Positions 1 through 33,538 of a stretch of DNA of 33,538 nt are shown here, piece by piece. The notes under the pieces were generated by a model. It worked only from the letters and a program-made list of their open reading frames with translations, was not told the DNA's origin and searched no databases. Location of the stretch: positions 1 through 33,538 of the IMG/VR virus record IMGVR_UViG_3300042544_000142. One strand, given 5' to 3'. The translations under genes were made by a program, and so were the position numbers. The stretch's first letter is position 1, and each line of letters starts with the position of its first letter. This DNA comes from a virus.

Positions 1-1
1 A

Positions 2-1348
2 AAACTATCTACTGTACTACCACAAATTCCTTTTAACGGACAAGTTGCAATACAACAAGGGATAATAACTTGGCAGGGTGGCGATAACATTAGTTTCGTA
101 AATGATGGTTATTCAGCAAACGATATAGTTTATTCAATCGTTAAATTAATTGCGGACAAAGCAAAACTTGCTCCATTCCACGTTTACAAAGTAGTGGATG
201 AAACTTCTGCAAAGAAATACAAGGCTTTGATGAGCCAACCAGATAAGATTGAGAACTGGAAGGATGTTCAAAAGCTACACAAGAAAGCATTTGAAATATA
301 TACAAAAGATGCACGATTAAACGAGTTATTAAAATACCCTAATGAAGAAGATACATTTGGCGATTTCGTAGAGGCTTGGTGTACTTTTAAATTAGTTACA
401 GGTAATTCTTTTGTTTACGCAAAGATGATTGAAGGTGGAAACAATGATGGCAAACCTTATGAGTTGTACGTGCTTCCTTCGCAGTATATGTACGTGTTAG
501 CTGACATTCAAAACTTCCCTCCAACGATTAGCGGTTACCAATTAAATTATGGTCCACTATGGAACTTTACTAAGCAAGAAGTATTACAAGATAAATACAT
601 AAACTTACAATGGAATACAACTGGCAATCAACTATATGGTCAATCACCATTGATGGCTGCTGCGAGAAACTTGACTCGTTCAAACGAAGCCAAGACTGCG
701 GCGGTTGCTTCTTTCCAGAATGGTGGTCCAGCTGGAGTTCTTTTTATGAATGATGATAGGTTTGACCCTATTAGTGGAACACAACAAGCACAAGCACTTA
801 AGAGAGCAGTAAGCGAGAAAGGTGGCTCTGCTAACTTTAATTCAATTGCGGTTAGTGGATACAAAGTAGACTGGAAACAAATCGGTTTAAGTCCTGTTGA
901 ATTAGATATCATTGAGAGTGAGAAGTGGGATATGAAAGCACTTTGTAATATTTACGGAGTACCTTCTCAATTATTAAACGATGCTGACAATAAGACTTAC
1001 AACAACCAAAGAGAGGGTGAAAAAGCATTGACAGTTCGTTGTGCAATTCCTTTGTTGGTTGGTATTAGAGATAACTTGAATAGAAAATTACATTCGGATT
1101 GGGGATATCGTGGAACTGATATTTATGTTGACTTTGACCCAACTGTTTACGGAGAATTAGAAGCAAACAAATCGGAGCAGGTTGAATGGTTAGACAAAGC
1201 GTGGTGGATTGCACCTAAGCAAAAGATGGATATAATGGGATTAGAGATTCCAGATTATGTTGACCAAGCTGAAATGGAAAAACTATACATTCCATCAAGT
1301 TTACAAAGTCCAGATGAATTTCAACCATTAACGCTACCAAATGAATAG
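2..1348 (+). CDS. Portal protein, HK97 type, 5'-truncated by the window edge (left copy)
   Basis: The dodecameric portal sits at the capsid vertex, where it passes DNA during packaging and joins the head to the tail. The frame is open from base 2 and corresponds to residue 12 of the complete copy at 30463-31842, so 11 codons and the start are missing. The first internal ATG at 194 is not the true start. Compared with the right copy the protein differs at about ten positions, mostly conservative (for example T/S, R/K and D/P near the C-terminus), which means both alleles are under purifying selection. It overlaps the next gene by 8 nt. Confidence 0.9.
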   Translation, partial: KLSTVLPQIPFNGQVAIQQGIITWQGGDNISFVNDGYSANDIVYSIVKLIADKAKLAPFHVYKVVDETSAKKYKALMSQPDKIENWKDVQKLHKKAFEIYTKDARLNELLKYPNEEDTFGDFVEAWCTFKLVTGNSFVYAKMIEGGNNDGKPYELYVLPSQYMYVLADIQNFPPTISGYQLNYGPLWNFTKQEVLQDKYINLQWNTTGNQLYGQSPLMAAARNLTRSNEAKTAAVASFQNGGPAGVLFMNDDRFDPISGTQQAQALKRAVSEKGGSANFNSIAVSGYKVDWKQIGLSPVELDIIESEKWDMKALCNIYGVPSQLLNDADNKTYNNQREGEKALTVRCAIPLLVGIRDNLNRKLHSDWGYRGTDIYVDFDPTVYGELEANKSEQVEWLDKAWWIAPKQKMDIMGLEIPDYVDQAEMEKLYIPSSLQSPDEFQPLTLPNE

Positions 1349-1715
1349 TCAAGACATTTTAGATAAGTTATTTGATTTAAAGGTTGACCTAAAAGCCGAC
1401 CTTAGCGAGGTTATTGATGAAGTGTACGGCAAGTATCACGATACTGTGAATATGTCTTACTCGGAGTTAAAGGCTTGGAGTGAAACTAAATGCTCACGTT
1501 TAGCGTCATTAGATAGAAGTCCAGTAAATAGGAACTTAAATCTATTGAGTAAGAAAAAAGCTGATTGGGGTGCAAATGAAGTTAAGTCGGCAAACAGAAC
1601 AATTAGCTTTGTTAGTAGAATGAAAAATATGGAGCAAGGCAAACCTGTAAACAAAGAGTGTTCATCTAAGAGGGATATTTCCTTAAAGAATTGGGCATAC
1701 AATCCTAACAAATGA
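1341..1715 (+). CDS. Small conserved head-region protein (left copy), function unknown
   Basis: This 124-aa protein lies between portal and MuF-like genes and starts inside the portal stop region (ATGAATAG). I do not recognise a family. The N-terminal 35 residues are rich in K, D and L and probably helical, and the C-terminal half is strongly basic (several KK, KR, RN pairs), which would suit contact with DNA or an acidic partner. Its stop overlaps the next start as ATGA. The right-hand copy (31835-32209) is about 95% identical in protein, with changes clustered in the first 30 residues. A head-morphogenesis role is inferred only from position. Confidence 0.75.
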   Translation: MNSQDILDKLFDLKVDLKADLSEVIDEVYGKYHDTVNMSYSELKAWSETKCSRLASLDRSPVNRNLNLLSKKKADWGANEVKSANRTISFVSRMKNMEQGKPVNKECSSKRDISLKNWAYNPNK

Positions 1716-2593
1716 TTTGGCAAGATTATAGAAAACTATATTTAAACGCAATAAAAACCTATTCGCCTAAGTTCAAGAAAGAACTACAAAGGCAAGTGGA
1801 TACTTATTGCGATACCCAAGATTTAAACGCTATTAGCGATAAGAAGATAAAAAAGACCATCCAAAACGTTCATATTGCAATGGGCGTTAAGATGGCACAA
1901 ATTGCCGAGAAAAACGTTTCTAAATCGGTTAAAGGTTATTACGGACCAGAGGAATTTAAAAGTAAGCAAACGGACTTGTTTACTTATGTGATGCTAACTT
2001 ATCTTGAACTAAAAGGCTTAGATAATATAGCTGCCGAGATAACTCAAACAACTAAAAACCAAATTCAACAATACTTAATCAAGTCTGTTGAGGAAGGTTT
2101 GACAATGCAAGAAACAATCAAGCTATTGAGAACGGCTGGTATAACGGACTACCGAGCCGAAATGATAGCAAGAACGGAAACAGGTAGAGCAGCGAACATT
2201 GGCTCAATGGTAGGCACGGCTGCAACTGGACTTGTAACTATGAAGGAATGGATAGCAGCGAGGGATAACCGAACAAGGCGAGTGCCACGAGATATGTTTG
2301 ACCATTATCATATGGACGGAATAAAAGTACCTTACGATGAAAAATTTAATGTTAAAACTAAGAATGGCGGTTTTGAGCAAATGTTACATCCTTGCGACCC
2401 AAGCGGAAGTGCTGGGGATGTTATCAATTGCCGTTGTACGTTAGGTTATGAAGCGGTAAGAGGCGAAGATGGTAAGCCAAAAAGGTTACAGGATAATCCA
2501 CCTATGGGTGATATGGGATTAGTTTGGAATTTGATAAATAACGTGGCTTTGATGCAAATTTCTAATTTAATAAGAGATTTGTTAGCAGATTAA
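1712..2593 (+). CDS. Minor head protein, MuF / SPP1 gp7-like (left copy)
   Basis: Proteins of this family are minor capsid components near the portal that act in head assembly or DNA ejection. The C-terminal part carries the MuF-type pattern: ARTE at residues 153-156, a K-E-W plus D-x-R segment at 178-188, the C-D-P turn at 228-230 and the terminal NCRC at 239-242. Residues 1-140 are helical and charged. The position directly after portal and before protease is the usual one. Relative to the copy at 32604-33485 it has about five substitutions (for example R184 versus M and M195 versus Q). The start overlaps the previous stop by 4 nt. Confidence 0.85.
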   Translation: MIWQDYRKLYLNAIKTYSPKFKKELQRQVDTYCDTQDLNAISDKKIKKTIQNVHIAMGVKMAQIAEKNVSKSVKGYYGPEEFKSKQTDLFTYVMLTYLELKGLDNIAAEITQTTKNQIQQYLIKSVEEGLTMQETIKLLRTAGITDYRAEMIARTETGRAANIGSMVGTAATGLVTMKEWIAARDNRTRRVPRDMFDHYHMDGIKVPYDEKFNVKTKNGGFEQMLHPCDPSGSAGDVINCRCTLGYEAVRGEDGKPKRLQDNPPMGDMGLVWNLINNVALMQISNLIRDLLAD

Positions 2594-2611
2594 AAAAAAT
2601 TAATAACTTTG
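2578..2611 (+). promoter_or_regulatory. Bacteroidetes-type promoter (TTTG-N22-TAACTTTG)
   Basis: TTTG lies at 2578-2581 and TAACTTTG at 2604-2611, which fits the Bacteroidetes primary sigma pattern TTTG / TAnnTTTG. Only 4 nt separate the -7 box from the protease ATG, so the expected transcription start is at or next to the ATG and the mRNA may be leaderless. The arrangement is repeated at 33470-33503. Confidence 0.6.
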
Positions 2612-2615
2612 TTAT

Positions 2616-3359
2616 ATGAGTAAGATTGAAAACAAAAGCTACAATGATATGATTTTGGATATAGAGCCAGAATCAAGAACAGTAAAAGCGTGTTGGTCAA
2701 GAATTGGAAACGTTGATTTGGATAACGATATTATCGTTGCTGAAGCGTTTACCAAGACTATCAAAGAACGTGGACCAAAAGGCAAAAATATGATTTGGTC
2801 TTTAGTAGATCACAAAGCTGATATGGCACATACTTTGGGGAAACCTAAAGAATTGTATATCGAAGGCGATATGCTTGTTGCGGTTACTGACTTAATAGAA
2901 ACTGAATGTGGCGAAGATGCTATCAAGTTATATGAAGCTGGTTTAATCAATCAACACTCAATCGGTTTTAGTACGTTAAAGTCGGATGTAAACCAAAAGA
3001 CTGGTGTTCGTACAATTACCGAATTAAAACTATATGAAGGTTCTGCGGTTCTTTGGGGTGCTAATCCAGAAACACCAACATTGGGTTTCAAGGGTGAGTT
3101 CAAAGAAACTAAAGAAAATTTATCAATAAGATTAGAAAACTTAATTAAGGCATTTAGAGGTGGTACATTCACAGATGACACCTTTGCTTTAATGGAGATT
3201 CAAATAAAACAAATACAAGCTGAATTATTAGCTTTGGAAATTACTGAAACAATCACTCAACCCGAGCCATCAGTTGAGCCGACACCAGTGGTAGAAGAAA
3301 AGAATAATGAGGAAGTATTAAAGGCAATTAAGCAATTTAACAATCTATTTAAAAAGTAA
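2616..3359 (+). CDS. Prohead protease, HK97/U35 family, with C-terminal extension
   Basis: This serine protease cleaves the scaffold (delta) domain of the capsid protein during head maturation. The 247-aa protein shows the family's spaced residues: H66 in D-H-K-A, S115 in the H-S-I-G-F motif and an acidic residue candidate at E136 or E141 before the G-S-A-V-L-W-G strand. The protease domain ends near residue 160. The remaining 85 residues are helical, then Pro/Glu-rich, and could act as a scaffold-like tail. It sits immediately upstream of the capsid gene (2-nt gap) and has its own promoter box directly upstream. Confidence 0.9.
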   Translation: MSKIENKSYNDMILDIEPESRTVKACWSRIGNVDLDNDIIVAEAFTKTIKERGPKGKNMIWSLVDHKADMAHTLGKPKELYIEGDMLVAVTDLIETECGEDAIKLYEAGLINQHSIGFSTLKSDVNQKTGVRTITELKLYEGSAVLWGANPETPTLGFKGEFKETKENLSIRLENLIKAFRGGTFTDDTFALMEIQIKQIQAELLALEITETITQPEPSVEPTPVVEEKNNEEVLKAIKQFNNLFKK

Positions 3360-3361
3360 AA

Positions 3362-4456
3362 ATGGAAAATTTAATCAACGAAATGGCTGAGAACCTTAAA
3401 GGTTTTCAAGCTAATGCAGAAGCTCAAATTAAAGAGGTATCTGCACAAGTAACTGTTGTAAAAGACGAGTTACAAAAACAAATTGACTCTCAATTAGCTA
3501 CACAAAAGAAAGCAGCTAAGAAAGAAGTTAAGTTTATGGATGAAGTTATTATGGAGAAATTAGATGGTAACTTTGAAGCAATGGAAAAGTCTTTAAAGAA
3601 TAGCGGAAAATTCCGTTTAGACTTATCTGATGTTAAGACAATGACTTTAAGTGGTAACTTAACTGGTGATTCTCAAGCAACTTATGCTCCGAACCCAGCT
3701 ATCCAACCATCTCAATCTTTAAACTTTAGAGATTTAATCCCTACTGTTAGAAGTGAGACTGGATTGTATGTTTACTATCGTGAGAACGCTGGTTTGACTA
3801 ACAACATTGCTGCTCAAACTGAAGGTTCTGATAAAGGTGAGAACAACTACTCTTTGACTGAAGTTAAAGTAGTAAACGATTACTTAGCTGGTTTCTCTAC
3901 TTTCTCTAAGCAAATGTTGAAGTCTTTACCTTTCTTGACTCAAACATTACCAAGAATGTTACAAAGAGATTTCTTCAAAGCTGAGAACTCTGCATTCTTT
4001 ACTGCGGTATCTGGTGCTGCAACAGGTTCAACTACAACTGCTGAAACTAACGATTTGTTACAATTAGTAGATTATATCGGTAACCAAAAGGCTGCAAACT
4101 TTGTACCTTCTTATGCTTTAGTATCTCAACAACAAATGGGTCGCTTATTGAAAGCAACTATCGCTGCTGGTTACTATGCTGGTGCTGGTAGTGTTATCGT
4201 TAATCCTAACGGCGGTATCACAATCTGGGGTGTTCCAGTTGTATCTGCTTCTTGGGTAACTGATGACAAAGTATTGATCTTTGATTCAAGCTACTTAGAG
4301 AGAGTTGAAGTTGAAGGATTAGCTATTGAGTTCTCTTATGAGAATGGAGATAACTTCCAAAAGAACTTGGTAACTGCTCGTATTGAGTGTTACGAAGACA
4401 TCAACTTAATGTTGACTACATCTGCAATCTTTGCTGATATGGGTAACGTAGGTTAA
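3362..4456 (+). CDS. Major capsid protein, HK97 fold
   Basis: This 364-aa protein is the main shell subunit. Residues 1-60 form a charged, heptad-like helical segment resembling the HK97 delta (scaffold) domain, which the upstream protease would remove. From about residue 95 the sequence has the capsid N-arm/E-loop type order, with S-L-N-F-R-D-L-I-P followed by a Y-R-E-N strand and an aromatic-rich spine-helix region (residues ~170-210). Codon choice is noticeably skewed to a few codons (AAC, GGT, TCT, GCT) compared with neighbours, as expected for the most highly expressed gene. A terminator follows directly. Confidence 0.93.
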   Translation: MENLINEMAENLKGFQANAEAQIKEVSAQVTVVKDELQKQIDSQLATQKKAAKKEVKFMDEVIMEKLDGNFEAMEKSLKNSGKFRLDLSDVKTMTLSGNLTGDSQATYAPNPAIQPSQSLNFRDLIPTVRSETGLYVYYRENAGLTNNIAAQTEGSDKGENNYSLTEVKVVNDYLAGFSTFSKQMLKSLPFLTQTLPRMLQRDFFKAENSAFFTAVSGAATGSTTTAETNDLLQLVDYIGNQKAANFVPSYALVSQQQMGRLLKATIAAGYYAGAGSVIVNPNGGITIWGVPVVSASWVTDDKVLIFDSSYLERVEVEGLAIEFSYENGDNFQKNLVTARIECYEDINLMLTTSAIFADMGNVG

Positions 4457-4479
4457 TTGTAAGGATTAGTAAATAATAA

Positions 4480-4506
4480 CCCCTGCCAATTCGGTGGGGG
4501 TTTTTT
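4480..4506 (+). terminator. Intrinsic terminator after the capsid gene
   Basis: An 8-bp stem (4480-4487 with 4493-4500, two G-U pairs) has a 5-nt AATTC loop and is followed by six T residues at 4501-4506. It would separate high capsid expression from the downstream connector and tail genes. Confidence 0.85.
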
Positions 4507-4522
4507 ATTGGAATAAATTAAG

Positions 4523-4530
4523 TAATTTTG
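4523..4530 (+). promoter_or_regulatory. TAATTTTG -7 box before the connector gene
   Basis: An exact TAnnTTTG element lies 12 nt upstream of the ATG at 4543 and just after a terminator, a sensible place to restart transcription. No well-spaced TTTG -33 element is seen (the nearest TTG is only 12 nt away), so confidence is moderate. Confidence 0.45.
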
Positions 4531-4542
4531 TAAAAAAAGGAT

Positions 4543-5085
4543 ATGTCTTATTCTAATTATATTAATGACTTTAGTGCCGTTCCTATCGCACCAATAGTAG
4601 AGCCAGTTACTTTAGCAGAAGCAAAATTGTATTGCCGTGTTACTACAAGTGCTGAAGATACTTTGATTACGTTAATGATTACACAAGCAAGAGAAGCTAT
4701 TGAAGTGGCAACAGGATTGAGTTTAATACCAAAAGACATAACTACTTATTTTTATAATGTAAGTGGCAATTTTGATATTCCTTTTGGACCGATTGACATT
4801 GATACGTTTGAGTTGTTTGATATGGAGCAAAACGGAATAGAGGTTACAACACCTAACTTACAATTAATAGGTAATGAGTTCCCTAAATTAGTTTCTCCAA
4901 GATATGCCAACTTAAAGGCTACTTATGAGGCTGGTTACACAACTATCCCAAAAGACCTTAAATTAGCCATATTAGACCAAATTTCTTATGACTACGAAAA
5001 TAGAGGATTAGATGGCGATTCTGGTATTTGTGAGAAGTCTTGGAAAGCGTGTCAAAGATGGACAAGAATATCCCCAATTTTATAA
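4543..5085 (+). CDS. Head-tail connector (HK97 gp6-like)
   Basis: This 180-aa protein fits the head-tail connector family that forms the ring under the portal. The N-terminal pattern V-T-L-A-E-A-K-x-Y (residues ~22-30), followed by a helix with D-T-L-I and a second helix A-R-E-A-I-E, is the usual start of this fold. Further on are the P-x-D-L-K-x-A-I-L helix and a final helix near D-Y-E-N-R. The gene lies between capsid and head-closure genes, as in HK97-like cassettes. Confidence 0.8.
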   Translation: MSYSNYINDFSAVPIAPIVEPVTLAEAKLYCRVTTSAEDTLITLMITQAREAIEVATGLSLIPKDITTYFYNVSGNFDIPFGPIDIDTFELFDMEQNGIEVTTPNLQLIGNEFPKLVSPRYANLKATYEAGYTTIPKDLKLAILDQISYDYENRGLDGDSGICEKSWKACQRWTRISPIL

Positions 5086-5086
5086 T

Positions 5087-5428
5087 ATGAAGTTAGGAAA
5101 AGCGAAAGCAAACTACGTTGATGCCAACACGATGACTCGTGAGGTCTTAATCTATGCTCCAACAAGGACAAGTGATGGTCAAGGTGGCTTCACTACCACA
5201 TTTGCCCTACAAAGCACAGTTTGGGGCGATTTAAGACCAGATAATCAAAATCGTGCAATAGATGACTTAGAATTGCAGTTCGACCAAAGAAGCGTACTTT
5301 TTGTTCGTTTTGGGGTTACAATAAATAGCACATACGAAGTTGAGGTAGAAGGCTCAAGATACACAATACATTCTGTTAAAAACGTTGAGAACCAAAATAG
5401 GTTCTTGGAGTTAATAATTTACAAATAA
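5087..5428 (+). CDS. Head closure / head-tail joining protein
   Basis: The protein (113 aa from the ATG at 5087) matches the small beta-barrel head-tail adaptor family: P-T-R-T-S-D-G-Q-G-G-F early on, a W-G-D-L-R-P strand, and a closing Y-T-I-H-S-V-K-N-V followed by a final beta strand. It seals the connector after packaging and gives the docking face for the tail. I chose 5087 over the in-frame ATG at 5012, because 5012 would bury 75 nt in the connector gene and the added residues do not look like the family. The stop overlaps the next start (TAATG). Confidence 0.8.
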   Translation: MKLGKAKANYVDANTMTREVLIYAPTRTSDGQGGFTTTFALQSTVWGDLRPDNQNRAIDDLELQFDQRSVLFVRFGVTINSTYEVEVEGSRYTIHSVKNVENQNRFLELIIYK

Positions 5429-6006
5429 TGGCATTTGGAATTGACTTATCTGGCATCCCAAGACTTGAGAAGAAGTTAGCTGACCTTAATAGTAAGATAG
5501 CTAATGACATAGCTAAAGAAATGTCAGCATCAACATTGAAGATTGAAAGGGATGCTAAAAGAAATGCGCCTGTAAATATGGGTACTTTAAGACAAAGTAT
5601 TCACGCAACAAGCAAGGATAAGTTAACGCATTATGTAGAGGTTGGAGTTTCTTATGGTGCTTATGTTGAATTTGGTACAGGTGGCAAGGTTTCAATACCT
5701 GCTGGTTTTCAAGATTATGCTGCAACATTTAAAGGTAACAAAGGAGGAAGTTTAGCTGATATGATTGAAGCGTTAACTTTGTGGGTAAAAAGAAAAGGAT
5801 TAGCTGGAACTTATAGTGTAAAAAGTCAAAGAAGATTAGGCGGCAAAGCAGTACAATCTTCACAAGATGAAAAGTTGGCAAGGTTTTTAGCTATAAAAAT
5901 ATTGAAGAATGGCATTAGACCACAACCATATTTAATACCAGCTTATGAAGTAGAAAAGCCTAAATTAATACAAAGACTAAAAAAATTGTTAGATGCTAAA
6001 TCCTAA
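5428..6006 (+). CDS. HK97 gp10-like tail completion protein
   Basis: The 192-aa protein has the gp10-family signature: an N-terminal helix, then R-N-A-P-V-N-M-G-T-L-R-Q-S-I, the strand V-E-V-G followed by Y-A-A/Y-V-E-F-G-T-G, and the C-terminal R-P-Q-P-Y-L-I-P-A segment. Members act at the head-tail interface or in tail completion. A basic insertion of about 45 residues (around 95-140) lies between the E-F-G-T-G and P-Q-P-Y parts and is longer than in compact members. The end overlaps the tail terminator gene by 14 nt. Confidence 0.85.
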   Translation: MAFGIDLSGIPRLEKKLADLNSKIANDIAKEMSASTLKIERDAKRNAPVNMGTLRQSIHATSKDKLTHYVEVGVSYGAYVEFGTGGKVSIPAGFQDYAATFKGNKGGSLADMIEALTLWVKRKGLAGTYSVKSQRRLGGKAVQSSQDEKLARFLAIKILKNGIRPQPYLIPAYEVEKPKLIQRLKKLLDAKS

Positions 6007-6400
6007 TATAGAAATAAAGAAATGGTTTTTTACCAACTTGACAAGTGCAAGTGGATTGGTTGTTTACGATGGTTTTGCTCCAGAAGGAGCAGGCGATGAG
6101 TATATTGTTATGACAGGAAGGACATCAAGCCAAGATCAAGGCAAAGCTGGATATACAAATAGTATTAGTATCACAGTTGATATTATTACAAAAAATGCTA
6201 ACTTTGGTTATAAACGTGCTGAAGCTATAAGCGATTTAGTGTTGGAAGATATAAACTCGGATACAACAATAACCCTATCAAATGGGTTTAGTGCATCAAG
6301 TTTAAGTGTAGAAAGTATTAGAAACTTAGATGGCTTAAATCCTTTAGATAACGTTTTTAGAGTATTGATAACTTATAACATAATAATAACTCAAATTTAA
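5993..6400 (+). CDS. Tail terminator (gpU / DUF3168-like)
   Basis: This 135-aa protein begins within the previous gene and precedes the tail tube gene, the standard place for the tail terminator. It has the expected alternation of strands and helices: L-V-V-Y-D-G near the N-terminus, I-V-M-T-G, a central I-T-V-D-I-I strand, a helix A-E-A-I-S-D-L-V, and a final V-F-R-V-L-I-T-Y-N strand. Such proteins cap the tube at its final length and bind the head-closure ring. Assignment is by fold pattern and order rather than catalytic residues. Confidence 0.7.
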   Translation: MLNPNIEIKKWFFTNLTSASGLVVYDGFAPEGAGDEYIVMTGRTSSQDQGKAGYTNSISITVDIITKNANFGYKRAEAISDLVLEDINSDTTITLSNGFSASSLSVESIRNLDGLNPLDNVFRVLITYNIIITQI

Positions 6401-6411
6401 AATTAAATAAA

Positions 6412-6861
6412 ATGGCAGAAACAAAAGTAAGCGCAAGAGATTATATCCTCTTAGCTGACATAAACAATGATGGTACATTCAAGCCTGTTGCTTGTTTGAC
6501 TACAAACTCTTTGACATCAACTAATGACACAATAGATGCAACATCTAAGTGTGGCAACGAGTTTACTCCAGCACCTTCTTTTTCTCAATCTTTTGATTGT
6601 GAAGGTTTTGCAATTGATGAAACAGGTACACCATCTAAAGATAGCTACCAACAATTATATGCTGCTCACGCTGCTAAGACTTTATTCGCAATTAAGATGG
6701 GTAAAGCAACTCCAGTAGCAGGTGATGTTTATTATGGTGGTGCTGGTCAATTAGTGTTTATTAGCGATTTCGGTGTAACTGCTGATGATAAGGATGATGT
6801 TAAATTTACTGCAACTTTCGTAGTAAGTGTTCCTCCTATTTCACAAACTGAACAAGTATAA
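6412..6861 (+). CDS. Major tail (tube) protein
   Basis: The 149-aa protein lies between tail terminator and tail chaperone genes, where the tube protein is found. It resembles TP901-1-type tube proteins: an N-terminal strand D-Y-I-L-L-A, a C-L-T-T-N-S-L strand, the T-I-D-A-T-S-K-C loop, a central S-F-D-C-E-G strand, a helix A-A-H-A-A-K and closing strands ending T-A-T-F-V-V-S-V-P. It is rich in A, T and G with short side chains, and its skewed codon use matches the capsid gene. The gene at 11543 encodes a protein of similar design. Confidence 0.85.
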   Translation: MAETKVSARDYILLADINNDGTFKPVACLTTNSLTSTNDTIDATSKCGNEFTPAPSFSQSFDCEGFAIDETGTPSKDSYQQLYAAHAAKTLFAIKMGKATPVAGDVYYGGAGQLVFISDFGVTADDKDDVKFTATFVVSVPPISQTEQV

Positions 6862-6874
6862 TAAATAAAAAACT

Positions 6875-7228
6875 ATGTACGAATTAAAGACTGACAACAA
6901 CACAATCCACCTAAAGTGGGGAACTTGGGCTATGAAAAGGTTTTGCGAATTAGAGAATAAAAATCTAATGCAGCTAATTGAGGTTTTATCTGGAGGGGTT
7001 TATGACTTAGATACAATCGTTCATATCGTACAAGCCGCAGCAGAAAGTGGATGCAAGAGCCTTAAAAAGCCTATTGACTTTGATGAATTTGAAGTGTGCG
7101 AATGGATAGATCAAGTTGGTGGGTTATCTGCAAAAGATGGACAATTGGTTGAGTTTATGAAATATATGCAAGACTCAATGACTCCAGATTTAAAGCCAGA
7201 AAAGGAAACGGACGAAAAAAAAAATTAG
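6875..7228 (+). CDS. Tail assembly chaperone, short form (lambda gpG-like)
   Basis: This is the 117-aa unshifted product. Such proteins coat the tape measure during tail assembly and recruit the tube protein. Position between tube and tape measure genes is diagnostic. The protein is mostly helical (residues 15-90) with acidic composition and ends in a K/E-rich tail encoded by a run of ten A residues at 7215-7224, directly before the TAG stop at 7226. That A-run allows the -1 shift described for the long form. Confidence 0.85.
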   Translation: MYELKTDNNTIHLKWGTWAMKRFCELENKNLMQLIEVLSGGVYDLDTIVHIVQAAAESGCKSLKKPIDFDEFEVCEWIDQVGGLSAKDGQLVEFMKYMQDSMTPDLKPEKETDEKKN

Positions 7229-7533
7229 GGTTTTATAGTTGGGACTCAATAATTATTCTCGCTATTGAAGTTGGCTTAACGATTAACGAGTTTTGGCAAT
7301 TGACGTGGCGAGAATTTTTGTTGTATAAAACGGCTTATCAAAACAAAGAAGTGAGGGAATGGGAACGAACAAGGATGGTAGCTTATTTGATTTATAAAGT
7401 AAATACAAGTGAGAAAAGTCCAAAAAGTTTAAAATCATTTTTCCCTTTACCAAGTGATGAAGTTGAAGATGATAAGCCAAAGTTGACACAAGAGCAATTG
7501 GCAAGGACATTAAAGTTGTATGGAGTAAAATAA
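6875..7533 (+). CDS. Tail assembly chaperone, -1 frameshift long form (lambda gpGT-like)
   Basis: A -1 slip on the A-run at 7215-7224 moves ribosomes from the short-form frame into one that is open from 7222 to the stop at 7531-7533. This gives a fusion of about 219 aa. The shifted part begins K-L-G-F-Y-S-W-D-S and continues through a hydrophobic helix into W-R-E-F-L-L-Y-K-T-A-Y, a GT-type tail. The shifted part has no ATG of its own near its beginning; the only candidate is a TTG at 7300, which would discard well-formed sequence upstream. Lambda G/GT-type shifts occur in exactly this place in many siphophages. Shift efficiency is unknown. Confidence 0.8.
7215..7224 (+). promoter_or_regulatory. 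Poly-A ribosomal slippery site
   Basis: Ten consecutive A residues follow G7214 and allow A-site and P-site lysine codons to re-pair after a one-base backward slip. The zero-frame stop is the TAG at 7226. Transcriptional slippage by RNA polymerase on the same run is an alternative mechanism. Confidence 0.75.
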
Positions 7534-7537
7534 TAAA

Positions 7538-9073
7538 ATGGCACAAGAAACGTTAAAACTAACTATAACCGCTGATACGGCAGAAGCGTTAGCAAATTTA
7601 AATAACTTTATAAAGACATCTAAAGGTTTAAAAACCGAGATGCAAAACTTTGGTAATGTTAGCGGACAAGCCACAAATGCTTTATCAAATTTATCAAGAG
7701 TTGCACAAGATGCTCCTTATGGATTTATGGGTATTGCGAATAACTTAAACCCATTATTAGAATCGTTTCAAAGATTAAAAGTTGAGGCTGGAAGTTCAAG
7801 CGGTGCTTTAAAAGCAATGGCACAAGGTTTAATTGGTCCAGCAGGTATTGGTTTAGCTTTGGGTGCAGTTTCATCTATTATTGTTGCATTTGGTCCTAAA
7901 ATAATGGATTTTATAAATGGCACAAGTAAGGCTACTCAAGTTGAAGATAAATTTGCTACAAGTTTAAGAGATGCAAGAGCCGAAGCAAGCGAAACAGGAA
8001 TAAGATTACAATCATATTTAATAATAAGTGAAAGTGCAAATGTTAGCGAAGAAAGAAGGGCAGAAGCATTAAAAGCAGTTGTAACTGAATTAAGTAAAGT
8101 AAATAGCGCTTATGCTTCAACAATTACAAATGTTGACCAAGCAAGAGCAGCGGTTGATTTATATACAAAAGCATTAGTAAATCAAGCATTAACTACAAGA
8201 TACATTGATAAAATTGCAGATAAAACAGAGGCATTAAATGATGTAAATAAAAAGATATTGCAATCTGGTAGAGATTATTTTAAAACAATTGATGAGCAAA
8301 ATAGATTAATTGCAGAAGGTAGAATTTCAGCAGCAGTTGACCAAGCAGTAGCAGCTAAAGAATTAAAAAAACAAAATATTGAAGCAAGAAAAGAGGGGAA
8401 TGCATTAAAGAATGAAATAATAGATACAAGAGTTGTAGTTAAAGATTTATTAGTTGAAGCATCTAACAATCCATTTTATAATTTTACTAAAGGTGCAAAT
8501 GAAGCTACTAATGCAACTAATAATACCACAAAAAGTATTGAAAAATTAGGTAAACAAGCAAGAGTTTTAAAGGTTGGTACAACTGCAATTATTGAAACAG
8601 AAAATAAAATAACAACACCTGAAACACCAAATAAGTTAAGTAAGGATTTGCCAATGTTTGCTCAACAATATACGGCTGACCAAATATTTAAAAATGAAGC
8701 TGCTTTAAGAAGATATAATACTCAATTACAAATAGCAAATGGAATTACCGATACATTAACACCAGCTTTTGAAGCAATGTTTAGCGCAATGGCAAATGGT
8801 GAAAATATTGGTAAGGCTTTAGAACAAACTTTTAAAAATATATTAGTGCAATTATCTACAATGATAATTAAAACATTAATATTTAAAGGAATTATGGCAG
8901 CTTTAGGAATACCTACTGCTGGTGCTGGCGGTGGATTTACAAACTTTAATCCTATTGGTGCAGCTGGTGATGGTGGTGGTGCATTTGTTCTTAGAGGACA
9001 GGATTTATTATTAGCTACAAATAGAGCGCAAAAGGCATCAAATCTTAAAGGACAAAACATTAGTTTAGCATAA
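7538..9073 (+). CDS. Tape measure protein (short)
   Basis: This 511-aa protein sets tail length and is extruded during DNA ejection. Residues 1-80 and 130-330 are helical and alanine/lysine-rich; a glycine- and alanine-rich hydrophobic segment lies at ~95-130 (G-P-A-G-I-G-L-A-L-G) and another at ~440-480, typical for tape measure proteins. The position after the chaperone pair supports the call. At about 0.15 nm per residue a 511-aa ruler predicts a tail of roughly 75-80 nm, which is inference. The stop TAATGG overlaps the next ATG by one base. Confidence 0.85.
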   Translation: MAQETLKLTITADTAEALANLNNFIKTSKGLKTEMQNFGNVSGQATNALSNLSRVAQDAPYGFMGIANNLNPLLESFQRLKVEAGSSSGALKAMAQGLIGPAGIGLALGAVSSIIVAFGPKIMDFINGTSKATQVEDKFATSLRDARAEASETGIRLQSYLIISESANVSEERRAEALKAVVTELSKVNSAYASTITNVDQARAAVDLYTKALVNQALTTRYIDKIADKTEALNDVNKKILQSGRDYFKTIDEQNRLIAEGRISAAVDQAVAAKELKKQNIEARKEGNALKNEIIDTRVVVKDLLVEASNNPFYNFTKGANEATNATNNTTKSIEKLGKQARVLKVGTTAIIETENKITTPETPNKLSKDLPMFAQQYTADQIFKNEAALRRYNTQLQIANGITDTLTPAFEAMFSAMANGENIGKALEQTFKNILVQLSTMIIKTLIFKGIMAALGIPTAGAGGGFTNFNPIGAAGDGGGAFVLRGQDLLLATNRAQKASNLKGQNISLA

Positions 9074-11040
9074 TGGCATACGGATTAAGATATACAATAA
9101 CGCAAGAGTTAAGAGATGGAACATCATTAATAGTTAAGATATATGAAAAAAGCTATGTTGGTGCAACTGTTACTCCATATATAGGAACAAATGTTTCTTT
9201 AGTACCAAATGCTACAAATGAAGACCCAATTGCTTCTATAATATCTTCACAGTTAAATGTGTCTTTTATTATTTCTGACCAAGATGATTACGATAATTTC
9301 CCAGACTTATTAAACTTTGATGAAACAAAATATTACGTTGAATTAGTTATTGATAATGTAATTAAATGGAGAGGTTTTTTACTTAACGATTATATACAAG
9401 TTCCATTTACAACAGGCAACCAAGAAGTAAGTATGGCTTGTATTGATGGACTTTCATTTTTAAGATACATATATTATGATGGTGATGTGAATGTAAATTC
9501 ATTAATTAAATTAATTGACATCATAGGTACTTGCTTAAATGCATTGCCATTTGAAGATATGATATTTATTTATGCTTGTTGTTCTTACTATGCAGATGGA
9601 ATGTTTGATAGAGGCGATGCTGGTGGGGATGAACCATTTAGTCAAACCTATCAATACAAAAGGGATTTTTATCAATTAGATTATTATACTATTTTAGAAA
9701 ATATAATTAAGACTTTTGGTTGTAGATTATTCCAAGCAAATGGCAATTGGTATATTTTGCCAATGAATCAACAAGCTGACACAATATATTATACAAGATA
9801 TGTTGTTGAAGATGCGCCAAGTGTAAGTGGTAATGGTACATTAACAAATACAATAAACATTCAACCTTATCAAGATGGTAATGTTCATTTTGTAAATAAT
9901 AGTCAAACGAAAATAGTTAGAAAAGGTTACCCAACTATTCAATCAACTTTGCCGTATGAATATGCTAATAATTATATATATAACGGAACTTTTAAATTTA
10001 CTACTGGTTCTGGTTCTTCATTAAGAGCAAATGGTTGGAGTGAGTTTGAGGTTGCGCCATCAAGAGCAACTTTGGTTATATTAAATGAAGATCAATCAAA
10101 TAGATATGAAGTTTTTTATTTAGGTGGTAGCACCAATGCTTATATACAAAACTATTTTGCATTGCCTACGGCTTATGAATATTTGCCAAAAATGTATGGT
10201 ACAAGTGCAACTTTGTCTTTTGAATTACAAGGCGCAAATGCTGGGGATAAAATAAGAGTTTATATAACGGCTTTCATTGGCGGAGTAACTTACTATTTAA
10301 GAGATAATGATATTTGGTCAACTTCAGTACATTTTAGGGATGTTACATATACTACATTTAATACTTATGTTAATAACACTATTGATATACCAATGGGTTA
10401 TTCACAAGATTTAAGTTTGACTATTGAAGGTTTAATAGGAGTAAAGTTTGAAGCAGCTAATGGTGCGGTTGGTGGATATATCAAGAATGTAAAATTAACA
10501 CAAAATGATGCATCAATTAAACAAGTTGTATTAACAAGAAATATTGGTGCAACATCTCAAATAGCAACAGATATAGACATTCCTTATAGTGCGATTTATC
10601 CATATCAAGGTGCATCACCAATACAAAATAATGTAGGTTTATTATTTGATGAAGATGGTGTTATTTGGAGGGATTGGTATAGATACGGATATCCTCCAGA
10701 AGATTTTGGTATGTTGGCTGAATTAGTTATGCGTCAATATTCAAACTTATTAAATAAGAATATAGCTACTTTAGAAGGTGATTTGGGTGCAATATCTGGA
10801 ACAAATGGGTTTATTTATCTTGATAAAACATATACAATACAAGATTCAAGCACAAATGCTTTGTCTTATAATAATAAGAAGTTTTTAATAAATAGGCTTA
10901 CATCAAATCCTTATATGGATGAAACAAGCCAAATACAACTTTTAGAGATTACTATGGTTGATAATGCTTCTACTGCTACTGTTGATTATATTGGGGATGT
11001 TACCATAGAAACTCCAAAAAGATATTTTAATAATGCGTAA
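9073..11040 (+). CDS. Tail-tip / distal tail protein, unassigned family
   Basis: The 655-aa protein follows the tape measure, where distal tail and tail-associated proteins lie. The N-terminal 130 residues are beta-rich (L-R-Y-T-I-T-Q-E-L, V-K-I-Y-E-K, Y-V-E-L-V-I-D, W-R-G-F-L) and resemble the hub-forming start of baseplate proteins; then come aromatic-rich segments, including F-G-C-R-L-F-Q-A-N-G-N-W-Y near residue 220. Residues ~300-470 look like a jelly-roll or carbohydrate-binding module. I do not recognise a defined Pfam family, so host-surface binding or hub formation is inference from position and composition. Confidence 0.7.
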   Translation: MAYGLRYTITQELRDGTSLIVKIYEKSYVGATVTPYIGTNVSLVPNATNEDPIASIISSQLNVSFIISDQDDYDNFPDLLNFDETKYYVELVIDNVIKWRGFLLNDYIQVPFTTGNQEVSMACIDGLSFLRYIYYDGDVNVNSLIKLIDIIGTCLNALPFEDMIFIYACCSYYADGMFDRGDAGGDEPFSQTYQYKRDFYQLDYYTILENIIKTFGCRLFQANGNWYILPMNQQADTIYYTRYVVEDAPSVSGNGTLTNTINIQPYQDGNVHFVNNSQTKIVRKGYPTIQSTLPYEYANNYIYNGTFKFTTGSGSSLRANGWSEFEVAPSRATLVILNEDQSNRYEVFYLGGSTNAYIQNYFALPTAYEYLPKMYGTSATLSFELQGANAGDKIRVYITAFIGGVTYYLRDNDIWSTSVHFRDVTYTTFNTYVNNTIDIPMGYSQDLSLTIEGLIGVKFEAANGAVGGYIKNVKLTQNDASIKQVVLTRNIGATSQIATDIDIPYSAIYPYQGASPIQNNVGLLFDEDGVIWRDWYRYGYPPEDFGMLAELVMRQYSNLLNKNIATLEGDLGAISGTNGFIYLDKTYTIQDSSTNALSYNNKKFLINRLTSNPYMDETSQIQLLEITMVDNASTATVDYIGDVTIETPKRYFNNA

Positions 11041-11045
11041 ATTTG
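11038..11045 (+). promoter_or_regulatory. TAAATTTG -7 box before the HNH gene
   Basis: An exact TAnnTTTG element overlaps the stop codon of the tail gene and ends 4 nt before the ATG at 11050, again predicting a nearly leaderless transcript. No clear -33 element is present. It could give the mobile endonuclease its own expression. Confidence 0.4.
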
Positions 11046-11049
11046 TAAT

Positions 11050-11541
11050 ATGGCAGCAGTAATAATACAAGAATTTCCTAATTACTCAATAAATGAGGTT
11101 GGGGAAGTAACAAACATAAGAACTGGTAAGCGTTTAATAAATACTACAAGTAAAAATGGTTATAGTATTGTTTGCCTATATAATCAATATGGTAGAAAAA
11201 TGATATATGTTCATAGGCTTTTGGCTGAATATTTTATACCAAAAATTGAAGGAATGAATCACGTTAATCATAAAAACGGCATAAAAAGCGATTATAGATT
11301 AGAAAATTTAGAATGGTGTAATCGTTCAATAAATATAAAACACGCTTGGGATAATGGATTACAAGAGAAAACAAGAAATGTAACAAGCAAAAGAATGTCT
11401 AAATTAGTATTAGATTTAGGTACAGGTATATTTTATAATTCAGCAAAAGAGGCTGCAAATTTGCTTGGTATAAATGAAAATACTTTAAGGTCATATTTAT
11501 CAAACTATTACCCAAACAAAACAAATTTAAAATACGTTTAA
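11050..11541 (+). CDS. NUMOD4-HNH-NUMOD1 homing endonuclease (tail-module copy)
   Basis: This 163-aa protein has an N-terminal NUMOD4-type module (Q-E-F-P-N-Y-S-I near residues 7-14), a His-Asn-His nuclease centre (H55-R-L-L-A, then N70-H71-V-N73-H74 and N86-L-E-W) and a C-terminal NUMOD1 helix-turn-helix (S-A-K-E-A-A near 132). Homing endonucleases cut DNA lacking the insertion and spread by repair. It sits between two tail genes, has its own promoter box, and is a clear relative of the gene at 23831, with the same length and architecture. It is most likely a selfish insertion. Confidence 0.9.
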   Translation: MAAVIIQEFPNYSINEVGEVTNIRTGKRLINTTSKNGYSIVCLYNQYGRKMIYVHRLLAEYFIPKIEGMNHVNHKNGIKSDYRLENLEWCNRSINIKHAWDNGLQEKTRNVTSKRMSKLVLDLGTGIFYNSAKEAANLLGINENTLRSYLSNYYPNKTNLKYV

Positions 11542-11542
11542 G

Positions 11543-12235
11543 ATGAGTGCAGTAATAGGAAAGAATGTGATGCTTTATTACCATAGAACAGATGTTGAAC
11601 CAGAGGTCGATGTCGCTTTTGCTTGTAGTACAAATTGTACGTTTAATGTAAACGTAGATCAAAAAGAGGTAACAAGTCAATCAAGTGCTTGGTTTAGAGA
11701 ATATAAAAATGATGTTGCTACTTGGAATGTTACTTGTGATGGTTTGATTACTTTGACTGGTTTTTCTTATTTGTTTATGCTTGAAAAGCAGTTAGCAAGA
11801 GAACCAATAGAGATTAAGTTTGTAGTGGATAATGGAGTTGATGGTTTAACTATTATAAACGGAACTTGTAATATATCAAGTTTAGCAATAAATGCTCCTT
11901 ATAAAGATGTGGCTACCTATAACGTAAGCCTACAAGGTACAGGTGCATACAATACAACAGGAACGGAGGTTGACCCAAGCGGAGTGATTATAGTAGGTTC
12001 AAACCCAGTTAAGACAAAAGGTTACACGGCTGCTGGTGGCGAAACTTCAATTACTTTTGCGGACACAATCGGTTATGCTTGTCTTTACGTTTCAAGAGGT
12101 GGTGTGGATGCACAAAACATTTTAACAACAGGAGTTCCAACAGGAGATGATGTGAAGTTTGTGAGTGCGACAGGAGTTCTTACTTTTGGTAGACCTTTAG
12201 CAGCTGGGGAATATATTAGAGGATTATTTCAATAA
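11543..12235 (+). CDS. Second tail-tube-like protein with C-terminal extra domain
   Basis: The 230-aa protein starts one base after the HNH gene. Residues 1-135 have the same strand order as the tube protein at 6412 (N-terminal strand, F-A-C-S-T-N-C-T, the central T-W-N-V-T-C-D-G strand, and a closing A-T-Y-N-V-S-L-Q-G strand). Residues 140-230 form an additional Thr/Gly-rich beta domain. Placed beyond the tail-tip gene and before the fibre, it probably decorates the tube end or forms a ring joining tube and fibre. Alternative: a decoration or minor tail protein. The fold resemblance is by eye. Confidence 0.6.
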   Translation: MSAVIGKNVMLYYHRTDVEPEVDVAFACSTNCTFNVNVDQKEVTSQSSAWFREYKNDVATWNVTCDGLITLTGFSYLFMLEKQLAREPIEIKFVVDNGVDGLTIINGTCNISSLAINAPYKDVATYNVSLQGTGAYNTTGTEVDPSGVIIVGSNPVKTKGYTAAGGETSITFADTIGYACLYVSRGGVDAQNILTTGVPTGDDVKFVSATGVLTFGRPLAAGEYIRGLFQ

Positions 12236-12241
12236 AATATT

Positions 12242-15200
12242 ATGAGTCAATTACAAGTAACAGGAGAAGCAAAGATTAGGGATATTCAAGGTCCAGTAGT
12301 GGCTAATAGTGGTGTTATAACCGCTTTAGATGGTGCTGCTTCTCAATATGTACGAGGGGATGGTACGTTAGCGGATTTCCCTACATCAAGTGGTGGTGGT
12401 AGTTCGGTTTCTTATTATCTTAATTCAAGTGTTTCACAAGGTACAATCGGAGGGGTTGCATATAGAGAATTAAGCAAAGAACCAATCATAGGTGCTGGAA
12501 CTGACATTGCTATATCTGCTAACGGATATGTAGCGAGTTACTTAACGGATGCTAATGACCCTGATGTAATATTGATTCCCGGCGGTAACTTTAATTGTGA
12601 ATTTTATTTTAGCGTAAATAATAATACAGGCAATCCTTTTTTCTATGCAGAACTTTATAAGTACGATGGTACAACTTTTACCTTATTAGGGTCAAGTGTT
12701 GGTGTTCCAGAGTATATAAATCAAGGTACTGTAATTAACCCTTACTATTTTGCTATTCCTGTGGCTACTGCTAATTTAGCTTTAACGGATAGATTGGCAA
12801 TTAGAATCTATGTAAACGTTGATGGTAGAACAGTTACTTTACATACCGAGAATGGACATTTGTGTCAAGTAGTTACAACTTTGTCAAAGGGGATGGTTTC
12901 TTTGAATAACTTAACAGACCAATCACAATTTATAACCACAGGAACAAGCGGAACAAACTTTAACATCGTTTCAAGTGGGGATACGCATACATTTAACATT
13001 CCAAGTGCAAGTGCAACAAATAGGGGTTTAATAACAACAGGTGCGCAAACAATAGCAGGTAACAAGGTTTTTCTTGCTGGTGTAAACGTTGATAATTTAC
13101 AAGTAGTAAATGCTACATTATTAAACCATCAAACAGGATTAACTCCAACATTAGTAGGTACAACGGCAATAGGTGGTTCTGCAAATGGTTTATTTTTCAA
13201 TGTTAATGATAATGGTAGAATACAAGAGTTTATTTTTGATTCAACTGGAGATAGAGATTATACGTTCCCAGCTTTATCAGGTACTTTAGCACTTTTAGAA
13301 GGAGCGCAGACATTTAGCGGTGCAAAGACATTTTCACTTGATATAAATGTTAATGGTATTAATGTAGGTAAAGGAGGAGGTTCTGGTCTTACATATAATA
13401 CAAGAGTTGGTGCATTAAATTTTATGTCTAACACCACTGGTGCTTATAATTCATCATTTGGTTATGAATCTTTAAATGCAAATACAACAGGGTTAAGTAA
13501 CACTGCAATAGGTTTTTCAGCTTTATCTATAAATACAACTGGAAATTATAACACATCAATTGGCGCTGCTACAATGCAGCTTAATACAACAGGTTATAAT
13601 AATACGGCAGTTGGTTATGGTGCTTTAACTTACAGTTTAGGAAGTTATAATGTTGCAGTTGGATCAAATGCCTTAGGTAATAATACAACAGGTTATAATA
13701 ATACTGCAATTGGTCAACAAGCTGGTTCACAAATTACAACAGGAGCAAATAATACAATTATAGGTGCTTTTATAGGAAGCCCTACAATGTCAAATAACAT
13801 CATTTTAGCAGATGGTGCTGGGAATATAAGATATCAGTGGAATGGCACAAACAATCAGTTTACAGGTCCAACTACTTTTGGAAGTAGTGTTACCATTAAT
13901 ACGGCTGGACAATCTATTTTATCTATTGTATCATCTGCTGGTAATTCTTCAGATATTACAAGTTCAATAGCTGGAGTATTAAAATCAACAATTAGCACAA
14001 GTGCAACAGAGTTTAAATTAATAAGTGCTATTGATAATATTTTAAAGTTTCAATCAAGTACAAACTTTAGAGCATCATTAATCTTTAGCAATACGGCTGA
14101 TTATTCATATACTTATCCAAACGCAGATGGTACAATAGCATTGACATCTAATCTTAGTAGTTATGTTCCTTATAGTGGAGCAACTGCAAGTGTTGCATTA
14201 GGAACTAACACATTAACTGCTTCTACTTTAATAGTAGATCAAGGAACTACTGGAAGTACATTAAGATTTAAGCAATATGCAAGTGCATCATATAATACTA
14301 ATGGTTATACTGATATTTATGCAGTTAGCAATAATATTGTAGGTTTTGGATTAAATCAAGGTTCTGGTAACTTTAAAGGATTTAGTTTTAATGTAGTTAA
14401 TGTTACAACAAATCAAAGTCGAGATTTATATATTCCTGATGCTTCAGGTACAATAGCATTGACAAGTCAATTGCCAACTTATGGTAATTTAACAAGTGCT
14501 GACACAAGTCAACTGATTGTAACGGGAGGGACAGGTGCAGTAATTGGGGCTGGTACAAGTATTACTTTATTAAACGCAAGTGCAACAAATGGTGGGATAG
14601 TAAGTACTGGAACACAAACTTTTGCTGGAGCAAAGACATTCTCAAGTAGTGTAACGGCTGCAACAAATATAACTTCAGGAACAGGTGCATTTGATAATGG
14701 AGGATTTTTTATCCCATATAGTTCCGCAAGTGCATCAAGTAGAAATTGGAAAATAACTAATGACCAAATAGCATTTGGAGATTTTTCAATTAAACAATCA
14801 AGCACACAAACTGGATTACCTGATACAATTAGATTATATATTAGTGCTGCTGGCAACGTTGGAATCGGAACGACATCGCCAAATAGTAATGCTGGTTACT
14901 CATCTTTAACTATTAATGGTTCAACGGGAGGTCAAATTACACTTAGAACTGGTGATGTTACAGAAGGGTATTTATATAATACATCTTCATCATTAGTATT
15001 AGGTGCTGATACAGGTAATTTTTTAGCTTTTGATGCTGGTGGAAGCGAACGAATGAGAATCACATCGGGGGGTAGTGTATTAATAGGAACTACAACTTCT
15101 ACTTATGGAACTTCAACAAGAGGTGCATTTGAAATAAATGGTTCTACAGATAGTATAATTGCTTTAAAATCAGCTGGTACAGTATCAGCATATTTATTTT

Positions 15201-15886
15201 CTACTGCAAGTAATACTGAAATATATTCTTCAACAAGATTAGATTTTGCTACTAATGGAAGCGAACGAATGAGAATCACATCGGGGGGATTAGTTGGTAT
15301 AGGTACATCTTCTCCATTAGCTGCATTAGATAAAACTTTAACAGTATTCGGTACAGGTATATTTCAAACTACAACAGGTGGAGGGAACTATAATGAGAAT
15401 TTAAGATTAAATAGAAATACAGGTAATGGGTATGCTTCATTAATTTTAGGTGGTGCATATAATTCAACAGCAGGTTCGGGAGTAGGTCAATGGGCATTAG
15501 CAGCAACTCCTGTTGCTCTTGGTTATAGATTTGATTTTGATTATAATGGCGCAACAAAAGGATATATAGACCCTTCAAGTGGTGTTTATGTTGTTTTATC
15601 AGATAAAAACAAAAAGAAAGACTTTGAAGATTCTACAATAGGATTAAATGCCGTATTAGGATTAAAGCCTACTTTGTTTAGAATGATAGATGAAGATAAT
15701 TTAATAAATAAACAATTAGGATTTATTGCACAAGAAGTAAAAGAATGCATTCCTCAAGCTTATGTAGAAACAATAGATGGATTTATTGGATTACAAGATA
15801 GACCAATAATAGCAGCTTTGGTAAAAGCTATCCAAGAACAACAAGCGCAAATAGAAGAACTAAAACAATTAATCAAAAATAAATAA
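12242..15886 (+). CDS. Tail fibre with YadA-like beta-roll repeats and S74 chaperone domain
   Basis: This 1214-aa protein is the probable receptor-binding fibre. Residues ~1-60 likely attach to the tail. Residues ~388-519 hold repeats of the type N-T-T-G-x-Y-N-T-x-x-G, resembling the left-handed beta-roll head of trimeric autotransporter adhesins. Residues ~860-1030 contain fibre-style units such as R-M-R-I-T-S-G-G followed by V-G-I-G-T. The last 95 residues form a peptidase S74 intramolecular chaperone: S1120-D1121 with downstream lysines, then G-F-I-A-Q-E-V-K-E, and a final coiled coil. In this family the domain trimerises the fibre and cleaves itself off before the serine, so the mature chain would end near residue 1119. 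Confidence 0.85.
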   Translation: MSQLQVTGEAKIRDIQGPVVANSGVITALDGAASQYVRGDGTLADFPTSSGGGSSVSYYLNSSVSQGTIGGVAYRELSKEPIIGAGTDIAISANGYVASYLTDANDPDVILIPGGNFNCEFYFSVNNNTGNPFFYAELYKYDGTTFTLLGSSVGVPEYINQGTVINPYYFAIPVATANLALTDRLAIRIYVNVDGRTVTLHTENGHLCQVVTTLSKGMVSLNNLTDQSQFITTGTSGTNFNIVSSGDTHTFNIPSASATNRGLITTGAQTIAGNKVFLAGVNVDNLQVVNATLLNHQTGLTPTLVGTTAIGGSANGLFFNVNDNGRIQEFIFDSTGDRDYTFPALSGTLALLEGAQTFSGAKTFSLDINVNGINVGKGGGSGLTYNTRVGALNFMSNTTGAYNSSFGYESLNANTTGLSNTAIGFSALSINTTGNYNTSIGAATMQLNTTGYNNTAVGYGALTYSLGSYNVAVGSNALGNNTTGYNNTAIGQQAGSQITTGANNTIIGAFIGSPTMSNNIILADGAGNIRYQWNGTNNQFTGPTTFGSSVTINTAGQSILSIVSSAGNSSDITSSIAGVLKSTISTSATEFKLISAIDNILKFQSSTNFRASLIFSNTADYSYTYPNADGTIALTSNLSSYVPYSGATASVALGTNTLTASTLIVDQGTTGSTLRFKQYASASYNTNGYTDIYAVSNNIVGFGLNQGSGNFKGFSFNVVNVTTNQSRDLYIPDASGTIALTSQLPTYGNLTSADTSQLIVTGGTGAVIGAGTSITLLNASATNGGIVSTGTQTFAGAKTFSSSVTAATNITSGTGAFDNGGFFIPYSSASASSRNWKITNDQIAFGDFSIKQSSTQTGLPDTIRLYISAAGNVGIGTTSPNSNAGYSSLTINGSTGGQITLRTGDVTEGYLYNTSSSLVLGADTGNFLAFDAGGSERMRITSGGSVLIGTTTSTYGTSTRGAFEINGSTDSIIALKSAGTVSAYLFSTASNTEIYSSTRLDFATNGSERMRITSGGLVGIGTSSPLAALDKTLTVFGTGIFQTTTGGGNYNENLRLNRNTGNGYASLILGGAYNSTAGSGVGQWALAATPVALGYRFDFDYNGATKGYIDPSSGVYVVLSDKNKKKDFEDSTIGLNAVLGLKPTLFRMIDEDNLINKQLGFIAQEVKECIPQAYVETIDGFIGLQDRPIIAALVKAIQEQQAQIEELKQLIKNK
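15041..15288 (+). repeat. Two identical 32-bp direct repeats in the fibre gene
   Basis: Bases 15041-15072 and 15257-15288 are identical over 32 nt and 216 nt (72 codons) apart. They encode G-S-E-R-M-R-I-T-S-G-G in both units. The repeats are much more GC-rich than the surrounding fibre sequence, which suggests recent domain duplication or shuffling rather than drift. Confidence 0.85.
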
Positions 15887-15887
15887 T

Positions 15888-16214
15888 ATGAAATACTGGA
15901 TTATCAATCAATTAGATTGCGTTCCTCAAGATGGTGATTTAACTGACTTTGTGGTTGTAGCACATTGGTCGAGGTTTGCAAAAGAAACAATCAACGAAGT
16001 AGAATACCAAGCAAATGTCTATGGTAGTCAATCATTCTCAAAGGATGACGTTACTAACTTTATCCCTTACGAGGACTTGACTTATGACATCGTATGTGGT
16101 TGGTTAGATGCTTCTATGGATGTAGCTGCTTTAGACCTTAATTTAGATGCTCAAATAGAGAACCAAGTTAACCCACCAATTGTGGTGCTTCCGTTACCTT
16201 TTACAAATCCGTAA
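15888..16214 (+). CDS. Small protein after the fibre, function unknown
   Basis: The 108-aa protein begins one base after the fibre stop and is probably co-translated with it. It has strand-rich stretches with conserved-looking aromatic positions (Y-W-I-I-N, V-V-V-A-H-W) and an acidic C-terminal half ending in a proline-rich tail. I do not recognise its family. Immediate fibre linkage suggests a fibre assembly chaperone or fibre-tip accessory, but the sequence itself does not prove this. Confidence 0.7.
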   Translation: MKYWIINQLDCVPQDGDLTDFVVVAHWSRFAKETINEVEYQANVYGSQSFSKDDVTNFIPYEDLTYDIVCGWLDASMDVAALDLNLDAQIENQVNPPIVVLPLPFTNP

Positions 16215-16232
16215 TTTATTTGAATATTTAAC

Positions 16233-16240
16233 TATATTTG
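16233..16240 (+). promoter_or_regulatory. TATATTTG -7 box before the lysis-region genes
   Basis: This exact TAnnTTTG lies in the 43-nt gap between 16214 and 16258, the only gap between the fibre and the lysis genes, and ends 17 nt upstream of the next ATG. The nearest TTTG (16219-16222) is too close to be a good -33 element. Confidence 0.4.
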
Positions 16241-16257
16241 TATATAAAATAAAAACT

Positions 16258-16401
16258 ATGATAACAATTAATCAAGATCAAATCAAGGAATTAGAAGCGT
16301 TTATCAACACTATCCCAACTGCTTATGGTTTACCATTATTGCAGTTCTTGGGTAAGTTAAACGCAGAACAAAATCCACCACAAGAAACAACTGAAGACTA
16401 A
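16258..16401 (+). CDS. 47-aa acidic small protein
   Basis: The start at 16258 follows a -7 box and begins M-I-T-I-N-Q-D-Q; an upstream in-frame start at 16180 would overlap the preceding gene and include non-coding AT-rich sequence, so it is rejected. The protein is predicted helical with an acidic tail (E-T-T-E-D). Its stop shares a base with the next ATG (TAATG). Function unknown; it leads the small-protein cluster upstream of the lytic enzymes. Confidence 0.6.
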   Translation: MITINQDQIKELEAFINTIPTAYGLPLLQFLGKLNAEQNPPQETTED

Positions 16402-16574
16402 TGGTACATAATAGCAATCAATCGGACTTATTAACTATTGTTAGCGGAACATCCGCATTTATTAGTGTTGTAAATGTGCAACCAGTAGTTAGTCTTATAG
16501 CCAGTTTGATTGCTATTGTTTCTGGTTTATTTGCTATTCGTTATTACATTAAGGCAGCTAAAAGATTTAAGTAA
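16401..16574 (+). CDS. 57-aa membrane protein, holin candidate
   Basis: The protein is too small for most gene callers but has a clear start/stop chain: its ATG overlaps the previous stop and its TAA overlaps the next ATG. A hydrophobic stretch covers about residues 10-46 with a polar break near N-V-Q-P (residues ~26-29), so it could be one long or two short membrane helices, followed by a basic C-terminal tail (K-A-A-K-R-F-K). This matches class II/III holin design, but the same region has other membrane proteins, so the holin role is only inferred. Confidence 0.55.
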   Translation: MVHNSNQSDLLTIVSGTSAFISVVNVQPVVSLIASLIAIVSGLFAIRYYIKAAKRFK

Positions 16575-17122
16575 TGTATAAGAATATTGTAATAGCAATT
16601 TTGGTTATTATAGTATTTCTTTTCATTAAGGATAAATCTTCATACATAGGTCAACCATCGGTTATCATAGATACCGACACAGTTTACCAACAGAAAACTT
16701 TTACTAAGTATATCAAAGGGAAATCTATCCCTTTTGTAGTTTTAGACACAATCTACAATATTGATGAGGTTCACGATACAATTACTATCGTTAAGGACTA
16801 CAATCAAGCTAAAGTCTATTCCGACACAATACGCATAGACTCTTTAGGATACGCATACATCCAAGATACAATCTCACAAAACAAGATTCAAGGCAGAAGT
16901 TTTAAGGCTGAAATAAGCGAAAAAACTATCTATGTTACAAAGACTATTACTCCAAAGCCTAAAAAAGAGGTTTATTTGGGTGTTTTAGGCGATTTAAGGG
17001 CATTTGACAATAAAGTAGGCTTAGGACTTGGCTTAGGATATAAAACGGCTAAAAACGGCTTATTTACAATAAACGCAACTACAAATCATTATTCATTAGG
17101 TTATTATATAAAATTATTCTAA
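16574..17122 (+). CDS. Single-pass membrane protein with periplasmic domain
   Basis: The 182-aa protein has an N-terminal membrane anchor (I-V-I-A-I-L-V-I-I-V-F-L-F at residues 5-17). A beta-rich region follows with many D-T-I pairs (D-T-D-T-V-Y, H-D-T-I-T-I, Y-S-D-T-I-R), then a glycine-rich C-terminal strand region (G-L-G-L-G-L-G-Y). The topology suggests a periplasmic domain. I do not recognise the family. Its place between holin candidates and the spanin-like pair points to a lysis or cell-envelope role. Confidence 0.65.
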   Translation: MYKNIVIAILVIIVFLFIKDKSSYIGQPSVIIDTDTVYQQKTFTKYIKGKSIPFVVLDTIYNIDEVHDTITIVKDYNQAKVYSDTIRIDSLGYAYIQDTISQNKIQGRSFKAEISEKTIYVTKTITPKPKKEVYLGVLGDLRAFDNKVGLGLGLGYKTAKNGLFTINATTNHYSLGYYIKLF

Positions 17123-17123
17123 A

Positions 17124-17393
17124 ATGGCATTACCTGTATCGTTTAAAGATTTTGCAAAGAATCCAGTTGTGGCAACTTTATTTATTGTTCTATGTGGAAT
17201 ATCTGCATTGTATATTGATGTACGTTCTACCTTCAAAGATCAGATCACAAGCCAAGCGGTTAAGGTGCAAAAATTAGATGAGAAGGTTGACATTATGCAA
17301 GTGGCTTTAAGAAGATGTGATTCATCTTTGGCATCTGCAACGGCTAAATTAAGCACACTTGAAAGTTTAGGTAAAATTCAATCTATTAAGTAA
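17124..17393 (+). CDS. Inner-membrane spanin candidate (i-spanin-like)
   Basis: The 89-aa protein has a basic N-terminus, one transmembrane helix (V-A-T-L-F-I-V-L-C-G-I-S-A-L-Y, residues ~15-30) and a periplasmic coiled coil covering the remaining residues, with heptad-like L/V spacing (V-Q-K-L-D-E-K-V-D-I-M). This is i-spanin topology. The next gene, overlapping by one base, encodes a probable lipoprotein, forming the usual inner/outer pair that fuses membranes in the last step of lysis of Gram-negative hosts. Spanins share little sequence, so this is a topology-based call. Confidence 0.5.
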   Translation: MALPVSFKDFAKNPVVATLFIVLCGISALYIDVRSTFKDQITSQAVKVQKLDEKVDIMQVALRRCDSSLASATAKLSTLESLGKIQSIK

Positions 17394-17719
17394 TGAAATA
17401 CTTATTATTTATATTTTTAATGGGGTGTACAGCATCGGCTCAAAACCAAAACGAGGACTTAAAAGAGGACATTGAGTTCCAAAAGTTAATGAATAAAGTT
17501 ACTCAAACGAATGATTTGTCGGTACAAGTACAAGCAAAGGCGAGTAAAAAAGAAGCAGAATTGGTACAAAAGGCGGTGGAAACTATAAAGGAATTAAAAA
17601 GTGAAGTTACAATATTAAAAACGGAATTAAACGATGTTAAAGCAACTTTGGATAGTGTTAGTAATGATACTGGTATCAGTTTCAAGTTACTCGCAATACC
17701 CGATAATAAAAAAAATTAA
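17393..17719 (+). CDS. Outer-membrane spanin candidate / secreted coiled-coil lipoprotein
   Basis: This 108-aa protein starts with a short signal peptide (M-K-Y-L-L-F-I-F) and a lipobox-like L-M-G-C at residues 9-12, so lipidation at C12 is possible. An alternative type I cut after A-S-A at 14-16 would remove that cysteine. The rest is a long charged helix with heptads (residues ~30-95), suited to reach the i-spanin coiled coil from the outer membrane. It overlaps the i-spanin candidate by one base and the next gene by 86 nt. Confidence 0.5.
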   Translation: MKYLLFIFLMGCTASAQNQNEDLKEDIEFQKLMNKVTQTNDLSVQVQAKASKKEAELVQKAVETIKELKSEVTILKTELNDVKATLDSVSNDTGISFKLLAIPDNKKN

Positions 17720-18017
17720 ACAAGATTCGGTTGTTATAATGACCATTGAGCAAGGCAAAGAAATAAATGCTTTGTATTTAGGTTATAAAAAGACAATAGA
17801 TTCATTACAAATTAAAACAAAATATTATGATTCAGCAATTAATCAAATTAGTAAAAAGCAAGATACAATCAACATTTACAGATATCATATCCAAAATACT
17901 AAACCAACCACAGGAATTGACCAAGAGTTCAAAGAAGCCTTTGAGAAAGAAAAAGGGATAAATAGGTTATGGACTTTAGTATTGTTTATGGCATTAGTAC
18001 TTATTAAAACACAGTAA
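17634..18017 (+). CDS. Secreted protein with C-terminal membrane helix, overlapping gene
   Basis: The 127-aa protein starts inside the previous gene. Although it is read in another frame, the first 21 residues make a good signal peptide (L-W-I-V-L-V-M-I-L-V-S-V-S, then S-Y-S-Q), which argues that the 86-nt overlap is real coding sequence. A helical, charged middle (residues ~40-100) is followed by a C-terminal transmembrane segment (L-W-T-L-V-L-F-M-A-L-V-L-I). Signal at one end and membrane helix at the other recalls unimolecular spanins, but it lacks the lipobox cysteine. Lysis role inferred. Confidence 0.55.
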   Translation: MLKQLWIVLVMILVSVSSYSQYPIIKKIKQDSVVIMTIEQGKEINALYLGYKKTIDSLQIKTKYYDSAINQISKKQDTINIYRYHIQNTKPTTGIDQEFKEAFEKEKGINRLWTLVLFMALVLIKTQ

Positions 18018-18018
18018 T

Positions 18019-18249
18019 ATGAAATGGATAGCAAATTTATTATCGGATGAAAGAGGTTCAATTAGCACAAAGAGAGTTATAGCTTTATTGAGTGCGTTGT
18101 TTTTATGCATTACTTTATTGGCTAATTCTTTTAGTCATTTAGAAGTAGCACCAAGCGACAAACTTGTTGATGCAGTTATGGCTATATGTATAGCAGCAAT
18201 GGGTTCAAGCACTATTGATAAATTCTCAACTAAAAAAGATGCCGAATAA
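18019..18249 (+). CDS. Two-helix membrane protein, holin candidate
   Basis: The 76-aa protein has a short amphipathic N-terminus, a first membrane helix (V-I-A-L-L-S-A-L-F-L-C-I-T-L-L, residues ~20-34), a loop with a conserved-looking P-S-D-K-L-V-D-A, and a second helix (A-V-M-A-I-C-I-A-A-M-G, ~52-62), ending in a charged tail. This is class II holin topology and lies just before the two wall-degrading enzymes. It is the better of the two holin candidates in the cluster. The 3' end overlaps the next small gene by 11 nt. Confidence 0.65.
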   Translation: MKWIANLLSDERGSISTKRVIALLSALFLCITLLANSFSHLEVAPSDKLVDAVMAICIAAMGSSTIDKFSTKKDAE

Positions 18250-18322
18250 CGAAAAACGAGCATTTGCAATTGGCTTTACCTTATGGGTAATATTATTAAC
18301 TTATTTTTTTTATAACGTATGA
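18239..18322 (+). CDS. 27-aa single-helix membrane peptide
   Basis: Between the holin candidate and the endolysin is a short frame starting ATG-CCG-AAT at 18239. Its product has a charged N-terminus (N-N-E-K-R) and one hydrophobic helix (A-I-G-F-T-L-W-V-I-L-L-T-Y-F-F). The stop overlaps the next ATG as ATGA, the same coupling seen elsewhere in this genome, which supports translation. It might be an antiholin or accessory peptide; nothing in the sequence proves this. Confidence 0.45.
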   Translation: MPNNEKRAFAIGFTLWVILLTYFFYNV

Positions 18323-18783
18323 AACTATCACAACACCTATCTTTAAGCGAGGTTATTCGTAGCGAATCAGCTAAAAGAAACGGCATTAGCAATATGCCTA
18401 TCGCTTTACACATTGAAAACTTTAAGCTATTAGCAGAAAAAGTATTTGAACCAATTAGAACGCACTTTGGAGTGCCTATCCACATATCAAGTGGTTATCG
18501 TAGTGTTGAATTAAACAAATGCATTGGCGGTTCATTAACAAGCCAACATTGTCAAGGCGAAGCTATTGATATTGATATGGATTCATCATCAAGCGGAGTA
18601 ACTAATAGAATGGTATTTGACTACATTAAGGATAATTTAGTTTTTGACCAGCTTATTTATGAATTTGGTGATAGCAAGAATCCAGATTGGGTTCACGTTT
18701 CTTATGAGTCAACAGGCAGACAAAGAAAGCAAGTGTTAAAGGCGGTGCGAGTGAATGGTAAAACAACATACCAAAACTACTAA
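18319..18783 (+). CDS. Endolysin, M15-family D,D/L,D-type peptidase
   Basis: The 154-aa protein has the zinc peptidase M15 pattern: S-S-G-Y-R-S (58-62), S-Q-H77-C-Q-G-E-A-I-D84-I-D for two zinc ligands, a catalytic E115 candidate, and W-V-H126-V-S-Y for the third ligand. Such enzymes cut the peptide stems of peptidoglycan. There is no signal peptide, so it would need a holin to reach the wall. The gene is coupled to the upstream 27-aa peptide by ATGA and precedes a separate muramidase, giving this phage two wall enzymes side by side. Confidence 0.9.
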   Translation: MKLSQHLSLSEVIRSESAKRNGISNMPIALHIENFKLLAEKVFEPIRTHFGVPIHISSGYRSVELNKCIGGSLTSQHCQGEAIDIDMDSSSSGVTNRMVFDYIKDNLVFDQLIYEFGDSKNPDWVHVSYESTGRQRKQVLKAVRVNGKTTYQNY

Positions 18784-18784
18784 A

Positions 18785-19387
18785 ATGATAAGCAAAAAAG
18801 CCATTGAATTAATAATAAAGCACGAGGTCGGAGGCAGAGCCGTATATGAAAAAAGATACCAAAAGCCTATCTGGGCAGGAGGTGATTCTGGATGCACGAT
18901 AGGTCTTGGCTATGATATTGGTTATGTAACTGAAAAGCAGTTCTTTAGCGATTGGGATGGCTTAAATTTAAACTTTCTTAATGCGTTAAGGAAAGTGGTA
19001 GGGATAAAAGGTGAAGCGGTTAAATCAATGATGCGAGGCGAAATACTACAAGTTAGGATTCCGTACAATTTTGCGTACGATGTATTCGTTAATAAGTCGC
19101 TACCTAAATACTATGCTTTGACTAAAGCCATTTATCCAGAACTTGACACTTTAAACGAGGACACAAGAGGTGCGTTGGTTTCAATGATTTATAACAGGGG
19201 TAATAAGTTAGATGGCGATAGGCGAAAGGAAATGAGGGAAATAGTTAATCTTGTGGCAAAAAAAGATTACGAGGGCATAGCTGACCAAATAGAAAGGTCT
19301 AAAAGACTTTGGGAAAATGTCGGACTTGATGGACTTGTAAAAAGAAGGGAGGAGGAGGCAGACTTGATACTAAACTCACTAACCTAA
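18785..19387 (+). CDS. Muramidase, T4-lysozyme/pesticin-like
   Basis: This 200-aa protein starts at the ATG at 18785, one base after the M15 stop; an in-frame ATG at 18755 lies inside the peptidase gene and adds only ten polar residues. The catalytic region fits lysozyme-superfamily spacing: E14 in K-H-E-V, D34 in G-G-D-S-G, T38 in C-T-I-G-L-G-Y-D, and a later M-I-Y-N-R-G-N-K-L helix. The G-L-G-Y-D-I-G motif is especially like pesticin-type muramidases. It would cleave the glycan strands while the neighbouring enzyme cleaves the stem peptides. Confidence 0.75.
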   Translation: MISKKAIELIIKHEVGGRAVYEKRYQKPIWAGGDSGCTIGLGYDIGYVTEKQFFSDWDGLNLNFLNALRKVVGIKGEAVKSMMRGEILQVRIPYNFAYDVFVNKSLPKYYALTKAIYPELDTLNEDTRGALVSMIYNRGNKLDGDRRKEMREIVNLVAKKDYEGIADQIERSKRLWENVGLDGLVKRREEEADLILNSLT

Positions 19388-19396
19388 AATAAACCT

Positions 19397-20137
19397 ATGG
19401 CAACAACAAAAACAAAACGCAGAAGGCTTTTTTTTGACATTGAAACAAGTCCAAACATCGGTTTATTTTGGGAAGCTGGGTATAAGAAAAACATTGACTA
19501 TTCAAACATAATACAAGAAAGGGCAATTATTTGTATTTGTTATAAATGGGAAGATGATAAGGAGGTATATGCTTTACAATGGGATGCAAAGCAGAATGAT
19601 AAAAAAATGCTTGAACAGTTTATTGAGGTTGCAAACGTAGCTAATGAATTAGTAGGGCATAATGGAGATAAGTTTGATTTAGCTTGGATTAGAACAAGAT
19701 GCTTATTTCATAAAATAGAAATGTTCCCAAAATACACAACAATTGATACATTAAAGGTTGCAAGGCAAAAGTTTAGGTTTAACTCTAACAGGCTTAACTA
19801 TATAGCTGATTTCTTAGGCATAGGACAAAAGATTAAAACAGAATATAGTCTTTGGAAAAATATTCTATTGCATAAAGACAAAGCTGCAATGGAAGCTATG
19901 ATTAAGTATTGTAAAAAAGATGTGGTTTTATTAGAAAAGGTATTTAAAATGCTTTCAAATCATATAGAGCCTAAAACTCATTATGGGGTAATATTTGGCG
20001 AGGATAGAGGCAGTTGTCCAGAGTGCGGTTCGGATGATTTAATCAGAAATAATAAGGTTGTAACGGCTACTGGTTTGACAAGGATACAATTCAAGTGCAA
20101 AACTTGTAATAAATTTCATTCAAAGACTGATAAGTAA
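19397..20137 (+). CDS. DEDD-type 3'-5' exonuclease with C-terminal zinc ribbon
   Basis: The 246-aa protein has the three exonuclease motifs of the RNase H-like/DnaQ superfamily: F-D14-I-E16-T (Exo I), H-N-G-D-K-F-D-L-A (Exo II, near 93-101) and Y-C-K-K-D-V-V-L-L (Exo III, near 171-179). The last ~40 residues hold a C-P-E-C-G ... C-K-T-C zinc ribbon not needed for catalysis and probably used for DNA or protein binding. It is annotated in other phages as a PolB-like or ribonuclease H-like protein. A role in DNA processing is well supported; the exact substrate is not. Confidence 0.85.
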   Translation: MATTKTKRRRLFFDIETSPNIGLFWEAGYKKNIDYSNIIQERAIICICYKWEDDKEVYALQWDAKQNDKKMLEQFIEVANVANELVGHNGDKFDLAWIRTRCLFHKIEMFPKYTTIDTLKVARQKFRFNSNRLNYIADFLGIGQKIKTEYSLWKNILLHKDKAAMEAMIKYCKKDVVLLEKVFKMLSNHIEPKTHYGVIFGEDRGSCPECGSDDLIRNNKVVTATGLTRIQFKCKTCNKFHSKTDK

Positions 20138-20152
20138 TCGTGTTTAACCACG

Positions 20153-20160
20153 TATCTTTG
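20153..20160 (+). promoter_or_regulatory. TATCTTTG -7 box before an HNH gene
   Basis: An exact TAnnTTTG lies in the 37-nt gap before 20175, ending 14 nt upstream of the ATG. A short CGTG...CACG inverted repeat (20139-20152) abuts it. No -33 element is evident. Confidence 0.4.
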
Positions 20161-20174
20161 TAAGAAAATATCTT

Positions 20175-20624
20175 ATGAAATTATGTAGTAAATGCAACAT
20201 TGAAAAGGATTTAACTAATTTTTACAAGCATAGTGCAATATGCAAAGAGTGTAAAAATGAAATAACAAGAATGTACAGGTTTAAGAATAACAATATCTAT
20301 ACAAGGCGATATGAGAAGACTAAAAAAGGATTTTTGGTTAGAATGTATAGAAATATGACAAGTAGGGTTAAGGGTGTGCAAAAAGATTATATACATATCT
20401 ATCAAGGGTTGGATATTTTGCCAAAGGAACAATTTTATGAATTTGCGTTAAATAATAGTGAATTTCATAGGTTGTTTAAAGAATGGGAAGATGCATTGTA
20501 TGAAAGAAGGTTATGTCCAAGTATTGATAGAATAGATACTAAATTTGGATATACATTAGGAAATATTCAATTTTTAACTATGTCTGAAAATTCATCAAAG
20601 ACATCAAGAAGAAAATATAAATAA
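20175..20624 (+). CDS. HNH-type endonuclease with N-terminal zinc finger
   Basis: The 149-aa protein has four cysteines (C4, C7, C23, C26) in a C-x2-C...C-x2-C arrangement, a basic central region, and a C-terminal segment S-I-D-R-I-D-T-x-x-G-Y followed by G-N-I-Q-F-L-T and S-E-N-S. That is the typical tail of small phage HNH endonucleases. It is a different family from the two NUMOD/HNH genes. It sits in a gap between DNA-metabolism genes with its own promoter box, consistent with a freestanding mobile nuclease. The catalytic first histidine is not obvious, so activity is uncertain. Confidence 0.7.
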   Translation: MKLCSKCNIEKDLTNFYKHSAICKECKNEITRMYRFKNNNIYTRRYEKTKKGFLVRMYRNMTSRVKGVQKDYIHIYQGLDILPKEQFYEFALNNSEFHRLFKEWEDALYERRLCPSIDRIDTKFGYTLGNIQFLTMSENSSKTSRRKYK

Positions 20625-20626
20625 TT

Positions 20627-20818
20627 ATGAGATACCCTAAAAACTTTGCAAAATTGACACCAATACAACAAGAGCAATGGTTAGTTACTAAACTAATTGA
20701 ACTCCACAACTTAGAGCAAGAAATCAAGTTAACATTAGGCAAGATAAGAGGTGGCGAGAAACTTATATTTAAAGAAATAGACAGACCAGATTTAGCTTTA
20801 TTAAAAGATGAAGATTAA
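20627..20818 (+). CDS. 63-aa helical protein, unknown
   Basis: The protein begins two bases after the HNH stop and ends in acidic residues (K-D-E-D). It contains a predicted amphipathic helix rich in L, E, Q and K (L-H-N-L-E-Q-E-I-K-L-T-L). No family is recognised. It overlaps the next gene by 11 nt, so the two are likely translationally coupled. Confidence 0.6.
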   Translation: MRYPKNFAKLTPIQQEQWLVTKLIELHNLEQEIKLTLGKIRGGEKLIFKEIDRPDLALLKDED

Positions 20819-21077
20819 GATCATATATAAAAAGTTAGGTAGGGAACAGGCTCACGGCATTGCCGAAAGCGATGGTGTAGTTTATATTGACTCACGGCTA
20901 AAGGGGAAAAAATTGCTTGAGATACTTCTACACGAGCTGATGCACCTCCAAAATCCATTAGATGATGAGGAAACGATTATTGAGAAAAGTGTAACTTTAT
21001 GTAAGATTCTCTGGAAAGAAGGTTACAGGAGAGTTGATAATTCTAACGATACACCATTGCAAGATGGTTCTAAATAG
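20808..21077 (+). CDS. Small HELMH zinc-metalloprotein
   Basis: The 89-aa protein carries H-E-L-M-H at residues 42-46 within an amphipathic helix (L-L-E-I-L-L-H-E-L-M-H-L), a classical HExxH zinc site of metallopeptidases. An N-terminal strand region (I-K-I-I-Y, V-V-Y-I-D) precedes it. A third ligand is likely in the following D-D-E-E-T / E-K helix. It may be an ImmA/IrrE-like or minimal gluzincin; no helix-turn-helix partner adjoins it. It is the last gene before a terminator. Confidence 0.6.
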   Translation: MKIKIIYKKLGREQAHGIAESDGVVYIDSRLKGKKLLEILLHELMHLQNPLDDEETIIEKSVTLCKILWKEGYRRVDNSNDTPLQDGSK

Positions 21078-21097
21078 TTGTTCGTTCATAGTTCCTC

Positions 21098-21121
21098 ACC
21101 CCTAAAAAGGTGGGGTTTTTT
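21098..21121 (+). terminator. Intrinsic terminator closing the late transcription unit
   Basis: A 5-bp ACCCC/GGGGT stem (21098-21102 with 21112-21116) is followed directly by a run of T residues (21116-21121). It lies 20 nt after the stop of the last gene before the non-coding region. Confidence 0.75.
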
Positions 21122-21124
21122 ATA

Positions 21125-21132
21125 TATCTTTG
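21125..21132 (+). promoter_or_regulatory. TATCTTTG -7 box between two terminators
   Basis: This exact TAnnTTTG lies directly after the first terminator and 28 nt before the second, so a transcript starting here would be about 50 nt long. No -33 element is visible because the terminator occupies that position. It is either a very short non-coding transcript or a chance box. Confidence 0.3.
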
Positions 21133-21160
21133 GCTTTCATATTGGAGAACTTAGGTTTAG

Positions 21161-21191
21161 ACCCCGATTTATTCTTATTTCGGGGTTTTTT
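21161..21191 (+). terminator. Second intrinsic terminator
   Basis: A 7-bp perfect stem ACCCCGA/TCGGGGT (21161-21167 with 21180-21186), a 12-nt AT-rich loop and a T-run at 21186-21191. It backs up the terminator at 21098 in the same orientation. Confidence 0.85.
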
Positions 21192-21210
21192 ATGTATCAT
21201 AAAACGCACT

Positions 21211-21243
21211 ATTTGACACATATTTGTTGCATATAAGTCAAAT
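21211..21243. promoter_or_regulatory. Inverted repeat, candidate operator or origin element
   Basis: ATTTGAC at 21211-21217 and GTCAAAT at 21237-21243 form a perfect 7-bp dyad, with ATAT/ATAT placed symmetrically inside. It lies about 60-90 nt upstream of the strong promoter at 21302-21335. It is not followed by T residues, so it is not a terminator. A protein-binding site is inferred. Confidence 0.4.
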
Positions 21244-21301
21244 TATACCATTTATCCTTATTATTTGCCGTTCATCACATTTATTTAAAATAATTGACTT
21301 G

Positions 21302-21335
21302 TTTGATAAAGTTATAAGGTTTTACCCTATCTTTG
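21302..21335 (+). promoter_or_regulatory. Strong Bacteroidetes-type promoter for the early/replication genes
   Basis: TTTG at 21302-21305, a 22-nt spacer and TATCTTTG at 21328-21335 fit the Bacteroidetes primary promoter pattern. The first early gene starts 23 nt downstream. It is the only full promoter in the 281-base non-coding stretch 21078-21358, which otherwise holds two terminators and a dyad, so it is the best candidate for driving the replication and recombination genes. Confidence 0.7.
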
Positions 21336-21358
21336 ATTTCTAAACCAAAACAAACAAT

Positions 21359-21520
21359 ATGAAACGAGTATTTGAAATTTACAAAAAAGGAACAACTGAC
21401 AGATGGATTACAATATTAATTCCAGCTGAATCCTATTCAATAGATTTAATACAATCTAAAATGGAAATGTATTTAAACTTAGAATATGAAGTAAGACTTA
21501 TTAAAAACCAAAACCAATAA
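21359..21520 (+). CDS. 53-aa protein, first gene of the early unit
   Basis: The ATG follows the strong promoter by 23 nt, and AAACAAACA-type A-rich sequence precedes it instead of a Shine-Dalgarno site, as is usual in Bacteroidetes. The product alternates basic and hydrophobic residues (R-V-F-E-I-Y-K-K-G, W-I-T-I-L-I-P) and seems to form a small alpha/beta fold with three strands and one helix. No family recognised. Being first in the early operon it could be a host-takeover or DNA-binding factor, which is speculation. Confidence 0.6.
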   Translation: MKRVFEIYKKGTTDRWITILIPAESYSIDLIQSKMEMYLNLEYEVRLIKNQNQ

Positions 21521-21522
21521 AT

Positions 21523-21651
21523 ATGAACAAACTTAAAACTCCACAAGAAAAAGCAAACGAACGCTACAAAGCTGAAAGCATCAAACCACTTTACGCATTT
21601 ATTATTGTATGCGTGGCATTTTTAATTACTGCAATCCTTCAAAACCTTTAA
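21523..21651 (+). CDS. 42-aa single-pass membrane protein
   Basis: A hydrophilic, basic N-terminus of about 20 residues (K-T-P-Q-E-K-A-N-E-R) is followed by one membrane helix (F-I-I-V-C-V-A-F-L-I-T-A-I-L). It starts two bases after the upstream stop and ends one base before the next ATG. Function unknown; small early membrane proteins are common in phages but have no shared role. Confidence 0.5.
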   Translation: MNKLKTPQEKANERYKAESIKPLYAFIIVCVAFLITAILQNL

Positions 21652-21652
21652 T

Positions 21653-21823
21653 ATGACTGCAATTGAACTTTACATCAACACTTTAGAAACTAAATTATTA
21701 ATTATGCCAAATGATGGCTATGTAAAACAAACAGTACAAGCGTGTTTAGACTTAGCAAAAGGCATTAAAGAAATGTATGAAAACCCTAATAACAACATTG
21801 GTAACCAACCAAATCAAGACTAA
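21653..21823 (+). CDS. 56-aa helical protein, unknown
   Basis: The gene starts at 21653 and is coupled to its upstream neighbour. The product is helical, with an L-Y-I-N-T-L-E-T-K-L-L segment, then a Q-A-C-L-D-L-A-K-G-I helix and an Asn/Gln-rich tail. The last 47 nt are also the 5' end of the next gene in another frame. No family recognised. Confidence 0.5.
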   Translation: MTAIELYINTLETKLLIMPNDGYVKQTVQACLDLAKGIKEMYENPNNNIGNQPNQD

Positions 21824-21995
21824 TCTACAAACCGAAGCCGACTCAAAAGGCATTACCTTAAGTAAGTTAGTTTATAAAATCCTAAAACAATATGAGCAAA
21901 CTAATCTATCAAGAGAAACAACTAAAGTTGCACAAAAGAGCAACAATGCTACTCGAACTGCTAAAACAAGCACAAGGAAGACAAAATCTATTTGA
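21777..21995 (+). CDS. Ribbon-helix-helix-like DNA-binding protein, overlapping gene
   Basis: In this 72-aa product, residues 8-42 fit the ribbon-helix-helix pattern: a T-N-Q-I-K-T-N-L strand, helix A with Q-T-E-A-D-S-K-G, then the S/T-L-S-K-L-V-Y-K-I-L turn and helix B. The C-terminal 25 residues are basic and Thr/Ser-rich and are encoded in the overlap with the next gene, so they may be unconstrained filler. The gene overlaps its upstream neighbour by 47 nt. It is the only transcription-factor-like gene near the early promoter and the dyad at 21211, so self-regulation is possible. Confidence 0.5.
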   Translation: MKTLITTLVTNQIKTNLQTEADSKGITLSKLVYKILKQYEQTNLSRETTKVAQKSNNATRTAKTSTRKTKSI

Positions 21996-22188
21996 GGCTG
22001 ATTTATCGGAATGGAGGCGAGGATTAGATGATACAAGAATAATGATTAGTGAGGAAGATTTACTAATTAAGATTGCAAGGATGAATGACATTCAACGAAG
22101 AATCCTTAGAAGCTACCATTACCTTATTCTTGACCTTTATACATTAACGGAGGATTTTATGTTACCAATAAACCTTTTACATTTCTAA
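21892..22188 (+). CDS. 98-aa helical protein, unknown
   Basis: The protein starts inside the RHH-like gene (104-nt overlap); an alternative ATG at 21946 would shorten the overlap to 50 nt and begin M-L-L-E-L-L-K-Q. The region from residue 19 on is predicted as three long helices with a well-formed pattern (E-W-R-R-G-L-D-D, M-N-D-I-Q-R-R-I-L-R-S-Y). Its TAA shares a base with the start of the DnaA-like gene, so it is probably made with it. No family recognised. Confidence 0.6.
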   Translation: MSKLIYQEKQLKLHKRATMLLELLKQAQGRQNLFEADLSEWRRGLDDTRIMISEEDLLIKIARMNDIQRRILRSYHYLILDLYTLTEDFMLPINLLHF

Positions 22189-22625
22189 TGAGAGAAGTAC
22201 ACAAAACGTATATGGCAGAACTTGAAATAGAGGTTTTGCGAGAAAAGAACAAAGAACTAAAAAAAGAAATAAACAGGTTAAAAGACCTATTAGATCAACA
22301 TTTAAACATAAAAACAACAAGAATGGACAAAGAACAACAAAAAGAGTACGCAATACAAATAGCCGAAAAAGTGTGCAATTACTATCAAATTAAATATGGA
22401 CAAATGATGTCCAAATATAGAGGCGAGGAGGTTACTTTGGCAAGGCAAATGACAATGTACTTGACTAAGGAAAAAACCGAATTAAATGGCGAGGAAATAG
22501 CACAAATCTTCAATAGGGATAGGACAACAGTTTTGCACTCAATCCAAAAGATTAAAGGTCAATTGTCAAACAAGTTTGATGATACCATAAAAAAGGATGT
22601 TTTCAACTTAAATGTGCTTATTTAA
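22188..22625 (+). CDS. Stand-alone DnaA domain IV protein with N-terminal coiled coil
   Basis: The 145-aa protein lacks the ATPase domain of DnaA but ends in a domain IV-like DNA-binding module (about residues 55-125). T-L-A-R-Q-M-T-M-Y-L at 83-92 and the signature R-D-R-T-T-V-L-H-S-I at 110-119 match the region that contacts the DnaA box. Residues 8-40 form a strong coiled coil (E-I-E-V-L-R-E-K-N-K-E-L-K-K-E), suggesting dimers. It may recognise phage or host DnaA boxes, either to attract host replication factors or to block host initiation. It lies in the early operon next to recombination genes. Confidence 0.85.
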   Translation: MREVHKTYMAELEIEVLREKNKELKKEINRLKDLLDQHLNIKTTRMDKEQQKEYAIQIAEKVCNYYQIKYGQMMSKYRGEEVTLARQMTMYLTKEKTELNGEEIAQIFNRDRTTVLHSIQKIKGQLSNKFDDTIKKDVFNLNVLI

Positions 22626-22676
22626 TTTGGTTATTAACACCAAAGTAGTTAATTTTAAACTCTAAAACCAACCAAT

Positions 22677-23408
22677 ATGAACGAACAACAACTGGCTAAA
22701 AAGCCACAACTTTCGTACACGAAAGATCAAGTAGAGTTAGTAAAATCGCAGATTGCTCCAGAGGCAACAGTTGATGAACTAAAACTATTTCTTTATCAAG
22801 CACAAAGAACTGGACTTGATGCATTATCAAGGCAGATTTATTGCATCCACAGAAACGTTAAAACGCAAAACGGATGGTCTAAAAAAATGACCATTCAAAC
22901 AAGCATTGATGGATTCCGAGTAATCGCTGAACGTAGCGGAAACTATGGTGGACAAAGCGAACCTGTATTTGTAGAACAAGATGGTAAGTTAATTTCTTGT
23001 AAGGTTTCAGTATTTAGATTTCACGGCGAAACAAGATATGAAGCATCGGTAGGTGTGGCTTATTGGGATGAATATTGCCAAAGAACAAACGATGGCAAAC
23101 CAATGGGTTTATGGGCTAAGATGCCACATACAATGTTAAGTAAAGTTGCAGAGGCATTAGCTTTAAGAAAGGCTTACCCACAAGATTTAAGCGGACTTTA
23201 TACAGGTGATGAAATGGCACAATCAACAGAGGAAACCCCAGCATACATTAAGGCTCACGATAGCGTGGATGACTTGGAGTTAGCAATTGATTTATGTGTT
23301 AATACAACCGAGTTAAGCCAACTTTACGCATTAAATAATGACATTGTAGAAAGAGAAGTAGCTAAAGAAATAACTAAATTATTTACCAAGAAAAAACAAA
23401 CTTTATGA
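22677..23408 (+). CDS. bet: Bet/RecT-family single-strand annealing protein
   Basis: The 243-aa protein matches the Red-beta type annealing family. Key segments are L-F-L-Y-Q-A-Q-R-T-G-L-D-A-L-S-R-Q-I-Y (residues ~38-56), the central strand region with R-V-I-A-E-R-S-G-N-Y and G-Q-S-E-P, and the conserved M-L-S-K-V-A-E-A-L-A-L-R-K-A-Y-P helix (near 153-170). Residues after ~180 are a variable C-terminal domain. Such proteins anneal complementary strands during recombination-dependent replication. The SSB-like gene at 24336 and the exonuclease at 19397 could supply the partners. No Red-alpha-type exonuclease adjoins it. It overlaps the next gene by 4 nt. Confidence 0.9.
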   Translation: MNEQQLAKKPQLSYTKDQVELVKSQIAPEATVDELKLFLYQAQRTGLDALSRQIYCIHRNVKTQNGWSKKMTIQTSIDGFRVIAERSGNYGGQSEPVFVEQDGKLISCKVSVFRFHGETRYEASVGVAYWDEYCQRTNDGKPMGLWAKMPHTMLSKVAEALALRKAYPQDLSGLYTGDEMAQSTEETPAYIKAHDSVDDLELAIDLCVNTTELSQLYALNNDIVEREVAKEITKLFTKKKQTL

Positions 23409-23650
23409 CACCAATAAATAAACTTTGGGATTTAAGAGAGAATGTTAAGTTTTGGCAATATAAATTTGATACAAGCTACCCACATAACGCAAAAGAAATG
23501 CTTGATAAATTAACAATAGCAAAGCAGCATCTTAAAAATCATAAACTAAAATACTTTCCAGAGTTGTTAGATCAACCTAAAAGGGATTACATTCCTTATA
23601 AAATGTTGGCTGATAAATTTGAAGTATTTGAAAACTATTTAAACGATTAA
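23405..23650 (+). CDS. 81-aa protein, unknown
   Basis: Coupled to bet by an ATGA overlap. Aromatic- and lysine-rich (K-L-W-D-L-R, F-W-Q-Y-K-F, K-Y-F-P-E-L-L-D) and predicted as helices. Not recognised. Tight coupling suggests a recombination or replication accessory. Confidence 0.6.
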   Translation: MTPINKLWDLRENVKFWQYKFDTSYPHNAKEMLDKLTIAKQHLKNHKLKYFPELLDQPKRDYIPYKMLADKFEVFENYLND

Positions 23651-23652
23651 TT

Positions 23653-23820
23653 ATGTCATACTCAACTTGCTGCGGCGCACATACTACAATGCCGGAAATG
23701 GGAATTTGTCCAGATTGTTTAGAACATTGCGATTGGGAAGAAGAAGAAGATGAGGAAGAATTAGAACAAGATAGACAAAACGAAATAGCATTAGAACAAG
23801 AACAATTAAATAAACATTAA
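23653..23820 (+). CDS. 55-aa zinc-finger-like acidic protein
   Basis: This short gene has two cysteine pairs, C-C-G near residues 6-8 and C-P-D-C near 19-22, with another cysteine three residues later (E-H-C-D), enough for one zinc site. The rest of the chain is very acidic (five and more consecutive D/E). Small proteins of this kind, with the C-C-G ... C-P-D-C spacing, are familiar from Bacteroidetes genomes and phages; the function is not known. It starts two bases after the preceding stop. Confidence 0.65.
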   Translation: MSYSTCCGAHTTMPEMGICPDCLEHCDWEEEEDEEELEQDRQNEIALEQEQLNKH

Positions 23821-23830
23821 ACTAAAAACA

Positions 23831-24325
23831 ATGATTGTATTACAAGAATTTCCTAATTACACTATTGATATTAATGGCAATGTTTTTGACGTAGAAAAAA
23901 ATAAATATTGTCATTTTAATAAAGATAATTATGGGTATATTTTAGTTAATTTAAGAAAAAATAATAACTGGTATAAAAGAAAAGTACATAGATTATTAGC
24001 ATTAGCATATTTGCCAAATCCAAATAACAAATGCGATGTAAATCATATTGATGGAAATAAATCTAACAATAATTTATCAAATTTAGAATGGGCAACAAGA
24101 AGTGAAAATATGAAACACGCTTGGAATAACATTATAAAAGATGAGTCAAAAAATAAAATGATTAATAATTTTATAGATACTTCAAGATTAGTTTTAAATA
24201 CTACGAGTGGTATTTATTATAAATCAGTTAAAGAAGCTGCATATTATAATAATATAAAACTATCAACATTAAGAGGTCAACTATTAGGATATTATAAAAA
24301 CAAAACAACTTTAATTTACGTTTAA
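23831..24325 (+). CDS. NUMOD4-HNH-NUMOD1 homing endonuclease (replication-module copy)
   Basis: This 164-aa protein has the same three parts as the gene at 11050: N-terminal Q-E-F-P-N-Y-T-I, central K-V-H-R-L-L-A-L-A-Y plus V-N-H-I-D-G-N-K and N-L-E-W-A-T, and C-terminal S-V-K-E-A-A with S-T-L-R. The HNH centre is the more canonical of the pair (N71-H72-x-D74-G-N). The gene separates the zinc-finger gene from the SSB-like gene. AT content is even higher than in its neighbours, as usual for invading homing genes. Confidence 0.9.
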   Translation: MIVLQEFPNYTIDINGNVFDVEKNKYCHFNKDNYGYILVNLRKNNNWYKRKVHRLLALAYLPNPNNKCDVNHIDGNKSNNNLSNLEWATRSENMKHAWNNIIKDESKNKMINNFIDTSRLVLNTTSGIYYKSVKEAAYYNNIKLSTLRGQLLGYYKNKTTLIYV

Positions 24326-24335
24326 AACAAAATCT

Positions 24336-24617
24336 ATGATTGTAATTAACATTGAACAAGAGAAAATTGAATGGAAGCCAGTACAAACTAAAAATGGCTT
24401 AAAACATTATGCAACTTTAGCACTTGATTTTCTAAAAGAACCAGACGAAAGGGGTCAAACTCACGCAGTATGGAATAATCAATCAGCTGAAGCCAGAGCA
24501 GAAAAAGCAAAGAAAAACTATTGTGGTAGAGGTAAGCAAGTTTCTTATAACGCACCAACAGGTAAAAAGGAATTTGCCGTAAACCAACAGGAATCAGAAG
24601 ATGATTTACCATTCTAA
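24336..24617 (+). CDS. SSB-like single-stranded DNA-binding protein with DDLPF tail
   Basis: The 93-aa protein ends in D-D-L-P-F (residues 89-93), closely matching the acidic tip of bacterial SSB proteins that recruits partners. The N-terminal half has alternating strands (I-V-I-N-I-E, K-I-E-W-K-P-V, H-Y-A-T-L-A-L-D-F), compatible with a reduced OB fold, and the middle is basic. Its length is about half that of cellular SSB. Neighbouring bet and replication genes support a role in protecting single strands. The fold is not proven by sequence alone. Confidence 0.65.
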   Translation: MIVINIEQEKIEWKPVQTKNGLKHYATLALDFLKEPDERGQTHAVWNNQSAEARAEKAKKNYCGRGKQVSYNAPTGKKEFAVNQQESEDDLPF

Positions 24618-24663
24618 AACAACCCCTCGTTGGGTGATAACGTAAAGCACAAATTTAAAACCT

Positions 24664-24810
24664 ATGAACCCACAACAATTAACCAATGAACAATTTGCTT
24701 TATGGATGGCAACTCAAGTAACGCATCAAAAATTAACTGATACTGCTAATTATTTATATGATTGGCTTGAATCAAAAAAGCAAAAACAAACTGAAATAAA
24801 AAACTCCTAA
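24664..24810 (+). CDS. 48-aa protein, unknown
   Basis: A short ORF with a helix-rich product (Q-L-T-N-E-Q-F-A-L-W-M, Y-L-Y-D-W-L-E) and a Lys/Gln-rich tail. It is the only open frame in the 204 bases between 24617 and 24822. The AAACCTATG context of its start resembles other starts in the operon. Function unknown. Confidence 0.5.
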   Translation: MNPQQLTNEQFALWMATQVTHQKLTDTANYLYDWLESKKQKQTEIKNS

Positions 24811-24821
24811 AACCTACAACT

Positions 24822-25013
24822 ATGAGCCAAACAACACAAATCGCAAACTACCTAAATAAAGGTAGAAAGTTAACCCCAATTGATGCTTTAAACAAGTTCG
24901 GATGCTTTAGATTAGCAGCACGAATAGCTGATCTTAGGAATGATGGAATGAATATTAAAACAACTATTGTTAAGCTAAAAAACAAGAAGCAAGTTGCTCA
25001 ATATTCAATATGA
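24822..25013 (+). CDS. 63-aa winged-helix-like DNA-binding protein
   Basis: The protein has a helix T-Q-I-A-N-Y-L-N, a P-I-D-A-L-N-K-F-G turn, a recognition-like helix F-R-L-A-A-R-I-A-D-L-R and two final basic strands (T-I-V-K-L-K, Q-V-A-Q-Y). This is the order of minimal winged-helix proteins common in phages. It overlaps the methylase start by 4 nt and could regulate it or serve as a partner. Not assigned to a characterised family. Confidence 0.6.
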   Translation: MSQTTQIANYLNKGRKLTPIDALNKFGCFRLAARIADLRNDGMNIKTTIVKLKNKKQVAQYSI

Positions 25014-25891
25014 TACACGCATCATTATTTAGCGGAATCGGTGGATTTGATTTAGCAGCGGAATGGATGGGATGGGAAAATCTATTTCATTGCGAATGGA
25101 ATCCATTTGGTCAACAAGTATTAAAACATCATTTTCCAAATTCAATTAGTTACAATGACATCACTAAAACAGACTTCTCTATTCACAGAGGACAAGTCGA
25201 CATCCTCACAGGAGGATTCCCTTGCCAACCATACTCAAGTGCAGGAAAGCGACTTGGGAAAGCCGATGAAAGACATCTCTTCCCAGAAATGCTGCGAACA
25301 ATTGAAGAAGTTGAACCAACTTGGGTGGTGGGCGAAAACGTTCTCGGAATTGTTAATTGGGGAGGGGGATTGGTATTCGAAGAGGTGCAAACTGATTTGG
25401 AAAATAAGGGGTACGAAGTACAAGCGTATATACTTCCAGCTTGTGGCAAAAACGCACCACATAAAAGAGAACGAACTTGGTTTATTGCCTACTCCAAATT
25501 GTACGAGAATAAACATTCCAACAATAGAAGAAGTAAACAAAAGGAAGGAGATTTACGGAGGAAAAACGAGGGGAATGTATTTAACACATACAATAGCGAT
25601 GGGATTATTGCCAACTCCAACTCTTCAAGAGTACACGAACAGCACATTGCCTCCGAGTCAAATAAAGAGAACAAATTTAGCAGGACTACTTTTGAGAGAA
25701 GGAATTTTAGCAGGTTCCCATCTAAACCCCCAATTTGTGGAGGAGATGATGGGATTTCCAGAGAGTTGGACGGAATTACCTTTTCTAAGTGGAAAAACGA
25801 ATCATTAAAAGCATATGGTAATGCAATTGTTCCACAAGTTGCTTATGAGATTTTTAAGGCTATTGAAAAGTTTGAACTATTAAAAGATTAA
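25010..25891 (+). CDS. dcm: DNA (cytosine-5) methyltransferase
   Basis: The 293-aa enzyme transfers a methyl group from S-adenosylmethionine to cytosine C5. All key motifs are present: F-S-G-I-G-G-F (motif I, 7-13), G-G-F-P-C72-Q-P-Y-S (motif IV, catalytic Cys), G-E-N-V (VI, 108-111), H-K-R-E-R-T-W (VIII, 151-157) and Y-G-N-A-I-V-P-Q (X, 269-276). The target recognition part (about 165-260) is short and hydrophilic. There is no restriction enzyme partner, so protection from host restriction is likely. Bases 25155-25808 also encode a second open frame. The gene's 3' end contains a promoter. Confidence 0.93.
   Translation: MIHASLFSGIGGFDLAAEWMGWENLFHCEWNPFGQQVLKHHFPNSISYNDITKTDFSIHRGQVDILTGGFPCQPYSSAGKRLGKADERHLFPEMLRTIEEVEPTWVVGENVLGIVNWGGGLVFEEVQTDLENKGYEVQAYILPACGKNAPHKRERTWFIAYSKLYENKHSNNRRSKQKEGDLRRKNEGNVFNTYNSDGIIANSNSSRVHEQHIASESNKENKFSRTTFERRNFSRFPSKPPICGGDDGISRELDGITFSKWKNESLKAYGNAIVPQVAYEIFKAIEKFELLKD
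25155..25808 (+). CDS. 217-aa ORF embedded in the methylase gene (+1 frame)
   Basis: An ATG-initiated frame of 217 codons lies entirely within dcm. Chance openness over this length in AT-rich sequence is very unlikely without constraint, though the methylase frame itself biases codons. The product has protein-like motifs: two L-L-P-T-P segments (110-114 and 151-155) and L-N-P-Q-F-V-E-E-M-M-G-F-P with a following W (190-205). From memory these occur in hypothetical proteins annotated over or beside phage dcm genes. Whether it is translated is unknown, and the motifs could be by-products of conserved Dcm residues, since L-N-P-Q-F-V overlaps the D-D-G-I-S region. Confidence 0.5.
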   Translation: MTSLKQTSLFTEDKSTSSQEDSLANHTQVQESDLGKPMKDISSQKCCEQLKKLNQLGWWAKTFSELLIGEGDWYSKRCKLIWKIRGTKYKRIYFQLVAKTHHIKENELGLLPTPNCTRINIPTIEEVNKRKEIYGGKTRGMYLTHTIAMGLLPTPTLQEYTNSTLPPSQIKRTNLAGLLLREGILAGSHLNPQFVEEMMGFPESWTELPFLSGKTNH

Positions 25892-25901
25892 TGTATTTTT
25901 G
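25871..25901 (+). promoter_or_regulatory. Consensus promoter TTTG-N19-TATTTTTG
   Basis: TTTG at 25871-25874 and TATTTTTG at 25894-25901 with a 19-nt spacer match the Bacteroidetes promoter consensus exactly, the best example in this window. It lies over the end of dcm. The transcript should start near 25906-25910, at the first base of the structured element that follows. Confidence 0.8.
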
Positions 25902-25905
25902 TACA

Positions 25906-25994
25906 AAGGTGTCGGATACCTTATACTAACTTATTGGCTCAAAGCCGAAACCCTAATCCGACTGGGGTGGAAGCCGAGAGCCTTTTTTATTTTT
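25906..25994 (+). ncRNA. Structured leader RNA / small RNA ending in a terminator, before the replication initiator gene
   Basis: This 89-base stretch between dcm and the replication gene is GC-richer than its surroundings. Hairpin 1 is AAGGT/ACCTT (25906-25910 with 25918-25922) with a 7-nt loop GTCGGAT. Hairpin 2 has an outer stem GGCTC/GAGCC (25936-25940 with 25978-25982) and an inner ACCC/GGGT stem (25950-25953). Its apical loop contains ATCCGAC (25956-25962), the exact complement of loop 1, so the two loops could kiss. Six T residues (25983-25988) follow hairpin 2, making it an intrinsic terminator 6 nt before the ATG at 25995. It may be an attenuator or an ~80-nt sRNA. I do not recognise a known class. 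Confidence 0.6.
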
Positions 25995-26639
25995 ATGGCT
26001 AAAGACCCAGCGTTTTTATTCTACCCTAATGATTACATAGGTGGAACTATGGGTATGACTTTTGAGGAAAAAGGTGCATACATTGAATTACTAATGTTAC
26101 AATTTAATAGAGGTCATATGGATGGTCATATGATAGGTCATTGTGTAGGTCAAATATGGGAAAGAATTAAATGTAAATTTATACAAGATGAACAAGGTTT
26201 ATGGTATAATGAACGTTTAGATGTGGAAAAATCAAAAAGAAAGGCTTTTAGTGAATCAAGAAGGAATAATATTAAAGGTAATAATCAACATATGATAGGT
26301 CATATGACCACCCATATGGAAGATGAAAATGTAAATATAATTGAAGATAAAAATATAAATATAGATTTTGAATGGTTTTGGAATGAATATGATAAAAAGG
26401 TAGGGGATAAGCAAAAATTAAAAAAGAAGTGGAATAAATTAACCGATGAAGAAAGACAAAATGCAATGAATTATCTTGACCTTTACAAGAAATCAGTACC
26501 AGACAAGCAATTCCGTAAAAACCCAGAAACCTTTTTAAACAACAAATCTTGGAACGATGAAATCATTAACCGAAGTATTACCCCAATCCATAAACTATCT
26601 TACGCAGAACGAGAGGCTAATGCACTTAGAAGTCTATAA
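25995..26639 (+). CDS. Replication initiator / replisome organiser, DUF1376 family
   Basis: The 214-aa protein starts at ATG 25995 (M-A-K-D-P-A-F-L-F-Y-P-N-D), the hallmark start of this phage family. An in-frame TTG at 25899 lies in the leader RNA and is rejected. Residues 1-75 form the winged-helix N-terminal domain with G-G-T-M-G-M-T-F-E-E-K-G-A-Y and E-L-L-M-L-Q-F-N-R-G. Residues 40-53 are G-H-M-x repeats encoded by DNA iterons. After residue ~115 a W-F-W-N-E-Y-D-K-K domain resembles DnaD/primosome-type helical regions. It likely binds the origin inside its own gene and loads the helicase. Confidence 0.8.
   Translation: MAKDPAFLFYPNDYIGGTMGMTFEEKGAYIELLMLQFNRGHMDGHMIGHCVGQIWERIKCKFIQDEQGLWYNERLDVEKSKRKAFSESRRNNIKGNNQHMIGHMTTHMEDENVNIIEDKNINIDFEWFWNEYDKKVGDKQKLKKKWNKLTDEERQNAMNYLDLYKKSVPDKQFRKNPETFLNNKSWNDEIINRSITPIHKLSYAEREANALRSL
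26112..26159 (+). repeat. Iteron cluster A: four 12-bp direct repeats
   Basis: Copies of GGTCATATG-type sequence begin at 26112, 26124, 26136 and 26148, exactly 12 bp apart. The first two are GGTCATATG, the third GGTCATTGT, the fourth GGTCAAATA. They encode G-H-M-D, G-H-M-I, G-H-C-V and G-Q-I-W in the initiator. Such regularly spaced repeats inside an initiator gene typify phage and plasmid origins. Confidence 0.75.
26289..26324 (+). repeat. Iteron cluster B: three 12-bp units with a palindrome
   Basis: CATATG occurs at 26289, 26301 and 26313, again exactly 12 bp apart. Bases 26298-26309 (GGTCATATGACC) form a perfect 12-bp palindrome. The unit CATATGATAGGT is shared with cluster A (at 26127 and 26289), so the same protein probably binds both clusters. 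Confidence 0.7.
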
Positions 26640-27291
26640 CAAACTTGAACCAGATGAATTAAAGGTTGTGGTTGCTTTAGATACAATGAGTGTTAGCAGA
26701 TGCTCACCTATTGAGGTAAAAGAACATTTAAAGACCTGTATTGCTTTAAGCGGATGTCAAACACCTACAATAGAGTTGTTTCAGTTTTTATGCGAATTTG
26801 TAATTAAGAACTATGGTAACTTTAAACTAAAGGAACTTGGAGTAGCTTTTGAACTATATGCAATGGGGAAATTATCAGTTGACAAAGCGATTATGTTTAC
26901 CCCTAAATTCTTTGGGGATGTGATGGCAGCTTATAAGCCAATAGCTTTGCAAGTAAGACAAAAGACCTATGTAGAACCGCAACCAGTAGAGATACCTAAA
27001 ATCCAAGATGATGAAATTATTGAGGCATTGTACGAAAACTGGAATAAGTCTGCTAAAAGAGGCTGGGAGTTGCTAAATACAATGGCTTTTGATGTACTAT
27101 GGAAACGAAAGGAACTAAACAAGGAAAATCTTAGTCCAGAGAAAGCAGATCAAATAAAGAAAAAGATAATAGCACATTACAAGGTAACTGCTAAAACACC
27201 AAAGGACTTGGAGAAATTAAATAACGAAATATTTATCAAAAACGAGTGCAAACGTTACACTTTGTACCTATTTTTACAAAACCAATTATGA
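26557..27291 (+). CDS. Replication-region protein, helicase-loader candidate
   Basis: The 244-aa protein follows the initiator and starts either at 26557 (83-nt overlap) or at the in-frame ATG at 26620 (20-nt overlap, beginning M-H-L-E-V-Y-N-K). Phage replication modules normally place a helicase loader or second primosome protein here. It is largely helical, with an F-L-C-E-F-V-I-K-N-Y-G-N-F stretch near residue 80 and a Lys-rich C-terminal half, and has no Walker A motif, so it is not a DnaC-type ATPase. It is a recurrent unknown in this kind of phage. The role is inferred from position. Confidence 0.65.
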   Translation: MKSLTEVLPQSINYLTQNERLMHLEVYNKLEPDELKVVVALDTMSVSRCSPIEVKEHLKTCIALSGCQTPTIELFQFLCEFVIKNYGNFKLKELGVAFELYAMGKLSVDKAIMFTPKFFGDVMAAYKPIALQVRQKTYVEPQPVEIPKIQDDEIIEALYENWNKSAKRGWELLNTMAFDVLWKRKELNKENLSPEKADQIKKKIIAHYKVTAKTPKDLEKLNNEIFIKNECKRYTLYLFLQNQL

Positions 27292-27416
27292 AACAATTAA
27301 CATTTATTTATGAATTAGCAAAGTTTATGCTGATATCAGTTCCTTTGGCATCTTTAATTTATATAACCGCACATCTATATTTTGAAATAAAAAGATTATG
27401 CTTAAAATATTTATAA
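27288..27416 (+). CDS. 42-aa single-pass membrane protein
   Basis: ATGA overlap with the previous stop. One hydrophobic helix (F-M-L-I-S-V-P-L-A-S-L-I-Y-I-T-A) lies after a short N-terminus, followed by a basic tail (E-I-K-R-L-C-L-K-Y-L). Function unknown; coupling to the replication gene supports real translation. Confidence 0.5.
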   Translation: MKQLTFIYELAKFMLISVPLASLIYITAHLYFEIKRLCLKYL

Positions 27417-27472
27417 CCATAGCTATTTGGGAACTATTAAAACAACTTTATTACAAACTAATAAACCGATGA
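27398..27472 (+). CDS. 24-aa hydrophobic peptide
   Basis: A very short frame from ATG 27398 to TGA 27470-27472, overlapping both neighbours (19 nt upstream; ATGA downstream). The product is L-K-I-F-I-T-I-A-I-W-E-L-L-K followed by a basic end. The chain of coupled stops and starts is the main support; it might only serve to couple translation to the next gene. Confidence 0.35.
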   Translation: MLKIFITIAIWELLKQLYYKLINR

Positions 27473-27666
27473 CAGGAATAGACAATAACATTGAAGTAAG
27501 ATTGATTTACTTAGATACAAAAGAGGAGATAGAATTTAGATCAATAGCAAAAGCAGTTAGGTTTTTACATACTGATTACAAAACAATAATGACCTATATG
27601 AATCCAATAAACAAAAAACGCTACAAGCATAATGACCGACTTTGTGTTGTTAGATTGAAAAAGTAA
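27469..27666 (+). CDS. 65-aa NUMOD1-like DNA-binding protein
   Basis: The start at ATG 27469 (ATGA with the upstream stop) is preferred over an in-frame TTG at 27427. The protein contains R-S-I-A-K-A-V-R-F-L with a following Y-K-T-I-M-T-Y-M, a helix-turn-helix arrangement like the NUMOD1 modules at the ends of the two homing endonucleases, without a nuclease domain. It may be a homing endonuclease remnant or an independent DNA-binding protein. Confidence 0.55.
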   Translation: MTGIDNNIEVRLIYLDTKEEIEFRSIAKAVRFLHTDYKTIMTYMNPINKKRYKHNDRLCVVRLKK

Positions 27667-27677
27667 CCCTAATTTTG
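27647..27677 (+). promoter_or_regulatory. Promoter TTG-N20-TAATTTTG before ninG
   Basis: A TTG at 27647-27649 and TAATTTTG at 27670-27677 are 20 nt apart. Only 4 nt separate the box from the ATG at 27682, the same spacing as at 2604 and 11038, which predicts a nearly leaderless mRNA. Confidence 0.5.
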
Positions 27678-27681
27678 CTTT

Positions 27682-28041
27682 ATGCCATTGATACCTTTAC
27701 CCAAGTTGTTAGAAAAGACCCAAAAGGTAGTAAATGCGTATATAAGAAAGCGAGATGAAGGATTGCCTTGTATTAGTTGTGGAAGCTACAATGGTAATCA
27801 AGCTGGACATTACTTTGCGGTTAAAGGATTTAGTGCTTTAAGGTTTAACGAATGGAACATCCATTTACAATGTGCTGGGTGTAATATGTTTAAGCACGGC
27901 AACCAAGCAATGTACCGAATCGGCTTAGTGGAAAGGATAGGCGAAAAAGCAGTGAAGGAGTTAGAGTTTGAGGCGGTTAACAATAGGCTAAAGAAATGGA
28001 CAAGAACTGAATTAAACGAATTAATTGACAAATACAAGTAA
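27682..28041 (+). CDS. ninG: NinG/Rap-type recombination endonuclease
   Basis: The 119-aa protein matches the C-terminal domain of lambda NinG (Rap), which processes branched recombination intermediates. The zinc/HNH pattern is complete: C30-I-S-C33-G, A-G-H43-Y-F, R-F-N-E-W-N-I-H61-L-Q-C64-A-G-C67-N, with H72 following. Its size is about half that of lambda NinG, so only the nuclease domain is retained. It is encoded with the replication and Bet/SSB-like genes, forming a coherent recombination set. Confidence 0.88.
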   Translation: MPLIPLPKLLEKTQKVVNAYIRKRDEGLPCISCGSYNGNQAGHYFAVKGFSALRFNEWNIHLQCAGCNMFKHGNQAMYRIGLVERIGEKAVKELEFEAVNNRLKKWTRTELNELIDKYK

Positions 28042-28201
28042 CATATTTGAAACGTGCAAAGAGCAAGAAATAGCAGGTTATCCTTGCTATGTTTTTGACA
28101 TTGATGGAACTACGCACTATGTATTTGGTGAAACACAAGAACAAAGATTTGATTTTATGGCAGACCTAATAAACAATTATAATGGCGAAAGTAAGCAGTA
28201 A
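28025..28201 (+). CDS. 58-aa protein with TTG start, unknown
   Basis: No ATG is available before residue 45, but the frame from TTG 28025 to TAA 28199-28201 yields a compact strand-rich product with Y-P-C-Y-V-F-D-I-D-G-T-T and V-F-G-E-T motifs, then a helix F-D-F-M-A-D-L-I. It overlaps ninG by 17 nt and the next gene by 20 nt. The hydrophobic patterning argues for a real gene; the start codon is uncertain. Confidence 0.5.
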   Translation: MTNTSNIFETCKEQEIAGYPCYVFDIDGTTHYVFGETQEQRFDFMADLINNYNGESKQ

Positions 28202-28301
28202 CAACAAAGTCAGCTTTGGCAAAAGAAAGTGTGGCAAGTACAAAAAGACATCTGGTCCAAAGGACAAGGCGGTTAAACCATATAATAGACAAGGGCGATG
28301 A
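28182..28301 (+). CDS. 39-aa basic protein (FGKRK type)
   Basis: A very small, highly basic protein with V-S-F-G-K-R-K-C-G-K-Y-K-K, G-P-K-D-K and a final Y-N-R-Q-G-R. Short proteins with this pattern recur in Bacteroidetes phages near terminase genes, from memory. The charge implies nucleic-acid binding. It overlaps both neighbours, including a 4-nt ATGA with the next gene. Confidence 0.6.
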   Translation: MAKVSSNNKVSFGKRKCGKYKKTSGPKDKAVKPYNRQGR

Positions 28302-28492
28302 AAAATACTTTAAGTAAAAGACTTTATACCTGTAAGTGCAAATCCATAGTTGAAGGTTATGCTTGGGAAAACGAACTAACTACTATTCAATTTATGTGCA
28401 ATAAATGTGGCAATTGGGTAGGCTTTGAGCAACTAAAAAAGAAAGTAATTGTGCAAATGCCATCAATACGAACTCCAACAAAAAACCGATAA
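28298..28492 (+). CDS. 64-aa zinc-ribbon protein
   Basis: C12-K-C14 and C34-N-K-C37 form a probable zinc site; the C-terminal third is basic (L-K-K-K, R-T-P-T-K-N-R). It overlaps both neighbours by 1-4 nt. Function unknown; likely binds nucleic acid or a protein partner. Confidence 0.6.
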   Translation: MKNTLSKRLYTCKCKSIVEGYAWENELTTIQFMCNKCGNWVGFEQLKKKVIVQMPSIRTPTKNR

Positions 28493-28926
28493 TGAATATC
28501 AACGAAATCAAACCTAATCCTAACAATCCAAGAAAGATTGATGCTGATGACTTTGCTAAGTTGATTAAGTCTATTCAAGATGACCCAAAGTTATTAGAAG
28601 CAAAGCCATTAATCATTGATGAAAATAATGTAATCTTAGGAGGTAACCAGAGGTATCGTGCTTGTTTAGAATTAGGCATCCAAGATGTACCTGTTATCAA
28701 AATGCCTAACTTAATCGAAAGAGAAAAGCAAAAGTTACTCGTAATTGATAACACTCACTATGGAATGTGGGATATGGATATGTTAGCAAATAATGATTGG
28801 CAATTAGAAGATTTAAGCGAATGGGGTGTCAATGTTGACTTTCTCGTTCCAACAAATGATGAACCAAAATCAATAGACAATACCAAAAAAGGAAAGGTTT
28901 GCCCTAATTGTGGCATATCTTTGTAA
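28492..28926 (+). CDS. ParB/Srx-like nuclease-domain protein
   Basis: The 144-aa protein begins with the ParB N-terminal pattern: I-K-P-N-P-N-N-P-R-K at residues 6-15, a strand K-P-L-I-I-D, and the phosphate-binding G-G-N-Q-R-Y-R-A at 50-57. Such phage proteins are ATPase/nuclease or regulatory modules, often next to terminase small subunits. The short C-terminal tail adds one cysteine pair (C137, C140). There is no partition system or methylase fusion here. A role in DNA packaging or modification is inferred from position. Confidence 0.8.
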   Translation: MNINEIKPNPNNPRKIDADDFAKLIKSIQDDPKLLEAKPLIIDENNVILGGNQRYRACLELGIQDVPVIKMPNLIEREKQKLLVIDNTHYGMWDMDMLANNDWQLEDLSEWGVNVDFLVPTNDEPKSIDNTKKGKVCPNCGISL

Positions 28927-28941
28927 AACAATGGAAATACA

Positions 28942-29289
28942 ATGGCAGGAATAGATAACTTAAAACACTTTGAAAAAGGTCAATCTGGTAACCCAAATGG
29001 TAGACCTAAAGGAGTTCAAAACTCAAAGACTCGTTTACTTAGGTTGCTTGAATTAGTACAAAAAAGAAGGAATCCAATTACAGGTGAAGATGAAGATTTT
29101 ACTGTGCTTGAATTGATGGATATGCAAATGATTAGCAAGGCATTGAAAGGCGACCAAAGAGCATACGAGGCAGTAGTTGATAGATTAGAAGGTAAACCTA
29201 AACAAACAACAGACATAACCGCTGACATAAAGGGTAATGTGCAAATCACAATAGAACCAGATGCAGATTGTCAACCAATTAAAGATTAA
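28942..29289 (+). CDS. Terminase small subunit candidate (DUF5681-like start)
   Basis: The 115-aa protein has G-N-P-N-G-R-P-K-G at residues 16-24, a motif common at the start of phage packaging-associated DUF5681 proteins, followed by two helices (R-L-L-R-L-L-E-L-V and M-I-S-K-A-L-K-G-D-Q-R-A-Y-E-A-V). Located immediately upstream of the large subunit and overlapping it by 29 nt, it most likely recognises packaging DNA. No ATPase motif is present. Confidence 0.75.
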   Translation: MAGIDNLKHFEKGQSGNPNGRPKGVQNSKTRLLRLLELVQKRRNPITGEDEDFTVLELMDMQMISKALKGDQRAYEAVVDRLEGKPKQTTDITADIKGNVQITIEPDADCQPIKD

Positions 29290-30427
29290 GGCTACACCTG
29301 TATTCTATGCCAATAAAAAGGCATACGAGGAAGGTTATCCGATAATTTGTAACGAGGGTGGGTCAAGATCAAGTAAAAGCTATTCGGTTGTTCAATTACT
29401 GATACACATTGCTTTAACCAAGCCTAATACAAGAATTTCGTGCGTATCTCATTCCCTACCACATATTAAGCGTGGAGTTTATAGGGATTTTAAAAACATA
29501 TTGGAGCAATGGAATATTTGGGATGAAAAGGATTTCCGATATACCGATTTCATTTATACGTTTAAGAACGGCTCTTATATTGAGTTATTCGGACTTGAAG
29601 ACCCAGACAAAGCAAAAGGACCAGCAAGGGATATATTATTCGTAAACGAGGCAAACCTAATTAGCAAGGCTTTGTTTGACCAGCTTTTAATTCGTACTAC
29701 TGGACAATCTTTTTTAGACTGGAATCCAGCCGACTTTATTTCTTGGGTATATGAGGTAGCCGATAACCCAAAGAACAAGCGCATCCATTCTACCTACCTA
29801 AACAACATCTCAAACCTTAGTGAAAGCCAAATAAGAAACATTGAGCAATACAAGGACTTACCAGATGACTTTATGTGGAAAGTGTACGGATTAGGGGAAC
29901 GAGGCTCTGCAAAGGAAATAATTTACACTCAATGGAAACAATACGATGAAGCACCAGATGGCGATGTGTTTTATGGATTGGACTTTGGTTATGTTCACCC
30001 AGCTGCTTTAGTTAAGGTTACGCACTATGAAGGACAAAACTACTTTGAGGAAATAGTTTACCAAAGCGGATTGACTTTGAGTGATCTATCAAGATTGATT
30101 AAAGAGAAACTACCAGAACGAGCTACAATCTATGCGGACGCAGCCGAGCCTAAATCTATTGAGGAACTTTACCGACAAGGCTTTAATATCAAACCAGCGC
30201 AAAAGGATGTATGGGCAGGAATAGTTAAAATGAAATCTTATCCAATAAACTTGCACTACAATAGTAAAAACCTAAGAAGGGAGTTTATGTCTTACAAATG
30301 GAAAAAGGATAAAAATGATAACGTAATAGAAGAACCTGTAAAGGCAAATGATGACTTGATGGATGCTTGTAGGTATGCCGTGTTTACGCATTTAACCAAG
30401 CTAAAATTTGAGGTGTCGGTATTTTAG
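29261..30427 (+). CDS. terL: Terminase large subunit
   Basis: The 388-aa packaging motor has the Walker A variant G-G-S-R-S-S-K-S (33-40) and Walker B D-I-L-F-V-N-E (124-130). Its RNase H-like nuclease has metal ligands at D241 (G-L-D-F-G), D293 (Y-A-D-A-A-E-P) and D365/D368 (N-D-D-L-M-D-A). At 388 aa it is a compact member. It drives DNA into the prohead and cuts the concatemer. The mutual order of small subunit, large subunit and portal is standard, and the circular permutation seen at the window ends fits headful-type packaging, though this is inference. Confidence 0.95.
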   Translation: MQIVNQLKIKATPVFYANKKAYEEGYPIICNEGGSRSSKSYSVVQLLIHIALTKPNTRISCVSHSLPHIKRGVYRDFKNILEQWNIWDEKDFRYTDFIYTFKNGSYIELFGLEDPDKAKGPARDILFVNEANLISKALFDQLLIRTTGQSFLDWNPADFISWVYEVADNPKNKRIHSTYLNNISNLSESQIRNIEQYKDLPDDFMWKVYGLGERGSAKEIIYTQWKQYDEAPDGDVFYGLDFGYVHPAALVKVTHYEGQNYFEEIVYQSGLTLSDLSRLIKEKLPERATIYADAAEPKSIEELYRQGFNIKPAQKDVWAGIVKMKSYPINLHYNSKNLRREFMSYKWKKDKNDNVIEEPVKANDDLMDACRYAVFTHLTKLKFEVSVF

Positions 30428-30438
30428 GATAAATTGTC

Positions 30439-30446
30439 TAACTTTG
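30439..30446 (+). promoter_or_regulatory. TAACTTTG -7 box before the portal gene
   Basis: An exact TAnnTTTG lies in the 35-nt gap between terL and portal, ending 16 nt upstream of the portal ATG. No well-spaced -33 element; a TTTG at 30407-30410 is 28 nt away. Confidence 0.4.
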
Positions 30447-30462
30447 TTAAAATTCATATATA

Positions 30463-31842
30463 ATGGGATTACTTGACTTTTTTGGTAAAAGACAAAAACT
30501 ATCTACTGTACTACCACAAATTCCTTTTAACGGACAAGTTGCAATACAACAAGGGATAATAACTTGGCAGGGTGGCGATAACATTAGTTTCGTTAATGAT
30601 GGTTATTCGGCAAACGATATAGTTTATTCAATCGTTAAATTAATTGCGGACAAAGCAAAACTTGCTCCATTCCACGTTTATAAAGTAGTGGATGAAAGTT
30701 CTGCAAAGAAATATAAGGCTTTAATGAGCCAACCAGATAAGATTGAGAACTGGAAGGATGTTGAAAAGCTACATAAGAAAGCATTTGAAATATATACAAA
30801 AGATGCACGATTAAACGAGTTATTAAAATACCCTAACCAAGAAGATACATTTGGCGATTTCGTAGAGGCTTGGTGTACTTTTAAATTAGTTACAGGTAAT
30901 TCTTTTGTTTACGCAAAGATGATTGAAGGTGGTAACAATGATGGTAAGCCGTATGAGTTATACGTGCTTCCTTCTCAATATATGTACGTGTTAGCGGACA
31001 TTCAAAACTTCCCTCCAACTATTAGCGGTTACCAATTGAACTATGGTCCATTATGGAACTTTACTAAACAAGAAGTATTACAAGATAAATACATAAACTT
31101 ACAATGGAATACAACTGGGAATCAACTATATGGTCAATCACCATTAATGGCTGCTGCGAAAAACTTGACTCGTTCCAACGAAGCCAAGACTGCGGCGGTT
31201 GCATCTTTCCAGAATGGTGGTCCAGCTGGAGTTTTATTTATGAATGATGATAGATTTGATCCTATTAGTGGAACACAACAAGCACAAGCACTTAAAAAAG
31301 CGGTGAGTGAAAAAGGTGGGTCTGCTAACTTTAATTCAATTGCAGTTAGTGGTTATAAAGTTGATTGGAAACAAATCGGTTTAAGTCCTGTTGAATTAGA
31401 TATCATTGAGAGTGAGAAGTGGGATATGAAAGCACTTTGTAATATTTACGGAGTACCATCTCAATTGTTAAACGATGCAGATAACAAGACTTACAACAAC
31501 CAAAGAGAAGGCGAGAAAGCATTGACAGTTCGTTGTGCGATTCCTTTGTTAGTTGGTATTCGTGATAACTTAAATAGAAAACTACATTCGGATTGGGGTT
31601 ATCGTGGAACTGATATTTATGTTGACTTTGACCCAACTGTTTATAGCGAATTAGAAGCAAACAAATCGGAACAAGTTGAATGGTTAGATAAGGCTTGGTG
31701 GATTGCACCTAAGCAAAAAATGGACATTATGGGATTAGAGATTCCTCCTTACATAGATCAAACTGAAATGGAAAAATTATACATCCCTTCAAGTTTACAA
31801 AGTCCAGATGAGTTTCAACCATTAACGCTACCAAATGAATAG
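30463..31842 (+). CDS. Portal protein, HK97 type (complete right copy)
   Basis: The 459-aa protein is the full version of the truncated gene at 2-1348. It begins M-G-L-L-D-F-F-G and contains the typical portal segments S-A-N-D-I-V-Y-S-I-V-K-L-I-A (about 45-58), the F-K-L-V-T-G-N-S-F-V-Y stretch (~140), the stem-region D-N-K-T-Y-N-N-Q-R-E-G and a C-terminal clip-like segment. It overlaps the next gene by 8 nt, exactly as in the left copy, and follows terL after a short gap carrying a promoter box. Confidence 0.93.
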   Translation: MGLLDFFGKRQKLSTVLPQIPFNGQVAIQQGIITWQGGDNISFVNDGYSANDIVYSIVKLIADKAKLAPFHVYKVVDESSAKKYKALMSQPDKIENWKDVEKLHKKAFEIYTKDARLNELLKYPNQEDTFGDFVEAWCTFKLVTGNSFVYAKMIEGGNNDGKPYELYVLPSQYMYVLADIQNFPPTISGYQLNYGPLWNFTKQEVLQDKYINLQWNTTGNQLYGQSPLMAAAKNLTRSNEAKTAAVASFQNGGPAGVLFMNDDRFDPISGTQQAQALKKAVSEKGGSANFNSIAVSGYKVDWKQIGLSPVELDIIESEKWDMKALCNIYGVPSQLLNDADNKTYNNQREGEKALTVRCAIPLLVGIRDNLNRKLHSDWGYRGTDIYVDFDPTVYSELEANKSEQVEWLDKAWWIAPKQKMDIMGLEIPPYIDQTEMEKLYIPSSLQSPDEFQPLTLPNE

Positions 31843-32209
31843 CCAAGATATTATAGATAAGTTATTTGATTTAAAGGTTGACCTTAAAGCTGACCTCAAC
31901 GAAATGGTTGATGAAGTTTACGCAAAGTATCACGATACTGTGAATATGTCTTATAGCGAATTAAAGGCTTGGAGTGAAACTAAATGCTCACGTTTAGCGT
32001 CATTAGATAGAAGTCCAGTAAACAGGAACTTAAATCTATTGAGTAAGAAAAAAGCTGATTGGGGTGCAAATGAAGTTAAGTCGGCAAATAGAACAATTAG
32101 CTTTGTAAGTAGAATGAAAAATATGGAGCAAGGCAAACCTGTAAACAAAGAGTGTCCATCTAAAAGGGATATTTCCTTAAAGAACTGGGCATACAATCCA
32201 AATAAATAA
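31835..32209 (+). CDS. Small conserved head-region protein (right copy), function unknown
   Basis: Same 124-aa protein as at 1341-1715, with about six changes, nearly all in the first 30 residues (for example S/N and G/A). Here it stops with TAA and is separated by 2 nt from the 130-aa gene, whereas the left copy ends in an ATGA overlap with the MuF gene. The stop codon therefore changed from TGA to TAA at the insertion/deletion edge. Function unknown; basic C-terminal half as in the other copy. Confidence 0.75.
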   Translation: MNSQDIIDKLFDLKVDLKADLNEMVDEVYAKYHDTVNMSYSELKAWSETKCSRLASLDRSPVNRNLNLLSKKKADWGANEVKSANRTISFVSRMKNMEQGKPVNKECPSKRDISLKNWAYNPNK

Positions 32210-32211
32210 AT

Positions 32212-32604
32212 ATGAATTACGCACAAAAATTCGTAGAATTAGCTAATGAGTTAATAAGCGAAATCAAGAAAACAACAGGCATCAATCGTAGTGGGATTAC
32301 ACAAGCTGCTTCATTAGTAAGTCAAGGCAAAGTAATAAGTTCAAGAAGTTGGAATCCACCATCTGCAAGTGAGGAGAACGCATACATTGAGGAAAATGGT
32401 ATGGCTGCTTATGGCAAGTGGTTTTTAGGCATTGATGCTAATGCTGATATGGATACTAAAGAACATTGGCACTACATTTATACAAGTGATTTTGTAAACG
32501 TTGATAGAGCTGGACTTATTGCTATTAGACAAAGAGCAGGTCAACAAGGTCAAACAGATGTATTCAATGCAGCTGGTAAGTTACTTGAAAAATTAGATGC
32601 ATAA
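32212..32604 (+). CDS. 130-aa head-region protein present only in the right copy
   Basis: The protein sits between the 124-aa gene and the MuF gene and is missing from the left copy. The N-terminal half has I-K-K-T-T-G-I-N-R-S-G and polar segments; the C-terminal half has W-H-Y-I-Y-T-S-D-F and a strong D-R-A-G-L-I-A-I-R-Q-R-A-G-Q-Q-G helix before A-A-G-K-L-L-E. This recalls the C-terminal helix module of DUF6582-type phage structural proteins, an impression that needs a profile search. The gene ends TAATG, so its stop overlaps the next start by one base. Being dispensable in the sister strain, it is probably an accessory or decoration protein. Confidence 0.75.
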   Translation: MNYAQKFVELANELISEIKKTTGINRSGITQAASLVSQGKVISSRSWNPPSASEENAYIEENGMAAYGKWFLGIDANADMDTKEHWHYIYTSDFVNVDRAGLIAIRQRAGQQGQTDVFNAAGKLLEKLDA

Positions 32605-33485
32605 TGATTTGGCAAGATTATAGGAAACTATACTTAAACGCAATAAAAACCTATTCGCCAAAGTTCAAGAAAGAACTACAAAGGCAAGTAGATACTTATT
32701 GCGATACCCAAGATTTAAACGCTATAAGCGATAAGAAGATAAAAAAGACCATCCAAAACGTTCATATTGCAATGGGCGTTAAGATGGCACAAATTGCGGA
32801 GAAAAACGTTTCTAAATCGGTTAAAGGTTATTACGGACCAGAGGAATTTAAAAGTAAGCAAACGGACTTGTTTACTTATGTGATGTTGACTTATCTTGAA
32901 CTAAAAGGATTAGATAATATAGCTGCCGAAATAACACAAACAACAAAGAACCAAATTCAACAATACTTGATAAAGTCGGTTGAGGAAGGTTTGACAATGC
33001 AAGAAACAATCAAGCTATTAAGAACGGCTGGTATAACGGACTACAGAGCCGAAATGATAGCAAGAACGGAAACAGGAAGGGCAGCAAATATAGGCTCAAT
33101 GGTAGGCACGGCATCCACAGGACTTGTAACTATAAAAGAATGGATAGCAGCGATGGATAACCGAACAAGGCGAGTGCCACGAGATCAGTTTGACCATTAT
33201 CATATGGATGGAATAAAAGTACCTTACGATGAAAAATTTAATGTTAAAACTAAGAACGGAGGTTTTGAGCAAATGTTACATCCTTGCGACCCAAGTGGAA
33301 GTGCTGGTGATGTTATCAATTGCCGTTGTACGTTAGGCTATGAAGCGGTAAGAGGCGAAGATGGAAAGCCAAAAAGGTTACAGGATAATCCGCCAAGAGG
33401 CGATATGGGATTAGTTTGGAATTTAATAAATAACGTGGCTTTAATGCAAATTTCTAATTTAATAAGAGATTTGTTAGCAGATTAA
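32604..33485 (+). CDS. Minor head protein, MuF / SPP1 gp7-like (right copy)
   Basis: The 293-aa protein is the allele of the gene at 1712-2593 and has the same A-R-T-E (153-156), C-D-P (228-230) and N-C-R-C (239-242) features. Substitutions include A171S, M177I, R184M, M195Q and M265R; most nucleotide differences are silent. Its start overlaps the upstream stop by one base instead of four, the direct result of the extra gene before it. Function as for the left copy: minor head component near the portal. Confidence 0.85.
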   Translation: MIWQDYRKLYLNAIKTYSPKFKKELQRQVDTYCDTQDLNAISDKKIKKTIQNVHIAMGVKMAQIAEKNVSKSVKGYYGPEEFKSKQTDLFTYVMLTYLELKGLDNIAAEITQTTKNQIQQYLIKSVEEGLTMQETIKLLRTAGITDYRAEMIARTETGRAANIGSMVGTASTGLVTIKEWIAAMDNRTRRVPRDQFDHYHMDGIKVPYDEKFNVKTKNGGFEQMLHPCDPSGSAGDVINCRCTLGYEAVRGEDGKPKRLQDNPPRGDMGLVWNLINNVALMQISNLIRDLLAD

Positions 33486-33503
33486 AAAAAATTAATAACT
33501 TTG
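33470..33503 (+). promoter_or_regulatory. Protease promoter, right copy
   Basis: TTTG at 33470-33473, a 22-nt spacer and TAACTTTG at 33496-33503, identical to the arrangement at 2578-2611 and again 4 nt before the ATG. Conservation of the element in two diverged strains supports its function. Confidence 0.6.
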
Positions 33504-33507
33504 TTAT

Positions 33508-33538
33508 ATGAGTAAGATTGAAAACAAAAGCTACAATG
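33508..33538 (+). CDS. Prohead protease, 5' fragment cut by the window end
   Basis: The first ten codons (M-S-K-I-E-N-K-S-Y-N) are identical to those of the complete gene at 2616-3359 and then the window ends. The truncation is an artefact of the window, not a broken gene. Confidence 0.9.
   Translation, partial: MSKIENKSYN

Follow-up and report, generated by a model that had tools for sequence, protein, structure and literature searches.

What kind of RNA stands between the promoter and the start codon of a phage replication initiation gene, and what does it do to that gene? This question was raised by a 33,538-nt stretch of viral DNA (IMG/VR record IMGVR_UViG_3300042544_000142, positions 1 to 33,538; hereafter the window), in which a sequence-only reading had suspected a structured RNA with kissing loops and a terminator, acting either as a switch in the leader or as a small RNA, for instance an antisense-type control of copy number. 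All features of the element lie on the + strand. A promoter of the Bacteroidota TTTG/TAnnTTTG type (25871-25901) is composed of a -33 TTTG (25871-25874), a 19-nt spacer and a -7 box TATTTTTG (25894-25901). Since the Bacteroidota -7 box occupies positions -12 to -5 (PMC9723704), transcription is predicted to start at A25906, where hairpin 1 (H1) begins. The H1 stem (AAGGT 25906-25910 / ACCTT 25918-25922) encloses the 7-nt loop K1 (GTCGGAT, 25911-25917). The linker ATACTAACTTATT (25923-25935), predicted to be single-stranded and with a portion, AACTTATT, that is near-invariant across the family, leads to hairpin 2, the terminator hairpin (25936-25982). This hairpin is made of an outer stem (GGCTC 25936-25940 / GAGCC 25978-25982), two middle pairs (25944-25974 and 25945-25973) and an inner stem (ACCCTA 25950-25955 / TGGGGT 25963-25968), whose loop K2 (ATCCGAC, 25956-25962) pairs with K1 in a 7-bp kissing helix. 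Between the terminator stem and the ATG at 25995 lies the U-tract TTTTTTATTTTT (25983-25994; six T, then ATTTTT), giving a leader of 89 nt. On re-reading the window sequence, the promoter directed at the first base of H1, the GTCGGAT loop, its exact complement in the loop of the second hairpin and the six T residues ahead of the ATG were all found as described in the sequence-only reading, while the outer stem, which joins the second hairpin to the U-tract, was absent from it.

Taken by itself the window sequence makes a weak case. Single-sequence folding missed the proposed structure and was not significant (MFE z = -1.49, with an MFE fold unlike the proposed one), so it was discarded as evidence, and a 7-nt loop complementarity was equalled in 3 of 100 shuffles of the window copy. 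It is the comparison with relatives that makes the case overwhelming. A search with the DUF1376-type gene returned 80 IMG/VR loci, most of them with the same upstream arrangement and with other loops that still matched each other. Independently of the gene, a DNA pattern comprising the linker and the second loop was found in at least 120 viral stretches, nearly all with the promoter, H1, the U-tract and a start codon 9-12 nt past the last stem, but with differing downstream genes. A descriptor of two hairpins with perfectly complementary 7-nt loops gave 239 raw matches in 1.6 Mb, many of which are duplicates or come from the opposite strand of an element already counted, against none in a Markov control; a control on reversed sequences was invalid, since hairpins persist on reversal.

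Because the descriptor itself selects for the kissing loop, upstream regions were also sampled only via their downstream gene. Three initiator types yielded 106 distinct upstream regions, 70 of which had a -7 box and a U-tract. The hairpin loops were complementary over 7-9 nt in 68 of these 70, while only 1.0% of dinucleotide shuffles reached a complementarity of at least 7 nt and, among the regions lacking the promoter and U-tract signals, one of 36 reached 7 nt. In the two exceptions (L412 and L420), an 8-nt complement (GAGCGAAC/GTTCGCTC) that the stem rule had missed was recognized by visual reading. More than 12 distinct loop pairs were encountered, always matched, with GTCGGAT, GTAGGAT, GTACGAG, GTACCAG, GTGAGAT, GTCGCAT, ATGCGAC, GTTGCAG, ATTGCAG, GTCGTTT, AGTCCAG and CTAGGGA (L054) as first loops. 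Matched first loops also include CTGCGAAC and GTACGAAC, from a subclass in which this loop has 16 nt, and L302 combines a GTTGCAG loop, matched by its partner loop, with a terminator scaffold of the GTACGAG type. Related phages thus show the covarying 7-bp complementarity of the loops that the sequence-only reading had named as support for kissing.

Two further scaffolds were observed. The first has a long 5' hairpin (ACACAT.../...ATGTGT), often with a 16-nt loop, a linker TTTAGTGGTTAAATAATAATA and a simple terminator hairpin; its loops are likewise complementary (7-8 nt) and matched between lineages (L071, L072, L074-L080, L390, L412, L420, L423-L425, L427 and L428). The other, in front of the same genes in L361, L369 and L414, has only a 6-nt complement (GTGGAT/ATCCAC) and a U-tract.

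Covariation was analyzed in an alignment (A1) of 72 distinct elements, for which H1, the inner stem and the kissing helix were entry conditions, while the outer stem and the middle pairs (columns 44-76 and 45-75) played no part in the selection. The four helices of A1 were 97% paired, compared with 78% in shuffles and less than 50% with slid partners, and two-sided changes were present at 18 of 23 pairs. The unselected outer stem and middle pairs covaried too, with stem variants such as GGCTC/GAGCC, GCCC/GGGC, GGCC/GGCC, GGTCC/GGACC and TGGGG/CCCCA. A structure-free scan of all A1 column pairs recovered just four helices of at least 4 bp, namely the 5' hairpin, the kissing helix and the inner and outer terminator stems. 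These column pairs yielded no conserved antiterminator, nor any other conserved helix of more than 3 bp, so the kissing interaction and the terminator appear compatible rather than mutually exclusive. The frequent G-U pairs in the stems argue for a structure of RNA rather than DNA. A leader peptide or another coding origin of the conservation was rejected, as the U-tract and the linker vary by 1 nt (a frame shift) and the downstream genes differ. The comparative evidence therefore strongly supports a structured RNA with a genuine kissing loop, kept through many coordinated sequence changes. The linker between the hairpins (AACUUAUU) is near-invariant in the family though predicted to be single-stranded, and is a candidate for protein binding or for contacting a groove of the kissing helix.

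A covariance model (R1) built without the kissing pairs scored the window copy at 95 bits and matched the L054 record at an E-value of 0.005, although its CTAGGGA variant was outside the training set. The R1 search found no credible second copy in the window; a possible second element before 18319, where a T-run precedes an ATG, was inspected and is not of the kissing-leader kind.

Promoter position played no role in choosing the 177 elements that have a -7 box, and in 176 of them the predicted transcription start is no more than 3 nt from the base at which the H1 stem begins. No second promoter lies between the terminator and the ATG, so the initiator would depend on read-through. Such a dependence, together with a stem-to-ATG spacing that stays at about 9-12 nt while the first gene varies widely, is awkward for a stand-alone small RNA, of which the terminated product of about 80 nt would act in trans and the replication gene merely follow. 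Two sharply defined ends, a compact fold and the occurrence of the element normally as a single copy per phage would all suit such an RNA, but no candidate target was identified, and we regard this explanation as unlikely.

The U-rich sequence after the outer stem points towards termination. It is present in all elements, with the first one or two positions non-U in some; in certain lineages the tract starts with A, AC, TA or TC (e.g., GGGC-TATTTT or GGGC-ACTTTT), and because of these weaker starts termination may be partial. A simple terminator scan passes over it, because loops of at most 8 nt are all that the scan accepts. In the window, the 14 nt before the ATG hold 11 T and one A, while most other listed starts are A-rich, and position -3 is occupied by T in 67 of 70 genes with the element and by A in 29 of 36 genes without it. 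Initiation in F. johnsoniae is favoured by A at -3 and -6 and hindered by structure near the start (PMC6847099), and the U-tract is therefore better explained by termination than by translation. The same comparison weighs on the idea of a device at the 5' end, in which the kissing structure would shield the mRNA from nucleases or position ribosomes and the U-rich stretch would serve as an unstructured initiation region. H1 lies exactly at the predicted 5' end, the distance to the ATG is constant and some lineages have a weak U-tract start, all of which would fit; the F. johnsoniae rules, however, disfavour a U at -3 and a hairpin whose end lies 9-12 nt ahead of the ATG, and U-tracts are not the local norm ahead of start codons. 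We consider this device distinctly unlikely.

The gene downstream in the window (25995-26639, + strand) is an O-like replication initiation gene with a partial N-terminal DUF1376, a match that falls below the Pfam cut-off, and it corresponds to a PHROG primosomal / replication initiation protein. Across the family, the initiators have several unrelated N-terminal types (DUF1376, Lin1244_N, HTH_36 and others) and match PHROG models of primosomal, replication initiation, O-like or DnaD-like proteins. Where an HNH-like, GIY-YIG-like or methyltransferase gene precedes the initiator, as in some phages, the element still heads the operon. Iteron-like repeats, differing by gene type (CATATGATAGGTCAT, AAGCCCCTTACAAGC and GGGGTATTCGGAAAAC), were seen inside O-like initiator genes (window 26112-26310; L154 11481-11804; L091 7312-7366) and are probable replication origins within the initiator gene, as in lambda O, so that the initiator and transcription across the likely origin would both depend on read-through. 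Elsewhere in the window, two HNH_3 homing-endonuclease-type genes (11050-11541 and 23831-24325) were noted, and 22188-22625, adjoining a RecT gene, encodes a small phage protein that carries the C-terminal (DnaA-box-binding) domain of DnaA. The window ends (1-2646 and 30495-33538) repeat each other at 93.7-95.1% identity, the right copy alone having an extra 130-aa ORF (32212-32604); apparently, the assembly runs more than once round a phage of about 30.4 kb through strain variants.

With regard to distribution, 44 of 50 whole records carry the element, normally once and in sense orientation; two of the 50 have a second copy at the contig ends and three have two elements with differing loops. 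An exact pattern scan found no bacterial genome with the main class, only scattered matches that lacked the hairpin pair when checked with the descriptor, which argues against integrated prophages. A covariance-model search of about 790 Bacteroidota genomes was also empty, although insensitive, with only 10 candidates scored per genome. A DNA similarity search of phage records returned no relative of the element, and Bacteroides phage SJC01, which has a related terminase, carries no element of this kind.

Loops that kiss within one RNA could also act on another, and a trans-acting antisense or kissing control of copy number or immunity would be in keeping with the position before the initiator, with 7-nt loops that kiss as in ColE1 RNA I/II, and with the five two-element phages (L019, L082, L235, L252 and L255), all of which carry different loops in their two elements. 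Several observations run counter to it. No minus-strand TAnnTTTG (the exact consensus only, other promoter types being possible) occurs in 25891-26260, an intramolecular partner competes for each loop, and the exact scan found the main class in no bacterial genome. Moreover, the loops evolve no faster than the stems: at equal scaffold identity the K loops were more conserved than the inner stems in most bins, and these rates ruled out loops diversifying as immunity tags. Among 10 loop types, K1 hardly varies at positions 2 (U) and 6 (A), and each unkissed loop could thus close its own U-A pair. We judge trans-kissing control highly improbable. A related proposal holds that the terminated leader would be a diffusible RNA kissing the nascent leaders of other genome copies, so that the balance of cis and trans kissing would sense copy number and shut off the O-like gene together with transcription through the iteron-bearing origin. 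If true, this would amount to an RNA-only replication control in a non-integrating phage, with the loop sequence setting which phages interfere with each other. The differing loops of the two-element phages and the many matched loop types in circulation are compatible with it, but loops that evolve no faster than the stems and an intramolecular partner that is always available speak against it, and we hold it to be very unlikely. Of the sequence-only reading, then, a structured RNA outside Rfam with a covarying kissing loop before the replication initiator stands, and a terminator-type leader is supported by position and sequence; its suggestion of antisense-type copy-number control is not supported, given the lack of an antisense TAnnTTTG in 25891-26260, the normally single sense copy per phage and the loop rates.

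The reading that we favour, by a little better than an even chance, is that of a cis-acting 5' leader of the phage replication operon, in which an imperfect intrinsic terminator braced by a kissing loop would limit read-through into the initiator. RNA polymerase would start at the element's own promoter, exactly at H1, which would fold first and offer its 7-nt loop to the emerging loop of the second hairpin. Kissing would brace the imperfect hairpin 2, of which the outer and inner stems are parted by internal loops with two short pairs between them, and the braced outer stem would form next to the U-tract, halting transcription immediately ahead of the start codon. The usual product would be a compact RNA of some 80 nt, with the initiator made from the fraction of transcripts that read through. 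A protein of the phage or the host that binds the conserved linker might relieve termination; alternatively, constitutive partial termination could set a low level of the initiator. The alignments establish the four helices, both predicted RNA ends and the position before O-like genes; from these we infer actual termination, a promoting rather than blocking effect of kissing and a regulated read-through. Phage replication is probably held back by the element. The cis-leader model leaves the conserved linker AACUUAUU unexplained, and, as far as the alignment goes, the absence of a conserved antiterminator counts against it.

To place the element among known RNAs, the window and nine divergent relatives were compared with Rfam 15. 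There were no matches at the gathering score (c4 antisense RNA and the cobalamin riboswitch included) and chance-level ones at relaxed E-values (up to 10), which places the element outside known Rfam classes, in line with the possible new RNA of the sequence-only reading. Literature searches of open-access papers gave no description of such an element. The P4 CI RNA and the P1/P7 c4 antisense RNA (Rfam RF01695) are phage leader RNAs with complementary segments in the same transcript that control replication or antirepressor genes. The element resembles them as a phage leader with complementary segments ahead of replication genes, but it pairs two 7-nt loops in one compact RNA and has no c4 match, and a role in lysogenic immunity is unlikely because the exact scan found no bacterial genome with the main class. 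Kissing 7-nt loops are known from ColE1 RNA I/RNA II and attenuation before a replication-initiator gene from pT181/pIP501-type plasmid attenuators. There the loops find their partner in trans, on an antisense RNA transcribed from the other strand, whereas the phage element has both loops on one RNA, with no antisense TAnnTTTG in 25891-26260. A type III toxin-antitoxin system was rejected, as the 89-nt element contains no repeat array and the downstream gene is a replication initiator.

Another phage RNA, the put RNA of HK022, suppresses termination through the zinc-binding domain of the RNA polymerase beta' subunit (PMC9378689). By analogy, the folded kissing RNA might bind the elongating polymerase and carry it past the attached and later terminators. 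Like put (PMC9378689), the element is a short two-hairpin RNA of about 80 nt with tertiary contacts, in its case predicted from covariation, and lies just downstream of an early-type phage promoter. Unlike the element, of which the helices and U-tract make a terminator-like end, put has no U-tract intrinsic terminator of its own and belongs to different phages and hosts; no sequence or Rfam similarity links the two, and put-like antitermination seems highly improbable.

The closest proven logic to the proposed leader is that of the corrinoid riboswitch, in which kissing decides for or against a terminator: kissing between L5 and L13 stabilises P13, whose stem contains a weakening internal loop, and thereby favours the terminator (PMC10653944). 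In both RNAs, in the phage element on the evidence of covariation, an upstream hairpin loop in a 5' leader kisses the loop of an imperfect expression-platform hairpin. The phage element differs in that it has no corrinoid aptamer core (no Rfam match, an 89-nt leader), a single bare 5-bp hairpin at the 5' end serves as the kissing partner, the 7-nt loops pair along their whole length in seven contiguous pairs, hairpin 2 is at once the kissed and the terminator hairpin, with no competing antiterminator found, and the genes that follow are phage replication genes. Kissing loop, intrinsic terminator and leader are each known singly, while their arrangement here is apparently undescribed and would constitute a new RNA family, widespread in uncultured Bacteroidota phages (at least 120 viral stretches from one sub-pattern alone). 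With a dozen matched loop pairs and swappable scaffolds, the effect of the kissing loop on terminator formation is testable with small constructs, and a compact toolkit for controlling expression in Flavobacterium and Bacteroides could result. A kissing loop that braces a terminator without a ligand-binding domain would be a minimal form of the corrinoid riboswitch logic.
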